Assembly (NCBI RefSeq): GCF_003387475.1
Contig: NZ_QUNO01000001.1
Coordinates: forward strand, 868,001-932,000
Direction: 5' to 3'
Source: Kutzneria buriramensis
GTDB lineage: Bacteria; Actinomycetota; Actinomycetes; Mycobacteriales; Pseudonocardiaceae
Length of the DNA stretch: 64,000 nucleotides
Each line of letters opens with the position of its first letter. Positions within the stretch are counted from its first letter, which is position 1. Positions 1 through 64,000 of this stretch are shown one piece after another. A program made the position numbers and the translations under genes. The notes under the pieces were generated by a model. The model was not told the origin of the DNA, searched no databases, and saw nothing but the letters and a program-made list of their open reading frames with translations.

Positions 1-759
1 GGGCCGGCCGGCAACGGCGGCTACTACGTCTCGACCGCCGCGCAGTCCATCGACGGCAGCGAGCTGGCCACCGTCAGCAAGCCCCCCGGCACCAGCGCCG
101 CCGAGCTGCGGGTCGGGGGCCTCACCCAGGTCAACCCGGTGGTCGACCTGACCGCGGGCACACTGACCCGGCCGACGTGGGTGTCGACCGACTCGGCCAC
201 CGACGTCAGCAACGAGGTGTGGACCGTCGCCGACGGCAGCCGGGTGGCCCGCGTGATCAAGTCGGCCGACGGCACCTGGGTGGCGCGCACGGTCAACTCG
301 AACGACCTCAGCCAGTTCGGCCAGATCACCGACCTGCGGCTGTCCCGGGACGGCACGCGGGCTGCGGTCATCGCGAACTCGCTGCTCATCGTGTGCGCCG
401 TGGTCCGCACGCCCAACTCCGACACGGTGACGCTGCGCTCGCCCCGGGTGCTGCTCCAGGACACGCTGAACAGCGTCGTCGGCGTGGACTGGCTGCTCCA
501 GGACCAGCTGGTCGTCGCGACCTCCTCCCAGGAGTCGCCGGTCGTGCAGGTGTCCGTCGACGGCAGCCCGACGTTCGTCCGCTACAACGCGGCCAACCTG
601 ACCGCGCCGGTCTCGGCGGTCACGGCGGCGCCGAGCCGCCCGGTGATCGTGGTGGACGCCGGCGGTATGTGGACCTCCTCGGACTCGGGTTCGGTGTGGC
701 GGGTCCAGGGCATCGCGGTCGGCAAGTCGTCGAACGCCGTGCCCTTCTACCCCGGCTAG
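1..759 (+). CDS. lpqB: LpqB lipoprotein, C-terminal part (5' end outside window)
   Basis: The reading frame is open from base 1 and ends in TAG at 757-759, giving about 252 residues of a beta-propeller-like C-terminal region (repeated short strands such as DLRLSRDGTRAAVI and VGVDWLLQDQLVV). LpqB is the extracytoplasmic lipoprotein that works with the MtrAB two-component system in actinobacteria, modulating MtrB signalling and cell-wall growth. The assignment rests on this WD-like sequence and on synteny: in mycobacteria lpqB lies directly before comF, hpf and secA1, as it does here. The signal peptide, lipobox and GerMN domain would lie upstream of the window. Confidence is high for family, and no start can be given. 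Confidence 0.85.
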   Translation, partial: GPAGNGGYYVSTAAQSIDGSELATVSKPPGTSAAELRVGGLTQVNPVVDLTAGTLTRPTWVSTDSATDVSNEVWTVADGSRVARVIKSADGTWVARTVNSNDLSQFGQITDLRLSRDGTRAAVIANSLLIVCAVVRTPNSDTVTLRSPRVLLQDTLNSVVGVDWLLQDQLVVATSSQESPVVQVSVDGSPTFVRYNAANLTAPVSAVTAAPSRPVIVVDAGGMWTSSDSGSVWRVQGIAVGKSSNAVPFYPG

Positions 760-801
760 CAGTGTCTTTGCCGCGCGTTCCGCGCGGGGCGAGGCCGTGT
801 T

Positions 802-950
802 TCGGCGCCGCCTTCGGCGTCGCGGCTCGGCCGCTCGTGACCGGTGCCTCGCCCTTGCCGGATTTCGACCGCCGCGTCGGCTCGGCGGTGGGGTGCGTCG
901 GGTGGCGGCGATCGAAATCCAGCAACCGGGCGAAGCACCGGCGCGGCCTC
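802..950. repeat. Intergenic hairpin repeat, family 1 copy A
   Basis: Lies between the convergent lpqB and comF stops. Bases 802-830 are identical to 61880-61908, and the following 91-nt core 846-936 aligns without gaps to 61924-62014. The core folds: 860-868 pairs with 912-920 and 870-875 with 905-910. In the other copy the arm bases differ but still pair, which is covariation. A CTTCGG tetraloop-type turn sits near 809-814. It could act as a bidirectional terminator; there is no T tract. Confidence 0.7.
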
Positions 951-963
951 GCGGGCGTCCCGG

Positions 964-1626
964 CTAGTCGGTGCTGGTGAGGGCGACGATCGCGGTCACC
1001 TCCAACCCGGCCGCAGTGAGCACCTGGTGGCACGCGGCGGCGGTCGCGCCGGTGGTGATGACGTCGTCGAGCAGCACGACCGGGGCGCCGCGCGGCGGGG
1101 ACGCCCGTGGTCGAAGCCGCACCCGGCCGGCGAGGTTGGCGGCTCGGGCGGTCGGGTCCAGCCCGACGGAGTCGGCGGCCGAGCGGGCCAGCTCCAGCAT
1201 CGGGGCCACCGCCACGCCATGACCGGCCCGCGCCAGCTCGGCGGCGCACCACCGGGCCAGCTTCGTCATGTGCTCGCCGCCGCGTTGCCGGGAGGTGCGC
1301 CGCCGCGACGGAGCCGGGACCAGCCACCACACGCCGTCCGGCCCCGGCCGCGCCTCCGGGATCCATGGCAGCGCCCTCGCCACCGCCGCGCCCAGCGGCT
1401 CGGCCAGCTCCCGCCGGCCGCGCTCCTTGTACGCCAGCACGGCGTCGCGCGGGGCCCCGCGATATGGGGCCAGCGCATAGGCCGGTGGCCCGTCCGTGAT
1501 CGGGGCGCGATGTACCGGAAGAGGCCCTCCGAATTCGGCCGCGCAGGACTCGCACCACAGCCGGCCGCCCGTTCGGCAACCCACGCAGCGGACCGGCAGA
1601 ACAAGATCGAGCAGTTTCGTCGTCAT
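964..1626 (-). CDS. comF: ComF family phosphoribosyltransferase-like protein
   Basis: A 220-residue ComF-family protein. The N-terminus carries a small zinc-finger-like pair of CxxC motifs (VRCVGC at about residue 12, LWCESC at about 24), followed by a type I phosphoribosyltransferase fold. The PRPP-binding signature VVLLDDVITTGAT sits near residue 185. ComF takes part in natural competence in Gram-positives; in actinobacteria its role is less clear, and it may be a nucleobase or DNA-uptake-related PRTase. Start ATG at 1626-1624. It converges on lpqB, is transcribed away from hpf, and its position between lpqB and hpf matches Rv3242c. Confidence 0.88.
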   Translation of the reverse strand: MTTKLLDLVLPVRCVGCRTGGRLWCESCAAEFGGPLPVHRAPITDGPPAYALAPYRGAPRDAVLAYKERGRRELAEPLGAAVARALPWIPEARPGPDGVWWLVPAPSRRRTSRQRGGEHMTKLARWCAAELARAGHGVAVAPMLELARSAADSVGLDPTARAANLAGRVRLRPRASPPRGAPVVLLDDVITTGATAAACHQVLTAAGLEVTAIVALTSTD

Positions 1627-2376
1627 GGGGTCCAGCGTGGCCCTCGACCCCGACAGTTCCGGGCGCCCGTGTTTATTACTCGTGAGTTCGGGTTACGTCG
1701 GAAACCTGAAGTTGTTTCGCATGATTGAGAGAACCTCACACCGGCACCTGGGGGTGGACGTGAAGCGAATGTCGGGTTTTCGGCCACGGCCTTCGGCGGA
1801 CGTGATCGAGAGATACCACCCACATGGGTGAACTTGGGTAGCCGAACTCGATCACCGGCCCCGGTTCCGGCTGGTCCGGCGAAGATCGCCGCCGCCGGCC
1901 CGTCGCGCATCGCGACTACCACCATCGGGGCGACCCGAATCGGTGGCGACCGGTCGCACACGTGACCGGGAACCCCCGACTGGACTGGCACGTTGCCCCG
2001 ATATGAGGCCCTTGCCCAGCCCGTTCGTCGCAGTCCCGGCGGGACCGCGGTCGAACGGGGTCCTGCGCCGTCGGGGTGAAGCGGGCTCCACCCGTTCGGT
2101 GCGGCCGGTGCGGTGGGTGCGCTCCCGGTGCGCGCGGGCGTCCGAATCGGTCACGGAAGGTAGTGGCTTGAACTCCCCTGCAACGGGGTCTGTCGCAACG
2201 GCGAATCCGGGGCTAACGTGCTCCGCTATCAGCAATCCCGGCCCGCGGGGAGGAGGCGAACAGCCCATGACCCTGGCGCCGGCGAGCAGCGGCATCCGAC
2301 CGCCTCTCGGTCACCACCCGGCGCCGAACAACATCCCCCAGCATTGATGTTCTCGCAGCAGCGAGGGAGGTCGTGT
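1627..2376. other. 750-nt intergenic region upstream of hpf and comF
   Basis: Divergent spacer between comF and hpf. Short open frames here have no recognisable domains and no good ribosome binding site. A small CCCC-N-GGGG hairpin near 2174-2187 is the only structure seen. It probably contains the comF and hpf promoters, but no clear consensus boxes could be assigned. Confidence 0.4.
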
Positions 2377-3042
2377 ATGGACATCGTCGTGAAGGGCCGC
2401 AACGTCGAGGTGCCCGATCACTACCGGGTGCACGTGGCCGACAAGCTGGCCCGTCTTGAGCGCTACGACAAGAAGGTCATCCGATTCGACGTGGAACTGT
2501 TCCACGAGCCCAACCGCCGTCAGTCCAAGAACTGCCAGCGGGTCGAGATCACAGCCAAGGGGCGGGGCCCCGTGGTGCGTGCCGAGGCATGCGCCGGCGA
2601 CTTCTACGGAGCGCTCGACTGCGCGGTGACCAAGCTGGAGAACCGGCTGCGCAAGATGCATGATCGTCGCCGCGTGCACTACGGCCGTCGCAGTCCCGCG
2701 TCGGTCGCCGAGGCCACTGGCGCTATCGGCGCCCTGGTCTCCATGGATGACGGCGCCCAGACGGCCGCGACGGCCGTGCTGGAGATGGCTCCCGCCTACG
2801 ACCCGGGTCTGGCCGAGGTGCCGGCTCAGCGGTGGGAGGAAGACGCCGTCGACGAATCGCTCCCCGGACAGGTCGTCCGCGAGAAGGAGCACCCCGCCAA
2901 GCCCATGACCGTCGACCAGGCCCTCTACGAGATGGAACTGGTCGGACACGACTTCTACCTCTTCCACGACGCCGACAAACAGTGCGCGAGCGTCGTCTAC
3001 CGCAGGAAGGGATTCGACTACGGCGTGATCAGGCTGGGCTGA
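2377..3042 (+). CDS. hpf: Long-form ribosome hibernation promoting factor
   Basis: A 221-residue ribosome hibernation factor. The N-terminal S30AE domain (residues about 1-100, starting MDIVVKGRNVEVPDHYR) binds the small-subunit decoding site. A linker is followed by the C-terminal dimerisation domain (about 160-221, with KPMTVDQALYEMELVGHDFYLF), so this is the long form that makes 100S dimers or stabilises 70S particles. I chose ATG 2377 because a strong GAGGGAGG site lies 6 nt upstream; an in-frame ATG at 2347 would add 10 residues without a Shine-Dalgarno. The order comF-hpf-secA1 is conserved with mycobacteria (Rv3241c). Confidence 0.93.
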   Translation: MDIVVKGRNVEVPDHYRVHVADKLARLERYDKKVIRFDVELFHEPNRRQSKNCQRVEITAKGRGPVVRAEACAGDFYGALDCAVTKLENRLRKMHDRRRVHYGRRSPASVAEATGAIGALVSMDDGAQTAATAVLEMAPAYDPGLAEVPAQRWEEDAVDESLPGQVVREKEHPAKPMTVDQALYEMELVGHDFYLFHDADKQCASVVYRRKGFDYGVIRLG

Positions 3043-3067
3043 CACGCACCGCGACTCGGGAACCTCG

Positions 3068-3103
3068 ACGGCCGGCTTCCACGTTGTAGTGGGGGCCGGC
3101 CGT
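3068..3103 (+). terminator. Hairpin after hpf
   Basis: Perfect 9-bp arms (ACGGCCGGC at 3068-3076, GCCGGCCGT at 3095-3103) around an 18-nt loop, 25 nt after the hpf stop. There is no T run, as is common for GC-rich terminators. Confidence 0.5.
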
Positions 3104-3194
3104 TACCTGCTGACGGTCGGTCAGCCTACGATGACGGAAAAGGGCGTCCGCACCCAGGGCGCGTGACGAGAACCCGACGAGCGAGGTCCCCCGG

Positions 3195-6005
<2,811 letters not shown>

Positions 6006-6012
6006 GTGTGTC

Positions 6013-6053
6013 CCGAACGGGGCGGGTCCGGTTTCCGGGCCCGCCCCGTTCGG
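6013..6053. terminator. Strong bidirectional terminator hairpin
   Basis: 19-bp stem (6013-6031 with 6035-6053, one G-U pair) around a TTT loop, located exactly between the convergent stops of secA1 (6005) and the Rv3235-like gene (6056). Confidence 0.85.
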
Positions 6054-6055
6054 CG

Positions 6056-6520
6056 TCACAGCACCCGGAACACGCTGCACCGCAACGGTTCCCGTACCTC
6101 GAAGCGGGCCGCGACGGCCCGCCGGCGGTAGTCGATCTCGGCCACCCCGCACGCCTCGACGACACCGTCCGTCGGCTGCCGGGCGTGCAGGCTGCGCAGC
6201 CGGCTGCGGGTCTGCGTGGTGCGGCCCTTGGCCCTCGTCTCGATCGAGGACAGCGCCGTGGCCGTGAAGTGCGGCCGCAGCTGGCCGAGCGGGCGGCGGC
6301 CGTCGATGGCCTCCAGCACCTGGTTGATCAGGTGCCAGAGCCGGTTGCACAGCGCCGGCGTCACGTCGTCGGCCGGCGGTCTGTCCGGCCGGTCCTCGAC
6401 CAGCCGCAGCCGGTGCCGGCCGAACCGGTGCGGCGACGGGCCCGGCTTCGGCTCGTAGCCGGGCAACACCCGCAGGATGAGCGGTTCCTCGATCGTGGTC
6501 ACACGCCACGGCTGACCCAC
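6056..6520 (-). CDS. Rv3235 family protein (DUF6459-like)
   Basis: A 154-residue protein of the small actinobacterial Rv3235 family, function unknown. The conserved core contains ALCNRLWHLINQVLEAIDGRRP and the LGQLRPHFT region, followed by a basic, arginine-rich stretch (RAKGRTTQTRSRLRSL) and a C-terminal beta segment ending REPLRCSVFRVL. No signal peptide or membrane segment is seen, so it is probably cytoplasmic. Start GTG 6520 (VGQPWRV). It converges on secA1 across a strong terminator and diverges from the HAD gene. In mycobacteria the homologue also lies near secA1. Family call is fairly firm; the role is unknown. Confidence 0.75.
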   Translation of the reverse strand: MGQPWRVTTIEEPLILRVLPGYEPKPGPSPHRFGRHRLRLVEDRPDRPPADDVTPALCNRLWHLINQVLEAIDGRRPLGQLRPHFTATALSSIETRAKGRTTQTRSRLRSLHARQPTDGVVEACGVAEIDYRRRAVAARFEVREPLRCSVFRVL

Positions 6521-6600
6521 TGACGCCCCCGATTTCTCGTGCCCCCATGACCGGACAGAGCGGCAAATCGGACAGCGACGGACGGCCGTAGCCTGATGGG

Positions 6601-7029
6601 GTGATGAGGGGACTTGTCGTCGACTTCGGCGGCGTGCTGACCGACCGGGGGCCCGACGGGGTCGGCGAGCCGCCGCTCATCGGCGCCGTGCTGGCCGCAC
6701 GGGAGGCCGGCATCCGGACCGCGCTGCTGTCCAACGCGGACGGTCCCGGTGAGCCGATCCCCTGGCTGGACCGCCTTTTCCAGGTTCTCGTCTTCTCCGG
6801 TGACGTCGGCGTGGCCAAACCGGACGTGGAGATCTACCGGCTGACCGTCGAGCGCCTCGGGCTGGCGCCGGCGGAGTGCGTCTTCGTCGACGACCTGGCC
6901 GTCAACGTGCGCGGGGCCGTGCGGGCCGGGCTCGTCGGCGTGCACCACACGTCGGTGGCCGCCACCCTGGCCGAACTTTCCGTGCTGCTGGGTGTCGATT
7001 TCGCCGGGGGTCCTTCGTACAGGGGGTGA
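6601..7029 (+). CDS. Capless HAD-superfamily hydrolase
   Basis: A 142-residue HAD-like phosphatase. Motif I is VVDFGGVLTD (nucleophile Asp at about residue 8), motif II LLSNAD (about 41), the lysine motif is GVAKPDVEIY (about 74) and motif IV VFVDDLAVNV (about 97). The second Asp of the classical DxD is Gly, as in a common HAD-IA subgroup (DFGGVL). The protein is shorter than typical HAD-IA enzymes because the helical cap is absent, so the active site should be open, perhaps to large or protein substrates (inference). GTG 6601 and ATG 6604 are both possible starts. It is followed after 21 nt by the reductase-like gene, probably as one operon. Confidence 0.8.
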   Translation: MMRGLVVDFGGVLTDRGPDGVGEPPLIGAVLAAREAGIRTALLSNADGPGEPIPWLDRLFQVLVFSGDVGVAKPDVEIYRLTVERLGLAPAECVFVDDLAVNVRGAVRAGLVGVHHTSVAATLAELSVLLGVDFAGGPSYRG

Positions 7030-7050
7030 CCCGAGCGAAGGAGAACGGCG

Positions 7051-7635
7051 ATGCGTTCGATCACGGCCACGATGTTCATCAGCCTGGACGGTGTGGTGCA
7101 GGGCCTGGGGCGGTCCGACGAGGACACCCGCGGCGGCTTCACCCACGGCGGGTGGGGCCCGCGCTACAACGACGAGGTCATGTTCGCCGAGATGGGCAAG
7201 GGCATGGCCAAGGCCGGCGACCTGCTGTTCGGGCGTCGGACCTGGGAGGACTTCGAGGCCGCGTGGGGGCACTCCACCGACGGCAACCCGTACACGGCGC
7301 TCATGAACTCGACCGTGAAGTACGTCGTCTCCCGGACGCTGCCCGACGCCGACGCCTGGCAGAACTCGGTCCTGCTGCGTGGCGACGCCGTGCAGACCGT
7401 CGCCTCGCTGAAGGCCCAGCCCGGCAACGACCTGTCCATCAACGGCAGCGCGTCGCTGGTGCGCACCCTGCACGCCGCCGGCCTGATCGACCACTACGTG
7501 CTGCTGATCCACCCGCTCACCCTGGGCAGCGGGGCCCGGCTGTTCGAGGGGCCCGCGCCGCTGACGGAGTTCGACCTGGTCAGCAGCGTCGCCACCGGCA
7601 AGGGCGTGATCATCGCCCAGTACACCCGGCGCTGA
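7051..7635 (+). CDS. RibD C-terminal/dihydrofolate-reductase-like protein
   Basis: A 194-residue member of the RibD_C/DHFR-fold family, starting MRSITATMFISLDGVVQGLG, with the family's typical YVVSRTL strand near residue 90 and NGSASLVRTL near 131. Such proteins bind NAD(P)H and reduce pterin- or deaminated-pyrimidine-like substrates, but most actinobacterial paralogues have no known substrate; there is no riboflavin operon here. Start ATG 7051 with GAAGGAGAA 6 nt upstream. It is probably cotranscribed with the HAD gene. Confidence 0.82.
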   Translation: MRSITATMFISLDGVVQGLGRSDEDTRGGFTHGGWGPRYNDEVMFAEMGKGMAKAGDLLFGRRTWEDFEAAWGHSTDGNPYTALMNSTVKYVVSRTLPDADAWQNSVLLRGDAVQTVASLKAQPGNDLSINGSASLVRTLHAAGLIDHYVLLIHPLTLGSGARLFEGPAPLTEFDLVSSVATGKGVIIAQYTRR

Positions 7636-7638
7636 GGA

Positions 7639-8193
7639 TCAGCCGTCGGCCGGGAGGAGTCGGACCAGACCGACCCAGTTCTCCGCCGTCTCCACGTAGG
7701 CGGCTCGGACCTGCCAGCGGCCGGCGCTCACCGGAACCGGCGCCTGCTCGGGCTTGCTGTCATCGGGATAGCCGGCGGCCAGGTCGGCGCCCGCGACGGC
7801 GGAGTCCATGAGCACGGCCGGGCCGTCGGTGGACCAGGTGCCGCAGTCGTCCCACTCCGTCGCGGGATCCGCGAGGACGGCCTCGGCCGCGGCGATCAGG
7901 TCGGCCTCGGAGTCGGCGGCGTGCCAGCGCAGGAAAGCCCGGTGCTCGGGCAGATAGCACGTGGTCGCCGGCTCGTCGCCCAGCACCAGGGCCTGCGCGC
8001 CGCCGACGGCGATCACGGCGGCCCGGTCCTCCACCTCGCAGACGCGGTCGTAGTCGTCCGGCGCGGTCCCGTCGCCGGCGATGACTCCGGTCTCGGTGCA
8101 GCCGTGCCATGCGGCAACCGCCGAGACCGGGATGACGATCAGCGGGCCGCCCATCGACTCCACCCATGCCGGCGTGGGTGCGGAGATGCTCAT
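7639..8193 (-). CDS. Imm21-family immunity protein, orphan
   Basis: 184 residues. The N-terminus WVESMGGPLIVIPVS, the DYDRVCEVED segment (about 42) and the long Trp/Asp-rich middle match the immunity protein 21 family, which protects against polymorphic or contact-dependent toxins by binding them. I chose ATG 8193 (MSISAPTPAW) because the upstream in-frame extension (to 8316) runs over the divergent small gene and lacks family similarity. No toxin, LXG, WXG100 or RHS gene is visible next to it, so it is an orphan: it may guard against neighbours' toxins or serve another purpose. It converges on the RibD-like gene with 3 nt between stops. Confidence 0.75.
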   Translation of the reverse strand: MSISAPTPAWVESMGGPLIVIPVSAVAAWHGCTETGVIAGDGTAPDDYDRVCEVEDRAAVIAVGGAQALVLGDEPATTCYLPEHRAFLRWHAADSEADLIAAAEAVLADPATEWDDCGTWSTDGPAVLMDSAVAGADLAAGYPDDSKPEQAPVPVSAGRWQVRAAYVETAENWVGLVRLLPADG

Positions 8194-8266
8194 GACGGCA
8201 ATTGTGGCCGCTCGACCGGGGGAACGGATCGGGTTTGGGAAGCCGCCGCCGCTAGCGTCCGAAGGC

Positions 8267-8494
8267 ATGGACGCACTGCTGCTGGCCTGCACTTTCACGT
8301 TCGCGACGACGGGCAAGGGGCAGGAGGTGACGGCGGTGTGCCCGATGCCGGCCTACCGGGTGCTGGCGAAGTGCGGCGACCCGGACAGACCGGAGGGCGG
8401 CTGGACGGTGTACGGGGCGTGGGCCGGCGGGCACGGCTCCACCGCCCTGTGCCGGGGAAGCAGGATCATCGACTATCGGGTCGAGACCGCCTGA
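8267..8494 (+). CDS. Small hypothetical protein (75 aa)
   Basis: Starts at ATG 8267 with a GAAGG site 3-6 nt upstream and ends at TGA 8494, running 29 nt into the 3' end of the convergent TrmH gene. The protein has four cysteines (ACTF, AVCPM, AKCGD, ALCRG) and a hydrophobic beginning (MDALLLACTFTFATT) too short to be a clear signal peptide. No family recognised. Divergent from the Imm21 gene across 73 nt, a layout seen for small toxin/antitoxin-like or regulator genes, but nothing in the sequence proves this. Confidence 0.45.
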   Translation: MDALLLACTFTFATTGKGQEVTAVCPMPAYRVLAKCGDPDRPEGGWTVYGAWAGGHGSTALCRGSRIIDYRVETA

Positions 8495-9248
8495 CGAGTT
8501 CGAAGCAGAGGACGGCGGCGGCGCTGGCGACGTTGAGGGATTCGACGCCGCCGGCCATGGGGATCGAGACCCAGCGGTTGATCAAGGGGCGCACGCCGTC
8601 GGTGATGCCGGAGGTCTCGCTGCCCATGACGAAGGCGACCTTGTCGGGGAACGAGGCCGTGAAGACGGTGTTGCGGGCGCCGGCGTCCATGGCGACGAGG
8701 GTGTAGCCGGCGTCGCGCAACGACGACGCGGCCTCCTCGGCGGTGTAGCACCGCAGCACGGGGGCGGTGAAGGCGACGCCGGCGGAGGCCTTGACGACGA
8801 GGGGGTCGATGGTGGCGACGCCCTTGCGCGGCACGACGATGCCCTCGAGGCCGGCGGCGGTGGCTGTGCGCAGGATCATGCCGACGTTGGCGGGCGTGGT
8901 GATCCCGTCGAGCAGCAGCACGGAGGCGGGCGGGCGGCGGTCGCCCAGGGCGGCGGCGAGGGTGCGCATTCGCGGTGCGACGACGTCGGCCAGCACGCCC
9001 TGGTCCTGCTTGCCGTTGCCGGCGAGCACCTTCACCCGCTGCGCGGAGGCGCGCTGGACCTGCACGCCGCGGTCCCGGGCGGCGTCGAGGATCTCCCGCG
9101 CGGCGGGGCCACGGGCGCTGTCGGCCAGCACGACCTTGTCCACGGACAGGCGCGCGTCGGCCAGCGCCTCCAGCACCGGTTTGCGCCCGTAAACCGTCAC
9201 GAACCGATCCTTGGGGGACACATTGTCGACACCGGGGACCTCACGCAC
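8466..9248 (-). CDS. TrmH/SpoU-family RNA 2'-O-methyltransferase
   Basis: About 260 residues. The N-terminal L30e-like RNA-binding domain (FVTVYGRKPVLEAL onward) precedes a SpoU knot domain with motif 1 GITTPANVGMILRTATAAG, motif 2 VMGSETSGI and motif 3 SIPMAGGVESLNVASA. These bind SAM in the trefoil knot and methylate ribose 2'-OH of tRNA or rRNA; the exact target is not evident. Start is uncertain: GTG 9248 or GTG 9221, neither with a good Shine-Dalgarno, so translation may be leaderless. Divergent from the WS/DGAT gene. Its 3' end overlaps the small gene at 8267-8494. Confidence 0.88.
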   Translation of the reverse strand: MREVPGVDNVSPKDRFVTVYGRKPVLEALADARLSVDKVVLADSARGPAAREILDAARDRGVQVQRASAQRVKVLAGNGKQDQGVLADVVAPRMRTLAAALGDRRPPASVLLLDGITTPANVGMILRTATAAGLEGIVVPRKGVATIDPLVVKASAGVAFTAPVLRCYTAEEAASSLRDAGYTLVAMDAGARNTVFTASFPDKVAFVMGSETSGITDGVRPLINRWVSIPMAGGVESLNVASAAAVLCFELVRRSRPDSR

Positions 9249-9293
9249 CCGAGCAGGATGGCACAGCCGTACGGATGTGCCAGGATCGGCACC

Positions 9294-10691
9294 ATGCCGG
9301 ACCGCCTCTCGGCGCTGGACGCGTCGTTCCTGTACCTGGAAGACCAGACGACCCCGATGCACGTCGGCGGCATCGCGGTCTTCCGCAAGCCCCGGACCGG
9401 CTTCGACTACGACGGCCTGGTCGCGCTGATCGAGCAGCGCCTGGCGCTGGTCCCCCGATACCGGCAGAAGGTGGTCCAGGTGCCGGGCCGGCTGGCCCGC
9501 CCGGTCTGGGCCGACGACCCCGACTTCGACGTCACCTACCACGTGCGCCGCTCGGCCCTGCCCAAGCCCGGCAGCGACGAGCAGCTCAACGACCTGGCCG
9601 CGCGCCTGATGTCCCGGCCGCTGGACCACACCCGCCCGCTCTGGGAGACGTACCTGGTCGAGGGCCTGGAGCGCAACCGCATCGCGGTGATCACCAAGAC
9701 CCACCACGCCATGGTCGACGGCATCGGCGCGGTCGAGCTGGGCCAGGTCATCCTGGACGTGTCGGCGACGCCCCGCCCGCCGACCGAGAACCTGTGGATG
9801 CCGCAGCCGGAACCGGGCGTCACGCAGCTGGTGTTCGACGCCGTCGCCGAGATGGTGCAGCGCCCCGGCGAGGTGCTGGAGAACGCCCGGTCGGCGGCGC
9901 TGGACGCGGCGGCGACGGTGCAGAAGGTCGCCGAGGCGGTGACGGGCGTGGTGTCGGCGGTGAAGGCGGCGGCGCGGCCGGCGCCGGGCAGCCCGCTCAA
10001 CGTGCGGATCTCGCACCAGCGCCGGTACGCGACGGCGCGCACCAAGCTGGACGACTACCGCGCCATCCGCAAGACCCACGGCGGCACGGTCAACGACGCG
10101 GTGCTGGCGACGGTGTCGGGGGCGCTGCGCACCTGGCTGCTGTCCCGGGGCGAGGCAGTCAATTCGTACGCCACGATCCGCGCGCTGGTGCCACTCTCGG
10201 TGCGTGACACCGAATCGGAGAACGGCATCGGCAGCAAGGTGCAGGCCTACCTCGTCGATCTGCCGGTGGGCGAGTCGAATCCGGTGGTGCGACTGCACCA
10301 CATCAGCCACGCCATGCGCGCCCACAAGGAGTCCGGCCAGTCGGTCGCCGCCGACGCCCTGGTGCGCGTCGGCGGCATCACGCCGCCCACACTGCACGCG
10401 TTAGGTGCCCGCGTCGCGAGCTCGTTCTCCCGCCGCATCTTCAACGTGGTGGTGACCAACGTGCCCGGCCCGCAGGTGCCGCTCTACGCGGCCGGTGCGA
10501 AGATGATCGAGATGTTCCCGATCGTCCCGCTGGCCAAGAACCAGGCGCTGTCCATCGGGGTCACCTCCTACGACGGGGGTGTCTACTTCGGACTGAACGC
10601 GGACCGGGACGCGATGTCCGATGTGGACGTCGTGGCCGGGATGGTCGAGGAGTCGTTGGAAGAACTCGTGGGAACGGTGGCCACGTCATGA
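9294..10691 (+). CDS. Wax ester synthase/diacylglycerol acyltransferase (WS/DGAT)
   Basis: A 465-residue bifunctional WS/DGAT family enzyme that uses acyl-CoA to esterify diacylglycerol or fatty alcohols, making storage triacylglycerol or wax esters at the membrane. The catalytic motif HHAMVDG lies near residue 139 and the N-terminus MPDRLSALDASFLYLED is typical. The C-terminal half has NVVVTNVPGPQVPLYAAGA, the conserved NVPGP segment. Start ATG 9294. The stop overlaps the start of the DUF6912 gene by 4 nt, so the two are translationally coupled. Confidence 0.92.
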   Translation: MPDRLSALDASFLYLEDQTTPMHVGGIAVFRKPRTGFDYDGLVALIEQRLALVPRYRQKVVQVPGRLARPVWADDPDFDVTYHVRRSALPKPGSDEQLNDLAARLMSRPLDHTRPLWETYLVEGLERNRIAVITKTHHAMVDGIGAVELGQVILDVSATPRPPTENLWMPQPEPGVTQLVFDAVAEMVQRPGEVLENARSAALDAAATVQKVAEAVTGVVSAVKAAARPAPGSPLNVRISHQRRYATARTKLDDYRAIRKTHGGTVNDAVLATVSGALRTWLLSRGEAVNSYATIRALVPLSVRDTESENGIGSKVQAYLVDLPVGESNPVVRLHHISHAMRAHKESGQSVAADALVRVGGITPPTLHALGARVASSFSRRIFNVVVTNVPGPQVPLYAAGAKMIEMFPIVPLAKNQALSIGVTSYDGGVYFGLNADRDAMSDVDVVAGMVEESLEELVGTVATS

Positions 10692-11191
10692 GGGTGTTCC
10701 TGCCCGCCACACTCGGCATGCTGCACCAGCTGGTGTCCGACGAGGAGTTCCGCCCGGTGGGCGGCACCGCGTTCGCGCTGACGCCGGCGCTGCGCGAGTC
10801 CTACGCCTCGGGCGACACCGAGGACATGGAGTACATCGCCATGCTCGACGCGGCCCGCGCCTCGCTGCGGCTGCTGGCCGCGGAGCTGTCGGAGAACCCG
10901 GAGGCGCTGCCGCGACGCGCGGTGATCGCCGCCGACGTGGAGGACGTCAAGCTGCGGCCGGACCTGGACTACTCGGTGGTCAAGGTGCCGGGCACGGTGA
11001 CCATGAAGATGATCGCCTCCGTGCACGTGGACACCGCCGACGCCGAGCCGGCCGTGCGGGCGGCCTCGGCGGTGGTGGACGCGGCGGACCTCGGCGACCC
11101 GGACGCGGAGTTCACCGTCGGCAGCGCCGAGGACCACGCGCTGGCCTGGTACGCGCCGCAGGAGTTGCCATTCCTGCTGGAGCTGATGTGA
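10688..11191 (+). CDS. DUF6912 family protein
   Basis: 167 residues, starting MRVFLPATLGMLHQLV. Homologues are found across actinobacteria, usually beside WS/DGAT and pruA genes, and have no assigned function. The sequence suggests an alpha/beta protein with a conserved segment YASGDTEDMEYIAMLDAARASL cut here for length, and a C-terminal ALAWYAPQELPFLLELM. No signal peptide or membrane helix. ATG overlaps the WS/DGAT stop (ATGA) and pruA follows after 7 nt, indicating a three-gene operon. Confidence 0.7.
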   Translation: MRVFLPATLGMLHQLVSDEEFRPVGGTAFALTPALRESYASGDTEDMEYIAMLDAARASLRLLAAELSENPEALPRRAVIAADVEDVKLRPDLDYSVVKVPGTVTMKMIASVHVDTADAEPAVRAASAVVDAADLGDPDAEFTVGSAEDHALAWYAPQELPFLLELM

Positions 11192-11198
11192 TGGGTCC

Positions 11199-12827
11199 AT
11201 GGACGCGGTCACCTCGGTACCCCAGCCGTACAACGAGCCGGTTCGCTCCTACGCCCCCGGCAGCGCCGAACGCGAGTCGCTGCACCGGCGCGTCGCCGAG
11301 CTCGAAGGCAACAAGCACGAGCTGACCATGACGATCGGCGGCCGCCGGCGAATGGCCGGCGGCGCGCCGATCGACGTGGTGCAGCCGCACGATCACGCCC
11401 ACGTGCTGGGCGTGACGGCACAGGCCAGCAAGGACGACGTCGCCGACGCCGTGCAGGCGGCCAAGGACGCCGCGCCGGCCTGGCGCGAGCTCCCGTTCGA
11501 CGAACGCGCGGCGGTGCTGCTGCGCGCCGCCGACCTGCTCGCCGGACCGTGGCGCGACACGCTCAACGCCGCGACGATCCTCGGCCAGTCGAAGTCCGTG
11601 CAGCAGGCGGAGATCGACTCGGCCTGCGAGCTGATCGACTTCTTCCGGTTCAACGCCGCCTTCGCCCGTGAGCTGATCGCCGAGCAGCCGGCGTCGAGTC
11701 CGGGCGTCTGGAACCGGTTCGACCACCGGCCGCTGGACGGCTTCGTGGTGGCGATCACCCCGTTCAACTTCACCGCGATCGGCGGCAACCTGCCCACCGC
11801 GCCGGCGCTGATGGGCAACACCGTGGTGTGGAAGCCGTCGCCGACGCAGCAGCTGGCGGCGCACTACACCATGCAGCTGCTGGAGGCGGCCGGGCTGCCG
11901 CCGGGCGTGATCAACATGGTCACCGGCGACGGCGCCGCGGTGAGCGAGGTGGCGCTGGCCGACCGGGACTTCGCCGGCCTGCACTTCACCGGCTCCACCG
12001 CCACCTTCAAGCGGCTGTGGCGCACCATGGCCGACCACCTCGACCACTACTGGTCGTACCCGCGGATCGTGGGGGAGACCGGCGGCAAGGACTTCGTGGT
12101 CGCGCATCCGTCGGCGGACCCGGACGCGCTGGTCACCGGCCTGATCCGGGGCGCCTTCGAGTACCAGGGCCAGAAGTGCTCGGCGGCGTCGCGGGCGTAC
12201 ATCGCGCGGTCGCTGTGGGAGGGCGGGGTACGCGAGCAACTCGCCGACGTGGCAAGGAGTCTCAGCTACGGCGACGTCACCGACTTCTCCCACTTCGGCG
12301 GCGCGGTGATCGATTCACGGGCGTTCGCCAAACACAGCGAGCTGTTCGAGCGGGTGCGCAACGAGCGACTGGTGGACATCCTCGTCGGCGGCGTCGCCGA
12401 CGACCGTGTCGGCTACTTCGTGCAGCCGACCGTGCTGGTCGGCGAGGACCCACGGCACGACGTGTTCACCACCGAGTACTTCGGGCCGATCCTGTCCGTG
12501 CACGTGTACGACGACGGGGGCTACGGCGACGTGCTGGATCTTGTCGACACCTCCACCCCGTACGCGCTGACCGGCGCGGTGTTCGCCACCGACCGGGCCG
12601 CGATCGAGCAGGCGCACCGGGCGCTGCGGTTCTCGGCCGGCAACTTCTACGTCAACGACAAGCCGACCGGCGCGGTGGTCGGGCAGCAGCCGTTCGGCGG
12701 CAGCCGCTCGTCGGGGACCAACGACAAGGCGGGGTCGATCCTGAACCTGACCCGGTGGAGCAGCCCCCGCTCGGTGAAGGAGACCCTCGTCCCGCCGACG
12801 AACCACGGCTATCCGCACATGGGCTGA
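11199..12827 (+). CDS. pruA: L-glutamate gamma-semialdehyde dehydrogenase (P5C dehydrogenase)
   Basis: A 542-residue aldehyde dehydrogenase oxidising glutamate-5-semialdehyde (from proline via P5C) to glutamate with NAD+. The catalytic glutamate lies in GETGGKDF (near residue 291) and the catalytic cysteine in GQKCSAASR (near 326). The N-terminus VTSVPQPYNEPVRSYAPG is typical of the monofunctional actinobacterial/mammalian-type PruA. No proline dehydrogenase gene lies beside it in this window. Start ATG 11199, 7 nt after the DUF6912 stop, so probably in the same transcript. It converges on the lipoprotein gene 10 nt away. Confidence 0.95.
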   Translation: MDAVTSVPQPYNEPVRSYAPGSAERESLHRRVAELEGNKHELTMTIGGRRRMAGGAPIDVVQPHDHAHVLGVTAQASKDDVADAVQAAKDAAPAWRELPFDERAAVLLRAADLLAGPWRDTLNAATILGQSKSVQQAEIDSACELIDFFRFNAAFARELIAEQPASSPGVWNRFDHRPLDGFVVAITPFNFTAIGGNLPTAPALMGNTVVWKPSPTQQLAAHYTMQLLEAAGLPPGVINMVTGDGAAVSEVALADRDFAGLHFTGSTATFKRLWRTMADHLDHYWSYPRIVGETGGKDFVVAHPSADPDALVTGLIRGAFEYQGQKCSAASRAYIARSLWEGGVREQLADVARSLSYGDVTDFSHFGGAVIDSRAFAKHSELFERVRNERLVDILVGGVADDRVGYFVQPTVLVGEDPRHDVFTTEYFGPILSVHVYDDGGYGDVLDLVDTSTPYALTGAVFATDRAAIEQAHRALRFSAGNFYVNDKPTGAVVGQQPFGGSRSSGTNDKAGSILNLTRWSSPRSVKETLVPPTNHGYPHMG

Positions 12828-12837
12828 ACGCAGGGAG

Positions 12838-13662
12838 TCAGCCGCCGGCCGGCGGCGGGGACAGCTGGCTGTCGGGGGGCACCGGGACGTCCACCGGCTG
12901 TCCCCAGTCGGAGTAGCTGCGGCTGACGGTCAACGTCCCGGTGGTGGCGGGCACGTCGAGCCTGGCCTCGGACCGCAGCGGCACGTTGCCGGCGCCGACC
13001 CACAGCTCCTCGACCATGCCGCCGAGCTTGGCCTCCAACAATGTCGTGTCCTTCAACGGCCCGTCGGGCAGCGTCTTGGCCATGGCGGCGAGATCGGTCC
13101 TGAGCGAATAGTGCCGCGCCGGCACGACCCCCGCGGGCTGGATGTCCGAGCCGGTGACGGCAGTCGACGCAGGATCCAGCGGTGCGGCGAAAGGCGCCAA
13201 GGTGGCCTGCTTCAACGACGCGAACACCGGCGCGAAGCCCTGGGAGAAGGCGTCGCTGCCGCCGTCGGTCGCCCGCACCCACGGCTTGTCGGGCGGCAGC
13301 TTCTGGTCCGCCGGGAGTCGAACGTAGACGGCGGTCGGCGTGAGCACGAACGACAGCGTGGTGGTGTCCGGCGACTTGGTCGTCATCGTCGCCGTCATCC
13401 ACAAACCCTTGTCGTCACGGCGAAACGCGCCGGTCACCGACGTCACGGTGTGCGCGGCGAGCAGCTCGGTAGTGGAGTCCACAGTGAACTTCGCGGAGCC
13501 CTGGCCGGACAGCTTCGCGGACACCGCCTTGGCCAGGTCCGGCAGCGCCACCTGGGCGGGTGGCGCGATCGCCGGGTCGACCGCGGCGGATCCGTCGAGG
13601 CCGGACGAGCAAGCCGACAGCCCGAACAGGGCCACGGCCGCCACAACGATTCTGGCGATCAC
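12838..13662 (-). CDS. LppX/LprAFG-like lipoprotein
   Basis: 274 residues with a signal peptide and lipobox (VVAAVALFGLSAC, Cys about residue 18), so an exported, lipid-anchored protein. The rest resembles the LppX_LprAFG family: repeated beta strands such as TLSFVLTPTAVYVRLPA and a C-terminal TGTLTVSRSYSDWGQPVDV. Mycobacterial relatives bind lipids or triacylglycerol and pass them to the cell envelope. Start GTG 13662 overlaps the upstream methyltransferase stop (GTGA), so it is the last gene of the aroA-rsgA-methyltransferase operon. Family assignment is by pattern; function is inferred. Confidence 0.78.
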   Translation of the reverse strand: MIARIVVAAVALFGLSACSSGLDGSAAVDPAIAPPAQVALPDLAKAVSAKLSGQGSAKFTVDSTTELLAAHTVTSVTGAFRRDDKGLWMTATMTTKSPDTTTLSFVLTPTAVYVRLPADQKLPPDKPWVRATDGGSDAFSQGFAPVFASLKQATLAPFAAPLDPASTAVTGSDIQPAGVVPARHYSLRTDLAAMAKTLPDGPLKDTTLLEAKLGGMVEELWVGAGNVPLRSEARLDVPATTGTLTVSRSYSDWGQPVDVPVPPDSQLSPPPAGG

Positions 13663-14465
13663 TTCTGAACCACGTAGACCAGTTCGTTCCCGAACTCCAG
13701 CTCCTCGACCTGCCACTGCCGGCCCTCCGCGTGCGCGGTGAAGCCGCTGGAGTACGTCCGGTACATGCCCTTGGAGCGCTGCCCGAGCGACTTGGTCGGG
13801 AAGCTGACCACGACCACCGGCGAGTTGATCGCGTCGATCAGGCTCCAGCCGAGCTCCTTCTGCTGCGTCTCGATGCACGGCACGGCCTTGAGCAGCAGCG
13901 TCACGTCCGCTGGCGCGGGATCCGGGCCGGTCAGCAGGTCGTGCACGGCGACCTCGTGCGAGACGCCCAGCACGGTCAGCGCCTCGTCGAGGAACGCCAT
14001 CAGCCGGCTGTCGATGTCCGACGCGCGGTACAGCACGTCCTCGCCGACCGGCATCCACTCCACCGTCAGCGGATTCATGCCGCACGCGAGGTCGGCGATC
14101 ACCTTCGGCGGCTCCGGCAGCCGCTCGAAGATCGCCGCGTAGAACTCGTCCAGGATGGGCAGGCGCTCCTTGGTGGACGCGTGCGAGGACATCGTCCGCG
14201 ACAGGACGTCCCGCCGCTCCTCCCGGCTGCCGGCGTCGCGCAGCAGGCCGAGCATCTTCTCGTACCGGGGCGTGCTCGGCAGGTACGCGCCGAAGATCTC
14301 GTGCAGGCCACGCTTGGTGCGCTTCACCGCGTCGTTCACGTCGCCGCGCGCCGCGGTCAGGGACGCGGTCGCGATGCGGCGCACGGTGTCGTCGGCGACG
14401 CTCTGATAGCGGGCGCTGTCGCGCACCGCCACCAGCACCTTCGCCAGCTTCTCGTCTTCCACCAC
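13659..14465 (-). CDS. 16S rRNA (guanine-1405-N7)-methyltransferase family protein
   Basis: 268 residues matching the FmrO/Arm family that makes m7G1405 in 16S rRNA and blocks 4,6-linked 2-deoxystreptamine aminoglycosides such as kanamycin and gentamicin. Seen: the helical N-terminal domain, SSHASTKERLPILDEFY (about 92), the SAM motif IADLACGMNPLTVEWMP (about 120), the acidic YRASDID (about 145) and the catalytic-side LLLKAVPCIETQQKELGW (about 187). Start is a GTG sharing its G with the rsgA stop (TAGTG); the stop overlaps the lipoprotein GTG. It thus sits inside a housekeeping operon rather than an antibiotic cluster. It could be intrinsic resistance or a housekeeping rRNA methylase. Confidence 0.85.
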   Translation of the reverse strand: MVEDEKLAKVLVAVRDSARYQSVADDTVRRIATASLTAARGDVNDAVKRTKRGLHEIFGAYLPSTPRYEKMLGLLRDAGSREERRDVLSRTMSSHASTKERLPILDEFYAAIFERLPEPPKVIADLACGMNPLTVEWMPVGEDVLYRASDIDSRLMAFLDEALTVLGVSHEVAVHDLLTGPDPAPADVTLLLKAVPCIETQQKELGWSLIDAINSPVVVVSFPTKSLGQRSKGMYRTYSSGFTAHAEGRQWQVEELEFGNELVYVVQK

Positions 14466-15472
14466 TACTCCTCGGCCAGCCCCGCCCGCGAGGCCAGCAG
14501 CCTACGCAGCGAGCGCAGCCTGCCCTCGGTCGCCAGCCCCTCGGCGACCACCGTGTCCAACATGCAGTCCGGGTCCTCGGGCGGTCCCAGGTGCCCGCAT
14601 CCCGACGGGCACTCCTCGGCGGCCTCGGCCATGCCGGGGAACGCCGCCACGATGTCGTCCGGCGTGATGTGGGCCAGGCCGAACGAGCGGATGCCGGGGG
14701 TGTCCACCACCCAGCCGCCGGCCGGCAGCGGGAACGCCACCGCCGAGGTCGACGTGTGCCGGCCCTTGCCGACCCCGCTGACCTCGCCGGTGGCCCGGTC
14801 GGCCGCCGGCACGAGCTTGTTCACCAGGGTGGACTTGCCGACGCCGGAATGGCCGATCAGCGCGGACACCCGACCGTCAAGACGCTCGGCCAGGGTGTTG
14901 GGTTCCCGATCCGATCGGGTGACCACGACCGGCAGGTCGAGCTCGGCGTAGACGCCCAGGATCTCGTCCGGCGAGGCCAGGTCGGACTTGGTCAGGCAGA
15001 GCACCGGCGTCAGGCCGCCGGCGTATGCGGCGACCAGGCACCGGTCGATGAAACCGGTTCGCGGCGGCGGGTCGGCCAGCGCCGAGACGATGATCAGCTG
15101 CTCGGCGTTGGCCACCACCACCCGTTCGAACGGGTCGGTGTCGTCGGCGGTGCGCCGCAGCACGCTGCTGCGGGGCTGGCGGCGCACGATCCGGGCCAGC
15201 GTGTCCACCGCGCCGGAGGTGTCGCCGACCAGGTCGATCTCGTCGCCGATGACCACCGAGGTGCGGCCCATCTCGCGGGCCCGCATGGCGATCACCTTAC
15301 GTTCGGGGTCGCCGTCCAGCGCGATCGTCCAGCGGCCGCGGTCGACGCCGACCACCATGCCCGACTCGGCGTCGGCGTGGTCCGGCCGCTTCTTGCTGCG
15401 GGGGCGGGAGCCCTTGCCCGGCCGGACCTTGACGTCGGACTCGTCGAGCCGGCGCCAGTCGCCGCGCGTCAC
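14465..15472 (-). CDS. rsgA: Ribosome small-subunit-dependent GTPase A
   Basis: 335-residue circularly permuted GTPase that checks late 30S maturation. Order of motifs: N-terminal OB-fold, G4 LCLTKSDL (about 164), G1 [10 protein letters not shown] (about 203), G3 VVDTPG (about 244), then a zinc-binding domain with [10 protein letters not shown] and DCML. Start GTG 15472 lies inside the aroA stop codon region (GTGTGACG), overlapping aroA by 4 nt. The ATG-lacking upstream extension in this frame runs antisense-like through aroA and is not coding. aroA-rsgA adjacency is conserved in actinobacteria (Rv3227-Rv3228). Confidence 0.94.
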
Positions 15473-16743
15473 ACCCGCTCCGCCAGCTGGAGCATCGCCG
15501 CCCACATGCCGGGGAAGTCCGGGATCGTCTTGGTGGTGGTCTCGATGTCGTCCACGGAGACGCCGGGGACCCGCAGGCCGATGATCGCGCCGGCGGTGGC
15601 CATCCGGTGGTCGTGGTAGGCGTGCCAGAGGCCGCCGGTCGGCTGCGACGGCCGGATGATCAGGCCGTCCTCGGTCTCGTCGGCGTCGCCGCCGATGCCG
15701 CGGATCTCCGTGGTCAGCGCGGCGAGCCGGTCGGTCTCGTGGCCGCGGATGTGCGCGACGCCGCGGATGTGGGTGGGGCTGTCGGCCAGCACCGCCATCG
15801 CCGCCACGGTCGGCGTCAGCTCGGAGGCGTCGTGCAAGTCGATGTCGATGCCGTTCAGGCGCTCGGGGCCGGCGACGGTCAGGCCGTTGTCCGACAGCGA
15901 CACGTGGCAGCCCATGCGTTCGAGGACGTCCCGCATCTCGTCGCCGGGCTGGGTGGTGACCAGCGGCCAGTCCGGCACGGTGATCGACCCACCGGTGACC
16001 GCGCCGGCGGCCAGGAACGCCGCCGCGTTGGACAGGTCCGGCTCGATCCGCCAGTCCTTCGCCCGGATGGCGCCCGGCGCGACGTGCCAGCGGTTGGGCT
16101 GGCTGTCGTCCACCTCGACGCCGACGGCCCGCAGCATCTCGATGGTCATCTCGATGTGCGGCAGCGACGGCACCGGCTTGCCGTCGTGCAGCACGGTGAC
16201 GCCCTGCTCGTAGCGGGCGCCGGAGAGCAGCAGCGCCGACACGAACTGGGACGAACCGGACGCGTCGATCGTGACCTCGCCGCCGCGCACCCCGCCGTGG
16301 CCGTGCAGCGTGAACGGCAGCGAGTCGCCGTCGACCGCCACGCCGAGCGAGCGCAGCGCGTCCAGGACGGTGTTCATCGGGCGGACCCGGGCCTGCTCGT
16401 CGCCGTCGAAGCGCACGTCCCCGTCGGCCAGCGCCGCGGCCGGCGGCACGAAGCGCATCACCGTGCCGGCCAGGCCGCAGTCCAGGTCGGCGTCGCCGCG
16501 CAGCGGGCCGGGGGTGACCTCCCAGGAGCCCTGGTGGCCGTCGGCGATGCGCACTCCCAGCGAGCGCAGCGCCGCCGCCATCAGTTGGGTGTCGCGGCTG
16601 CGGAGGGGAAGGTGGACGGTGGAGGAGCCGTCGGCGAGGGCGGCCAGCAACAGGGCACGATTGGTGATCGACTTGGAACCGGGCACGGGGACGGTCGCGC
16701 GCACGGCTTCGGTGACGGACGGAGTGGGCCACGGCTGCGTCAT
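15469..16743 (-). CDS. aroA: 3-phosphoshikimate 1-carboxyvinyltransferase (EPSP synthase)
   Basis: 424-residue EPSP synthase, which condenses shikimate-3-phosphate with PEP in the shikimate pathway. Signatures: [20 protein letters not shown] near residue 21, and the second-half motif [19 protein letters not shown] near 333 (RxKExDR type). The protein has the usual two inverse alpha/beta domains by length. Start ATG 16743. First gene of the aroA-rsgA-rRNA methyltransferase-lipoprotein operon, divergent from the SRAP gene across 83 nt. Confidence 0.96.
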
Positions 16744-16826
16744 GGGGGTGATGATTCCCTACTCGGCGCGCTCAGTTCCCCCTCGGGGCCGGTGACATGC
16801 GACGATGATTTCGGAGGTGGTCAGGG

Positions 16827-17579
16827 GTGTGCGGCAGGTATGCCTCCACGAAGGACCCGGCGCAGCTGGCGCTCGAGTTCTCCGCGGTCGACGCGACCGC
16901 GTCGGAGGCCCCCGGCGCGGACTACAACATCGCGCCGACCAAGCCCGTGCTGGCCATCGTGGCGCGGCATCCCCGTGACGCCGACGGCCGTCCCGACCCG
17001 TCGGCGGTGGAGCGCACCATTCGGGTGATGCGGTGGGGGCTCGTGCCGACCTGGTCCCAGGACCGCAACGTCGGCGTCAAGATGATCAACGCTCGGTCCG
17101 AGACCGCCGCCGTGAAGCCGGCCTACAGCGAGTCGATGGCCCGGCGGCGGTGCATCCTGCCGGCCGACGGCTGGTTCGAGTGGCGGCGCGAGACCGGCGC
17201 CAAGGAGCCCTTCTACGTCACCAATCCGGATGACACGAGCCTGGCCATGGCCGGGCTGTGGACGGCCTGGCGGGACCCGAACCAGCCGGCGTCGCCGTGG
17301 CTGGTGACCTGCGCCGTGCTGACCACCGACGCGTTCGGGCCGCTGGCCTCCGTGCACGAGCGGATGCCCCTTGTCCTGCCGCGAGACGCCTACGAGCGGT
17401 GGCTGGCCCCCGACCTGGGCAGCGACGACGTCGCCGACCTGCTGAAGCCGTCCCCGGAGATCGTCGACCGCTACGAGCTGCGGCGCGTGTCGACCGCCGT
17501 CAACAGCATCCGCAACAACGGTCCCGAGCTGCTGGCCGAGGCCGAGCCGGAGCCCGTCGAGCTGGACCTGTTCTCGTGA
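16827..17579 (+). CDS. SRAP (HMCES/YedK) abasic-site DNA-protein crosslinking protein
   Basis: 250-residue SRAP domain protein. The family shields abasic sites in single-stranded DNA by forming a thiazolidine crosslink with its N-terminal cysteine. Seen: MCGRYAS (Cys2 catalytic after Met removal), NIAPTKPV (about 36), MINARSET (about 86, Asn), GWFEW (about 113, Glu) and VHERMPLVL (about 175, His). GTG start 16827 encodes the required M-C. In mycobacteria the orthologue Rv3226c also neighbours aroA. Overlaps the following hydrolase by 4 nt. Confidence 0.93.
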   Translation: MCGRYASTKDPAQLALEFSAVDATASEAPGADYNIAPTKPVLAIVARHPRDADGRPDPSAVERTIRVMRWGLVPTWSQDRNVGVKMINARSETAAVKPAYSESMARRRCILPADGWFEWRRETGAKEPFYVTNPDDTSLAMAGLWTAWRDPNQPASPWLVTCAVLTTDAFGPLASVHERMPLVLPRDAYERWLAPDLGSDDVADLLKPSPEIVDRYELRRVSTAVNSIRNNGPELLAEAEPEPVELDLFS

Positions 17580-18190
17580 CCAGGACCCAGGTCGAGACGC
17601 CCTTCGGCCCCGCCCGGGCCGAGTTGCACTGCGCCGCCGAGAGCCGGGCCGCGTTGCTGCTGGGCCACGGCGCCGGCGGCGGGATCGAGGCCCCCGACCT
17701 GGTCGCCGCCACCCGCGCCGCCACCGCCGCCGGCGTGCACGTCGCCCTGGTCGAGCAGCCCTACCGCGTCGCCGGCCGCCGCGCCCCCGCGCCCGCCAAG
17801 CAGCTCGACGCCGCGTGGCTCGCCGTCGTCGAGGACCTGGGCGAACGCTGGTTCGAGGGGTTGCCGCTGCTGTTCGGCGGCCGGTCCTCCGGCGCTCGTG
17901 TCGCCTGCCGGACCTCCAGCGACGGTTCCGCGGTCGCCGTCCTCTGCCTCGCGTTCCCGGTCCACCCGCCCGGCAAGCCGGACAAGACCCGGTTGCCCGA
18001 GTTGGACGGCGTCGAGGTGCCCACGCTGGTCGTCCAGGGCTCCCGCGACCCGTTCGGAATGCCGGAGCCGGCACACCACCGGGAGGTCGTCACGCTGGCC
18101 GGCGACCACTCGCTCAAGGCTGACGTCAGCGGCGTCACCAAGGCCGTGACCGAGTGGCTGAACCGGGTGCTTCACACCCTGGACGCCTGA
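17576..18190 (+). CDS. Alpha/beta-hydrolase, KANL3/Tex30-like
   Basis: 204 residues. After a short beta hairpin the LLLGHGAGGGIEAPDL segment forms an oxyanion-hole-like HGAGG motif, the nucleophile elbow is GGRSSGARVACR (Ser in GGRSSGA, about 104) and the C-terminal histidine lies in LAGDHSLK. This pattern matches the KANL3/Tex30 dienelactone-hydrolase-like family. Substrate unknown. GTG 17576 overlaps the SRAP stop (GTGA), indicating coupling. C-terminal end VTEWLNRVLHTLDA. Confidence 0.8.
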   Translation: MTRTQVETPFGPARAELHCAAESRAALLLGHGAGGGIEAPDLVAATRAATAAGVHVALVEQPYRVAGRRAPAPAKQLDAAWLAVVEDLGERWFEGLPLLFGGRSSGARVACRTSSDGSAVAVLCLAFPVHPPGKPDKTRLPELDGVEVPTLVVQGSRDPFGMPEPAHHREVVTLAGDHSLKADVSGVTKAVTEWLNRVLHTLDA

Positions 18191-18220
18191 GTTCCAGGCA
18201 GCGGCCCTCGCGGTGCCACG

Positions 18221-18640
18221 TCATTGCACGCAGAACTCGTTGCCCTCGGGGTCCTGCATGACGACGTGGTGGCCGAACTCGTCGTCGACCTCGCGCAGCC
18301 GGGTGGCGCCGGCGGCGACCAGGCGTTCGACGTGGTCGGCGACCAAGGCGCGGCGCTGTGCGGGGTTGCCGGACCTGACGTTCACGTCGAGGTGCACCCG
18401 GTTCTTGGCGGTCTTGCCCTCCGGCACGGGCTGGAAGAACAGCCGCGGCCCGTGTCCGGACGGGTCGACGACGGCGGCCCGCCACTGGTCCCGTGGAATG
18501 TCGTTCGCAATCGCAAAGGCCGCCCAGCTGGCAAAACCTGGCGGCGGGGGCTCGGGGACGTAGCCGAGGGCCAGTGCCCAGAACTCGGCCAACCGCTGCG
18601 GATCGCCGGCGTCGAACGTCACCTGGAACCCGAGGGCCAC
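18221..18640 (-). CDS. VOC-family (glyoxalase-like) protein
   Basis: About 139 residues of a vicinal oxygen chelate fold. Typical opening [21 protein letters not shown] and C-terminal [14 protein letters not shown], where the glutamate usually binds metal. The family includes glyoxalases, bleomycin-binding proteins and many uncharacterised actinobacterial DUF-like enzymes; no substrate can be read here. Start GTG 18640, 4 nt after the YbaK stop, so they form an operon; earlier in-frame residues overlap ybaK and do not match. Confidence 0.82.
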
Positions 18641-18644
18641 GGCG

Positions 18645-19121
18645 TCAGCCCGCGATCGGGGCGACGACGGCGTCGGTGAGCTCGGCCAGGGCGGCCGGGG
18701 CCAGCTCGACCTCCAGCCCACGGCGTCCCGCCGAGCAGAACACCGTCTCGAACCCGGTGGCCGACGCGTCCAGCACCACCGGCAGGCGCTTCTTCTGACC
18801 CAGCGGCGAGATCCCGCCGGCGACGTAGCCGGTGGCCCGCTCGGCGGCGGCGACCTCGGCCATGCGCGCCTTCTTGCCCTTCAGCGCGGCGGCGAGGGCC
18901 TTGAGGTCCAGCTGGCCGGTGACCGGAACCACGCCGACGGCCAGCTTGCCGTCGACCTCGGCGACGAGTGTCTTGAACACGCGGGCGGCGTCCAGGCCCA
19001 GCGCCTCGGCGGCCTCCAGGCCGTACGAGTCGTGCCGGGGGTCGTGGTCGTAGCTGTGCAACGTGTGCGGCACCTTGCGCTTGGCCAGCAGCGCGGTCGC
19101 CGGGGTTCCCTGTCCCGCCAT
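18645..19121 (-). CDS. ybaK: Cys-tRNA(Pro)/Cys deacylase (YbaK/EbsC family)
   Basis: 158-residue trans-editing deacylase that hydrolyses mischarged Cys-tRNA(Pro). Family motifs: [18 protein letters not shown] at the N-terminus, the conserved lysine in VFKTLV (about 50), and [20 protein letters not shown] (about 97) with the GxxSPxG loop. Start ATG 19121. Divergent from sigR; the 198-nt gap holds the SigR promoter. A YbaK-like gene near sigH is also found in mycobacteria. Confidence 0.93.
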
Positions 19122-19152
19122 GGCGCAGACCCTATGACGCGCCTCTCACCGT

Positions 19153-19178
19153 GGAATGACCATGGGGGTCGCTGTGTT
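19153..19178 (+). promoter_or_regulatory. SigR/SigH-type promoter upstream of sigR
   Basis: GGAAT at 19153-19157, an 18-nt spacer, then GTT at 19176-19178: an exact match to the SigR (SigH) consensus GGAAT-N18-GTT. It lies about 140 nt before the sigR start, implying positive autoregulation under thiol-oxidative stress, as known for Streptomyces sigR and mycobacterial sigH. Confidence 0.85.
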
Positions 19179-19319
19179 GAAGCCGACGTGGCTACTTCAA
19201 GCGCTGTGCTCGGCCGGTCCACGGCCCGACGCGTATCCTTAGGGGCGAACGACACGCTTCCCGCACGGGGAGCGTCGACAGCGTCCGCCCGGCTCGCACG
19301 CCGGCGGGGAGGGAGCCAG

Positions 19320-19958
19320 GTGCCGGGTAGCTCCGCCCAGGTCAACGACAACGAGATCACCGAGCAGGAAACTCCCGAGCAGCGGGCCGCGCGCTTCGAG
19401 CGCGATGCCATGCCCCTGCTCGACCAGCTGTACTCGGCCGCGCTGCGCATGACGCGCAACCCCGCGGACGCCGAGGACCTGGTCCAGGAGACCTATCTGA
19501 AGGCCTACAGCGCCTTCGAGTCGTTCACCAGCGGCACGAACCTCAAGGCCTGGCTGTACCGCATCCTCACGAACACCTACATCAACGGCTATCGGCGCAA
19601 GCAGCGGCAGCCGATCCAGACCTCCGCCGACGAGATCACCGACTGGCAGATCGCGGCCGCGGAGAGCCACACCTCCTCGGGCCTGCGCTCGGCCGAGGTC
19701 GAGGCGATGGACCGGCTCCCCGACGACGACGTCAAGCAGGCGTTGCAGCAGCTGCCCGAGGAGTTCCGCATCGCGGTCTACCTCGCTGACGTCGAGGGCT
19801 TCGCGTACAAGGAGATCGCCGAGATCATGGGCACCCCGATCGGGACCGTGATGTCCCGCCTGCACCGCGGTCGCCGACAGCTGAAGGACCTGCTGACCGA
19901 CGTGGCCAAGGAGCGCGGCTTCCTGCGCTCCCGCGAGCGTGAGGTGGCGGGGTCGTGA
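19320..19958 (+). CDS. sigR: Redox-responsive ECF sigma factor SigR/SigH
   Basis: 212-residue ECF sigma factor controlling the disulfide-stress regulon (thioredoxins, mycothiol recycling). Region 2 contains [20 protein letters not shown] with the -10-recognising [21 protein letters not shown]; region 4 has [20 protein letters not shown] and [21 protein letters not shown] 19320 was chosen because GGGAGGGAG lies just upstream; longer in-frame starts exist upstream (in Streptomyces SigR an earlier start makes the unstable SigR' isoform), and the frame here is open back to 19032. The stop overlaps the anti-sigma start by 4 nt. Confidence 0.95.
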
Positions 19959-20263
19959 GCGGCGAGGGCGAACTCCACGACAAGAAGGCCGGCTGCTCGG
20001 AGGTGCTCTCGGAGGTCTGGGCCTTCCTGGACAACGAGTGCGACGGCAAGCAGCGCGAGATCCTGCGCCAGCACCTCGACGAGTGCAGCCCCTGCCTGGA
20101 GCAGTACGGCATCGAGGAGCACCTGAAGATCCTGCTGGCCCGCAAGTGCGGCGGCGACCACGCCTCGGCCGAGTTCAAGGAGCGGCTGCGGGCGTGTATC
20201 AAGGAGAAGGTGCTCGAGCGCACGGTGACGGTCCGGGCCGAGGTCGAGATCGAGCAGCGCTGA
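19955..20263 (+). CDS. rsrA: Zinc-binding anti-sigma factor RsrA/RshA
   Basis: 102-residue ZAS-family anti-sigma factor that holds SigR inactive in the reduced state and releases it when its cysteines form a disulfide. The ZAS motif HLDECSPC (H-x3-C-x2-C) is near residue 39-46, with the additional redox cysteine at about residue 14 (KKAGCSEV). A long helix follows. GTG 19955 overlaps the sigR stop (GTGA), securing stoichiometric expression. A strong terminator follows. Confidence 0.94.
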
Positions 20264-20278
20264 ACCCCCTGAACAGGC

Positions 20279-20311
20279 GAAGGCCCCGGTGACGACGTCA
20301 CCGGGGCCTTC
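20279..20311. terminator. Terminator after rsrA
   Basis: 15-bp perfect stem (20279-20293 with 20297-20311) around GAC, with TTC at the 3' end; it separates rsrA from the convergent bL37 gene. Confidence 0.85.
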
Positions 20312-20332
20312 TCGCGCGTTCACGCACGGGTC

Positions 20333-20407
20333 TCAGGCGTTGGGCCGCTTCCCGTGGTTGGCGCCGCCCTTCTTGCGGTCGCGGCGCTTGCGGGCACGCT
20401 TGGACAT
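20333..20407 (-). CDS. Ribosomal protein bL37 (24 aa)
   Basis: A 24-residue, highly basic peptide starting MSKRARKRRDRKKGG and ending ANHGKRPNA. This matches the actinobacteria-specific large-subunit protein bL37 seen in mycobacterial ribosome structures, which fills a pocket of 23S rRNA. A canonical AGGAGA site lies 5 nt before ATG 20407 on the minus strand. Too short for most gene finders. It converges on rsrA and diverges from the biotinyl protein gene. Confidence 0.88.
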   Translation of the reverse strand: MSKRARKRRDRKKGGANHGKRPNA

Positions 20408-20491
20408 AGCTGTCTCCTCTAAAGCCGAACGTCTGTCCCCCGATTGTCGCACGTCCGCTGCGCGCCCCCGAATCCGTGGTTCCATGACGAG

Positions 20492-20707
20492 ATGACCGAG
20501 GAGATCCGGGCCGAGATGGTGGCCAACGTGAGCAAGGTCGTGGCGCATGAGGGCGACACCGTGGCCGACGGCGCGGAGATCGTCATCCTGGAGTCGATGA
20601 AGATGGAGATCCCGGCGGTGGCCCACCACGCGGGACGGGTGACCAGGGTCGCGGTGGCCGAGGGCGACGTCGTGCAGGAGGGCGACCTGCTCGCGGTCGT
20701 GGAGTAG
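20492..20707 (+). CDS. Single-domain biotin/lipoyl attachment protein (TB7.3-like)
   Basis: 71 residues consisting of one biotinyl domain with the attachment lysine in ILESMKMEIP (Lys about 35). Orthologous in position and sequence to mycobacterial biotinylated protein TB7.3 (Rv3221c), between the SigH/RshA pair and PdtaS. It lacks carboxylase domains, so it must act as a carrier subunit for a carboxylase encoded elsewhere, or serve another function. ATG 20492 chosen; an in-frame earlier GTG at 20444 gives an extension without family similarity. Confidence 0.88.
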   Translation: MTEEIRAEMVANVSKVVAHEGDTVADGAEIVILESMKMEIPAVAHHAGRVTRVAVAEGDVVQEGDLLAVVE

Positions 20708-20793
20708 CCGCGCGGCTGGCCCGAGAGTGATGTCGTGCGGGATGGCGGCCTGATCGCCGTCGCCGAGTCGCGGGACCGACTAGCGTCGGCGGC

Positions 20794-22287
20794 GTGTCGA
20801 CACTCACCGACCTGCTCGCCGAGCACACGGGCCTGCCCGGCGCCGCCGCCGACCACCTTCAGATGGTGGCCGCGGAGTGGCAGCTGCTGTCGGACCTGGC
20901 CTTCGCCGACTTCGTGCTCTGGGTGCCGCTGGGCGACCACCAGGACCCGGACGCCAAGTACCTGTGCGTGGCGCAGGCCCGGCCGACCACCGGCCCGACC
21001 TCCCACCCCGACGACATGGTCGGCAGCACGGTCACCGCGGACGAGCACCCGCAGCTGCGCCGCGCCCTGGTCGAGGGTCGGATCTGCCGCGAGGAGGACC
21101 CCCGCTGGCACCTGGGCGTGCCGGTGCGCCGGGAGACCATCCCGGTCCGCTTCCACGGCGAGATCATCGCCGTGCTGTCCCGGGACACCAACCTGGCCGT
21201 GCCGCGGGTGCCGAGCCCGCTGGAGATCGCCTACCTGGGCAGCGCCGCCGACCTCTGTCAGATGATCTCCGACGGCACGTTCCCGGCCGTCGAGCCGTCC
21301 GCCGACGTGCACACCAGCCCCCGCGTGGGCGACGGCCTGATCCGCATCGACAGCGCCGGCGCGGTGGTCTTCGCCAGCCCGAACGCACTGTCGGCGTACC
21401 ACCGCATGGGCCACGCCGCCGACCTGATCGGCGTGCACCTGGCCCCGCTGACCCGGTCGCTGGTGGCCGACCCGTTCGACGCGACGGAGGTCGCGCAGCG
21501 GATCCGTACCGCCCTGGACGGCAATCCGAGCATGCGCATCGAGGCGGAGTCCCGCCGCGGCGCTGCGGTGCTGTTCCGGGCGCTGCCGCTGCGGCCGCTG
21601 GGCAAGGCGGCGGGCGCGCTGGTGCTGGTCCGCGACGTCACGGAGGTCAAGCGCCGCGACCGCGCCCTGCTGTCCAAGGACGCGACGATCCGCGAGATCC
21701 ACCACCGGGTGAAGAACAATCTGCAGACGGTGGCGGCGCTGCTGCGGCTCCAGGCCCGCCGCACCAACAACGCCGAGGCCCGGGACGTGCTCCAGGAGTC
21801 GGTGCGCCGGGTGACCTCGATCGCGCTGGTGCACGAGACGCTGTCCATGTCGGTGGACGAGCGGGCCAACCTGGACGACGTGCTGGACCAGGTGTTCCCG
21901 ATGCTCTCGGACGTGGCGACGGCGGAGAACAGCATCGCCGTGCGCAAGGAGGGCAAGCTCGGCGTGGTGCCGGCGGAACTGGCCACGCCGCTGGTCATGG
22001 TGCTCACCGAGCTGGTGCAGAACGCGCTGGAGCATGCCTATCCGGCCGGCAATTCGGGCGAGGTGGTGGTGCGTGCCGAGCGGTCCGCCAAATACCTGGA
22101 CGTGGTGGTGGCCGACGAGGGCAGGGGCCTGCCGCCGGGCTTCTCGCTGGAGCGGACCGAGCGGCTGGGCCTCCAGATCGTCCGCACGCTGGTGGAGTCC
22201 GAGCTGCGGGGATCGCTGTCGCTGCGCCGCCGGGACGAGAAAGGCACCGAGGCCGTGCTGCGGGTGCCGCTGCGGCGCAGCCGCTAG
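20794..22287 (+). CDS. pdtaS: Sensor histidine kinase PdtaS (HisKA_2 family)
   Basis: 497-residue cytosolic kinase. Domain order: GAF-like N-terminus (about 1-150), PAS (about 165-280), HisKA_2 with phosphoacceptor IHHRVKNNLQTVAALLRLQ (His about 305), HATPase_c with ELVQNALEHAYP (N box), VADEGRGLPPGF (G1) and LGLQIVRTLVESEL (G2). Orthologue of Rv3220c, whose partner is the ANTAR-type RNA-binding antiterminator PdtaR; in M. tuberculosis the pair senses metals/NO and tunes translation. No response regulator lies next to it here, as in mycobacteria. GTG start 20794. Confidence 0.92.
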   Translation: MSTLTDLLAEHTGLPGAAADHLQMVAAEWQLLSDLAFADFVLWVPLGDHQDPDAKYLCVAQARPTTGPTSHPDDMVGSTVTADEHPQLRRALVEGRICREEDPRWHLGVPVRRETIPVRFHGEIIAVLSRDTNLAVPRVPSPLEIAYLGSAADLCQMISDGTFPAVEPSADVHTSPRVGDGLIRIDSAGAVVFASPNALSAYHRMGHAADLIGVHLAPLTRSLVADPFDATEVAQRIRTALDGNPSMRIEAESRRGAAVLFRALPLRPLGKAAGALVLVRDVTEVKRRDRALLSKDATIREIHHRVKNNLQTVAALLRLQARRTNNAEARDVLQESVRRVTSIALVHETLSMSVDERANLDDVLDQVFPMLSDVATAENSIAVRKEGKLGVVPAELATPLVMVLTELVQNALEHAYPAGNSGEVVVRAERSAKYLDVVVADEGRGLPPGFSLERTERLGLQIVRTLVESELRGSLSLRRRDEKGTEAVLRVPLRRSR

Positions 22288-22320
22288 ATCGCGCGTCGAT
22301 TAATTCGACTTGGACGTACA

Positions 22321-22357
22321 AGGGGCTTGGAACCTCGGGGGAAGGTTCCAAGCCCCT
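22321..22357. terminator. Bidirectional terminator between pdtaS and whiB1
   Basis: 14-bp perfect stem (AGGGGCTTGGAACC at 22321-22334 with 22344-22357) and a 9-nt loop, placed between convergent genes. Confidence 0.85.
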
Positions 22358-22390
22358 GGCACGATGAGAAATCGAAAAGAAATGCGTTCG

Positions 22391-22645
22391 TCAGGCGTTG
22401 CTACGAGCGCGGGTACGAGCGTTGCGACGCTTCAGCGCACGCCTCTCGTCCTCGCTCATACCGCCCCACACGCCGGCGTCCTGCCCGCTCTCCAGTGCCC
22501 ACGACAGGCAACCGGACACCACCGGGCAGCGGCGGCAGACGGTCTTCGCCTCGGCGATCTGCAGCAACGCCGGACCGCTGTTCCCAACGGGGAAGAACAG
22601 CTCGGGGTCCTCGTCACGGCAGGCCGCGCGGTGGCGCCAGTCCAT
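22391..22645 (-). CDS. whiB1: WhiB-family Fe-S transcription factor WhiB1 (WblE)
   Basis: 84-residue Wbl protein that binds a 4Fe-4S cluster and the primary sigma factor region 4. The four cysteines are in RAACRDED (about 9), KTVCRRCPV (about 37 and 40) and SGCLSW (about 46), followed by the GVWGGMSEDERR turn and a basic tail (LKRRNARTRARSNA). WhiB1 is the essential, NO-sensitive member in M. tuberculosis; position next to pdtaS and the lipid kinase supports orthology with Rv3219. Regulation: a CRP-like site lies upstream at 22710-22725. Confidence 0.95.
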   Translation of the reverse strand: MDWRHRAACRDEDPELFFPVGNSGPALLQIAEAKTVCRRCPVVSGCLSWALESGQDAGVWGGMSEDERRALKRRNARTRARSNA

Positions 22646-22709
22646 TTCTCTAGCTCCTCGCTAAGCGCGCTGCGAGCGCGCCGTTGTCGTCAGCGGTCGT
22701 CGGGGTGCT

Positions 22710-22725
22710 TGTGAATGCTTTCACG
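22710..22725 (-). promoter_or_regulatory. CRP-like operator upstream of whiB1
   Basis: TGTGAATGCTTTCACG matches the CRP consensus TGTGA-N6-TCACA at 9 of 10 fixed positions. It is 65-80 nt before the whiB1 start. The M. tuberculosis CRP homologue (Rv3676) is known to regulate whiB1, so conserved cAMP control is likely. Confidence 0.7.
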
Positions 22726-22895
22726 AACTCTCGGGATGTCAAGGGGTCGGCTCCGACTCGGTGAGAGAACTCACCCGAAAGATCGGCAGGCCTGACCACT
22801 GGCTCCGGTCCGTGACCAGCAATGATGCCGTGTGTCGCGGCGTCACGACGAGCTTATTACGCTCCGGTCACGAACGCAGCACGACAACGCGCAGA

Positions 22896-23825
22896 TCACA
22901 CCGCGACCCGCAGCGCCTTCGGCACTGACAGGAACTTTACCTGACGGTGCTCGCCCAGATCGTCGCCGTCCACCTGAAGCCGCACGGGTTGCTCCGCGGT
23001 GACCGCGATCTCGGCCACATCGTCCAGCCGCAGCAGGCTGCTGCCCGAGGGCGGGCCGAGCGGCAGCAGGATCTGCGACAGGGTGCGCGCGATGGTCGGC
23101 GGGGCCAGGCTGCGCAGCGCGAACAGGCCCAGGCCGCCGTCGAACGAGCAGCCCGGGTTCATGTGGATCGGCTTCGCGCCCAGGTAGGTCCACGGATCGG
23201 TGTTCGAGACGAATGCCAGTCTCGTCGTCTCGCGGGTGCCGTCGGGCAGTTCGATCTGCAAGTCTGTGGCGGTCATCATCTGCCGCAGGTAGTTGGCCAG
23301 CGCGATGGACGCGTACAGCAGCGGGCTGGCCGTCTTGTCGCGGCGGCGCTCCACCTCGGCGACGACGTCGGCGTCCCAGCCCAGGCCGGCGTTGAACGTG
23401 AACCAGCGGCTGTCGGAGTTGGCCGGCTCGACCAGGCCGAGTCCGACCTCGCGGCGGCTGCCGCTCTCGATCGCCAGCAGCAGCCGGTGGGTGGCCTCCA
23501 CCGGGTCCCTGGGCAGCCCCAGGGCGCGCGCGAACACGTTCGCCGAGCCGCCGGGCACGACACCCAGCGCCGGCGCGTCCGCGGGGTCCTGCGCCTTCGC
23601 GAGCAGGCCGTTGACCACCTCGTTGACGGTGCCGTCACCACCGTGGGCGACCACCAGGTCGACCCCGTCCGCCACGGCGCGCGCGGCGGCGTCGGCCGCG
23701 TGCCCCCGGTAGCTGGTCTCCACGATCTCCAGCTGCACGTCGCTGGCCAGCGCGTGGGCCAGCACGTCCCGTCCGGCGGCGGTCGTCGCCGTCGCCTGCG
23801 GGTTCACCACGAGTAGGGCACGCAC
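22896..23825 (-). CDS. Diacylglycerol/sphingosine kinase-like lipid kinase
   Basis: 309-residue DAGK catalytic-domain protein. It opens with VRALLVVNPQATATT, then the nucleotide-binding loop VVAHGGDGTVNEVVNGL (about 70, GGDGT motif) and LGVVPGGSANVFARALGLP (about 103). The later metal-site region LQVDGDDLGE (about 283) is also conserved. It phosphorylates a diacylglycerol or related lipid. Start GTG 23825. The orthologue Rv3218 also adjoins whiB1 in M. tuberculosis. Confidence 0.9.
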   Translation of the reverse strand: MRALLVVNPQATATTAAGRDVLAHALASDVQLEIVETSYRGHAADAAARAVADGVDLVVAHGGDGTVNEVVNGLLAKAQDPADAPALGVVPGGSANVFARALGLPRDPVEATHRLLLAIESGSRREVGLGLVEPANSDSRWFTFNAGLGWDADVVAEVERRRDKTASPLLYASIALANYLRQMMTATDLQIELPDGTRETTRLAFVSNTDPWTYLGAKPIHMNPGCSFDGGLGLFALRSLAPPTIARTLSQILLPLGPPSGSSLLRLDDVAEIAVTAEQPVRLQVDGDDLGEHRQVKFLSVPKALRVAV

Positions 23826-23930
23826 ACCAGCAGAGTAAGACAGGCCGTGACCATCGACCGGCCGTCCGGCTCTGTACGGGTGGTTGACGCTCATCGAAAG
23901 TGAGGCAGGTCTCCTTCCAACTCGCTGTCC

Positions 23931-23978
23931 GTGTTGTCGGCGAGTGCACCCAGACGACCGTCTGCTCGACGACAACAC
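23931..23978. repeat. Nested inverted repeat between lipid kinase and membrane protein genes
   Basis: GTGTTGTCG (23931-23939) pairs with 23970-23978; further in, GAG pairs with CTC and CAGAC with GTCTG. It sits in a 265-nt divergent spacer upstream of both flanking genes. It may be an operator or leader hairpin. Confidence 0.5.
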
Positions 23979-24090
23979 CTGAATCATCGCCCCAACCTCC
24001 GCGCCGATCGACCGGCCGTCCGGGTGGCCTACGATCGTGGCTGCGCACGGATCGTGATGTGCGCTGGTAGCAGGTCGAGGAAGGTGTCCG

Positions 24091-24504
24091 TTGTCACGCG
24101 AAATCGCCGCTCCCGGACCCGTTCGCGCCGCTGGCGCGCTGGTATTCGCGCAGGGCGTCGCCGCGCTCGTGGTCGCCGTGATCGCGCTGGTGCGCGGCAT
24201 CGCCGGCGGCGCGCCCGGCGACCTGGCCTACGGCGAGGCCGGCATCTTCGCGGTGATCGCCCTCGCGTTCGGGGCGCCCGGCCTGCTGCTGTGGCAGGGG
24301 CGGCGCGGCGCCCGCAACGGCGCGGTGTTCCTCCAGCTGCTGGTGCTGGGCGGCGTCTGGTACCAGTTCAACCCGGCCGAGTCGCTGCCGGTCGACCTGC
24401 TCTTCACGGCCTACTGCCTGGCCGTGCTGGTGCTGCTGTTCCGCGCCTCGTCCCGCGCGTGGGCGATGGGCGTGACCGAAGAGGAGTCGCAGCAGCCCCG
24501 CTAG
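24091..24504 (+). CDS. Small integral membrane protein (Rv3217c-like)
   Basis: 137 residues with about four hydrophobic segments: ALVFAQGVAALVVAVIALV (about 16-35), GIFAVIALAFGAPGLLL (about 52-68), GAVFLQLLVLGGVWYQF (about 78-95) and LLFTAYCLAVLVLLF (about 103-118). No catalytic motif. Position between the lipid kinase and GNAT genes matches Rv3217c. The only sensible start is TTG 24091, preceded by GAGGAAGG. Its stop overlaps the GNAT gene stop (convergent, 4 nt). Confidence 0.82.
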   Translation: MSREIAAPGPVRAAGALVFAQGVAALVVAVIALVRGIAGGAPGDLAYGEAGIFAVIALAFGAPGLLLWQGRRGARNGAVFLQLLVLGGVWYQFNPAESLPVDLLFTAYCLAVLVLLFRASSRAWAMGVTEEESQQPR

Positions 24505-24974
24505 ACGCGGGCCGCGGCCTTGGCGAGCGCCTCGTCGGCGAGGCGATAGCGGTACCAGTTGTCGACCCTGCTCGCGCCCATCGCCTCGTAGAAGTCGATC
24601 GCGGGCTGGTTCCAGTCCAGCACCGACCACTCGAACCGGCCGAGGCCGCGGTCGGCGGATTCCTTGGCCAGCGCGAGGAAAAGCGCCCGGCCGAGGCCGC
24701 TGCCGCGGTGCTCCGGGCGCACGAACAGGTCCTCCAGGTAGATGCCGTGGGTGCCCGTCCAGGTGGAGAAGCTCAGGTACCACAGCGACATTCCGACGAC
24801 TTCGCCGTCCGCCTCGGCCACGTGGCCGAACAGCGCCGGCGACGGGCCGAACAGCGCGGCGCGCAGCTGCTCGGCCGTCAGGTGGCACTCCTGCGTCGCC
24901 CGCTCGTACGCGGCGAGGTCGTGCACGAGCTGCACGACCACGTCGACATCCGACTCGCGGACGCTGCGGATCAT
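24501..24974 (-). CDS. GNAT-family N-acetyltransferase
   Basis: 157-residue GNAT with the acetyl-CoA loop LFVRPEHRGSGLGRALF (R/Q-x-x-G-x-G/A, about 89) and the conserved YLEDLFV strand. The sequence (MIRSVRESDVDVVVQLVHDLAAYE, read as shorter pieces; WNQPAIDFYEAMGA near 124) resembles the spermidine/diamine acetyltransferase-like branch. The orthologue is probably Rv3216. ATG 24974 overlaps the stop of the phosphatase gene upstream by one base (TGATG), so the two are co-translated. Confidence 0.88.
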   Translation of the reverse strand: MIRSVRESDVDVVVQLVHDLAAYERATQECHLTAEQLRAALFGPSPALFGHVAEADGEVVGMSLWYLSFSTWTGTHGIYLEDLFVRPEHRGSGLGRALFLALAKESADRGLGRFEWSVLDWNQPAIDFYEAMGASRVDNWYRYRLADEALAKAAARV

Positions 24975-25570
24975 CAGATCTCCCCCAGCGGTGGCACGTT
25001 CAGGCGGCGGATCTGCGCCTGCCCCCGGTCCTCACCCAACACCGAGATGCCCGCCGGGTCCAACCCGATCCGGACGCCCGCGGCCGGGTCCAGGCCGAGC
25101 CAGCGCACCACCAGCACGCGGCTGAAGTGGCCGTGGCCGATCAGCACCACGTCGCCGCGGTCCAGCGCCTGCCGGGCGCGGTCCAGCACGGCGTCGGCGC
25201 GGTCGCCGACTTCCTTGGCGGTCTCGCCGCCCGGGATCTCGTGCGTCCACACCGACCAGTCCGGCACCGACTCCCGGATCTGCTCCGTGGTGAGGCCCTC
25301 GTAGTCGCCGTAGTCCCACTCGGCGAGGTCCTCGGTCACCTCGTCCACGATCAGGCCGGCCAGCTGGGCCGTGCGGCCCGCGCGGGAACGGGGACTGGCC
25401 AGGACAAGTCTGGGGGGCACGGTCGTCCCGCGGAGTTCGGCCAGGACGGCGCCGGCCTTGCGGGCCTGCTGCTCGCCGTGCGCCGTGAGGGGGACGTCGG
25501 TTCGACCGGTGTGCTGGCCGGTGACCGACCATTCGGTTTCCCCGTGCCTGATGACGTACACGTCTGCCAC
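24974..25570 (-). CDS. Histidine phosphatase (phosphoglycerate-mutase-like, Gpm2 type)
   Basis: 198 residues. The catalytic signature VYVIRHGETEW (phospho-accepting His about 9) starts the protein; the second histidine is in VLIGHGHFSRVL (about 145) and the acid/base glutamate in AEWDYGDYEG (about 84). It matches the branch of M. tuberculosis Rv3214 (gpm2), shown to be a phosphatase rather than a mutase. GTG start 25570. It is divergent from the gene at 25697. Confidence 0.87.
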   Translation of the reverse strand: MADVYVIRHGETEWSVTGQHTGRTDVPLTAHGEQQARKAGAVLAELRGTTVPPRLVLASPRSRAGRTAQLAGLIVDEVTEDLAEWDYGDYEGLTTEQIRESVPDWSVWTHEIPGGETAKEVGDRADAVLDRARQALDRGDVVLIGHGHFSRVLVVRWLGLDPAAGVRIGLDPAGISVLGEDRGQAQIRRLNVPPLGEI

Positions 25571-25653
25571 CCAGCGGATCGTAGCCCCGCGCTGCCGTCG
25601 CGGCAGGTCCTGTGACCCATCGCACTGCATCGAACAGGCGATCGAACATTGGG

Positions 25654-25677
25654 CCTCCATGAGGTATAATTTGGAGG
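25654..25677 (+). promoter_or_regulatory. Promoter with consensus -10 inside an inverted repeat
   Basis: A perfect TATAAT (25665-25670) is flanked by CCTCCA (25654-25659) and TGGAGG (25672-25677). The -35 region is poor (TCGAAC at 17-nt spacing), which with the palindrome around the -10 suggests operator control of the gene at 25697. Confidence 0.6.
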
Positions 25678-25696
25678 TAATCCAGGGGAGAGGACG

Positions 25697-26320
25697 GTGT
25701 CGGCGGTGCGTCATCCGAAACTCGGGGTTGTGGTGGACTTCGCCAACTGCGTGCCCGGCGCGCAGACCAGGATCGTCTCCGACCAGCGGCGCATGTACCT
25801 CGACGAGGGGCGCCAGCCGTGGGCGTACTACGGGCCGATGGTGGCCGCGATCCGGCGCGCGCTGGCCGATCCGGCGCCGCAGCTCGCGTTGGAGCTGGCC
25901 GTGGCCAAAGTGGAGGAACCGGCCAAGCACGGCCATTTCGTCGAGCTGCAGAAGGGATTCCTGCGCTGGCACGAGGGATTCGCCGGCAGTCTGGTGCCCG
26001 TCGGCGCCGGCAGCTGGATCGGCGACGACGCGATCTTCGACGTGCACCCGCAACTCGGCCTGCGGCCGGCGAAGGGCCCCAAGCTGGCCGTGCAGCTGTA
26101 CATGAAGGAACCGGAGCTGCGGCCGGACGCCGCCGCCGTTCCGTTGCACATGATGCGATCCGTGATGGACCAGGTGCTGCCCGGCGGCGTGCCGGCGATT
26201 CTCGATGTGCGGCGCGGGAAACTGCTGCTGCCCTCGCGTCGCCGCAGCGACAAGCGGTTGGACGCGGACGTGGCCGGCGTGGTCGCGCACTGGGCCGCGA
26301 TCTGGCGGGCCATCGCCTGA
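25697..26320 (+). CDS. Conserved hypothetical protein, 207 aa
   Basis: Family not recognised. The protein has no signal peptide or membrane helix. Regions: GVVVDFANCVPGAQTRIVS at the N-terminus, a Trp/Tyr-rich QPWAYYGPMVAAIRRAL, FLRWHEGFAGSLVPVGAGSW in the middle, DAIFDVHPQLGLRPAKGPKL, and a basic C-terminal KLLLPSRRRSDKRLD. The mixture of hydrophobic strands suggests a globular cytoplasmic protein. GTG 25697 with GGGGAGAGG upstream. It has its own regulated-looking promoter and is followed by the convergent lipoprotein gene. Confidence 0.65.
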   Translation: MSAVRHPKLGVVVDFANCVPGAQTRIVSDQRRMYLDEGRQPWAYYGPMVAAIRRALADPAPQLALELAVAKVEEPAKHGHFVELQKGFLRWHEGFAGSLVPVGAGSWIGDDAIFDVHPQLGLRPAKGPKLAVQLYMKEPELRPDAAAVPLHMMRSVMDQVLPGGVPAILDVRRGKLLLPSRRRSDKRLDADVAGVVAHWAAIWRAIA

Positions 26321-26334
26321 AACCGTTGCGGCGC

Positions 26335-26703
26335 TTAGGCCCGCTGCGTCTGGGTGAGGAAGGCGACGCCGTTCTTGTCGCAGCCGACCTGGCTGGCGTT
26401 GCGGTCGTCCAGGTCGGCCTCGCAGGTCCAGCCGTTCACCACGAGCCGGCGGGCCGTGCCCTGGGCCTTGTGCGGGGCGTCGCGGTAGTAGTCGTACAGG
26501 ACGTTGAGCACCTCGCCGCAGTCGGCGGTGCCGGCGGGCAGGGCCGGCGAGACGACGTCCCGCTTGCCGGCGGGGCCCGTCACCAGGCCGCAGTCCACCG
26601 GCGGCACGTAGGAGGACGGCGGCGGCTGGGCGTGCGTCGGCCCGGCGCCACAGGCGGTGACCAGCAGCAGGACGCCGAGCAGGGCCGGCAGCCATCGCCC
26701 CAT
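26335..26703 (-). CDS. Small lipoprotein of unknown function
   Basis: 122 residues with a signal peptide and lipobox (LLGVLLLVTACG, Cys about 18). The mature part is Pro-rich, then contains four more cysteines (VDCGL, ADCGE, WTCEA, VGCDK) that could form two disulfides outside the membrane. No family recognised. ATG 26703 is preceded by GGAGGA at 5 nt. It is downstream of the lyase-like gene on the same strand (57-nt gap). Confidence 0.72.
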   Translation of the reverse strand: MGRWLPALLGVLLLVTACGAGPTHAQPPPSSYVPPVDCGLVTGPAGKRDVVSPALPAGTADCGEVLNVLYDYYRDAPHKAQGTARRLVVNGWTCEADLDDRNASQVGCDKNGVAFLTQTQRA

Positions 26704-26759
26704 GGTTCCTCCGTACGAGTGAATTGCTGCCCGTTGGACGCACGTCGCGCCCCGTGGTT

Positions 26760-28178
26760 TCACCCGGACGTGAATTTGGCGCGCAACCGCCGGACATCTT
26801 CGCCGAGCGGTCGGTCGACCAGCACGGGGGGCACCGTTTCGGCGATCCAGGCGTACGCCTCGCGCAGCCGCGGGGCGCCGGGCAGGCCGCGCAGGTGGTG
26901 CGCCTGGGCGAGGCCGGTCAGCTCGCAGGCGGTGATCGACAGCAGGTGGTCGATCACCCGCCTGAGCTGCTCGCCGGCGGCCCAGGCGTGCGCCTGCACG
27001 TCCTCCTGGCCGGCGGAGGTGTCGAGCGAGCCGAGCGTTGCCGGCGTGGTCAGGCGGCGGATCTCGTGCAGCTCGCCGGCGGCCCGCTTGTGGATGGGGG
27101 ACAGGCCGGCCTGCGGCCCGGGATCCATGGCGAGCTGGGCGTTCAGGCCGGTGAACTGGCTGTCCATCAACCGGTGCAGGCGCTGCACGCTGATCTCGGC
27201 GACGTGCGTGAGGGCCGCCGTCACAGCGTCCAGGCGCAGGCCGACCGTGACGGCGTGGTAGCCGGCGGTGGAGGTGAACCGGCCGTTGAGGAAAGAGGGG
27301 GAATCCGTCGGCGCGGCAAGGAGAAGGTCCCGCGCCGCGGCGAGGTCGTCCAGGGTGCGCAGGGCGTGGGCGATGGCCTGCGGGGCGACCCGGAACGACA
27401 CCGGGGCCTGCACGAGGTCGGACCGGGTGGCGGAATTCGTCGTGCGGGAACGGATGTCCTTCAGGACCTTGGCCAGCACGGTGTCGGGCCCGGCCAGCGC
27501 CGGGTCGTAGATCGTCCGGGGCGCGCCGAGCACGTCGATCGCCATGGCGGCGGCCAGGATTTGCAGTTCGACGGCCTCCGCCGCCTCGGCCCCGCGCATG
27601 AAGGCGTGCGCCAGCGCCAGCGGCGATCCCTGGATGAGGCTGGCGCCTTCCTTGGGGCCCAAGGGAAACGGCTTCAGCCGCCGGCGCTTCAGGGCGTCGG
27701 CCGCCGGCGTCTCGACGCCTTTGTCCAGCACCGTTCCGACGCCGACGAAGGTCTGGAACGCATGCGACAGCGGGATGATCTCGCCGGCACTGCCCAGCGC
27801 CTCCCTCGGCACGGCCGGCACGAAGCCGTCGTTGAGCCGGTCGGCGAGGAACGTGGCCAGCTCCGGGCTGGCGGCCGTGGTCGGCGCGAGGAGGCCGTGC
27901 AGCTTGACCGCCAGCAGCGCGCGGACGTCCGGCGCCGGCAGCCACGGCGGGCCGCCGACCGCGCGCCCGATGAGCAGATTCCGTTGGTGCGCGGCCTGTT
28001 GCTCGGCGTCCAGGGCGACCCCGGCCAGGCGGCCCATGCCCGTGTTGACGCCGTACACGGGCTTGTCGGCGGCGTCCAGCGCGGCGAGCATCGCCCGCCG
28101 GTTCGCCGCGACGTCGTCCAGCGGGCCGAGTTCGACCCGCGCGCCCCTGGCGATGGCCAGGATGTCCAGGGCCTTCAC
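26760..28178 (-). CDS. Aromatic amino-acid lyase (HAL/PAL) fold protein lacking the MIO serine
   Basis: 472 residues with the whole HAL/PAL superfamily fold. Family positions: YGVNTGMG (about 43, matching YGVSTGFG of HutH), QRNLLIGRAVGG, then LGSAGEIIPLSH where true lyases have G-(A/C)-S-G-D-L-A-P-L. The internal Ser that forms the MIO electrophile is Ala here, and INGT is replaced by LIQGS; QED (about 403) and the R-x-x-PQ segment (SFRVAPQ) are kept. Normal MIO chemistry therefore seems impossible, so it may be a non-catalytic or altered enzyme. GTG 28178 overlaps the stop of the ornithine-cyclodeaminase-like gene (GTGA), so both act together. Confidence 0.8.
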   Translation of the reverse strand: MKALDILAIARGARVELGPLDDVAANRRAMLAALDAADKPVYGVNTGMGRLAGVALDAEQQAAHQRNLLIGRAVGGPPWLPAPDVRALLAVKLHGLLAPTTAASPELATFLADRLNDGFVPAVPREALGSAGEIIPLSHAFQTFVGVGTVLDKGVETPAADALKRRRLKPFPLGPKEGASLIQGSPLALAHAFMRGAEAAEAVELQILAAAMAIDVLGAPRTIYDPALAGPDTVLAKVLKDIRSRTTNSATRSDLVQAPVSFRVAPQAIAHALRTLDDLAAARDLLLAAPTDSPSFLNGRFTSTAGYHAVTVGLRLDAVTAALTHVAEISVQRLHRLMDSQFTGLNAQLAMDPGPQAGLSPIHKRAAGELHEIRRLTTPATLGSLDTSAGQEDVQAHAWAAGEQLRRVIDHLLSITACELTGLAQAHHLRGLPGAPRLREAYAWIAETVPPVLVDRPLGEDVRRLRAKFTSG

Positions 28179-29182
28179 CGGTACGGCAGCATCGTGCCGA
28201 CGTCCGCCGCCTCGGCCCGGTGCAGGATCATGGCGGCCACGGCGAGGTCCGTTGTGGACAGTCCCCGATGCCAGAACAGGGTCCGCTCGGCGTCGTGCTC
28301 GCGGCCGGGCTTGTGGCCCGCCACGATCTCGCCGATCTCCGCGTGGATCCGCTCCTCCGTCAGGATGCCCGCGTTCAGGTGCGGGCGGAGTGCCCCGAAC
28401 CGCGGGTCGCCCGAGCGGGACTCCCGCCAGTTGTCGACCACGATCTTGTCCACGTCGTCGAGCAGGTCCGGGGCCAACGCGCTGATCGTCCCGTACGGCA
28501 CGAGGAAGCTCCCGGGACGGAGGAACTCCTTGCGTAGCAGCGGCTCCGGTTCCGTCAACCGGGACGCCTCCACCAGCACGTCCGCGCCGTCGAGCGTCTC
28601 CTCCCACGTCGCCGCCACCGTCACCGGCTTGCCCAGCCGCGCCGACAGCCTCGCCGCGAACGGCTCCCGCGACTCCGGCCGGCGGCTGGTCACGCGGATC
28701 TCCGTGAAGTCGAACACCGAGTCCAGCAGCACCACGTTCCACCAGGCCGTGCCGCGTGCCCCGACGTGACCCAGCACCTTGGCGTCCTTGCGGGCCAGGT
28801 ACTTCGCCCCCACCGCCGTCATCGCCCCGGTCCGCGCCTCCGTGATCATCGTGCCGTCCACGATGGCCTTCGGCATGCCCGTCTCCGGGTCGAACAGGCT
28901 GATCAGCGCCATCTCGCTGGGCAGGCCGCGCTCGTAGTTGGCGACGAAGTCGCCCACCACCTTGACGCCGCTCACGCCCTTGTCCGTCAGGCTGCCCCGC
29001 AGCACGTTGAAGTGCCCGCGGCCGCCGTTGTCCGGCACCAGGTGGGTGCGCGGCTCGAACACCACGCGCCCGTTCCCGTGATCGGCCAGCACGTCCTCCA
29101 CCGCCGCCACGATGTCCGCGTCGGTGACCCCCAGCGACTCGATGTCCGCCCCGGACAGGTAGCGCAGCCAGACCGTCGTCAC
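28175..29182 (-). CDS. Ornithine cyclodeaminase/mu-crystallin family protein
   Basis: 335 residues. The N-terminal dimerisation/substrate domain (YLSGADIESLGVTDADIV, then GVSGVKVVGDF with the conserved Lys) is followed by a Rossmann fold (VLGHVGARGTAWWNVVLLDS, about 134; the usual GTGxQA is varied) and SRRPESREPFAARL. The family covers ornithine cyclodeaminase, ketimine reductases and alanine/2,3-diaminopropionate-forming dehydrogenases; the substrate cannot be read. GTG 29182. Coupled by 4-nt overlap to the MIO-less lyase homologue, suggesting sequential or complexed action on one amino acid. Confidence 0.85.
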   Translation of the reverse strand: MTTVWLRYLSGADIESLGVTDADIVAAVEDVLADHGNGRVVFEPRTHLVPDNGGRGHFNVLRGSLTDKGVSGVKVVGDFVANYERGLPSEMALISLFDPETGMPKAIVDGTMITEARTGAMTAVGAKYLARKDAKVLGHVGARGTAWWNVVLLDSVFDFTEIRVTSRRPESREPFAARLSARLGKPVTVAATWEETLDGADVLVEASRLTEPEPLLRKEFLRPGSFLVPYGTISALAPDLLDDVDKIVVDNWRESRSGDPRFGALRPHLNAGILTEERIHAEIGEIVAGHKPGREHDAERTLFWHRGLSTTDLAVAAMILHRAEAADVGTMLPYR

Positions 29183-29221
29183 GTGATCAGCCTAGAGCCT
29201 GCGCCGGCTCCGGGCCCTCGG

Positions 29222-29620
29222 TCAGACCGGGCGGCGGAACGTGAACCAGTCACGTCGCTCCCGCGCGGGCTTGGGCTCCGGTTTTGGCTTGGGCTCGGGC
29301 TCCGGCGAACTCATGACGACGGAGCCGCTGATACTGCCGGCCTGGAAGAGGGTGCCGGTCGGCGTGCCCAGTGCGACATTGAGGACGCCGTGCCCGCGGC
29401 CGCGGGCGGCGACCTCCCACACCGCGGCCAGCTTGGCGGCGAACGCCTCGTCGTCGGCGCAGGCCTGCGCCAGCTGCCCGGCCACCTGCTCGATCCCCGC
29501 CGCGGTGACGTCCACCTTGGCCCCGACGACCACCCGCAGCTGCTGCCACGACCCCTCGTCGCCGATCCGCTCGTCGCCCACCAGCGCGGCGGCGATCGTC
29601 AGCAGCGTCGTCTCGTTCAT
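29222..29620 (-). CDS. Small protein with amyloid/RHIM-like motif
   Basis: 132 residues. An alpha-helical N-terminal domain (about 1-75, with WQQLRVVVGAKVDVTAAGIEQ) is followed by LFQAGSISGSVVMS (about 90-103). The pattern Q-x-G-x-I/V-x-G-x-V resembles bacterial amyloid signalling or RHIM-like motifs that often sit on effectors or NLR-type STAND proteins. A Pro/Glu/Lys repeat linker and the end RRDWFTFRRPV follow. ATG 29620 with GAGGGGG upstream. It lies just downstream of the AfsR-type STAND regulator on the same strand. Motif-to-function link is inference. Confidence 0.6.
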   Translation of the reverse strand: MNETTLLTIAAALVGDERIGDEGSWQQLRVVVGAKVDVTAAGIEQVAGQLAQACADDEAFAAKLAAVWEVAARGRGHGVLNVALGTPTGTLFQAGSISGSVVMSSPEPEPKPKPEPKPARERRDWFTFRRPV

Positions 29621-29726
29621 CGTGTGACCCCCTCGGTCTTGGTTCACACGGTATGTGACGGACGGCATGAGATCGAAGCGCCGCCGATTGGGGTGAGTAG
29701 GGCGCTTCCGGGGAGCGTGAAGCTCC

Positions 29727-32540
29727 TCAGTTGGGGCCGTGGGGCGCAGGGGCATGGTCGAGGGCATCCAGTTGTCGTTGGACGCGGTCGGCGCCTGCGA
29801 AGCGGTGCTGGGCCCGGTAGAGGTCGAGGGCTTGGTGCCAGGCATGGCGGCCCTGGTCGTGTTGGTCGAGGGCGGCGTGGGCTTGGCCGAGCCGGTCGAG
29901 GACGTCGGCTTCGTTGAAGGTGTCGCCAATCTGGCCGCACAGGGCGAGCGACTGCTCGTAGTAGCCGAGGGCTTGAGTGTGCTGGCCGGTGTGGTGGGCG
30001 ATGTAGCCCAGGGTGTCCAACGCGTTCGACACGCCCTCGCGGTAGTGGAGACGGCGGCACAGGGCCAGGGCGGCCTGGCAGTGGGCGTGGGCCTGGTCAT
30101 ACTGGCCGAGCCGAGCCTCGTGCCAGCCCACCTGGTTGAGCGCGTCTGCTTCGCGCACCGGTTGGCCGAGGGGCCGGTAGAGGTTCAGGGCGTGGGTGGC
30201 GTGGCCCAGGGCCCGCTGGTCGTCCCCCTGCTGTTCCCAGACGAACGCGAGAACCCGGTGTGTATGGGCTTGTTCGCGGGTGTCCCCGCGGTCTCCAGCA
30301 GCGGCGAGTGCCTGCTGAAGGTGGTCGAGGGCCTCTGCGGGTCGACCCAGGCGGGCATGGGCGTCACCGAGGTACCGATGCGCCATGGCTGTGGTGGCGT
30401 GATCGTCGAGGCGCGCGGCCGTGGCCAGGGCTGCTTCCCAGACGGTGCGGTAGTCGTGCAGGCGGCCCTGCCTACTGTGGAACGTGGTCAACGTCCAGGC
30501 TAGGTGGACGACCGTGCGGTGCCAGCCTTCGCGCATCACCAGCCGTTGGGTGGCCAGCAGGTTGGGGTTTTCAGCGCTGAACCAGGCCAACGCCGTGGAC
30601 TTGTCCGCCAGGAGGTGGGGACGGCTGCTGGCGGCGGGTGGGCCGCTCTGGAGCGGTTCCCGATGCGGAGCGAGGAGCCGGTCGGCGGCGTGGGCGGTGT
30701 GCAGGTAGTAGTCGACCAGCCGGTGCAGCGCCGCGTCCCGGTCAGGAAGCGGCAGGTGCTGGCGGGCGTGCGCGGCGGCGTGCAGGCGCACGAGGTCGTG
30801 CATGCGGTAACGGCCGGGGAGGTGCTGCTGGATCAGGGAGACCCGTTCCAGGGCGCGCAGCGCCTCACTCACCTCGGCTGCGGGCAGGTCGGTGAGGGAC
30901 TCCGCGGCGGGCAGGGCGATGTCCGGGCCGGGTGCCAGGCCGAGCAACATGAACACCTGGGCCTGGTTCGGTTCAATGGCGGCTACTGACCAGGACAGGG
31001 CGGCGTGGACGCTGGCGGCCGGGTCGCCGGTGTCCAGCGCTCCCAGGCGGGTGGCCGTGTCCCGCAGTTCGGCGGCCAGCGCGGCCAGAAGCGTGTCAGG
31101 TCGCAACGCGGCGCGGGCGGCGACCACGCCCAGGGCCAAGGGCAGGCCTGCGCAACGGTCCACCAGCTCGTCGGCCGCGTCGGGTTCGGCGGCCAGACGC
31201 TCAGGCCCGAGGCGGCCGGCCAGCAGCTCGCGGGCCTCGGCGTCGTCGAGCGTGTCCAGCGCGATCGGCCGGGCGTTGTGCGCGGCGACCAGACCCGCCA
31301 GCCGGTCCCGGCTGGTCACCACGACTGCGCAGGCGGGGCTGCCGGGCAGCAGCGGTTCCACCTGGGCGGTGTCGCGGGCGTTGTCCAGCACGATCAGCAT
31401 CCGCCGGCCGGCGACCAGGCTGCGGTAGAGCGCGGTCTGGGCGTGCAGGCCGGCCGGGATGGCGGCGGGCTGGACGTCGAGGGCGTCGAGGAATCCGCAC
31501 ACCGCCTCCCCGGGCTCCATCGGCTTCCCGGCGGGGGCGTAACCGAGCAGGTCGACGAACAGCTGTCCGTCGGGGAACCTGTCCAGGTTCTGGTAGGCCC
31601 ACTGCAGGGCCAGCCACGTCTTGCCGACACCGCCCCCGCCGCCGATCGCCGACACGACCACGGTGGCGCCCTGGGCGGTCTGCTGGTCCACGGCCTTGGT
31701 CAACGCGGTCAGCTCGCGGTCCCGGCCGACGAACACTCCCGGTGGCGCGGGCAGCTGCCTCGGGGTCACTGCCTGGACTCGCGGTTCGGATACGGGAGCC
31801 GCCAGTGTGTGGTCGGCGGTCAGGATCTGTCGATGCAGGTGCTGCAGCGGCGGGCTGGGATCCGCGCCGAGATCCTCGGACAGGCGCAGTCGGATCCGTT
31901 CGTAGTGCTTCAAGGCGTCGGCCTGCCGGCCACTGCGGTACAGGGCCACCATGAACTGGCTCGCCAGGCGCTCGTCCAGTGGATGCTCACCGGCTTGGGC
32001 GGCGAGCATGCCGAGCAGTTCGGCGTGCTCGCCGCGTCGCAGGCGCAGATCGGTCGCGTCCTGTTCGGCTGTGAGGCGCTCCTGGAGAAGAGTGGCGCGC
32101 ATCGAGGTTACCCAGGGACTGTCCAGACCGCTGAGGGCTTCTCCTCGCCAGAGTCGCAGTGCCTGTTCGAAGAGGTCCAGTGCCTGCTCACCGTTCTCGG
32201 TGGATCGCGCCTGGTCGACCAGCGTGCGGAACTGGTACAGGTCCACCGCCTGCTGGTCGACGGTGAGCAGGTACCCGCCGAGGTGTCGCGCGATCGTCAC
32301 CTCCGGAGCGCCGGCCAGGGCCTGGCGCAGCCGAGAGACATAGCTGGACAGCGTCCCCCGCACTCGGTGCGGGAGTGCGCCGCTCCACACACGTTCGGCG
32401 AACTGGTCGATGGACACCGGGTAGTTGGCATCGACCAACAAGACGGCCAGCACGCATCGCTGCCGCGCGGGTCCGACGTCGACAGCGTGGCCGTCGAGAT
32501 CGGCACGGACGTCTCCGAGCAGGCTGAACCGAACCACCAC
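29727..32540 (-). CDS. AfsR/SARP-type regulator with NB-ARC and TPR domains
   Basis: About 937 residues. Order: OmpR-like winged helix (FSLLGDVRADLDG start, about 1-95), bacterial transcriptional activation domain (about 96-245), NB-ARC STAND ATPase with P-loop AIGGGGGVGKTWLALQWA (about 295) and Walker B RMLIVLDNARD (about 380), winged-helix arm, then TPR repeats to the C-terminus (about 650-920). Such proteins activate secondary-metabolite or development genes after ligand/ATP switching. Start is uncertain: GTG 32540 has GGAAG 7 nt upstream, but ATGs at 32582 to 32621 are in frame. No biosynthetic cluster is visible in the window. Confidence 0.88.
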   Translation of the reverse strand: MVVRFSLLGDVRADLDGHAVDVGPARQRCVLAVLLVDANYPVSIDQFAERVWSGALPHRVRGTLSSYVSRLRQALAGAPEVTIARHLGGYLLTVDQQAVDLYQFRTLVDQARSTENGEQALDLFEQALRLWRGEALSGLDSPWVTSMRATLLQERLTAEQDATDLRLRRGEHAELLGMLAAQAGEHPLDERLASQFMVALYRSGRQADALKHYERIRLRLSEDLGADPSPPLQHLHRQILTADHTLAAPVSEPRVQAVTPRQLPAPPGVFVGRDRELTALTKAVDQQTAQGATVVVSAIGGGGGVGKTWLALQWAYQNLDRFPDGQLFVDLLGYAPAGKPMEPGEAVCGFLDALDVQPAAIPAGLHAQTALYRSLVAGRRMLIVLDNARDTAQVEPLLPGSPACAVVVTSRDRLAGLVAAHNARPIALDTLDDAEARELLAGRLGPERLAAEPDAADELVDRCAGLPLALGVVAARAALRPDTLLAALAAELRDTATRLGALDTGDPAASVHAALSWSVAAIEPNQAQVFMLLGLAPGPDIALPAAESLTDLPAAEVSEALRALERVSLIQQHLPGRYRMHDLVRLHAAAHARQHLPLPDRDAALHRLVDYYLHTAHAADRLLAPHREPLQSGPPAASSRPHLLADKSTALAWFSAENPNLLATQRLVMREGWHRTVVHLAWTLTTFHSRQGRLHDYRTVWEAALATAARLDDHATTAMAHRYLGDAHARLGRPAEALDHLQQALAAAGDRGDTREQAHTHRVLAFVWEQQGDDQRALGHATHALNLYRPLGQPVREADALNQVGWHEARLGQYDQAHAHCQAALALCRRLHYREGVSNALDTLGYIAHHTGQHTQALGYYEQSLALCGQIGDTFNEADVLDRLGQAHAALDQHDQGRHAWHQALDLYRAQHRFAGADRVQRQLDALDHAPAPHGPN

Positions 32541-33275
32541 TCCGCCACTTCCAGCCGGTGTCACTGGGTTCTCGCACAGCATCTGACCAGGGGATGGCAT
32601 CGACATGGCAACGATGCACACGATCGGTCGAGCACAGTTCTACATGCGGCGGTCCTGCATTGGTGCAAGGGGGGACCAAGGGGGGAGGACCAGTGCAGGA
32701 TCGCCGCGCCCGCGATCCACGTCGTCTCGGACGAGCTGCGGGTTCCTGGCCGGGCAACCTTTCTGTGCACCATCGGCGTCGTCGGCGCGCCCGTTCGACT
32801 TCCGCCGAGGGGTGTGCCATGCCTTGCACGGTGGATGGTGCGACGGTTGAGTCCGGTCCCGCCGGCGATCCGCTGCGGGGCCAAGATCTCTGTCGGCGAC
32901 CTCCGCCACCAGAACGGACCAGCAGCAGGGTGCCGGGTTGCCGGTCGGGACAACTCTGATTTGGGGCTTGGACCAGATCGCGACGAGACCGAGGGGAACC
33001 GGTGGGAAACGCCGCTCGTTGATCTGGATGCCCGGTTCCCTTGGAACTTGGGCGTTTCCCTTGTGAGGGCTTGTGCCGAGCCCTTCGGCCTCGCCAGACG
33101 CAGCGTAGGCCGCGTGTCGACAAGGGAGGGTGTCCATGGCCCCATCGCGCTCGGACGAGAGATGGCGGACTGTCCGATCTGCCCTGGAAAGCTGGTCCCG
33201 GACGGTCCGCCTCTGCTTGATCCTCCTCGCCATCGGCGTTCCAAGCCACGCCGTTGCCTGGCTGATCATGCGTTG

Positions 33276-33333
33276 AGACAGCTCCATCTCGTACGGCTGC
33301 CCGAGCGTGCCACTCGGGCAGCCGTACCTGTCT
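33276..33333. repeat. Long hairpin (terminator or structured RNA)
   Basis: 15-bp perfect stem (33291-33305 with 33313-33327, 7-nt loop) extended after an internal bulge by AGACAG/CTGTCT (33276-33281 with 33328-33333). There is no adjacent gene that it obviously ends. Confidence 0.65.
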
Positions 33334-33360
33334 AACGAAGGACAGTTCCCGACGACGCAG

Positions 33361-33380
33361 TTGGTTGAGCGATCAACCAA
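33361..33380. promoter_or_regulatory. Perfect 8+8 palindrome
   Basis: TTGGTTGA-GCGA-TCAACCAA, perfect arms with a 4-nt centre, 27 nt after the long hairpin. Looks like a dimeric-regulator operator or recombinase arm site; no gene is attached. Confidence 0.45.
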
Positions 33381-33532
33381 GATGGCTCACGTCGCGACGA
33401 GATGTGCGATCGGATCATCGTGACCGGGTCGGCGCCGCGTCGCGGATTGCTCCCCCGATGCGGACGCCCAGGACCCCAGCTGCTCCGCCAGATACGGCTG
33501 GACCCGGCTGGGTCTTGGGCCGTGGGAGATCA

Positions 33533-33646
33533 CCAGGGGACAAGACGGCGCCGACCGGCGGAACGCGTCCCCGCTGGTCGGCGCCGTCAGGCCCGGGTGG
33601 ATCAGGCCTGCTTGGTCTCCCAGAAGATCTGAGTCAATCTCCGGAC
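33533..33646. repeat. Left copy of the sodN 3' end plus terminator (candidate attL)
   Basis: Bases 33602-33630 are identical (29 bp) to the last codons and stop of sodN at 37737-37765. Left of the core, a diverged copy of the sodN terminator is present (stem 33544-33556 with 33576-33588), aligning to 37674-37724 with a shared loop segment ACGCGTC. Right of the core a further 15 nt match sodN coding sequence except for a 1-nt indel, so this copy cannot encode the gene. Confidence 0.75.
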
Positions 33647-33858
33647 CTAGGGAGACTGTTACGCCAGATGGACCAGCGATGGCGTGTCATCCGCTTAGAT
33701 GTTGAACTTGCAACGCTCCGAAGGCCGCCGGTAACTCAAGATGGCGCATACCGCTGTCCGACCACGTTGCGCATCAGTTGAAGCCGGTGCGTGCACCGGT
33801 CGAACCACGACAGCAGCAGCACGGCGCGCTGTGTTCACACTTTCTTCTCTTCATCAAG

Positions 33859-33880
33859 GCGGCCCCCTTGCGGGGGCCGC
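33859..33880. terminator. GC-rich hairpin
   Basis: GCGGCCCCC (33859-33867), TTGC loop, GGGGGCCGC (33872-33880). Strong terminator-like structure within the gene-poor stretch of the putative element. Confidence 0.55.
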
Positions 33881-34021
33881 TCGGCCGCTCGGTCGGGGCC
33901 CGGCTCCGCCACCCACCCGGCGTCCGTCGGCCCCCGCGAGCCGCGTTGAGAGGAAGAGATGTCCTCGCCGGACGGGCAGGCCAACAGGATGGTGGGAAGG
34001 GGGGCGCGCTGCGGTTCGGGA

Positions 34022-34174
34022 GGGGCCTAGCTCCGCGCCATCCCGTCGACCTCCCCGAGGGCAATCACGCGTGTCAAGGGGGCCGTTCCAGCGTCCGCCG
34101 CCGGCCTGGGCGGAGGTGCCCCCTTGACACGCATGATCGGGCAGAGCCAGGTCGACGGGATGGCGCGAGGCCCC
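34022..34174. repeat. Long imperfect inverted repeat (candidate origin or transfer site)
   Basis: Three matched blocks in nested order: 34022-34028/34168-34174 (7 bp), 34034-34052/34149-34167 (19 bp, perfect) and 34069-34083/34118-34132 (15 bp, perfect), with a GC-rich centre. A 153-nt cruciform of this type upstream of an element's regulatory gene is typical of single-strand origins or oriT-like sites in actinomycete integrative elements; this role is inference. Confidence 0.65.
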
Positions 34175-34363
34175 ACCCTAGGTACGAGTCACCTTCCAAG
34201 ATCGTCGGTTGTGTTGTCGGCGCGCTATTGGCGCTGGTCAGTGGGGTCAGTCACGGTCACTTAGGACTCGCGCTGAGCGCATCTCAGCGTGGTATCGACG
34301 CACATCCGCTGCCTTCCTAGCCCGAGCACCTCTCTTCGACGGTCAGGCCGGATGCCCGGTTGG

Positions 34364-34392
34364 TTGTGTTCTACCTAGGGGCTAGGTAGAGT
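34364..34392 (+). promoter_or_regulatory. Promoter and palindromic operator of the PadR gene
   Basis: TTGTGT (34364-34369), 17-nt spacer, TAGAGT (34387-34392). CTACCTAG-GGG-CTAGGTAG (34371-34389) is a perfect palindrome overlapping the spacer and -10. The transcription start would fall about at ATG 34399, implying a leaderless, autorepressed mRNA. Confidence 0.65.
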
Positions 34393-34398
34393 AAGCCC

Positions 34399-34746
34399 AT
34401 GCCCCGACCACCGCGTGAACCCCGGATGACGCAACCCACGCAAGCGGTGCTGCGCGCTCTGGTCGCCGAACCCACCCATGAGTTCTACGGGTTGGAGTTG
34501 GGTGCGATAGCAGGCTTGCCAAGCGGCACTGTCCACCCCATCCTGGCCCGTCTGGAAGCTTGTGGCTGGCTGGTCAGTCACTGGGAAGATCTCGACCCGC
34601 ACACGGAGGGACGACCCCGGCGCCGGTATTACCAGCTCACACCTGACGGTGCTGTGCGTGCTCGCGCCGCTCTAGCTCGTGCCAAGGCTGCCACAGCCAA
34701 GCTTCAGCACCGGCTCAGGCCTGATTTGGCGGGGGGAGCGGTGTGA
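34399..34746 (+). CDS. PadR-family winged-helix transcriptional regulator
   Basis: 115 residues. The winged helix-turn-helix is clear: TQAVLRALVAEPTHEFYGLEL, GLPSGTVHPILARLEACGWL (recognition helix) and GRPRRRYYQLTPDGAVRARAAL (wing and C-terminal helix). PadR proteins are usually autoregulated repressors. Start ATG 34399 has no Shine-Dalgarno, consistent with leaderless translation; a palindrome covers its promoter. Codon use is less GC-biased than in housekeeping neighbours. GTGA overlap couples it to the coiled-coil protein. It is probably the regulator of the putative element. Confidence 0.85.
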   Translation: MPRPPREPRMTQPTQAVLRALVAEPTHEFYGLELGAIAGLPSGTVHPILARLEACGWLVSHWEDLDPHTEGRPRRRYYQLTPDGAVRARAALARAKAATAKLQHRLRPDLAGGAV

Positions 34747-35633
34747 GCGAGTACCGCTTCAACTCCGACGGGCGACCTGATCTCGACACCGTCTGCCTTT
34801 ACGCCCGCAGTGTTGTCTCCAAGATCCGTGGAGCTCAACATTATAGCTCCGCCGCCAGCGCTATCGCTACAGCTGAACTCGATGCTGCAGCCGCAGCCTT
34901 CGCGCAAGCCAGGGCCCACGCTAGAGCTTGTACTGAAGCGTACGAAGATACAGTACGCAGCCTGGAACTCATCGAAGTCCGCGCACGTGAGCTCGCCCAA
35001 GTTGAGACACGTACACGCGCTAAAGCCCAGGCCCATGAGATCCATGTCCGCGAGCTTTATCGAGCTCGCGCCGAAGGTGAGGTCCGCGCCCGCGAGCTGG
35101 CTGAAGCTCGCGCCGAAGCTGATGCCCGCGCTAAAGCCTGTGCCTACGCCGAGGACCGCGCCCGCGAGGTAGCCATTGCCCGCAGCATTGAACACTCCCT
35201 GATCGACGCACATAACATGTCCATCGCGCTGTCCCAAGCCCTCGCTGTCGTCCCGGTCAATCCCACTTACCTCGCCCGCGCCGATCTCCTGACCCATGAG
35301 CTCGCTAAGCCGGATGTTGGCTCTCTCGCCCGCGCCTACGACATCGCAGTCAACCTCTTCGAGTCTTTGAATGCACTCAGAGCGACAGAGGTTGTTGCCG
35401 TCCCAGCCCCACCAGTAGCGCGTTCGGCCGTACGTCTGATTGAAACCGCGGTTCGTGTGCTACCCACTGCGGACCGTTCGCGCTACAGCGAGGAATTCCG
35501 CGCCGAGCTGGCCGAATTGGCTGGCCGACGCAAGCAGGTGATCTATGCGCTGCGTCTAGTCAGTCATGCGTACTCGCTGCGCCGCAGCCTAACCGATCCC
35601 GCTCACCGACGTCGAGCCGCTAGCGGAGGGTGA
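34743..35633 (+). CDS. Ala/Arg/Glu-rich coiled-coil protein coupled to PadR gene
   Basis: 296 residues. The middle (about 40-150) is a long charged helix with repeated RARELAE/RAEADARAKA-like units, a probable coiled coil. The C-terminal part (about 215-290) carries AVRLIETAVRVLPTADRSRY and EEFRAELAELAGRRKQVIYA, a pattern that I recall in PadR-linked actinomycete proteins with short helices preceding membrane or permease domains; here no membrane helix follows. Unknown function. GTG 34743 overlaps the PadR stop. Codons such as GCT and CTC/CTT are mixed, unlike the strongly GC-ending flanking genes. Confidence 0.7.
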   Translation: MSEYRFNSDGRPDLDTVCLYARSVVSKIRGAQHYSSAASAIATAELDAAAAAFAQARAHARACTEAYEDTVRSLELIEVRARELAQVETRTRAKAQAHEIHVRELYRARAEGEVRARELAEARAEADARAKACAYAEDRAREVAIARSIEHSLIDAHNMSIALSQALAVVPVNPTYLARADLLTHELAKPDVGSLARAYDIAVNLFESLNALRATEVVAVPAPPVARSAVRLIETAVRVLPTADRSRYSEEFRAELAELAGRRKQVIYALRLVSHAYSLRRSLTDPAHRRRAASGG

Positions 35634-35639
35634 CCAACA

Positions 35640-36191
35640 ATGCCCACTGCTGTTCCCGCAGGCAAGCCAGAACGGGACCCCACCACAGTGATCGCCCTGA
35701 TCTATCGCGTTGTGGACGAACCCCGGAGGGTCCTGGCACTGCTGGTCATCGTCCTTCCAGTCCTGGCTGCTGCCACCCAGTTACTGGTCCCAACCGCGAC
35801 CCTGTTCGGAATCCCCACACCCGCACTGTGGTGGTCAGCGACTGGTTCTCTGGGCGGCGGCTGGCTGCTGCGGACTGGACTGCGACGCCTGAACAGTCGG
35901 TCCGATCGCATGGACGGACTCACAGTTGGTGGTCACAGCCAGCATCGCCCTCAGTCGGACGCGGAACGCGTACGGAGCGTCTCACGGCGTACGTCGCCCG
36001 GTCTAGTTGCACTGCAACCGCCTCTGCCTGTCTGCGATGCTGCGGAGGGTGGTCTGGGTGGCGGGGCCGAGACCCCTCCCGTGGATGTCAACGCCAGATC
36101 ATCACCCGCGCTTACCCCGCGTATTCAACACCAAACGACCACGGATGCCGGTCCACGCTGGACGACGTACGACCGCCAGATTACCTTGTGA
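35640..36191 (+). CDS. Small two-helix membrane protein
   Basis: 183 residues. Two hydrophobic segments (VLALLVIVLPVLAAATQLLV, about 31-50, and ALWWSATGSLGGGWLLRTG, about 62-80) lie in the N-terminal 90 residues; the rest is low-complexity and polar, possibly frame-drifted or simply non-conserved. ATG 35640 with GGAGGG upstream; 6 nt after the coiled-coil gene, so third in the PadR operon. It may supply the membrane part that the preceding protein lacks. Confidence 0.6.
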   Translation: MPTAVPAGKPERDPTTVIALIYRVVDEPRRVLALLVIVLPVLAAATQLLVPTATLFGIPTPALWWSATGSLGGGWLLRTGLRRLNSRSDRMDGLTVGGHSQHRPQSDAERVRSVSRRTSPGLVALQPPLPVCDAAEGGLGGGAETPPVDVNARSSPALTPRIQHQTTTDAGPRWTTYDRQITL

Positions 36192-36228
36192 CACAAGGAA
36201 AAGCGCCGCAACGGCAGACAACGGCAAA

Positions 36229-36272
36229 TGTGGATCACGAATCCGTAGGTTCTGGGTTCGAGCCCCAAGCGA
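36229..36272 (+). pseudogene. tRNA 3'-half-like fragment
   Basis: The sequence has a tRNA T-arm (CTGGG-TTCGAGC-CCCAA with one C-A mismatch at the stem base), an acceptor-like GCGAGCC and, upstream, an anticodon-arm-like GTGGA-TCACGAA-TCCGT. No matching 5' acceptor strand (GGCTCGC) lies in the preceding 80 nt, so it is not a functional tRNA. Such fragments are common scars of elements that integrate at tRNA 3' ends. The anticodon would be ACG (Arg) if intact. Confidence 0.45.
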
Positions 36273-36333
36273 GCCGAAGATCATCTCCATGCCTTTCCGT
36301 CATCAAACGATGCTAAGGCTGAACGGGTGAATG

Positions 36334-36345
36334 TGTCATATGACA
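36334..36345. promoter_or_regulatory. Perfect palindrome TGTCATATGACA
   Basis: A 12-bp perfect palindrome 38 nt before the zinc-ribbon gene, with a second TGACAT half-site at about 36371-36376. It looks like a GntR- or TetR-type operator; the regulator is unknown. Confidence 0.45.
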
Positions 36346-36382
36346 TAGTTGGAGATGTGTTGGTGCGGTATGACATCTGGTC

Positions 36383-37132
36383 ATGGTGGCAGCTCGGAGG
36401 CGTGCGAAGCCTAGGGATCAGTACGACTGTCCAAGGTGTGGTGGGCGTCATCGGTATGGCTCTCAGGCGGGTCGGGAGTGTGGTAGGACCCGTCGGTCAA
36501 CGATTTATGTGCCGCCTGTGCCGACCCTTCAAACAGTCCGAATCAAACAGCCCCGTCAGTCGCAGTCTGTTGGGAAATCGCCCACGGTGGCGTCGTCGCA
36601 ACGTTCTAGTGGATCGCCCCGGCCCGGCGGGCACCTGTCGCAACGCCAGGTAAGGCGCGAACAGGCGAAGCGAACGCTCGCGTTGAGTGGCCTAGACGTC
36701 AATAATGAGTTGTTGACTTATGTATTCAACCGAGACGGGTTCTACGCCGGCTTGGCCGGGCGTCTTCTTGATCATGTGCCACTCTGGCATCGCGGCCGTA
36801 AACGTGGCCACTGGTTGTGTCTGCGCCTCAACGATCTAGCTAAGAGTGTGGATCCTGGCACCTATGCGGCGCAAATTCGGAAGTCGACGCGAGCCGGTCT
36901 GATCGCGTTGGGCGCGCCCCGATTTATGGCGAACGTGCTTGGCGCTGGTGCTGGACTCGGATTGAAGATTGCACTGGGGCACACGCCTATTGCCCACTTG
37001 ACGAACACGTTGCGCGTCCTGATACCTCTCGTTTGTCCCAACCTGGGTCAGTGCCCCGCTCAAAAGGATGTGGTAAAGACGCTTGCGACACCGTTTCTGG
37101 CGGAGCAGTTGAAGAAGACCGCTTCAGCGTAA
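36383..37132 (+). CDS. Zinc-ribbon protein of unknown function
   Basis: 249 residues. The N-terminus carries CPRCGGRH (about 16-23) and a further Cys in RECGRTRR (about 33), a single treble-clef or zinc-ribbon-like site. A Ser/Pro-rich linker leads to a helical domain (RREQAKRTLALSGLDVNNEL onward) and a hydrophobic Gly/Ala stretch (FMANVLGAGAGLGLKIALG). This could bind nucleic acid, for example as a replication or excision helper of the element, but no known family is recognised. Start ATG 36383 lacks a clear ribosome site. Base composition is clearly lower in GC than the flanks. Confidence 0.55.
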   Translation: MVAARRRAKPRDQYDCPRCGGRHRYGSQAGRECGRTRRSTIYVPPVPTLQTVRIKQPRQSQSVGKSPTVASSQRSSGSPRPGGHLSQRQVRREQAKRTLALSGLDVNNELLTYVFNRDGFYAGLAGRLLDHVPLWHRGRKRGHWLCLRLNDLAKSVDPGTYAAQIRKSTRAGLIALGAPRFMANVLGAGAGLGLKIALGHTPIAHLTNTLRVLIPLVCPNLGQCPAQKDVVKTLATPFLAEQLKKTASA

Positions 37133-37321
37133 AAGCTCGGTGCACGAAGATCGGCGGCGTTGAGTGCGTCTGCAACTTGACGCCGCTGGAGTCACGCCTA
37201 GTTGGCGGGCAGTCTATGGGCTTCGTCGATCAGTCCGGATGTGCTGCCATGGCAGGCTTCTCTGTCGGACGGATGGCCGTCACGTACCGTCCAGAGCGGA
37301 CCGGGACTGAAGGGGGCAGCC

Positions 37322-37624
37322 ATGAGCTACTGGCGTGAGGTGTCTACGAGGCTCGTTGCGAACGCGCAAGTGATCGCACAAGCGCTTCAGCCCGACGCGC
37401 CGATGCCCAGTCCCGACGAAGCCGCCGAGTTCCTGCGTGGCGTTCATCACCTTGTCGGCGAGATGAAGCGCGCCGGCATTGGGATCGGGAGGGCGTATGG
37501 TTCCACGCTGCCCGACGGCGTACTCGCTGGGTTCCGGTCGGTGATCCAACACATGCAGGCCGTTTCGCTCACTCCGGTTGCGGATGCTCTGGGAGGCCAT
37601 CACCGGAGGCAGACTGATCGGTAG
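37322..37624 (+). CDS. Short hypothetical protein (100 aa)
   Basis: Starts ATG 37322 with GAAGGGGG upstream and reads MSYWREVSTRLVANAQVI, with helical segments PSPDEAAEFLRGVHHLVGEM and an amphipathic C-terminus. No signal peptide or known motif. It is the last gene before the sodN terminator and the right-hand repeat copy, hence the last gene inside the putative element. Confidence 0.5.
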   Translation: MSYWREVSTRLVANAQVIAQALQPDAPMPSPDEAAEFLRGVHHLVGEMKRAGIGIGRAYGSTLPDGVLAGFRSVIQHMQAVSLTPVADALGGHHRRQTDR

Positions 37625-37655
37625 ATGATCTCCGCTGGGCCGTCTGTGGGCCGTC

Positions 37656-37780
37656 GGAGGTCACCAAGAGACGAAAAACGACGCTGACCAACGAAACGCG
37701 TCTTCGCTGGTCAGCGTCGTTTTTAGGCCGTCGACCTCAGGCCTGCTTGGTCTCCCAGAAGATCTTGTCGATCTCGGCGA
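37656..37780. repeat. Right copy of the direct repeat (sodN 3' end, candidate attR)
   Basis: The 29-bp core 37737-37765 equals 33602-33630; homology extends over the terminator to about 37656 and slightly into sodN. Here the gene is intact, as expected when an element integrates at a gene's 3' end and restores it. Confidence 0.75.
37674..37724. terminator. Strong terminator downstream of sodN
   Basis: 17-bp perfect stem (37674-37690 with 37708-37724), 17-nt loop, A5 and T5 at the ends, so usable in both directions. A diverged version occurs at 33544-33588 beside the duplicated sodN 3' end. Confidence 0.88.
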
Positions 37781-38144
37781 TCAGGTCCAGCAGCTCCTGG
37801 CCCTTGGCCGGGTCCATGGAGCCCTTGGCGCCGGAGGCGCCGGCCGCCTTGGTCGCCTTGTTGAACAGGTCGTGCAGCTGCGGGTACTTCTCGAAGTGCG
37901 GGGCCTTGAAGTAGTCCGTCCACAGCACCCAGAGGTGGTGCTTGACGAGCTCGGCGCGCTGCTCCTTGATCTGGATCGCGCGGGTCCGGAACTCGGGGTC
38001 CTCGTTGCCCTGGTACTTCTCCTGGATCGCCTTGACGGACTCGGCCTCGATCCGGGCCTGGGCCGGGTCGTAGACGCCGCACGGAAGGTCGCAGTGCGCC
38101 GTCGCCTCGAGGCTCGGGCCGAGGATGCGCGACAGCAGTCGCAT
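37737..38144 (-). CDS. sodN: Nickel superoxide dismutase
   Basis: 135-residue Ni-SOD precursor. A 16-residue propeptide (MRLLSRILGPSLEATA) precedes the mature N-terminus HCDLPCGVYDP, the Ni hook, with His1, Cys2 and Cys6 ligands; the rest is the four-helix bundle ending IFWETKQA. It converts superoxide to peroxide and oxygen in the cytoplasm. ATG 38144 chosen with GGGAGGA upstream; a TTG 12 nt earlier is less likely. Divergent from its maturation protease gene sodX across 78 nt. The 3' end is duplicated at 33602-33630. Confidence 0.96.
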   Translation of the reverse strand: MRLLSRILGPSLEATAHCDLPCGVYDPAQARIEAESVKAIQEKYQGNEDPEFRTRAIQIKEQRAELVKHHLWVLWTDYFKAPHFEKYPQLHDLFNKATKAAGASGAKGSMDPAKGQELLDLIAEIDKIFWETKQA

Positions 38145-38222
38145 GGGTCCTCCCAAACAGTGAATGCTCCGACGTGCGGAACCCTACTCCGGACGGCCGG
38201 AGCGGGCAGGCGGAGGTGATCG

Positions 38223-38543
38223 TTGGCACCGGTGGGAATAGATCGTTGGCCACTGCGGCGGCTGCGGGTGCGCGGCCCGTCCATGGCGCCGACGCTGCGT
38301 GACGGCGACGTGCTGCTGGTCAGCTTCCGGAAACGGGCGCGACCGGGGGCGATCGTGCTGGTGCGGTGGCCGTCGCGACCGGATCAGCTGTCGGTCAAGC
38401 GCGCGGTCGAAAGGGCAGGCGAACGGTGGCTCGTGGTCGGCGACAACCAGTTCGCCTCCACGGACTCGCGCGAGCTGGGCCCCGCGGACGTGCTGGGCGT
38501 GGCCACGTTCCGGCTGTGGCCACGCCCGGGTCGCCTCAGTTGA
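38223..38543 (+). CDS. sodX: Nickel-type superoxide dismutase maturation protease
   Basis: 106-residue S26-type signal-peptidase-like serine protease that trims the SodN propeptide. Catalytic Ser in VRGPSMAPTLRDGD (about 20) and catalytic Lys in SVKRAV (about 59), then VVGDNQFASTDSRELGP, the S26 box with GDN and DSR. There is no membrane anchor, so it is cytoplasmic, as for SodX. TTG 38223 with GGAGG upstream. Its 3' end overlaps the convergent epimerase stop by 8 nt. Confidence 0.94.
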   Translation: MAPVGIDRWPLRRLRVRGPSMAPTLRDGDVLLVSFRKRARPGAIVLVRWPSRPDQLSVKRAVERAGERWLVVGDNQFASTDSRELGPADVLGVATFRLWPRPGRLS

Positions 38544-39141
38544 CGCCGCGGAGCTTGTCCCGGTACGCGACGCAGTCGTCGTAGCTGGGCAGCAGGCCGG
38601 ACGCCTGCGCCTCGGCCAGGGTGGGGGCGTCCCGGTCCTTGTCGGACAGGATGTGCTCGATGTCGGCGGGCCACGGCAGCTCCAGCGCGGGGTCCAGCGG
38701 CGTGATGCCGTGCTCCGCGCTCGGGTTGAAGCCCTCGGAGCACATGTACGACATCGCCGTGTTGTCGGTCAGCGCGATGAACGCGTGGCCGAGGCCCTCG
38801 GAGACGTACACGGCGTTGAACTTCTCCGAGTCCAGCCGCACGGCGGTCCACCGGCCGAAGGTGGGCGACCCGACCCGGATGTCCACGATCACGTCCAGCA
38901 GCGCCCCGTACGGGCAGTACACGTACTTGGCCTGGCTGGGCGGCACGTCGGCGAAGTGCACGCCGCGGATGGTGCCCCGCCGGGACACGCTGTGGTTGGT
39001 CTGCGCCAGCCGCAGCGGGTGGCCGACCGCGTCGACGAACGCCTGCTCCTGGTACGGCGCGGCGAACAGCCCCCGGTTGTCGGGAAAGGCCGGAGGAGTG
39101 AATTCCCAAGAACCTGCGATGTCGAGCTCACGAACCTGCAT
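38536..39141 (-). CDS. dTDP-4-dehydrorhamnose 3,5-epimerase-like protein (RmlC family)
   Basis: 201-residue RmlC cupin. Visible: the catalytic-His segment IRGVHFADVPPSQAKYVYC (about 59, His and Lys), LLDVIVDIRVGSPTFGRW, and VYVSEGLGHAFIALTDNTAM followed by CSEGFNPSAEHGI, where classical RmlC has a Tyr in the CTEYYxPxxEHG segment and this one has Ser/Phe. It may be a 3,5- or only 5-epimerase for a deoxysugar. No other rml/deoxysugar gene is near, so it is an orphan. ATG 39141. Confidence 0.82.
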   Translation of the reverse strand: MQVRELDIAGSWEFTPPAFPDNRGLFAAPYQEQAFVDAVGHPLRLAQTNHSVSRRGTIRGVHFADVPPSQAKYVYCPYGALLDVIVDIRVGSPTFGRWTAVRLDSEKFNAVYVSEGLGHAFIALTDNTAMSYMCSEGFNPSAEHGITPLDPALELPWPADIEHILSDKDRDAPTLAEAQASGLLPSYDDCVAYRDKLRGVN

Positions 39142-39447
39142 GGCGCGCAGGTTAGCGGCTTGACCGATCGTGAACCGACCTGCCTGCGGAAACTGACCGG
39201 TCAGTCCAACAATTCGTACGGTCGTCTTGCTGGACGGCCTCTGAGCTGCGCAAAGAATGTGATCCCCGCCGCAGACAGACCAGTGATCGGCTGTCACACT
39301 GTGCGAACCCCAGCGTCGCTTCGACCACTGTTTCGATACCCGGAACGCGATGGTTGACCGACTGCAAGACGCGCAGTGACCGACGCGACAGCGTCGATCG
39401 CGCCCCGCGCGCCCCGCCACGCTGCCGTGTCACTGAAGAGGGACGCC
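39142..39447. promoter_or_regulatory. Divergent spacer with CTGACCGGTCAG palindrome
   Basis: Between the epimerase and malic enzyme genes. A 12-bp perfect palindrome at 39193-39204 looks like a TetR-type operator. No clear -10/-35 elements could be fixed. Confidence 0.4.
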
Positions 39448-40626
39448 GTGACCGCTGTGAACGAATCCGCCGCCGAACTGACCGACACCGAGATATTCGC
39501 CGCCCACGAGGGCGGCAAGCTGGGCACCGGTGTGACCGCCCCGCTCGCCGACCCCAAGGCGCTCTCGATCGCCTACACGCCGGGCGTCGCGCGGGTCAGC
39601 CGCGCCATCGCCGAGAACCCCGCGCTCGCCGCGCAGTACACCTGGGCGCACCGCCTGGTGGCGGTCGTCAGCGACGGCACGGCGGTACTGGGGCTGGGCG
39701 ACATCGGTCCGAGCGCGTCGCTGCCCGTCATGGAGGGCAAGTCCGCGCTGTTCAAGAAGTTCGGCGGGCTGGACTCCATCCCGCTGGTGCTGAACACCAC
39801 GAACGTGGACGAGATCGTGGAGACGCTCGTCCGGCTGCGCCCGTCGTTCGGCGCGGTCAACCTGGAGGACATCTCCGCGCCACGCTGCTTCGAGCTCGAG
39901 GCCAAGCTGATCGAGGCGCTGGACTGCCCGGTCATGCACGACGACCAGCACGGCACGGCCATCGTCGTGCTGGCGGCGCTGCGCGGCGCCACCACCGTGC
40001 TGGGCCGCGACCCCGGCAGCCTGCGGGTGGTCGTGGCCGGCGCCGGCGCTTCCGGCGTGGCCTGCGCGAACATCCTGATCGCGGGCGGCGTCGGCGAGGT
40101 GACCGTGCTGGACTCGCGCGGCATCGTGCACGCCGATCGGGACGATCTGAATCCGGTCAAGCGCGAGCTGGCCGGCCGCACCAACGCCTCGGGCCTGCGC
40201 GGCGGCGTCGCCGACGCGCTCAAGGGCGCGGACGTGTTCCTGGGCCTGTCCGGCTCGACGGTGCCGGAGGACCTGATCGCGACCATGGCCCCCGAGGGCA
40301 TCGTGTTCGCGCTGTCCAACCCGGACCCGGAGATCCACCCGGCCGTCGCCGCCCGGCACGCCGCGGTGGTCGCCACCGGCCGCAGCGACTTCCCGAACCA
40401 GATCAACAACGTGCTGGCGTTCCCGGGCGTGTTCCGCGGCGCGCTGGACGCGGGCGCCCGCCGGATCACCGAGAACATGAAGCTGGCCGCCGCCGACGCG
40501 ATCTTCCAGGTCGCCACGGACGAGCTGGCGGTGGACCGGATCGTGCCCAGCGCCCTGGACCCGCGGGTGTCCGTCGAGGTCGCGCGGGCCGTCGCGGCCG
40601 CCGCTGCGGCGGATGGAGTAGCGTAG
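39448..40626 (+). CDS. NAD(P)-dependent malic enzyme
   Basis: About 392 residues from GTG 39448 (GAGGG 5 nt before); an in-frame GTG at 39376 would add 24 residues lacking similarity. It decarboxylates malate to pyruvate. Signatures: LSIAYTPGVARVSRAIAENP near the N-terminus, VSDGTAVLGLGDIGP (about 70), CPVMHDDQHGTAIVVLAAL (metal/substrate motif), the Rossmann VVVAGAGASGVACANILI (about 195) and ALSNPDPEIHP. Short prokaryotic type without a phosphotransacetylase domain. Followed by a terminator. Confidence 0.92.
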   Translation: MTAVNESAAELTDTEIFAAHEGGKLGTGVTAPLADPKALSIAYTPGVARVSRAIAENPALAAQYTWAHRLVAVVSDGTAVLGLGDIGPSASLPVMEGKSALFKKFGGLDSIPLVLNTTNVDEIVETLVRLRPSFGAVNLEDISAPRCFELEAKLIEALDCPVMHDDQHGTAIVVLAALRGATTVLGRDPGSLRVVVAGAGASGVACANILIAGGVGEVTVLDSRGIVHADRDDLNPVKRELAGRTNASGLRGGVADALKGADVFLGLSGSTVPEDLIATMAPEGIVFALSNPDPEIHPAVAARHAAVVATGRSDFPNQINNVLAFPGVFRGALDAGARRITENMKLAAADAIFQVATDELAVDRIVPSALDPRVSVEVARAVAAAAAADGVA

Positions 40627-40746
40627 TCGGCGACGCGGACCCGCTCGGCCGGCCGATCCGCTTTTTTCATACGTCGCCAGGATATTGGCGGGGACGGCTG
40701 TGAGTTCTGCGGTGGACGCGATACCGTCGCTGGCGTCAGGTGCTCC

Positions 40747-40778
40747 CCGGGGGTGCGTCGCGACCGACGCACCCCCGG
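40747..40778 (+). terminator. Terminator after malic enzyme gene
   Basis: Perfect 14-bp stem (40747-40760 with 40765-40778) and CGAC loop, in the 222-nt spacer before the GGDEF-EAL gene. Another GC-rich spacer feature is a TTTTTT run near 40662. Confidence 0.8.
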
Positions 40779-40848
40779 CGCACTGTGATGCAGTCGCCGG
40801 CTTGGCCCACCCACGCCGCCCCGGTGGCCGACACGGAAGGGCGGAGCC

Positions 40849-43800
40849 GTGGCTGAGCGCAGCGGGCAGGCGGGAAGCACACCTGTCACGCTCGGTGGTG
40901 CCCGGCTGCCGAACGCCCGCGGCCCGGTCGAGGTGGGCGGACTGACGCTGTCCGAGCCGCCGACCCTGCGGGTGGACCCCAAGGGCGTGGTCATGCAGGC
41001 CAACGCCGCCGCCGCGGCGATGATCGGCGCGGCCAACCCCGATCAGCTGGGCGGCACCGCCCTGCGCGAACTGTTCGCCGGGCAGGAGCCCGATCTCCGG
41101 CTACGACGACTGGACGGCGTCGAGGTTCCCGTCCGTGTGGTGCAGACGCCGGTGCCCAACACGGGGTTGCGCGCCATCATGCTGGTGGACGTCTCCGACC
41201 TCGCCGCCGCGGCCGCCGAGCTGCGCGAGGAGCAGCGCCGGCTCACCGACGTGCAGCACGTCGCCGGCATCGCGTCCTGGGAGTACGACCCGGCGACCGG
41301 CCGGACCGTGTGGTCGGACAGCCACTACGAGATCCTGGGCATCGAGCGGGGCTCCGTGGTGCCGGGCGCGCAGGCCGTGCTCGACCTCGTGCACCCGGAC
41401 GACGTGGAGATGGTCCGCGACTACTGGGCCAACCACCAGTTCTCCGGCGAGCCCATCGACATCGAGTACCGCATCGTCCGGCCGGACGGCGACGTGCGCT
41501 GGCTGCGCGGCGAGGCCAAGTCCACGGTCGGCGCGGACGGCCGGGACGGCCTGGTCACCGGCTACATCAGGGACATCACCGAGCGGAACCGCACCAACGA
41601 CGAGCTGGCCCGCGAGCGGGCGCGGCTGGTCGAGGCGCAGCGCATGGCCCGCATCGGCAGCTGGACGCTGGACGTGCAGACCGGCTACACGTACCGCAGC
41701 GAGGTGCTGCGTGAGATGTACGAGCTGGTGGGCGGCTCGGGGTCGGACGAGACCTTCATGCCGGGCGTGAATCCCGACGACGTCCAGCTGATCACCGACC
41801 TGCGGGACAAGCTGCTCACCGCGCAGACCGACGAGCCCCTCGAAGTCGAGATCCGCGACGTCGCGGGCCGGATCTACACCTTCCGCGCCCGCGCCCAGCT
41901 GTCCCCGAGCGGCAAGGTCGAGCAGCTGCTGGGCACCGTCCAGGACGTCACCGAGCAGCGGGCGCTGGAACAGGACCTGCGCGACGAGCGCCGTCGCCTC
42001 TCCGACGCGCAGCGCGTGGCCAGCCTGGGCACCTGGGAGTGGAACACCGCCACCGACGACTGCGACTGGTCGGGCATGATGCGCGAGCTGCTCGGCGTGG
42101 ACGAGCAGGAGCGCGCCACCTACCAGCGCTACATGAGCCTCGTGCACCCCGACGACCGGGCGTGGGTGGACGAGCTGTGGCAGCAGCTGGCGGTCAACCG
42201 CGAGCCGGTGGAGTGCGAGCACCGCATCGTCCGCCCGGACGGGATGGTGCGGGTGCTGCGCTGCCACGGCGCCTCGGTCCAGGGCACCGGCCCGGTGCTG
42301 GTCGGCACCGCGCAGGACGTCACCGCGCAGCGCACCGCCGAGGCGCGGATGAAGCTGTCCAGCCAGCGGTTCACCGACCTGGTCGCGGTGACGCCGGTCG
42401 GCATCGGCCTGTTCGACGAGGCGGAACGCCTGGTCGACGCCAACGACGCGCTGTGCGACCTGCTCGGCATCGACCTGGAGCAGCTGCGCGGCATGACCGC
42501 GACCGGCATCACGCACCCCGACGAGCCGGTCGGCTGGCTGTCGGCGGCGGCGCGGCTCACGGCCGAACGCGAGGGCGGATTCAAGGTGCCGCAACGCATT
42601 CTGCTCCGGCCGGACGGCGAGCTGGTGTACTGCGAGCTGCACATCGCGATCTCCGTGCAGGACGACGGCCGCCGGTTCTGGCTGGTGGTGTTCCAGGACA
42701 TCACCGAGCGCCGCCGGGTCGCGGAAGCCTTGCGGCATCAGGCGAATCACGACGAGCTGACCGGGCTGCCCAACCGCGCGGCGGTCAAGGAGACGCTGAC
42801 CCAGCTGCTGGCCGGCGAGGGCGCCGAGAAGATCGCGGTGCTGTTCTGCGACATCGACAACTTCAAGCGGGTCAACGACTCGCTGGGCCACGACGCCGGC
42901 GACGAGCTGCTGGTGGCGCTGGCCCGGCGGCTGGAGGGCGGGCTGCCGACCGGCTGCACGGCGGCGCGGATGTCCGGCGACGAGTACGTGATCATCTGCG
43001 ACGACATCGACGCGGTCGGCGGGGTGGACGCGCTGGGCACGCGGGTGGCGAGCCTGTTGCGGGCGGCCGTTCCCGTGCACGGGCAGCTGGTGCGGGTGTC
43101 GGCGTCGATCGGCGCGGCGGTGCCCAACGGCTCCCGAACCAGCGGCGTCGACCTGCTGCGCTTCGCCGACGCCGCGATGTTCGAGGCCAAGAGGCGCGGC
43201 GCCGGCCGGGTGTCGCTGGCGTCGGCGGCGCTGATCGCGTCCGCGGACCGGCAGGTGCACCTGGAGGGCCAGCTGCGCGAGGCGCTGGCCAAGGACGGGC
43301 TGACGCTGCACTTCCAGCCGGTGGTGGGCGTCGACGGCACCGTGCAGACGGCCGAGGCGCTGGTCCGGTGGCCGCATCCGGAGCGCGGGTTGCTCGCGCC
43401 GGACGCGTTCCTGCCGGTCGCCGAGCAGGGCGACCTGATGCGCGAGCTGGACCGCTGGGTGCTGCGGACCGCGCTGCGCGAGGCGTCGACCTGGCCGGTG
43501 CCCAACGGCAAGCCCGTGGCGGTTGCTGTAAACCTTTCAGGTCTTGTTCCAGGCGACCCCGACTTCGTGGACGCGGTGTCCAACGCCGTCGCCGAGGCGG
43601 GCATCGCGTGGGACCGGGTGGTGCTGGAGCTCGTGGAGACGGCGCTGGTCGACCTGCCGTGCAAGACCATGCAGCAGATGGACGTGTTGGTGGACAAGGG
43701 TGTTCGGTTCGCCGTGGACGACTTCGGCACCGGCTACTCGTCGCTGGCCCGGCTCAAGGACCTGCCGGCGCAGATCATCAAGGTGGACCGGCGGTTCGTG

Positions 43801-44037
43801 TCGGGCGTCGGCAGCGACCCGTCCGACTTCGCGGTCGCCCGCGCGGTCGTGGACATGGCCCGGGCGATGGGCCGCAGCTGCGTCGCCGAGGGCGTGGAGA
43901 CCGCGACCCAGTTCCACGTGTTGCACGGCGTCGGCGTGGACGCCTACCAGGGCTGGCTGTTCTCCCGCCCGGTGCCGCCGCGCGAGTTCCGGGCCGTGCT
44001 CGCGCTGGGCCCGCTGCACGTCCCCCGCGCCGGCTGA
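40849..44037 (+). CDS. Multi-PAS GGDEF-EAL cyclic-di-GMP protein
   Basis: 1062 residues, no membrane segment. After a short N-terminus come about five PAS/PAC modules (about 25-105, 120-245, 255-365, 375-490, 500-630; each ending in a V/IxDIT(E/A)QR-like linker), then a GGDEF domain with MSGDEYVI (about 707; S-G-D-E-Y instead of GGDEF) and an EAL domain with AEALVRW (about 834), LELVETALVD, DDFGTGYSSL (about 957) and KVDRRFV. The EAL motifs look intact, so c-di-GMP hydrolysis is likely; the cyclase site is altered but keeps D-E. GTG 40849 with GGAAGG upstream. Confidence 0.92.
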   Translation: MAERSGQAGSTPVTLGGARLPNARGPVEVGGLTLSEPPTLRVDPKGVVMQANAAAAAMIGAANPDQLGGTALRELFAGQEPDLRLRRLDGVEVPVRVVQTPVPNTGLRAIMLVDVSDLAAAAAELREEQRRLTDVQHVAGIASWEYDPATGRTVWSDSHYEILGIERGSVVPGAQAVLDLVHPDDVEMVRDYWANHQFSGEPIDIEYRIVRPDGDVRWLRGEAKSTVGADGRDGLVTGYIRDITERNRTNDELARERARLVEAQRMARIGSWTLDVQTGYTYRSEVLREMYELVGGSGSDETFMPGVNPDDVQLITDLRDKLLTAQTDEPLEVEIRDVAGRIYTFRARAQLSPSGKVEQLLGTVQDVTEQRALEQDLRDERRRLSDAQRVASLGTWEWNTATDDCDWSGMMRELLGVDEQERATYQRYMSLVHPDDRAWVDELWQQLAVNREPVECEHRIVRPDGMVRVLRCHGASVQGTGPVLVGTAQDVTAQRTAEARMKLSSQRFTDLVAVTPVGIGLFDEAERLVDANDALCDLLGIDLEQLRGMTATGITHPDEPVGWLSAAARLTAEREGGFKVPQRILLRPDGELVYCELHIAISVQDDGRRFWLVVFQDITERRRVAEALRHQANHDELTGLPNRAAVKETLTQLLAGEGAEKIAVLFCDIDNFKRVNDSLGHDAGDELLVALARRLEGGLPTGCTAARMSGDEYVIICDDIDAVGGVDALGTRVASLLRAAVPVHGQLVRVSASIGAAVPNGSRTSGVDLLRFADAAMFEAKRRGAGRVSLASAALIASADRQVHLEGQLREALAKDGLTLHFQPVVGVDGTVQTAEALVRWPHPERGLLAPDAFLPVAEQGDLMRELDRWVLRTALREASTWPVPNGKPVAVAVNLSGLVPGDPDFVDAVSNAVAEAGIAWDRVVLELVETALVDLPCKTMQQMDVLVDKGVRFAVDDFGTGYSSLARLKDLPAQIIKVDRRFVSGVGSDPSDFAVARAVVDMARAMGRSCVAEGVETATQFHVLHGVGVDAYQGWLFSRPVPPREFRAVLALGPLHVPRAG

Positions 44038-44080
44038 ACCCCCGCCGAGTTCGCCCGGAAATGAAACACGGTCGGACAGG

Positions 44081-44100
44081 GCGAGTCGCGCTCTCAGACA
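44081..44100. repeat. Intergenic repeat family 2, partial copy
   Basis: Twenty bases identical to the conserved arm of the repeat at 49017-49117 and 57533-57579. They overlap the last codons of the bpsA-like gene. An AACCCCCGCCGAG fragment lies 40 nt away at about 44038. Confidence 0.6.
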
Positions 44101-45536
44101 GAGATCAGCTCCTCGATCCGGTGCCGCGGCAGGTCGATCAGCCGCACGTCGGTCAGGTCCGGGATCTTCGCCGCGACCAGTTCCCGGGCCTCCCGCTTCG
44201 TCAACTTCCCATCGGACTCGGCGATCAGGTGTTCGCGCAGCGCGTTGCCGAGCTTGCCGTGCACGCGGTCCAGCAGACCGGCGCCGGTGCGCGTGGCCAC
44301 CACGACCGCGTGCTTGCCGTCGGGAGTGCTCCGGTGGAACCGCAGCCGGTATTTCGAGGCGACCACAGTGGACAGTGACTTCTGGCCGCGCTCGTCGCGG
44401 ATGTCCGGGTGGTTGTTGGGCACCAGGATCGACACGCGTTCCGCGTTGCACGCCAACAGGATCCGCAGCAGCCATGGGCCGGGGTCGGCGGCGGCGTCGA
44501 TGGTGAGCGATCGGCCGGTGATCGGCTGGGACCAGTCCGGTTGCTGCACAACGGAATCGCCGGTGAAGACCAGCAGTGCCGCGTTGTCCACCGTGGACGA
44601 TGACTCGATCGACTGCGGGCCGTGGGTGTAGATACCGGTGCGCTGCGCGGCTTTGCGGCCACGAGAGGTCGGCTGGCACACGTAGAGGTCGGCGGCGCTG
44701 CCGATGGCCTGCGCCCCGTCGAACCGGTGGAAGGCGGGCAGGATCGCCTCGAACACGAGCCCGATGCCGAGCAGTTCCTGCTGCACCTTCTGGCCCAGCG
44801 CGGGCGTCCGGTCGCTGAATCCGTACGCGAGCAGCAGCCGGCCGGAGCCGGTGTCGCGCAGCGCCTCGACGCCGCGACCGGCGAACAGCGCCATGCCCTC
44901 CGGCGTGTACGGCGGATCGCTGAACACCAGATCCGAGGATTCCGTTGCGGCGGGCGGCAGTCCGAAGCGTAGATCCGCGTGCAGGCAGCGAATGTTCAGG
45001 CCTCGCTCCCGCGCGAGGGTGTCGACGTAGGCCAGCACACGCTCGTCCAGATCGACGACGGTGATCGCGACGTCCGGGTTGACCGCCGCTACCGCAAGCG
45101 AGGTCAGATCGTGGTCGCCGAGGCACAACAATGTCCGTCCGGCGAGTTCATAGTGCTCGTTCAGCCAACTCGCCCGCCGCGCGACCGTCTCCGGCCGTGC
45201 CTGCACATGATCGAGCGCGGCCAGCGGCGGCGGCACAGCGTCCACATCGGAGCGGATGCGCGCCAGATCCGGCTCCGTCCGGTTCGGAACCGTGAATGCC
45301 TCGGTGTACGACGCGACGGCGTCGCCCCGGATCTCATATGTGTCACGGTTTCGCACCAGGTCACTGTCCAGCGCGGACAGCAACTCCTCGACCCCGCGCC
45401 GTGGCATGGTCGACTCGCGCACCAGTTCGGCCAGCGTGCACGGGCCCTGACCGAGCATGGCGATCACGCGGCGTGCCGGCTCGGTACGCGCTCCGTGGCC
45501 GGAAATCAGCGCACGGGCCTGGTCCAGTGGGGTCAC
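44094..45536 (-). CDS. Bis-aminopropyl spermidine synthase family protein (BpsA-like)
   Basis: 480 residues. An N-terminal winged-helix-like domain (about 1-90, ELVRESTMPRRGVEELLSAL) precedes an aminopropyltransferase/methyltransferase Rossmann domain: LLCLGDHDLTSLA (about 140, GD-acidic loop), VVDLDERVLAYVD (about 163), and LVFSDPPYTPEGM (about 207, DPPY). This arrangement matches the archaeal/thermophile N4-bis(aminopropyl)spermidine synthase family. A C-terminal extension (about 300-480) has FTGDSVV and a basic end with LTKREARELVAAKIP. In a mesophilic actinomycete the substrate is uncertain. GTG 45536. Divergent from the ABC transporter operon. Confidence 0.75.
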   Translation of the reverse strand: MTPLDQARALISGHGARTEPARRVIAMLGQGPCTLAELVRESTMPRRGVEELLSALDSDLVRNRDTYEIRGDAVASYTEAFTVPNRTEPDLARIRSDVDAVPPPLAALDHVQARPETVARRASWLNEHYELAGRTLLCLGDHDLTSLAVAAVNPDVAITVVDLDERVLAYVDTLARERGLNIRCLHADLRFGLPPAATESSDLVFSDPPYTPEGMALFAGRGVEALRDTGSGRLLLAYGFSDRTPALGQKVQQELLGIGLVFEAILPAFHRFDGAQAIGSAADLYVCQPTSRGRKAAQRTGIYTHGPQSIESSSTVDNAALLVFTGDSVVQQPDWSQPITGRSLTIDAAADPGPWLLRILLACNAERVSILVPNNHPDIRDERGQKSLSTVVASKYRLRFHRSTPDGKHAVVVATRTGAGLLDRVHGKLGNALREHLIAESDGKLTKREARELVAAKIPDLTDVRLIDLPRHRIEELISV

Positions 45537-45640
45537 AATCGGGTAAGCCTACTGGTTCGCACATGGTGGAACGGAGTGCCGTTGTCAGTGGCAGAGGCTA
45601 CTGTCGTCCGCACTACCGCGACGACCGGAAGGACCTCGGG

Positions 45641-46765
45641 GTGATCGAGTTCCAGGCCGTGACCAAGCGGTTCGATGATGGCACCGTCGCCGTCGACGAA
45701 CTGGACCTGACCGTGGATCCTGGCCGGATCACGGTGTTCGTCGGACCATCGGGCTGCGGCAAGACGACCTCCCTGCGCATGATCAACCGCATGATCGACC
45801 TCACCTCGGGCTCGATCCTGGTCGACGGCAAGGACGTGCGCCAGTCGGACCCGCCGCTGCTGCGGCGGGGCATCGGCTACGTGATCCAACAGGCCGGCCT
45901 GTTCCCGCACCGGACCGTGCTGGACAACATCGCCACGGTGCCGGTGCTGGCCGGCTGGGGCCGGGCCAAGGCCCGCAAGCGGGCCGAGGAGCTGCTGGAG
46001 ACGGTTGGCCTGCCGGCGGCGATGGGCCGCCGCTACCCGGCGCAGCTGTCCGGCGGCCAGCAGCAGCGCGTCGGCGTGGCCCGCGCGCTCGCCGTGGACC
46101 CGCCGGTGCTGCTGATGGACGAGCCGTTCAGCGCGGTCGACCCGGTGGTCCGCGAGGGTCTCCAGGACGAGCTGCTGCGGTTGCAGGGCGAGCTCGGCAA
46201 GACGATCGTGTTCGTCACGCACGACATCGACGAGGCGATCAAGCTGGGCGACAAGGTGGCGGTGTTCCGCACCGGCGGCATCCTCGCCCAGTACGACACC
46301 CCGGCCGAGCTGCTGGCCCGGCCGGCGGACGACTTCGTCACCAACTTCGTCGGCCGCGACCGCGGCTACCGCGCGCTGGGCTTCCTCACCGCCGGCGGGC
46401 TGAGCCTCGGCGAGCTGGCCCCCGTCAAGGTCGGCGCGACCGTGGCCGAGGCGCGGCAGGCGCTGCGCGACGGCTGGGCCGTGGTCGTGGACGAGCGGAA
46501 CCACCCGTGTGGCTGGCTGTCCGCGGACCGTCTGTCCAGTGTGGACGAGTCGGCCACCGTGGACGCGGATCTGCTGCTGGCCGGCGGATCCCTCTACGAC
46601 ACCGAGCACGGCTCGCTGCGCAGCGCGCTGGACGCCGCGCTCAGCTCGCCGTCGGCGCTGGGCGTCGCGGTCGACGGGCAGGGCGTGCTGGCCGGCTCGA
46701 TCACCGCCGACGAGGTGCTGCGGGCGCTGGCCGCCGCGCGCACCGCCGGCGAGGTCCCGCAATGA
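45641..46765 (+). CDS. Osmoprotectant ABC transporter ATP-binding protein
   Basis: 374-residue ATPase of the OpuC/ProV type importing glycine betaine, choline or carnitine. Walker A VGPSGCGKTT (about 33), Q-loop IQQAGLFPH, signature LSGGQQQRVGVARAL (about 133), Walker B VLLMDEPFSAVDP (about 157), H-loop VTHDIDEA, then a C-terminal regulatory part with weak CBS-like repeats (WAVVVDERNHPCGWL; LGVAVDGQGVLAGSITADEV). GTG 45641 with GGAAGG upstream. First gene of a four-gene operon with 4-nt overlaps. Confidence 0.92.
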   Translation: MIEFQAVTKRFDDGTVAVDELDLTVDPGRITVFVGPSGCGKTTSLRMINRMIDLTSGSILVDGKDVRQSDPPLLRRGIGYVIQQAGLFPHRTVLDNIATVPVLAGWGRAKARKRAEELLETVGLPAAMGRRYPAQLSGGQQQRVGVARALAVDPPVLLMDEPFSAVDPVVREGLQDELLRLQGELGKTIVFVTHDIDEAIKLGDKVAVFRTGGILAQYDTPAELLARPADDFVTNFVGRDRGYRALGFLTAGGLSLGELAPVKVGATVAEARQALRDGWAVVVDERNHPCGWLSADRLSSVDESATVDADLLLAGGSLYDTEHGSLRSALDAALSSPSALGVAVDGQGVLAGSITADEVLRALAAARTAGEVPQ

Positions 46766-47400
46766 CGTGGGTGTTCGACCACCTGGGGTTGCTCGGCGAC
46801 CTCACGGTGACGCACGTCTACCTGTCCGTGCTGCCGGTGGTGCTCGGGCTGATCATCGCCATCCCGCTGGGCTGGGCGGCCAGCCGGTGGCGGCCGGCGC
46901 GCGCGTTCCTGCTCACCGTCAGCGGCCTGCTCTACACCATCCCGTCGCTGGCGCTGATCGTCATCCTGCCGGCCATCATCAGCACCAAGACGCTCGACCC
47001 GGTCAACGTGATCATCACGCTCACCGTGTACACGATCGCTCTGCTGGTCCGGTCGATCGCCGACGCGCTGTCCGCGGTGCCGCCGACGATCGTCGCGGCC
47101 GCCACCGCCATCGGCTACCGGCCGTTCAAGCGCTTCCTCGGCGTCGAGTTCCCGCTGGCCATCCCGGTCGTCGTGGCCGGCCTGCGGGTGGCCATGGTGT
47201 CCAACATCAGCCTGGTCAGCGTGGGCGCGCTGATCGGCATCGCCGGCTACGGGCAGCTGTTCACCAACGGCTTCCAGCTCCAGTTCGTCACCGAGATCGT
47301 CACCGGCATCGTCGCGACGCTGCTGCTGGCGCTGGTCGCCGACCTGGTGCTCCAGCTGATCGGACGGCTCGTGACGCCGTGGACCCGGGTGGGGAGGTAA
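46762..47400 (+). CDS. Osmoprotectant ABC transporter permease 1
   Basis: 212-residue permease with five to six membrane helices (for example VLPVVLGLIIAIPLGWAA and IVTGIVATLLLALVADLVLQ) and the EAA loop AATAIGYRPFKRFLGVEFPLA (about 113; shortened here to AIGYRPFKRFLGVEFP) that contacts the ATPase. ATG 46762 overlaps the ATPase stop. It pairs with the second permease to form the channel. Confidence 0.9.
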   Translation: MTWVFDHLGLLGDLTVTHVYLSVLPVVLGLIIAIPLGWAASRWRPARAFLLTVSGLLYTIPSLALIVILPAIISTKTLDPVNVIITLTVYTIALLVRSIADALSAVPPTIVAAATAIGYRPFKRFLGVEFPLAIPVVVAGLRVAMVSNISLVSVGALIGIAGYGQLFTNGFQLQFVTEIVTGIVATLLLALVADLVLQLIGRLVTPWTRVGR

Positions 47401-47404
47401 GGCC

Positions 47405-48085
47405 GTGAACCTGCTGACGAGCTGGCTCTTCGACCCCACCAACTGGAGCGGCACCGGCGGCATCCCGCAGCGCCTGGTGGAGCACCTCTGGTACACCGCG
47501 CTGGCGCTGGCCATCGCCATCGTGATCGGCTTCCCGCTGGGGGCGCTGGTCGGGCACACCAAGCGCGGCGGCTTCGTGCTGGTCGGCGCGGCCAACGTGC
47601 TGCGGGCGCTGCCCACCGTCGGCGTGCTGACGCTGGTGGTGCTGCTGGCCGGCATCGGCCTGGTCCCGCCGATCGCCGCGCTGACCCTGCTGGCCATCCC
47701 GCCGATCATGGCCGGCGCCTACGCCGGCATCCAGGCCGTCGAGCCGGTCGTGGTGGACGCGGCCCGGGGCGTGGGCATGACCGAGCGGGAGGTCCTGTTC
47801 CAGGTGGAGATCCCGAACGCGATGCCGCTGATCTTCGGCGGCGTGCGCAGCGCGGCCCTACAGGTGGTGGCCACCGCGACCATCGCCGCGTACGTGGGGC
47901 TCGGCGGCCTGGGCCGGTACGTGTTCGACGGCCTCGCGCTGCACGACTACCCCCAGATGGCGGGCGGCGCGATCCTGGTCGCCGTGCTCGCGGTGCTGGT
48001 CGAGCTGGTGCTCACCGGCGTGCAACGGCTGGTTGTCTCACCGGGGCTGCGCCCGGTGAGGACGAGTGGAGGAACTCAAAGATGA
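47405..48085 (+). CDS. Osmoprotectant ABC transporter permease 2
   Basis: 226-residue permease homologous to OpuCD/OpuCB; helices include LALAIAIVIGFPLGALV and VLTLVVLLAGIGLVPPIAALTL, and the EAA loop GVGMTEREVLFQVEIPNAMP (about 121). GTG 47405, 4 nt after permease 1. Its stop overlaps the binding-protein start by 4 nt. Confidence 0.9.
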   Translation: MNLLTSWLFDPTNWSGTGGIPQRLVEHLWYTALALAIAIVIGFPLGALVGHTKRGGFVLVGAANVLRALPTVGVLTLVVLLAGIGLVPPIAALTLLAIPPIMAGAYAGIQAVEPVVVDAARGVGMTEREVLFQVEIPNAMPLIFGGVRSAALQVVATATIAAYVGLGGLGRYVFDGLALHDYPQMAGGAILVAVLAVLVELVLTGVQRLVVSPGLRPVRTSGGTQR

Positions 48086-49005
48086 AGCGAACCGTAGCCG
48101 GCCTGGTCACTGCCCTGGTGGCGGCGCTTTCGCTGACCGCGTGTGGTGGGGGCTCCGGTAGCGACCCGCTCGCGGGCGGCAACAGCGGCTCCCAGTCCCC
48201 GTCGGACACGATCACCATCGGGTCCGCCAACTTCCCGGAGAGCCAGCTGCTGGCCGAGATCTACGCGGCGGCGCTGACCAAGGCCGGCGCGAAGGTCAGC
48301 AAGAAGCTCAACATCGGCAGCCGGGAGACCTACATCCCGGCGCTCAAGGATGGGTCCATCGACCTGATCCCCGAGTACAGCGGCGTGCTGCTCCAGTACT
48401 TCGACAAGACCGCCACCGCGACCAGCGCCGACGACGTCTACGCGGCGTTGCAGAAGGCGCTGCCCAGCGGCCTGTCCGTGCTGGACAAGTCGGCGGCGGA
48501 GGACAAGGACGCCATCGTCGTCACCAAGGAGACGGCCGACAAGTACAACGCGAAGTCGCTGGCCGACATCGCCCCGCACTGCGGCGACCTGGTGATCGGC
48601 GCGGCGCCGGAGTTCCAGAAGCGGCCGGACGGCGTGCCGGGCCTGCTGAAGAACTACAACTGCACGTTCAAGGACTTCAAGTCGCTGGACGCCGACGGCC
48701 CGCTGACGGTCGCCGCGCTGACCCAGAACACCGTCCAGGCCGCGGACATGTTCACCACGGACAGCACCATCCAGAAGAACGGCTGGGTCGTGCTGGAGGA
48801 CCCGAAGTTCAACTTCGCCGCGCAGAACGTGCTGCCGCTGATCAACACCGCCAAGGCCAGCGACAAGGTCAAGCAGGCGCTCAACGCCATCTCGGCCAAG
48901 CTGGACACCAAGACCCTGACCGACCTCAACACCAAGCTGGCGGCCCCGGACAAGCCGGACGCCTCCAAGGTCGCCGCCGACTGGCTCGCCACCGCCGGCA
49001 TCTGA
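48082..49005 (+). CDS. Osmoprotectant-binding lipoprotein (OpuAC family)
   Basis: 307-residue substrate-binding protein. Signal peptide and lipobox LVAALSLTACGGG (Cys about 21), a Gly/Ser linker, then the OpuAC fold: ITIGSANFPESQLLAEIYAAAL (shortened start TIGSANFPESQLLAE), GSRETYIPALKDGSIDLIPEYSG and DMFTTDST. It delivers betaine or choline-like ligands to the permeases. ATG 48082 overlaps permease 2. Last gene of the operon, followed by the family-2 repeat that can act as terminator. Confidence 0.92.
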   Translation: MKRTVAGLVTALVAALSLTACGGGSGSDPLAGGNSGSQSPSDTITIGSANFPESQLLAEIYAAALTKAGAKVSKKLNIGSRETYIPALKDGSIDLIPEYSGVLLQYFDKTATATSADDVYAALQKALPSGLSVLDKSAAEDKDAIVVTKETADKYNAKSLADIAPHCGDLVIGAAPEFQKRPDGVPGLLKNYNCTFKDFKSLDADGPLTVAALTQNTVQAADMFTTDSTIQKNGWVVLEDPKFNFAAQNVLPLINTAKASDKVKQALNAISAKLDTKTLTDLNTKLAAPDKPDASKVAADWLATAGI

Positions 49006-49016
49006 CGCACACCTAG

Positions 49017-49117
49017 AACCCCCGCGAGTCGCGCTCTCAAGCACACCGAATGTGCGTTTCGGGCACATGCCCGAGATCCACATTCGGTGTGTCCCAGAGC
49101 GCGACTCGCGGGGGTTT
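49017..49117. repeat. Intergenic repeat family 2, full inverted copy / terminator
   Basis: Left arm 49017-49054 and right arm 49079-49117 are near-perfect reverse complements (AACCCCCGCGAGTCGCGCTC with its mirror, and ACACCGAATGTG with CACATTCGGTGT), forming a hairpin of about 37 bp. It sits between the convergent ABC binding-protein and IclR genes. The right arm recurs alone at 57533-57579. Confidence 0.8.
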
Positions 49118-49901
49118 ATTCGTGGCCGCCGATTCTGAGGGTGAGTTCCTGGGCGGAGCGTTGGACTTCCGCGGCGATGTCGGGCCAGGTGTCGGCGCAA
49201 GCGTTTGCGGGGTTGGGGCAGACGTGCCGGAAGGTGGTGCTGATGGCGGCGATGGGGCGGCCGCCGTGGTCGAAGACGGGGGCCGCGACGGAGGCGAAGT
49301 CGGCGGTGACGAAGCCGTCCTCGACGAACCACCCCCGCTGCCGCTCCGACGTCAGGAGCCGGCGCAGCGACGGCAGGTCGCGCGGCCCTCGGCCGGTGCG
49401 GTCGACAAAGCTCCGAACCCCCGGGAACAACGCCCTGACCTGCGCCGGGAGCAGGTGCGCCAGCATCGCCCGCCCCGACGCCGGCAGATGGGCCGGCAGC
49501 CGGACGCCGACATCCGAGACGAGGGTGTTGGGCTGCCGGGGCTGTTCCCGCAACAGGTACAGCGCCTCCGCCCCGTGGAGAACCCCGAGGTGCGCCGTCG
49601 CCCCCGTACGGTCGACCAGCCGCCGCAGCAGCGGCCGAGCCAGCCGTTCCAACGGGTCGTGCCGCAGGTACGCCGATCCCAGCTCGAAGGCGGCCACACC
49701 GAGCCCGTAGCGGCGCTCCTCCGGCAGGTGCGTGACGAAGCCGGCGTCGGCCAGCTCCGTCAGCAGGTGATACGTCGTGGACCTGGGCAGTTCCAGCTCG
49801 CGGGCGATCATGCCGGCGGACATCGGGCCGGGCCGGGTGGACAGCAGGCGGAGCACCGCCAGTCCCCGGCGCAGGGCCGGCACGTCGCTGCTGCTTCCCA
49901 T
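49116..49901 (-). CDS. IclR-family transcriptional regulator (likely hut regulator)
   Basis: 261 residues. The N-terminal wHTH (VLRLLSTRPGPMSAGMIARE, LPRSTTYHLLTELADAGFV) is followed by the IclR effector domain with GVLHGAEALYLLREQP, LPASGRAMLAHL and the end ISTTFRHVCPNPANA. Divergent from hutH with 77 nt between; a TGTCTGG-N4-CCAGACA palindrome lies in between. IclR proteins often control catabolic operons with the pathway intermediate as ligand, here probably urocanate or another histidine-derived compound (inference). ATG 49901. Confidence 0.88.
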   Translation of the reverse strand: MGSSSDVPALRRGLAVLRLLSTRPGPMSAGMIARELELPRSTTYHLLTELADAGFVTHLPEERRYGLGVAAFELGSAYLRHDPLERLARPLLRRLVDRTGATAHLGVLHGAEALYLLREQPRQPNTLVSDVGVRLPAHLPASGRAMLAHLLPAQVRALFPGVRSFVDRTGRGPRDLPSLRRLLTSERQRGWFVEDGFVTADFASVAAPVFDHGGRPIAAISTTFRHVCPNPANACADTWPDIAAEVQRSAQELTLRIGGHE

Positions 49902-49915
49902 CGATCACCTCGCCA

Positions 49916-49933
49916 TGTCTGGTATCCCAGACA
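49916..49933. promoter_or_regulatory. Likely IclR operator between iclR and hutH
   Basis: TGTCTGG-TATC-CCAGACA, perfect 7-bp arms and 4-nt centre, 15 nt upstream of the regulator start and 46 nt upstream of hutH. Well placed to control both genes. Confidence 0.65.
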
Positions 49934-49978
49934 CTGTCACCCGTCCTGGACTCGTGCAAGCGGCCGCCAACAGCTGTG

Positions 49979-51522
49979 ATGGACCGCATGGCACACCCGG
50001 AGGCAGTGCAGCTCGGCGCGAAGCCGCTGCGGCGTGACGAGGTCGTCGCGGTCGCCCGCGACGGCGTGGCGGTCGAGCTGGAACCGGCCGCGGTCGAGGC
50101 CGTCACCACGGCCCGGGCGCACATCGAGGAGCTGGCCAACGCGACGACGCCCACCTACGGCGTGTCGACCGGCTTCGGGGCGCTCGCCGTCCGGCACATC
50201 CCGCCGGACCGGCGCGCTCAGCTGCAACGCTCGCTGATCCGCTCGCACGCGGCCGGCGCGGGCCCGGAGGTCGAGCGGGAGGTGATCCGCGCGCTGGCCC
50301 TGCTGCGACTGCGCACGCTGGCCACCGGCCACACCGGCGTCCGACCGTCCACGGTGGACGCGATGGCCCGCATGCTCAACGCCGGCATCACGCCGATCGT
50401 GCACGAGTACGGCAGCCTCGGCTGCTCCGGCGACCTCGCGCCGCTGTCCTCGGTCGCGCTGGCGCTGATCGGCGAGGGCCAGGTCCGCGACGCCGCCGGC
50501 ACACTGCGGCCGGCCGCCGAGGCCCTGGCCGAGGCCGGCATCGAGCCGGTGGCGCTGGCCGAGAAGGAGGGCCTCGCCATGATCAACGGCACCGACGGCA
50601 TGCTCGGCATGCTGGTGCTGGCGATCACCGACCTGGCCAAGCTGCTGGACATCGCCGACCTCACCGCGGCGATGAGCGTCGAGGCCCTGCTGGGCACCGA
50701 CCGCGTCTTCGCGCCGGACCTCCAGGCGCTGCGCCCGCACCCCGGCCAGGCGCTGTCGGCGGCGCGGATGACGAAGATCCTCGCCGGCTCCGAGATCATG
50801 GAGAGCCACCGCGGTCCTGATTGCACCCGAGTGCAGGACGCGTATTCGCTGCGGTGCTCGCCGCAGGTGCACGGCGCGGCCCGCGACACGCTGGCGCACG
50901 CCGAGCTGGTGGCCGACCGCGAGCTGGACTCGGCCATCGACAACCCGGCCGTGCTGGCCGACGGCCGCGTCGAGTCCAACGGCAACTTCCACGGCGCGCC
51001 CGTCGCGTACGTGCTGGACTTCCTGGCCATCCCGGTCGCGGACGTGGCCAGCATGGCCGAGCGGCGCACCGACCGGATGCTGGACGTGGCCCGCTCGCAC
51101 GGGCTGCCGCCGTTCCTGGCCGACGACCCGGGCGTGGACTCCGGCCACATGATCGCGCACTACACACAGGCCGCCGTGGTGTCCGAACTCAAGCGGCTGG
51201 CCGTGCCGGCCAGCGTGGACTCCATCCCGTCCAGCGCCATGCAGGAGGACCACGTCTCCATGGGCTGGTCCGCCGCGCGCAAGCTGCGCAAGGCCGTGGA
51301 CGGTCTGACCACCGTGCTGTCGATCGAGCTGCTCACCGCCGCCCGCGCGCTGGACCTGCGCGCCCCGCTCAAGCCGGCGCCCGCCACCGCGGCCGTCGTC
51401 GCCCTGCTCCGGGAGCACGTCCAGGGCCCCGGACCCGACCGCCATCTGGCCCCGGAGATCGCGGCCACCGAAGCGCTCGTCCGAAGTGGACTGATCGCGC
51501 GCACCGTCGAGGAGAACTCCTG

Positions 51523-51523
<1 letters not shown>
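49979..51523 (+). CDS. hutH: Histidine ammonia-lyase
   Basis: About 514 residues. It deaminates histidine to urocanate, the first step of the Hut pathway. The MIO-forming segment is [12 protein letters not shown] (about 143), with Cys-Ser-Gly as in known bacterial variants; also [10 protein letters not shown] (about 61), AMINGT (about 201), [11 protein letters not shown] (about 286) and MQEDHVS (about 421). Starts GTG 49976, ATG 49979 and ATG 49988 are all possible; none has a strong ribosome site. The stop shares one base with the hutU start. Confidence 0.95.
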
Positions 51524-53168
<1,645 letters not shown>

Positions 53169-53169
<1 letters not shown>

Positions 53170-54353
53170 TGACGGCTACCGGCCTGCTCGCCGCGATCGC
53201 GGACGTGGGCGCGGATCGGACTCGGGGCGGGTACTCCCGCCACGGGTTCGACCGGGTCGAGCTGGAGCTGCGCGAGTGGTTCATCGCCGAGGCCCGGCGG
53301 CGCGGTCTGGACGTGGAGACCGACCGCAACGGCAACATCTGGGCGTGGTGGGGAAAACCCGGCCCGGACGCCGTGATCACCGGCAGCCACCTGGACTCCG
53401 TGCCCGGCGGCGGCGCGTTCGACGGGCCGCTGGGTGTGGTGTCCGCGCTGGCGGCGGTGGATGTGTTGCGGGCCAAGGGGTTCGTGCCGCGCAAGCCGCT
53501 CGCGGTGGTGGTGTTCGTGGAGGAGGAGGGCGGCCGGTTCGGCGTGCCCTGCCTCGGCTCCCGGCTGATCACCGGGGCCATCGACCCGGACCGGGCTCGG
53601 TCGCTGGTCGACCCGGACGGGATCTCGTTGGCGGACGCCATTCGCGCGGCCGGCGCCGATCCGTCGACCCTCGGTCCGGACGAGGAAGCGTTGACGCGCA
53701 TCGGATGCTTCGTCGAGCTGCACGTGGAACAGGGGCGTGGCCTCACGGTTCCGGTCGGCGTGGCGTCGTCGATCCTGGCGCACGGCCGCTGGCGGTTCAC
53801 GTTCACCGGTGAGGGAAACCACGCCGGGGCAACGCTGATGCAGGACCGGCGCGACCCGATGGTGCCGGCGGCGTCGCTGGTTCTGGCTGCCCGCAAGGCA
53901 GCCGTCGGCGGCGCGCGGGCGACCGTGGGCCGGATCATGCCGGTTCCCGGTGGCACCAACGTGATCGCGTCCGAGGTGAACGTCTGGCTGGACGCCCGCG
54001 CGGCGGACGACGCCACCACGAAGTCGGTGGTGGCCGAGATTCAAGCGCTGGCAAGGCAGGCGGCCGCCGAGGAGGGCTGCGGGGTTCGCGTCACGCAGGA
54101 GTCGTACGGCGACACCGTGGTGTTCGACGAGGTCCTGCGCGACGATCTGTCCACTGTGCTGGGTGGCGTGCCGGCGCTGCCCACCGGTGCCGGGCACGAT
54201 GCCGGCATCCTGGCCAGCCGGGTGCCGACCGCGATGTTGTTCGTACGCAACCCGACCGGCGTCAGTCACGCACCGGAGGAGTACGCGGAGCCGGACGACT
54301 GCGAGGCCGGAGTCGCCGCGCTGGCGACGACCTTGGAGCATCTGACGTCGTGA
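53169..54353 (+). CDS. M20-family amidohydrolase (allantoate/N-carbamoyl hydrolase type), HutG substitute
   Basis: 394 residues. Dizinc peptidase M20-type motifs: ITGSHLDSVPGGGAFDGPLG (about 72, metal His/Asp), FVEEEGGRFG (about 117, Glu-Glu), IGCFVELHVEQG (about 178, His), NHAGATLM, and PTGAGHDAGILA (about 338). The sequence places it with allantoate amidohydrolase/carbamoylases. In the hut operon no formiminoglutamase or N-formylglutamate deformylase (HutG) is present, so this enzyme probably removes the last one-carbon group from N-formyl-glutamate (inference). ATG 53169 overlaps the hutU stop; its own stop overlaps hutF. Confidence 0.85.
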
Positions 54354-55660
54354 TCTACTGGTGTGAGCGGGCCTGGCTGCCCGAGGGTGTGGTCGCCGGC
54401 GTGCTCGTGTACGTCGGCGACGACGGCCGGATCGAATCGGTGTCCACAACGGACACAATTCCGGTCAATGCCGTGATGCTGCAAGGTGTTGTGCTGCCGG
54501 GCTTCGCCAACGCGCACTCGCACGCGTTCCACCGGGCGCTGCGCGGCCGCACGCACGCCGATGGCGGCACGTTCTGGACCTGGCGGCAGGCGATGTACCA
54601 GCTCGCCGAGCGGCTGACGCCGGAGAGCTACCTGAAGCTGGCCACCGCCGTCTACGCGGAGATGGCCGTCGCCGGCATCTCGTGCGTCGGCGAGTTCCAC
54701 TACCTGCACCACGGTCCCGGCGGCACCCCGTACGCCGATCCGAACGAGATGGGCCATGTGCTGCGGGAAGCTGCCGCAGCGGCACGAATTCGCATCACGC
54801 TGCTCGACACCTGTTACGTGGCCGGCGGAATCGGCAAGGACCTCGAGGGCACCCAGCTCCGCTTCAGCGACGGCGACGTAACCCGCTGGGCGGCAAGGGT
54901 TTCCGCGCTGAAGTCGGACAAAGTGATGCGGGTGGGTGCTGCGATCCACTCCGTTCGAGGCGTGCCGCGCGACCAGTTGGCCGACGTCGCCGACTTCGGC
55001 GGACCGCTGCACGTCCACCTCTCCGAGCAGCCGGCGGAGAACGAGGCTTGCCTTGCCGCGTACGGAAAAACGCCGACCGCGCTGCTGGCCGAGGCCGGCG
55101 CGCTGTCGCCGCGGACGACCGCCGTGCACGCCACGCATCTCACCCAGGGTGACCGTGCGCTTCTCGGTGGGAGTGCCACTACCGCCTGCTTCTGCCCGAC
55201 CACGGAGGCGGACCTCGCCGACGGTATCGGCCCGGCGCGGGAGCTCGTCGACGCCGGCAGCCCGCTTTCCCTTGGCAGCGACCAACATGTCGTGATCGAC
55301 CCGCTCGTCGAGACGCGGGCGCTTGAACACGGCGAGCGGCTGCGCACCGGCCAGCGGGGTCGGTTCAGCCCCGAGGAGCTGCTGGCCGCGGCCACCACCG
55401 CCGGGCATGCCTGCCTGGGCTGGCCCGAGGCCGGCCGCATCGCCGCCGGCGCGCCGGCCGATCTGGTCGCGGTCCGCCTGGATTCCGTACGAACGGCGGG
55501 TTCCCGTCCGGAACAGATTCTGCTTACCGCGAATTCGTCCGATGTGGACACGGTAATAGTCGATGGGCGGGTTGTGGCCACCGGGGGCCGTCATGCGACG
55601 CTAGGGGAGGTAGGACCTCTGCTGGCGGACGTGATGGGGGAACTGTGGCGGCAGTACTAG
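54350..55660 (+). CDS. hutF: Formimidoylglutamate deiminase
   Basis: 436-residue amidohydrolase-superfamily enzyme that converts N-formimino-L-glutamate to N-formyl-L-glutamate and ammonia. Metal motif [16 protein letters not shown] (about 50, HxH), YRHGG-like substrate loop is [14 protein letters not shown] (about 117), later metal ligands in [14 protein letters not shown] (about 221), AVHATHLT (about 262) and [11 protein letters not shown] (about 306, Asp). GTG 54350 overlaps the M20 gene stop. Overlaps hutI by 16 nt. Confidence 0.93.
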
Positions 55661-56793
55661 TCACCGGCATCGGCGAGCTGACCACCAACGACGCCGAGCT
55701 GGGCAAGCTGCGCAACGCCGCCCTCGTGCTGGACGGCGGCCGGGTCGCCTGGGTCGGCGCCGCCGCCGACGCCCCGGACGCCGACGAATCCGTCGATGTC
55801 GATGGGCGCGCGGTGCTGCCCGGCTGGGTGGACAGCCACACGCACCTGGTCTTCGCCGGCGACCGCACCGCCGAGTTCGGGGCGCGGATGTCCGGCCAGC
55901 CCTACGCCGCCGGCGGCATCGCCGTCACGGTCGACGCCACGCGGGCCGCCAGCGACGCGAAACTGGCCGCCGGCCTTCGCAAACATGTCGACGAGGCCGT
56001 GTCGCAGGGCACCACGTACATCGAGACCAAGACCGGCTACGGCCTGACCGTCGCCGACGAACTGCGTTCGGCCGTGCTGGCCGGCCAGTACGCCGACGAG
56101 GTCACCTTCCTCGGCGCGCACCTGGTGCCGCCCGGCGCCAAGGCCGACGAGTACGTCGACCTCGTGTGCGGGCCGATGCTCGACGCCGTCGCGCCGCATG
56201 TGAGCTGGGCCGATGTGTTCTGCGAGACCGGCGCGTTCGACGAGGACCAGTCGCGGACGGTGCTCACCGCCGCCGGCAAGAAGGGCCTCGGGCTTCGGGT
56301 GCACGGCAACCAGCTCGGGCCCGGTCCCGGCGTGCGGCTGGCCGTGGAGGTCGGCGCCGCCAGCGTCGACCACTGCACGTACCTCACGCCCGCCGACGTC
56401 GCCGCCCTCGCTGACTCCGACACCGTCGCCACGCTGCTGCCCGCGTGCGACCTGTCCACGCGGCAGCCGCTGCCTGAGGTGCGGGCGCTGCTCGACGCCG
56501 GCGTCACCGTCGCCCTGGCGTCCAACTGCAACCCTGGCTCGTCGTACACGTCGTCGATGGCGTTCTGCGTCACCACCGCCGTGCTCCAGATGCGCATGAC
56601 CGTCGAGGAGGCCGTGCGTGCCGCCACGCTCGGCGGCGCGCAGGCCCTGCGCCGCGACGATGTCGGCGTGCTGCGGCCCGGCTCACGGGCCGACGTGCAC
56701 GTGCTGGACGCGCCGTCCACCACGCACCTCGCTTACCGCCCCGGCGTGCCGCTCACCTGGGCGGTGTGGCGCGCGGGCGTTCGACAGCGCTGA
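55645..56793 (+). CDS. hutI: Imidazolonepropionase
   Basis: 382-residue amidohydrolase that hydrolyses 4-imidazolone-5-propionate to N-formimino-glutamate. Motifs: [15 protein letters not shown] (about 60, HxH), [10 protein letters not shown] (about 116), [11 protein letters not shown] (about 216, His), SVDHCTYL (about 240, His) and [14 protein letters not shown] (about 291, where typical enzymes have SDxNPG). GTG 55645 with GGGGG upstream. Last gene of the hut operon; its 3' end overlaps surE antisense by 41 nt. Confidence 0.94.
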
Positions 56794-57505
56794 CCGACCG
56801 CAGCTCGGTCACGGTCGCGTAGCCCGCCTCCAGCAGGCCCGCGTCCGAGTCCGGCTCCACCTCGTCGTCCAGGATCACCGTCTGGAGCTCGATCACGTCG
56901 TCGTCCTGGTTCACGATTCGGCTCTGCACCCGGCCGTACCTGGTGAGCGTGGCCCAGCGCAGCGGACCCGGGTCGGGCCGGTTGGGCACGTTCAGGTTGA
57001 GCACCGTGCCCGGCTCGATGAAGCCCAGGACGTCCTTCACGTACGGGTCGACGACGTCCCACAGCGGCGTGCCCGGCGGATCCCAGTGAACGTCCAGCGA
57101 CACCGCCAGCGCCGTGATCCCGTTGACGTGGGCCGTCAGCGCCGCGCCGACCGTGCCCGAGTGGATCAGCGCCCGGCCGATGTTCGCGCCGAAGTTGATG
57201 CCCGACAGCACCAGGTCCGGCCGGCCGCCGAAGGCCCCGCGGCAGGCCAGCAGCGCGATCAGGCCAGGGTGCGAGTCGACCGCGTAGGCCGGCACCCCCG
57301 GCAGCTCCTCGATGGTTCGCCGCGACAGCGCCACCTGCCGGTGTCCGCCCGACGCCGTCAGCCCGGCGCCGGTGCCACTGGCTTCGACGCTGGGCGCGGC
57401 GATGATCGTCTCGTGGCCCAGCTCCACCGCGCAGCGGGCCAGCGCGATCAGGCCGGGCGAGTCGATGCCGTCGTCATTGGTGACCAGTACGCGGAGAGAG
57501 TTCAC
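56753..57505 (-). CDS. surE: 5'/3'-nucleotidase SurE
   Basis: 250-residue SurE phosphatase. The N-terminal metal motif [13 protein letters not shown] (Asp-Asp) is at residue 7; [25 protein letters not shown] (about 98) provides the Ser/Asn ligands (shorter: [20 protein letters not shown]). The family dephosphorylates nucleoside monophosphates and polyphosphates and aids stationary-phase survival. ATG 57505. The C-terminal tail overlaps the hutI 3' end by 41 nt on the other strand. Confidence 0.93.
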
Positions 57506-57532
57506 ACGTCAGTCGTACCCAATGACCTGCCT

Positions 57533-57579
57533 CAGATCTACATTCGGTGTGTCTGAGAGCGCGACTCGCGGGGGTTCAG
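57533..57579. repeat. Intergenic repeat family 2, half copy
   Basis: Matches the right arm of the repeat at 49079-49117 (ACATTCGGTGTGTC then GAGCGCGACTCGCGGGGG), including flanking CAGATCTA/CGAGATCC similarity, but the opposing arm is missing. It lies between surE and the DUF6104 gene and touches the DUF6104 stop. Confidence 0.75.
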
Positions 57580-57758
57580 TCGTCGAGGTCGTCGGAGTCG
57601 TCGCGGGCGAGGAAGGTGGCCAGGCGCTCGACGGGGGTCTCGAACTCGGGGTTCAGGTCGACGAAGGCGCGCAGGCGGTCGGCGAGCCAGGCGAGGGTGA
57701 CCTCCTCCTCGCCGCGCCGGTTCTCCAACTCCTCGATGCCACGGTCGGTGAAGTACAC
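57576..57758 (-). CDS. DUF6104 family small protein
   Basis: 60 residues: MYFTDRGIEELENRRGEEEV at the N-terminus, VTLAWLADRLRAFVDLNPEF and an acidic end ARDDSDDLDD. The family is actinobacterial, usually downstream of the 2-oxoglutarate decarboxylase/dehydrogenase gene, and is uncharacterised. Its place 142 nt after kgd on the same strand suggests co-regulation or a partner role. ATG 57758. Confidence 0.8.
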   Translation of the reverse strand: MYFTDRGIEELENRRGEEEVTLAWLADRLRAFVDLNPEFETPVERLATFLARDDSDDLDD

Positions 57759-57900
57759 AGTGTCCTTTCGCCGCGTTCCGCGGCGGGCGAGGTCGCGCCG
57801 GTCTCTTCGCCTAGTCCGGAAAATCGCTGAGAAGTTGCGATTTTCCGGCGAGCGGCTCCAGAGACCGGCGCGACCTCGCGGCCGCCCGGGAACTACAACC
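57759..57900. repeat. Long nested hairpin between kgd and DUF6104 gene (related to repeat family 1)
   Basis: Outer arms 57790-57806 and 57860-57876 pair perfectly over 17 bp; inner arms 57816-57827 and 57837-57848 pair over 12 bp. The 5' flank (CAGTGTC, then GTTCCGCG and GGGCGAGG) resembles the flank of the repeat near 760-795, and the 3' flank has the same GACCTCGCGG-type ending. The interior is different. It can act as terminator or processing site in the kgd transcript. Confidence 0.7.
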
Positions 57901-60900
57901 TCACGCGAAGGCCTTGGTGATGATGTCGCGCTGCTCGACCTCGTGCACCTTGCTGAAGCCCGAGGCCGGGGCGGCCATGGGGCGGCGGGACACGCGGCGA
58001 AGCTTGCCCTGCACCTGCGGCAGCGCCTCCGGGATGACCAGGCCCAGGTGCGGCCACGCGCCCTGGTTGGCCGGCTCCTCCTGCACCCAGCGGATGTCGC
58101 TGACGTTCGGGTACCGGTCGAGCACGGCGGCCAGCTTGCGCTCGGGCAGCGGGTAGAGCTGCTCGATGCGGGCGATGGCGACGTTGTTCGCGCCCAGCTT
58201 CGCCTTCTCGGCGGCCAGCTCGTAGTAGATCTTGCCGCTGCACAGCAGCAGCCGGTCGACCTGCTCCGGGCTGGGCTGCGTCGGGTCGTCGATGACGGAC
58301 ATGAACCGGCCCGTGGTGAAGTCCTCGACGGAGCTGGCGGCGGCCTTGAGGCGCAGCATGGACTTCGGCGTGAAGACCACCATCGGCCGCTTCACACCGT
58401 CGAGCGCGTGCCGGCGCAGCAGGTGGAAGTAGTTGGCCGGGGTGGACGGCACGGCGACGGTCATCGAGCCCTCGGCGCACAGCTGGAGGAATCGCTCGAT
58501 GCGGCCGGAGCTGTGGTCGGGGCCCTGCCCCTCCAGGCCGTGCGGCAGCAGCAGCACGACGTTGCCGCGCTGGCCCCACTTGGCCTCGCCGGAGGAGATG
58601 AACTCGTCGATGATCGACTGGGCGCCGTTGACGAAGTCGCCGAACTGCGCCTCCCACAGCACCAGCGCGTCCGGGTTGGCCACCGAGTAGCCGTACTCGA
58701 AGCCGACGGCCGCGAACTCCGACAGCGCCGAGTCGTAGACCATGAACTTGCCCTGGCTCTCGGCCAGGTTCTGCAGCGGCGTGTACTCGGCGCTGGTCTT
58801 GCGGTCGATGACGACCGAGTGCCGCTGGCCGAAGGTGCCGCGCTGGGAGTCCTGGCCGGACAGCCGGACCGTCTTGCCCTCCATCACCAGCGAGCCGAAC
58901 GCGAGCAGCTCGCCGAAGCCCCAGTCGATGCCGCCCTCGTGCGCCATCTGCGCCCGGCGCTCCAGCACCGGCTTCACCCGCGGGTGGGCGTTGAAGCCCT
59001 CCGGCAGATCGATCTGGGCCTGGCCGATGTGGGCCACGGTCTCGGCGGAGACGGCGGTCGGCACCTTCGCCGGCACCTGCTGCTCGGACTCCACCGAGTT
59101 GGTCGGCTTGACCGGGTGCTTCTCCAGCTCGCGGACCTCGTTGAAGACGTGCTCGAGCTGGCTGGCGTAGTCGCGCAGCGCCTTCTCGGCCTCGTCCACG
59201 GAGATGTCGCCGCGGCCGATCAGCGACTCGGTGTAGGTCTTCCGCACCGAGCGCTTGGTGTCGATGATGTCGTACATCGCCGGCTGGGTCATCGACGGGT
59301 CGTCGCCCTCGTTGTGGCCGCGGCGGCGGTAGCAGATCATGTCGATGACGACGTCCTTGTGGAACGCCTGCCGGTACTCGACGGCCAGCTTGGCCACCCA
59401 GTAGCAGGCCTCCGGGTCGTCGCCGTTCACGTGGAAGACCGGCGCGCCGATCATCTTGGCCACGTCGGTGCAGTACTTGGACGACCGCGAGTGCTCCGGG
59501 TTGGTGGTGAAGCCGACCTGGTTGTTCACCACGACGTGCACGGTGCCGCCGGTGCGGTAGCCGCGCAGCAGCGCCAGGTTCAGCGTCTCGGCGACCACGC
59601 CCTGGCCGGCGAACGCGGCGTCGCCGTGCATCGCCACCGGCAGCACGGTGTAGCCCTCGGTGCCCTTGTCCAGCAGGTCCTGCTTGGCCCGGACGATGCC
59701 CTCCAGCACCGGGTCCACGGCCTCCAGGTGGGACGGGTTGGAGGCCAGCGACACCTTGGTCTCGCCGTCGCCGAACATCCGGAAGTACTTGCCCTCGGCG
59801 CCCAGGTGGTACTTGACGTCGCCGGAGCCGTGCGCCTGGCCCGGGTCGAGGTTGCCCTCGAACTCGCGGAAGATCTGCGAGATCGGCTTGCCCACGATGT
59901 TGGCCAGCACGTTCAGCCGGCCGCGGTGCGGCATGCCGATGACGACCTCGTCCAGCTCGTGCTCGGCCGCCTTGTCCAGCACCGCGTCCAGCAGCGGGAT
60001 CAGCGTCTCGCCGCCCTCCAGCGAGAACCGCCGCTGACCGACGTACTTGGTCTGCAGGAAGGTCTCGAAGGCCTCGGCCGCGTTCAGCTTGGACAGGATG
60101 TACTTCTGCACGGTGGCCGGCGGCTTCTCGTGCACGACCTCGACCCGCTCCTGGAGCCAGCGCCGCTCGGCGGGCTCCAGGATGTGCGTGTACTCGACGC
60201 CGACGGTGCGGCAGTAGGAGTTGCGCAGCACGCCGAGGATGTCGCGCAGCTTCATCTTCTCCTGGCCGGCGAAGCCGCCCACGGCGAACTCGCGGTCCAG
60301 GTCCCACAGGGTCAGGCCGTGCGAGAGCACGTCCAGGTCCTCGTGCCGGCGCTGCCGGTAGTTCAGCGGGTCGGTGTCGGCCATCAGGTGGCCGCGCGAG
60401 CGGAACGCGTCGATCAGCTCGATCACCCGGGCGGTCTTGTCGACCGAGCCCTCGGGCAGGTCCTCGACCCAGCGGATCGGCTCGTAGGGCAGCCGCAGCG
60501 AGGTGAAGATGTCGTCGTAGAAGCCGTTCTCACCGAGCAGCAGCTGGTGGATGCGGCGCAGGAACTCGCCGGACTCGGCGCCCTGGATGATGCGGTGGTC
60601 GTAGGTCGAGGTGAGCGTCATGATCTTGCTGACGCCCATCTCGACCAGGGCCTTCTCGCTGGTGCCCTGGAAGTGCGCCGGGTACTCCATGGCGCCGACG
60701 CCGATGATCGCGCCCTGGCCGGCGGTCAGCCGCGGCACCGAGTGGTTGGTGCCGATGGTGCCCGGGTTGGTCAGCTGGATGGTGCTGCCGGCGAAGTCGT
60801 CGGCGGTCAGGCCGCCGCCGCGGGCCTTGCGGATCAGGTCCTCGTAGGCCTGCCAGAACTGCGTGAACGTCATCGTCTCGCAGTTCTTGATGGCCGCCAC

Positions 60901-61605
60901 CACCAGCGTGCGCTGGCCGTTCTTGCCGGGCAGGTCGATGGCCAGGCCCAGGTTCACGTGCTCCGGGGTGATGATCGAGGGCTTGCCGTCGACCACGCCG
61001 TAGGAGTTGTTCATGTTCGGGTACGACTCGAGCGCCTTGACCAGCGCGTACCCGATGATGTGGGTGAAGGAGACCTTGCCGCCGCGGGTCCGCTTCAGGT
61101 GGTTGTTGATGACGATGCGGTTGTCCGCGAGCAGCTTCGCCGGGACCGCGCGCACGGAGGTCGCGGTCGGCACGGTGAGCGAGGCGTCCATGTTCCGGGC
61201 GATCGCCGCGGCGGCGCCGCGCAGCACCTTCACCTCGGAGCCGGCGGCCGGCTTCACGGGGGCGGCGGTGGCCGAGGCGGCCGGCGTCGGCTTGGTGCTC
61301 GGCAGCGTCGTCTCGGCCGGGGTGGAGGCGGCGGCCGGCGCGGCCGGCTGCGGGGCCGGCGGGGTGGCGACCCGGCCGTTGGCCGGGGCGGCCGGCGGGG
61401 CCGTGGTGGTGGCCGTGGCCGTGGCCGTCGCGGTGGCGGCACTGGCGCCGTTGGCCGCGGTGCTGCGCTGCGTCGCCTTGTAGTCGGCGAAGAAGTCATG
61501 CCACGCCGGGTCGACCGACGACGGATCGGCGAGGAACTGGTCGTACATCTCCTCGACCAGCCACTCGTTCGGGCCGAACTGCGACGCAGAGCTGGAGCTG
61601 GACAC
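57901..61605 (-). CDS. kgd: Multifunctional 2-oxoglutarate metabolism enzyme (Kgd/SucA-SucB fusion)
   Basis: 1234 residues, the actinobacterial fusion of a succinyltransferase-like domain and the E1o domain. N-terminus [20 protein letters not shown], then a Pro/Ala linker (about 45-130), acyltransferase domain (about 140-370) with [16 protein letters not shown] (catalytic His about 335), then ThDP-dependent E1 with [20 protein letters not shown] (about 553), [11 protein letters not shown] (about 663) and [17 protein letters not shown]. It performs 2-oxoglutarate decarboxylase, carboligase and dehydrogenase reactions and is regulated by GarA-type proteins. GTG 61605. The lipoyl domain is absent, as usual. 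Confidence 0.97.
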
Positions 61606-61804
61606 GGCTGGCGCTCGCCTCTATCTATCTCGCTAGTGGTACTGACTCACTCCGCAGCAAGGCTAGTACTCCGCGTAGGTCGCTTCACACACAGCCAAGC
61701 GCGCACAACGTCAGGTGGATCACATGATCAATCCAGATTCTCCCACCGTCCCGGCCTTCTGACCGGCGATGTTGAGCAGGGCTTAGGGAACTGGATCGTT
61801 TCAG

Positions 61805-61820
61805 CCGTGCATTTGCACGG
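61805..61820. promoter_or_regulatory. Palindrome CCGTGCA-TT-TGCACGG
   Basis: Perfect 7-bp arms with a 2-nt centre, about 200 nt upstream of kgd. Operator-like; the rest of 61606-61879 shows no gene and no clear promoter consensus. Confidence 0.5.
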
Positions 61821-61879
61821 GGAACAACTGTGGCCGGAACCACGTTTGATATGCCCTCAAGCCCCGGCGCTGGGCTTTT

Positions 61880-62028
61880 GGCGCCGCCTTCGGCGTCGCG
61901 GCTCGGCCCCTTCGGTGGCCGATGCCTCGCCCTTGCCACAGGTCAAGCGCCGCATCGGCACGGTGGTCCGGCGCGTCGAGTGGCGGCGCGTGACCTGCGC
62001 CAACCGGGCGAAGCATCGCCGGGCCTCG
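61880..62028. repeat. Intergenic hairpin repeat, family 1 copy B
   Basis: Bases 61880-61908 equal 802-830 and core 61924-62014 aligns without gaps to 846-936. Inner stem: 61939-61945 with 61991-61997 and 61947-61953 with 61983-61989. The bases in these arms differ from copy A at many positions yet remain complementary. Confidence 0.7.
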
Positions 62029-62084
62029 CATTCGTCGGTCACCCCCACTCGCCCCATCCGTTGCACGTGCACTTTCGGGTGACT

Positions 62085-62149
62085 CCTGATGCAGTGAAGG
62101 ACGCCTTCACTGCATTGAACGCGGGTAAGGCGTCCTTCCCTGCATCAGG
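62085..62149. terminator. Two mutually exclusive hairpins downstream of ABC exporter
   Basis: Long form: 62085-62107 pairs with 62127-62149 (23 nt, one mismatch). Short form: TGCAGTGAAGG (62090-62100) pairs with 62104-62114 around ACG. Both use the same left segment, so only one can form. It lies 16 nt beyond the exporter stop and most likely ends its transcript. Confidence 0.75.
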
Positions 62150-62164
62150 TGGTACCTGGGCGGG

Positions 62165-64000
62165 TTACGCGGCGTCGTCTAGGTGGGCTCCCGTGCGCCA
62201 CATCTCGGCGTAGCGGCCGCCGGCCTCCAGGAGCTCGGCGTGGGTGCCCTGCTCGACGATCCGGCCCTGTTCCAACACGACGATCCGGTCCGCGCGGGCG
62301 GCGGTGGCCAAGCGGTGCGCCACCACGAAGGTCGTCCGCCGACCGGCCAGGCGCTCGCTGGCGGCCAGCACGGTGGCCTCGGTGGCCGGGTCCAGCGCGG
62401 CGGTGGCCTCGTCGAGCAACAGGATCGCGGGGTCGACGAGCTCGGCACGGGCCAAGGCCACCAGCTGGCGCTGACCGGCCGACAGCGCCTGGCCGCGTTC
62501 GCCGACCTGCTGGTGCATTGCATGCTGTAGACCGGCGACCTGTCGCAGCGCGCCGACGGCACGTACGGCGGCAGTGACCTCGTCGCGGGACGCGGTGGGA
62601 CGGCCGTAGCGCACGTTGTCGGCGACGTCGCCGACGAACAGGTGCGCCTCCTGCGGCACGACACCGAGCCGGCCGCGGTAGGCGTCCAGGTCGTAGTCAC
62701 GCACGTTGACGCCGTCGACGAGCACGGCACCGCCGGTCACGTCGTAGAACCGCGCGACGAGTTTCACGAGCGTGGACTTGCCGGCGCCGGTGCGGCCGAC
62801 GAGCGCGACGGTCTCGCCGGCGCGAACGTGCAGGCTCACGCCGTCCAGTGCGGGCGTTGCGGCGCCCTCGTAGCGGAATGTCACGTCACGCAGTTCGATC
62901 TCGCCGCGCAGCGTCGACGGCAGCGGCACGGGCTTCGCGGGCGGCACGATCGACGACGGCGTGTGCAGCAGCTCGCCGATGCGCTTGAGGCCGACCATCG
63001 CCTGCTGGTAGCCGTCGAACACGCCGGACAGCTGTTGCACGGGCGCGAAAAACAGCCCGAGGTACAGCTGGAACGCCAGCAGCGCACCGGCACTGAGGTC
63101 GCCGCTGGCCACGCGGTACGCGCCGACCGCCAGCACCGCCGCCTGCGCCGCACCGGAAAGCAGCGCCACGAAAGGGAAGTACACGGCGATGTAGCGCTGT
63201 GCGCGCAGCCGTGAGGTCCGGTAGGCGAGGCTGCGCTCGCCGAACTCCCGCGCCGAGTACTGCTCACGCGTGAACGCCTGCGTGACCCGAAGGCCGGACA
63301 CGTTCTCCTGGAGGTCGGCGTTCACGACGCTGACCCGCTCACGCGCCTGCGCGTACGCCGCGGAGGACGCCTTGCGGAAGAAGTACGTCGCCACGGCCAG
63401 AATCGGGATCGCCGCCATCGACACCAGCGCCAGCCCGATGTCCGTGACGAGCAGTGCCACCGCGATGCCCACGATCGTCAGCGCGCTCACCGCCGCTGTC
63501 ACCAGACCGGTCTGGAGGAACGTCGACAGGGCGTCGACGTCCGTGGTCATGCGGGTCATGATGCGGCCGGCGAGCTCACGCTCGTAGTAGTCCAGGCCGA
63601 GCCGTTGCAGATGCGCAAAGCTGCGTACCCGCAACACATAGAGCAGACGCTCTCCGACCCGAGCCGTCATGACGGTCTCCAGGCGCGTGTTCACCCAGTT
63701 GACGACGACGATGCCGGCGCCGAGCCCGGTAGCGATCCACAATGCGCTCATCGTGCCCCGCGTGACGCCGTCATCCACGCCGTAGCGCACCAGCGCCGGC
63801 AGTGCCATCGAGCTGAGGGCGTCGATCGTCACGAGCAGGCCCACCAGCAGCAGCGACCAGCGCACCGGCCGCAGCAGCGACACCAACCCGAACTTGCGGT
63901 CTGTGGCGCCGGTGTCGGGGCTCAGGTTCGGCTGTTCCGTCGCCTCGGGCAGCGGCACGAGATCCGGCACGTCCTCCTGCTCCGGCTCGACCTCCGGCCA
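62165..64000 (-). CDS. ABC exporter, fused membrane and ATPase domains (5' end outside window or at 63970)
   Basis: Type IV (multidrug/lipid exporter) ABC protein. The membrane domain (about 30-320, with helices such as SLLLVGLLVTIDALSSMALP) is followed by the NBD: Walker A LVGRTGAGKSTLVKL (about 385), Q-loop VPQEAHLFVG, signature LSAGQRQLVALARAEL (about 489; LSAGQ variant of LSGGQ), Walker B LLLDEATAALD and H-loop VAHRL. The frame stays open to base 64000 with an acidic Pro/Glu stretch (WPEVEPEQED), so the gene may start upstream; GTG 63970 has AGGAGG only 2 nt away. Possibly one half of a heterodimer or a double-length transporter. Confidence 0.88.
   Translation of the reverse strand, partial: WPEVEPEQEDVPDLVPLPEATEQPNLSPDTGATDRKFGLVSLLRPVRWSLLLVGLLVTIDALSSMALPALVRYGVDDGVTRGTMSALWIATGLGAGIVVVNWVNTRLETVMTARVGERLLYVLRVRSFAHLQRLGLDYYERELAGRIMTRMTTDVDALSTFLQTGLVTAAVSALTIVGIAVALLVTDIGLALVSMAAIPILAVATYFFRKASSAAYAQARERVSVVNADLQENVSGLRVTQAFTREQYSAREFGERSLAYRTSRLRAQRYIAVYFPFVALLSGAAQAAVLAVGAYRVASGDLSAGALLAFQLYLGLFFAPVQQLSGVFDGYQQAMVGLKRIGELLHTPSSIVPPAKPVPLPSTLRGEIELRDVTFRYEGAATPALDGVSLHVRAGETVALVGRTGAGKSTLVKLVARFYDVTGGAVLVDGVNVRDYDLDAYRGRLGVVPQEAHLFVGDVADNVRYGRPTASRDEVTAAVRAVGALRQVAGLQHAMHQQVGERGQALSAGQRQLVALARAELVDPAILLLDEATAALDPATEATVLAASERLAGRRTTFVVAHRLATAARADRIVVLEQGRIVEQGTHAELLEAGGRYAEMWRTGAHLDDAA

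Follow-up and report, generated by a model that had tools for sequence, protein, structure and literature searches.

Overall, comparison with related genomes indicates that positions 33602-37736 of the window, the 64,000-nucleotide stretch of Kutzneria buriramensis DNA analysed here, are very probably the remnant of a decayed pSAM2-type actinomycete integrative and conjugative element (AICE), and that a tyrosine integrase of this clade would recombine attP with the last codons of sodN. The remnant retains both cores, the sodN-side arm, cargo and a block that otherwise lies near AICE HD genes (Table 1). The sequence-only reading had proposed integration at the 3′ end of a protein gene with gene restoration, by an element now devoid of an integrase. 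This proposal was supported by uninserted sites in congeners and by the position of the core near integrase genes in named genomes.

Table 1. Features of the sodN locus (window coordinates)
Feature	Position	Strand	Remarks
Arm-like sequence past the left hairpin, probably left by a previous sodN element	33507..33541		Local score against the right arm
Hairpin left of the distal core (inverted repeat I7)	33544..33588	-	Type of three uninserted congener loci
Core, distal copy, 29 bp	33602..33630	-	Perfect direct repeat
Conserved block with strong palindrome	33820..34185		85-93% identity in G002, G005 and G006, 77% in G004; DNA fold z -7.7
PadR-type regulator, cargo	34399..34746	+	PF03551, E 9.4e-9
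296-aa Ala/Arg-rich protein, coiled-coil-like (by eye), cargo	34743..35633	+	Pfam: nothing above cut-off
183-aa protein, probably membrane-bound (by eye)	35640..36191	+	3′ end, like the tRNA fragment that follows, recurs at the right end of the tRNA-Lys element in G005
tRNA-Lys(UUU) 3′ fragment, fossil attachment site	36240..36271	+	31/32 bases match the G005 tRNA-Lys gene
249-aa protein, N-terminal zinc-ribbon-like motif (by eye), cargo	36383..37132	+	82% DNA identity to G002:C1:963804-964609
Small ORF, cargo or remnant, about 99 aa	37325..37624	+	DNA relatives in G006 and G005; no Pfam
Element arm containing the direct repeat GGCCGTCTGTGGGCCGTC; putative arm sites for the integrase	37638..37673		Recurs with the core in the family
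Terminator hairpin 3′ of sodN (inverted repeat I2)	37674..37724	-	On the putatively element-derived arm; compensatory changes across 22 arms
sodN (nickel superoxide dismutase)	37737..38156	-	PF09055, E 6.6e-47; contains a core copy; 3′ end is the attachment site (attB)
Core, sodN-side copy, 29 bp: last codons and stop of sodN	37737..37765	-	Perfect direct repeat

The core repeat and its counterparts in relatives

The 29-bp direct repeat seen by the sequence-only reading is exact (29/29 bases), and its content is the final codons and stop of sodN, as had been claimed: the right copy ends an intact Ni-SOD gene. The chance expectation of such a pair is about 5e-10 in 5.5 kb of the same base composition. 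The window locus carries attachment direct repeats at a gene end, as AICEs do, and the flank beyond the distal core, GAGTCAATCTCCGG, is similar to that found on the int side in other elements, for example TTGTCAATCT. Four congeners (G001, G002, G005 and G006) have a single sodN end with no insert and with conserved flanks, which are the empty sites that had been suggested as a check and the uninserted sites by which decayed AICEs (DAICEs) are recognized.

In other genera of the family, pSAM2-type AICEs lie at sodN between two copies of the same core and encode a tyrosine integrase, a RepSA-type Rep, an FtsK-type protein and cargo. Both cores together with int, rep, an FtsK-type gene and sodN were found at six loci (L089, L090, L091, L092, L093 and L126). 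Pfam recognized Phage_integrase in L089, L091 and L126, RepSA in L089, L090, L091 and L092 (E 4e-102 or better) and FtsK_SpoIIIE in L089, L090, L092 and L093, with L091 below the cut-off. A search for the core beside integrase genes had also been proposed, and in one scan of named genomes the core lay near int at all ten integrase-relative loci, whose integrases are at least 54% identical to that of L089. DAICEs are also marked by direct repeats akin to those around an AICE that has int, rep and tra genes at the same site; the window repeats have such counterparts in other genera, not in the genus of the window. A decay series at sodN is formed by L094, L068, whose int is split in two, L140, which spans 2.6 kb and holds int remnants, L139 and L134. 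Against the proposal, the rep of L093 reads in two pieces and an in-frame stop interrupts the L130 integrase. Sites in the family are occupied at least as often as counted here. Since fuller, integrase-bearing elements occupy the same spot in relatives, the sodN 3′ end is, on this comparison, a recurrent landing site for such elements.

A plain local duplication of the sodN 3′ end, with no mobile element, would likewise yield a 29-bp repeat from a short tail copy. However, the core near int at all ten named loci led us to reject it, and the shared arm, the uninserted sites and the elements in other genera also speak against this reading, which we consider extremely improbable. Gene 3′ ends are also used by phage tyrosine integrases, and a prophage or phage-satellite remnant at the same gene end was considered on that ground. 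Nevertheless, the elements at this site carry RepSA and FtsK-type genes, and no phage structural family was found among the ten L089 proteins scanned, which makes a phage origin highly improbable.

Hairpins, the element arm and possible earlier visits

The sequence-only reading described two diverged copies of the sodN terminator, one from the host and the other from the incoming element. Hairpins do lie next to both core copies and their stem bases differ, but only the right one has the T-run required by our terminator scan. Over 70 nt, the left hairpin is 79-83% identical to those of G002, G005 and G001, compared with 71-74% to the right copy and to G006. Pairing in the arm hairpin is kept across 22 arms, with both-sided changes at six pairs.

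The arm accompanied the core at 25 places (15 of them directly at sodN, the other 10 elsewhere), distributed over 23 of 390 family genomes; a reversed control gave none. In a sample of the order, two of 298 genomes had the arm pattern (G000 and G138), both from the family of the window. Among the 15 armed sodN loci, those of G140, G277, G287 and G032 showed no second core within about 19 kb, and those of G349, G266, G268 and G245 reach the contig end. Of the seven elements L068 and L089-L094, five have the arm direct repeat on the sodN side, L091 has a variant there and L094 lacks it; on the distal side it was seen in no element. Hairpin regions of different loci (n = 10) are more alike on the sodN side (mean 72.7%) than on the distal side (60.2%). 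Because the element arm, with its direct repeat and hairpin, recurs with the core in the family, sodN probably ends in codons and a terminator supplied by the element, from which the right hairpin would also originate.

G006, whose sodN has no insert, also carries the right hairpin type there (97% identity over 70 nt), and the distal and sodN-side hairpin regions are 79-93% identical to each other in three of ten element loci (G100, G395 and L126). These observations blur the distinction between element and host, although repeated visits could explain the likeness in the latter three. With the arm-like left flank added, the assignment of one terminator to the host and the other to the newcomer proved too simple.

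The arm-like sequence past the left hairpin reaches a local score of 21 against the right arm, a value attained by none of 2000 dinucleotide shuffles, whereas five congeners score 6-9. It therefore makes two successive sodN elements likelier than host plus incoming element. The left core would then be the junction between the present remnant, at its distal end, and the arm of an older element, whose other end, toward 29.2 kb, would have been lost. We lean slightly toward such accretion, which is compatible with a decayed AICE. Synteny with the four congeners is also missing over 29.2-33.5 kb, and the distal and sodN-side hairpin regions of L126 share 93% identity, as expected from reuse of one site. 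However, a third core copy was not found near 29.2 kb, three uninserted congener loci have a hairpin of the left type, and the BTAD regulator at 29.7-32.6 kb is no AICE hallmark.

Cis-mobilisable elements (CIMEs) are att-flanked elements without mobility genes, and the window remnant resembles them in both respects. The sequence-only reading had left it between a cis-mobilisable and a decayed element. Of these, decay is the part we retain, and a CIME that is still mobile with help, excised via the two cores by the sodN integrase of another element, seems unlikely. In its favour, the two cores are identical and the sodN-side arm retains its direct repeat, but the int-side flank is altered (TTGTC to GAGTC) and the organism's own genome has no close sodN-type integrase, its best match covering positions 190-402 only at 36-40% identity to sodN integrases.

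Cargo and fossil attachment sites in the remnant

Relatives of the integrase, Rep and FtsK proteins of the sodN elements were undetected in the window (tblastn, E 1e-4), which agrees with the earlier remark that no integrase is visible. The insert thus shows no recombinase, replication initiator or FtsK/SpoIIIE-type transfer gene of an AICE. What is left of one between the repeats is the sodN-side arm, a block shared with AICE-like loci and a tRNA-Lys attachment remnant. Because no AICE backbone gene persists, the assignment to a decayed AICE rests on the ends, the palindromic block and the comparison with other loci.

The long inverted repeat reported earlier is real, with 50-nt arms that are 82% complementary. 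In four congener loci the palindromic block sits upstream of an AICE-type HD gene, adjoining it in two and 0.6-0.9 kb away in two. Among sodN elements, the block was not detected in L089, L090, L092, L093, L094, L134 and L068, and only partial copies occur in L091 and L126-L130. Judged by its place upstream of the HD gene in AICE-like loci, the inverted repeat belongs to AICE history. The GC content is about 0.58-0.65 across most of the insert compared with 0.70-0.73 further out; the lower GC described earlier therefore holds for most of it, but not for 33.75-34.25 kb (0.70). Low values (0.65-0.68) also occur outside the repeats, at 32.0-33.5 kb.

Compared with 60 relatives, the insert as a whole matched mostly in the palindromic block and the tRNA ends, and the cargo proteins had weak or partial matches at best in the nine loci compared. 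The PadR-type regulator was recognized by Pfam, as predicted, and its region has DNA relatives located elsewhere in G004, G026 and G053. In PADLOC, PadR had only weak matches and the other four proteins had no substantial ones; therefore, we claim no defence system for the cargo. One sub-threshold Rfam miRNA match on the right hairpin (33.4-37.9 kb searched) was taken as chance. The sequence-only reading would have been refuted by relatives carrying the same genes with no link to sodN. One such gene was found, the G002 relative of the 249-aa protein gene, located away from sodN, which we take as cargo exchange rather than absence of the element.

The predicted tRNA fragment proved to be a 3′ piece of tRNA-Lys(UUU), and over 52 nt its region matches the right end of the tRNA-Lys element in G005 at 94%. 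ARAGORN called no intact tRNA in the window. The match in the organism's own genome (C1:208308) falls in a tRNA-Lys-like 3′ half that ARAGORN leaves uncalled, about 0.35 kb from a called tRNA-Lys, so the identity rests on G005. The fragment is a fossil tRNA-Lys attachment site and part of AICE history. Conversely, fossil sodN sites are present in AICEs located at tRNA-Gly and tRNA-Asn. It is conceivable, though doubtful, that AICEs of this family keep a usable second landing or excision site (sodN with tRNA-Lys, tRNA-Gly or tRNA-Asn) and not a mere fossil, with targets switched or shared, cargo passed between sites, and each sodN visit leaving a replaced 3′ end and terminator.

Putative mechanism and significance

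In the mechanism that we propose, a crossover within the core would restore the sodN frame and stop and would also leave sodN followed by the terminator that came with the element. Later loss of the DNA between the int end and the stretch preceding the HD gene would have stranded the cargo. Less surely, an earlier sodN element may have occupied the site before, which is the accretion considered above, and an ancestor of the present element may have had tRNA-Lys specificity.

The sodN-site elements resemble pSAM2, pMEA100 and pSE211 (PMC3218068) in having a tyrosine integrase beside one att end, a RepSA-like Rep, an FtsK-type protein, an mdp(HD)-nud-xre cluster and insertion at a gene 3′ end, but differ in their attachment site, sodN; in the vast majority of tyrosine-integrase AICEs the site is a tRNA 3′ end (PMC3218068). 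In a Streptomyces population, 14 of 51 insertions were in protein-coding genes (PMC9513070), and the DAICEs described there share with our case cargo flanked by direct repeats but lacking integrase and rep, relatives in which the site is uninserted, accretion and integrase switching. Unlike those DAICEs, the present elements still contain old attachment sites of other specificity, and the window remnant lacks the partial integrase of published examples. Sites named in the passages of PMC9513070 considered here are rlmN, a glycosyltransferase gene and tRNA genes, with sodN not among these. In agreement with the sequence-only reading, sodN was not found as an attachment site in the literature searched, the scope of which did not extend to the site tables S1 (PMC3218068) and S5 (PMC9513070).

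With our analysis, a conserved metabolic gene, nickel superoxide dismutase, would join the sites at which actinobacterial conjugative elements attach. The element would supply the final codons of sodN and apparently its terminator too. The integrase group, core and arm could serve island searches and Pseudonocardiaceae integration vectors, and the old attachment sites inside these elements offer a readable record of target changes.

The insert at the 3′ end of sodN

Overall, the best reading of the insert in the window is a decayed pSAM2-type actinomycete integrative and conjugative element (AICE), lying between two copies of a core from the end of sodN, the nickel superoxide dismutase gene. 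The 29-bp repeat lies exactly where the sequence-only reading had placed it, and only about 5e-10 exact pairs would be expected by chance. Its right copy is indeed the 3′ end of an intact sodN (PF09055), and one hairpin adjoins each copy. The window occupies G000:C1:868001-932000 in a genome of 12 Mb. The predicted empty sites were found in four congeners (G001, G002, G005 and G006), which carry a single sodN end with both flanks collinear with the window. On the left, synteny with these congeners restarts only at 29.2 kb; therefore, 29.2-33.5 kb, with its BTAD-type regulator, is also absent from this place in the four and is possibly part of an old island as well. In the matching interval, the G006 sequence differs from that of G001 and G002. 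The lower GC content claimed for the insert holds for most of it compared with sequence further out, but 32.0-33.5 kb, outside the insert, is low too.

Pfam confirmed the PadR gene, and none of the four other ORFs matched a family above the cut-off. The suspected tRNA fragment is a 3′ piece of tRNA-Lys, identical at 31 of 32 bases to the tRNA-Lys gene of G005, and the window contains no intact tRNA. The long inverted repeat is present as a long palindrome. In line with the earlier reading, which saw no integrase, no relative of the sodN-type integrases was detected in the window, nor were Rep or FtsK relatives of that type. The palindrome block recurs at 77-93% identity in four congeners, several of which have extra copies, and on the upstream side of an HD gene in four AICE-like loci; it may serve as a single-strand origin, or as a site for transfer or regulation. 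The 249-aa cargo gene of the window has a relative away from sodN in G002.

Coordinates of the insert and of related features in other loci
Feature	Position	Description
Cores	window 33602-33630, 37737-37765	29-bp direct repeat
sodN	window 37737-38156, minus	
Insert	window 33602-37736	
Arm	window 37638-37724	direct repeat and terminator hairpin
Palindrome block	window 33820-34185	366 nt; DNA fold z -7.7
Left interval	window 29216-33540	4.3 kb; BTAD/NB-ARC/TPR regulator; not at this place in four congeners
Relative of 249-aa cargo gene	L088 7782-8549	82% DNA identity
Hairpin of G006	L078 6955	insert-free
Cargo of Actinophytocola sodN element	L089 11949-15676	HEPN, GmrSD_N / GmrSD-type, methylase domains (Pfam)
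Cores of Pseudonocardia element	L126 1404, 11283	
sodN arm/core in G004 AICE	L069 9166	site tRNA-Gly; repeats 46 bp; int, rep, FtsK
sodN arm/core in G138 AICE	L097 3134	site tRNA-Asn; repeats 81 bp; Phage_integrase; rep, FtsK relatives
sodN arm/core in G008 C12 AICE	L070 9712	third site; repeats 50 bp at 96%; int, rep
tRNA-Lys-like 3′ half	L005 1490-1545 (G000:C1 near 208.3 kb)	uncalled by ARAGORN

Loci at sodN that carry int, rep and tra

When 2 mismatches at most were allowed, a core pattern of 23 nt matched 214 of 390 family genomes. Among the matches listed, at least eight genomes have same-strand core pairs 5-20 kb apart on one contig, and all eight were extracted as loci. L089, L090, L091, L092 and L093 combine a tyrosine integrase, Rep and an FtsK-type protein with sodN at one core; the integrase adjoins the distal core in four of them and lies ~2.4 kb off in L090. 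Pfam identified Phage_integrase, RepSA, FtsK_SpoIIIE, NUDIX and HD domains in L089, RepSA also in L090, L091 and L092, and FtsK in L090, L092 and L093 (below the cut-off in L091); the rep of L093 reads as two pieces. L094 and L068 are decayed elements, and L095 has two cores without sodN. The cargo of L089 includes a probable defence or restriction module.

The five integrases were used as queries against a genome collection of 84,980 species, which yielded a sixth int/rep/tra element at sodN (L126). The proposed search for the core beside integrase genes succeeded in all 10 loci from the scan, at distances of 35 bases to 2.4 kb. Their records are titled Actinophytocola algeriensis, A. oryzae, Kibdelosporangium aridum, Labedaea rhizosphaerae, three Pseudonocardia, Umezawaea beigongshangensis, Lentzea albida and Rhodococcus rhodnii; G098, G100, G259, G263 and G035 represent five of these loci. 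The record titled Rhodococcus rhodnii NRRL B-16535 (L131, JOAA01000002.1) corresponds to G263, a congener of G259 (K. aridum), and is probably misnamed. Because the stretches examined for L127-L130 are without sodN, adjacency was seen for six of the 10 elements, directly in L126 and L132 and via L089, L090, L092 and L093 for L123, L124, L125 and L131. In L132 the integrase is found as two pieces, and the L130 integrase contains an in-frame stop codon. A single clade of sodN integrases is plausible but unproven, since the 13-integrase tree is unrooted and two of its branches are very long.

The arm and probable reuse of the site

Next to the core on the sodN side, most elements have the direct repeat GGCCGTCTnnrGGCCGT with a hairpin after it. 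Of the seven element loci (L068, L089-L094), five have the repeat at the sodN side, L091 has a variant of it there, L094 lacks it, and none has it at the distal side. Arm and core as a single pattern occurred at 25 places in 23 of the 390 family genomes, and the reversed pattern at none; in a sample of the order, 2 of 298 genomes matched, both from the window's family. Fifteen places are directly at sodN: with int, rep and tra elements (G098, G100, G259, G263); keeping both cores (G000, G035, G395); with int pieces (G349) or XRE, Nudix and HD genes (G032) and no second core in the stretch examined; with the arm alone over ~19 kb (G140, G277, G287); or too near a contig end to judge (G266, G268, G245).

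Pairing in the arm hairpin is kept across 22 aligned arms, with both-sided changes in 6 pairs. Between 10 loci (70 nt), hairpin regions average 72.7% identity on the sodN side versus 60.2% on the distal side, the pattern to be expected if the hairpin next to sodN arrives with the element. The two sides of the same locus, however, average 68.9% (G100 81%, G395 79%, L126 93%), and L126 looks as if its site had been used previously. The original view of one host and one incoming terminator agrees with the stem difference, but so simple a split is complicated by L126 and by both flanks of the insert. Beyond the left hairpin lies arm-like sequence with a local score of 21 against the right arm, reached by 0 of 2000 dinucleotide shuffles, compared with 6-9 in five congeners. 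The left hairpin most resembles the ones at the uninserted sites of G001, G005 and G002, and over 70 nt the right hairpin shares 97% identity with that of G006, also insert-free. Gene conversion between sodN ends could account for these hairpin likenesses instead. We read them, together with the arm-like flank and L126, as repeated use of the sodN site; the G006 terminator region may be a scar left by an element that has since gone.

The remaining 10 places lie elsewhere. In the G004, G138 and G008 C12 cases, the sodN arm and core are enclosed by other direct repeats within AICEs, so that at least 3 of the 10 are inside elements of other specificity and are attachment sites of past specificity. 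At a G008 C11 place adjoining a tRNA-Pro element, the other element end was looked for and not found. Reciprocally, the window's tRNA-Lys piece is read as a fossil attachment site: flank included, it matches a G005 element at that element's right end (52 nt at 94%), and the intact tRNA-Lys gene is at the opposite end of the same element. Integrase switching has already been proposed for AICEs (PMC9513070). The tRNA-Lys-like 3′ half elsewhere in the window's genome, with a called tRNA-Lys gene ~0.35 kb away, is possibly another attachment remnant.

Precedents and mobility

AICEs, decayed AICEs, accretion and protein genes as sites have been published (PMC3218068, PMC9513070). We found no paper in the open-licence literature, Pseudonocardiaceae included, on sodN or nickel superoxide dismutase as an attachment or island site, and "superoxide" is absent from the main text of both articles; sodN may still be named in their supplementary site tables. 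The window's own genome has no close sodN-type integrase; the best match there spans half of the protein and is 36-40% identical to sodN integrases. Therefore, the remnant is probably unable to move without the arrival of a new sodN element.
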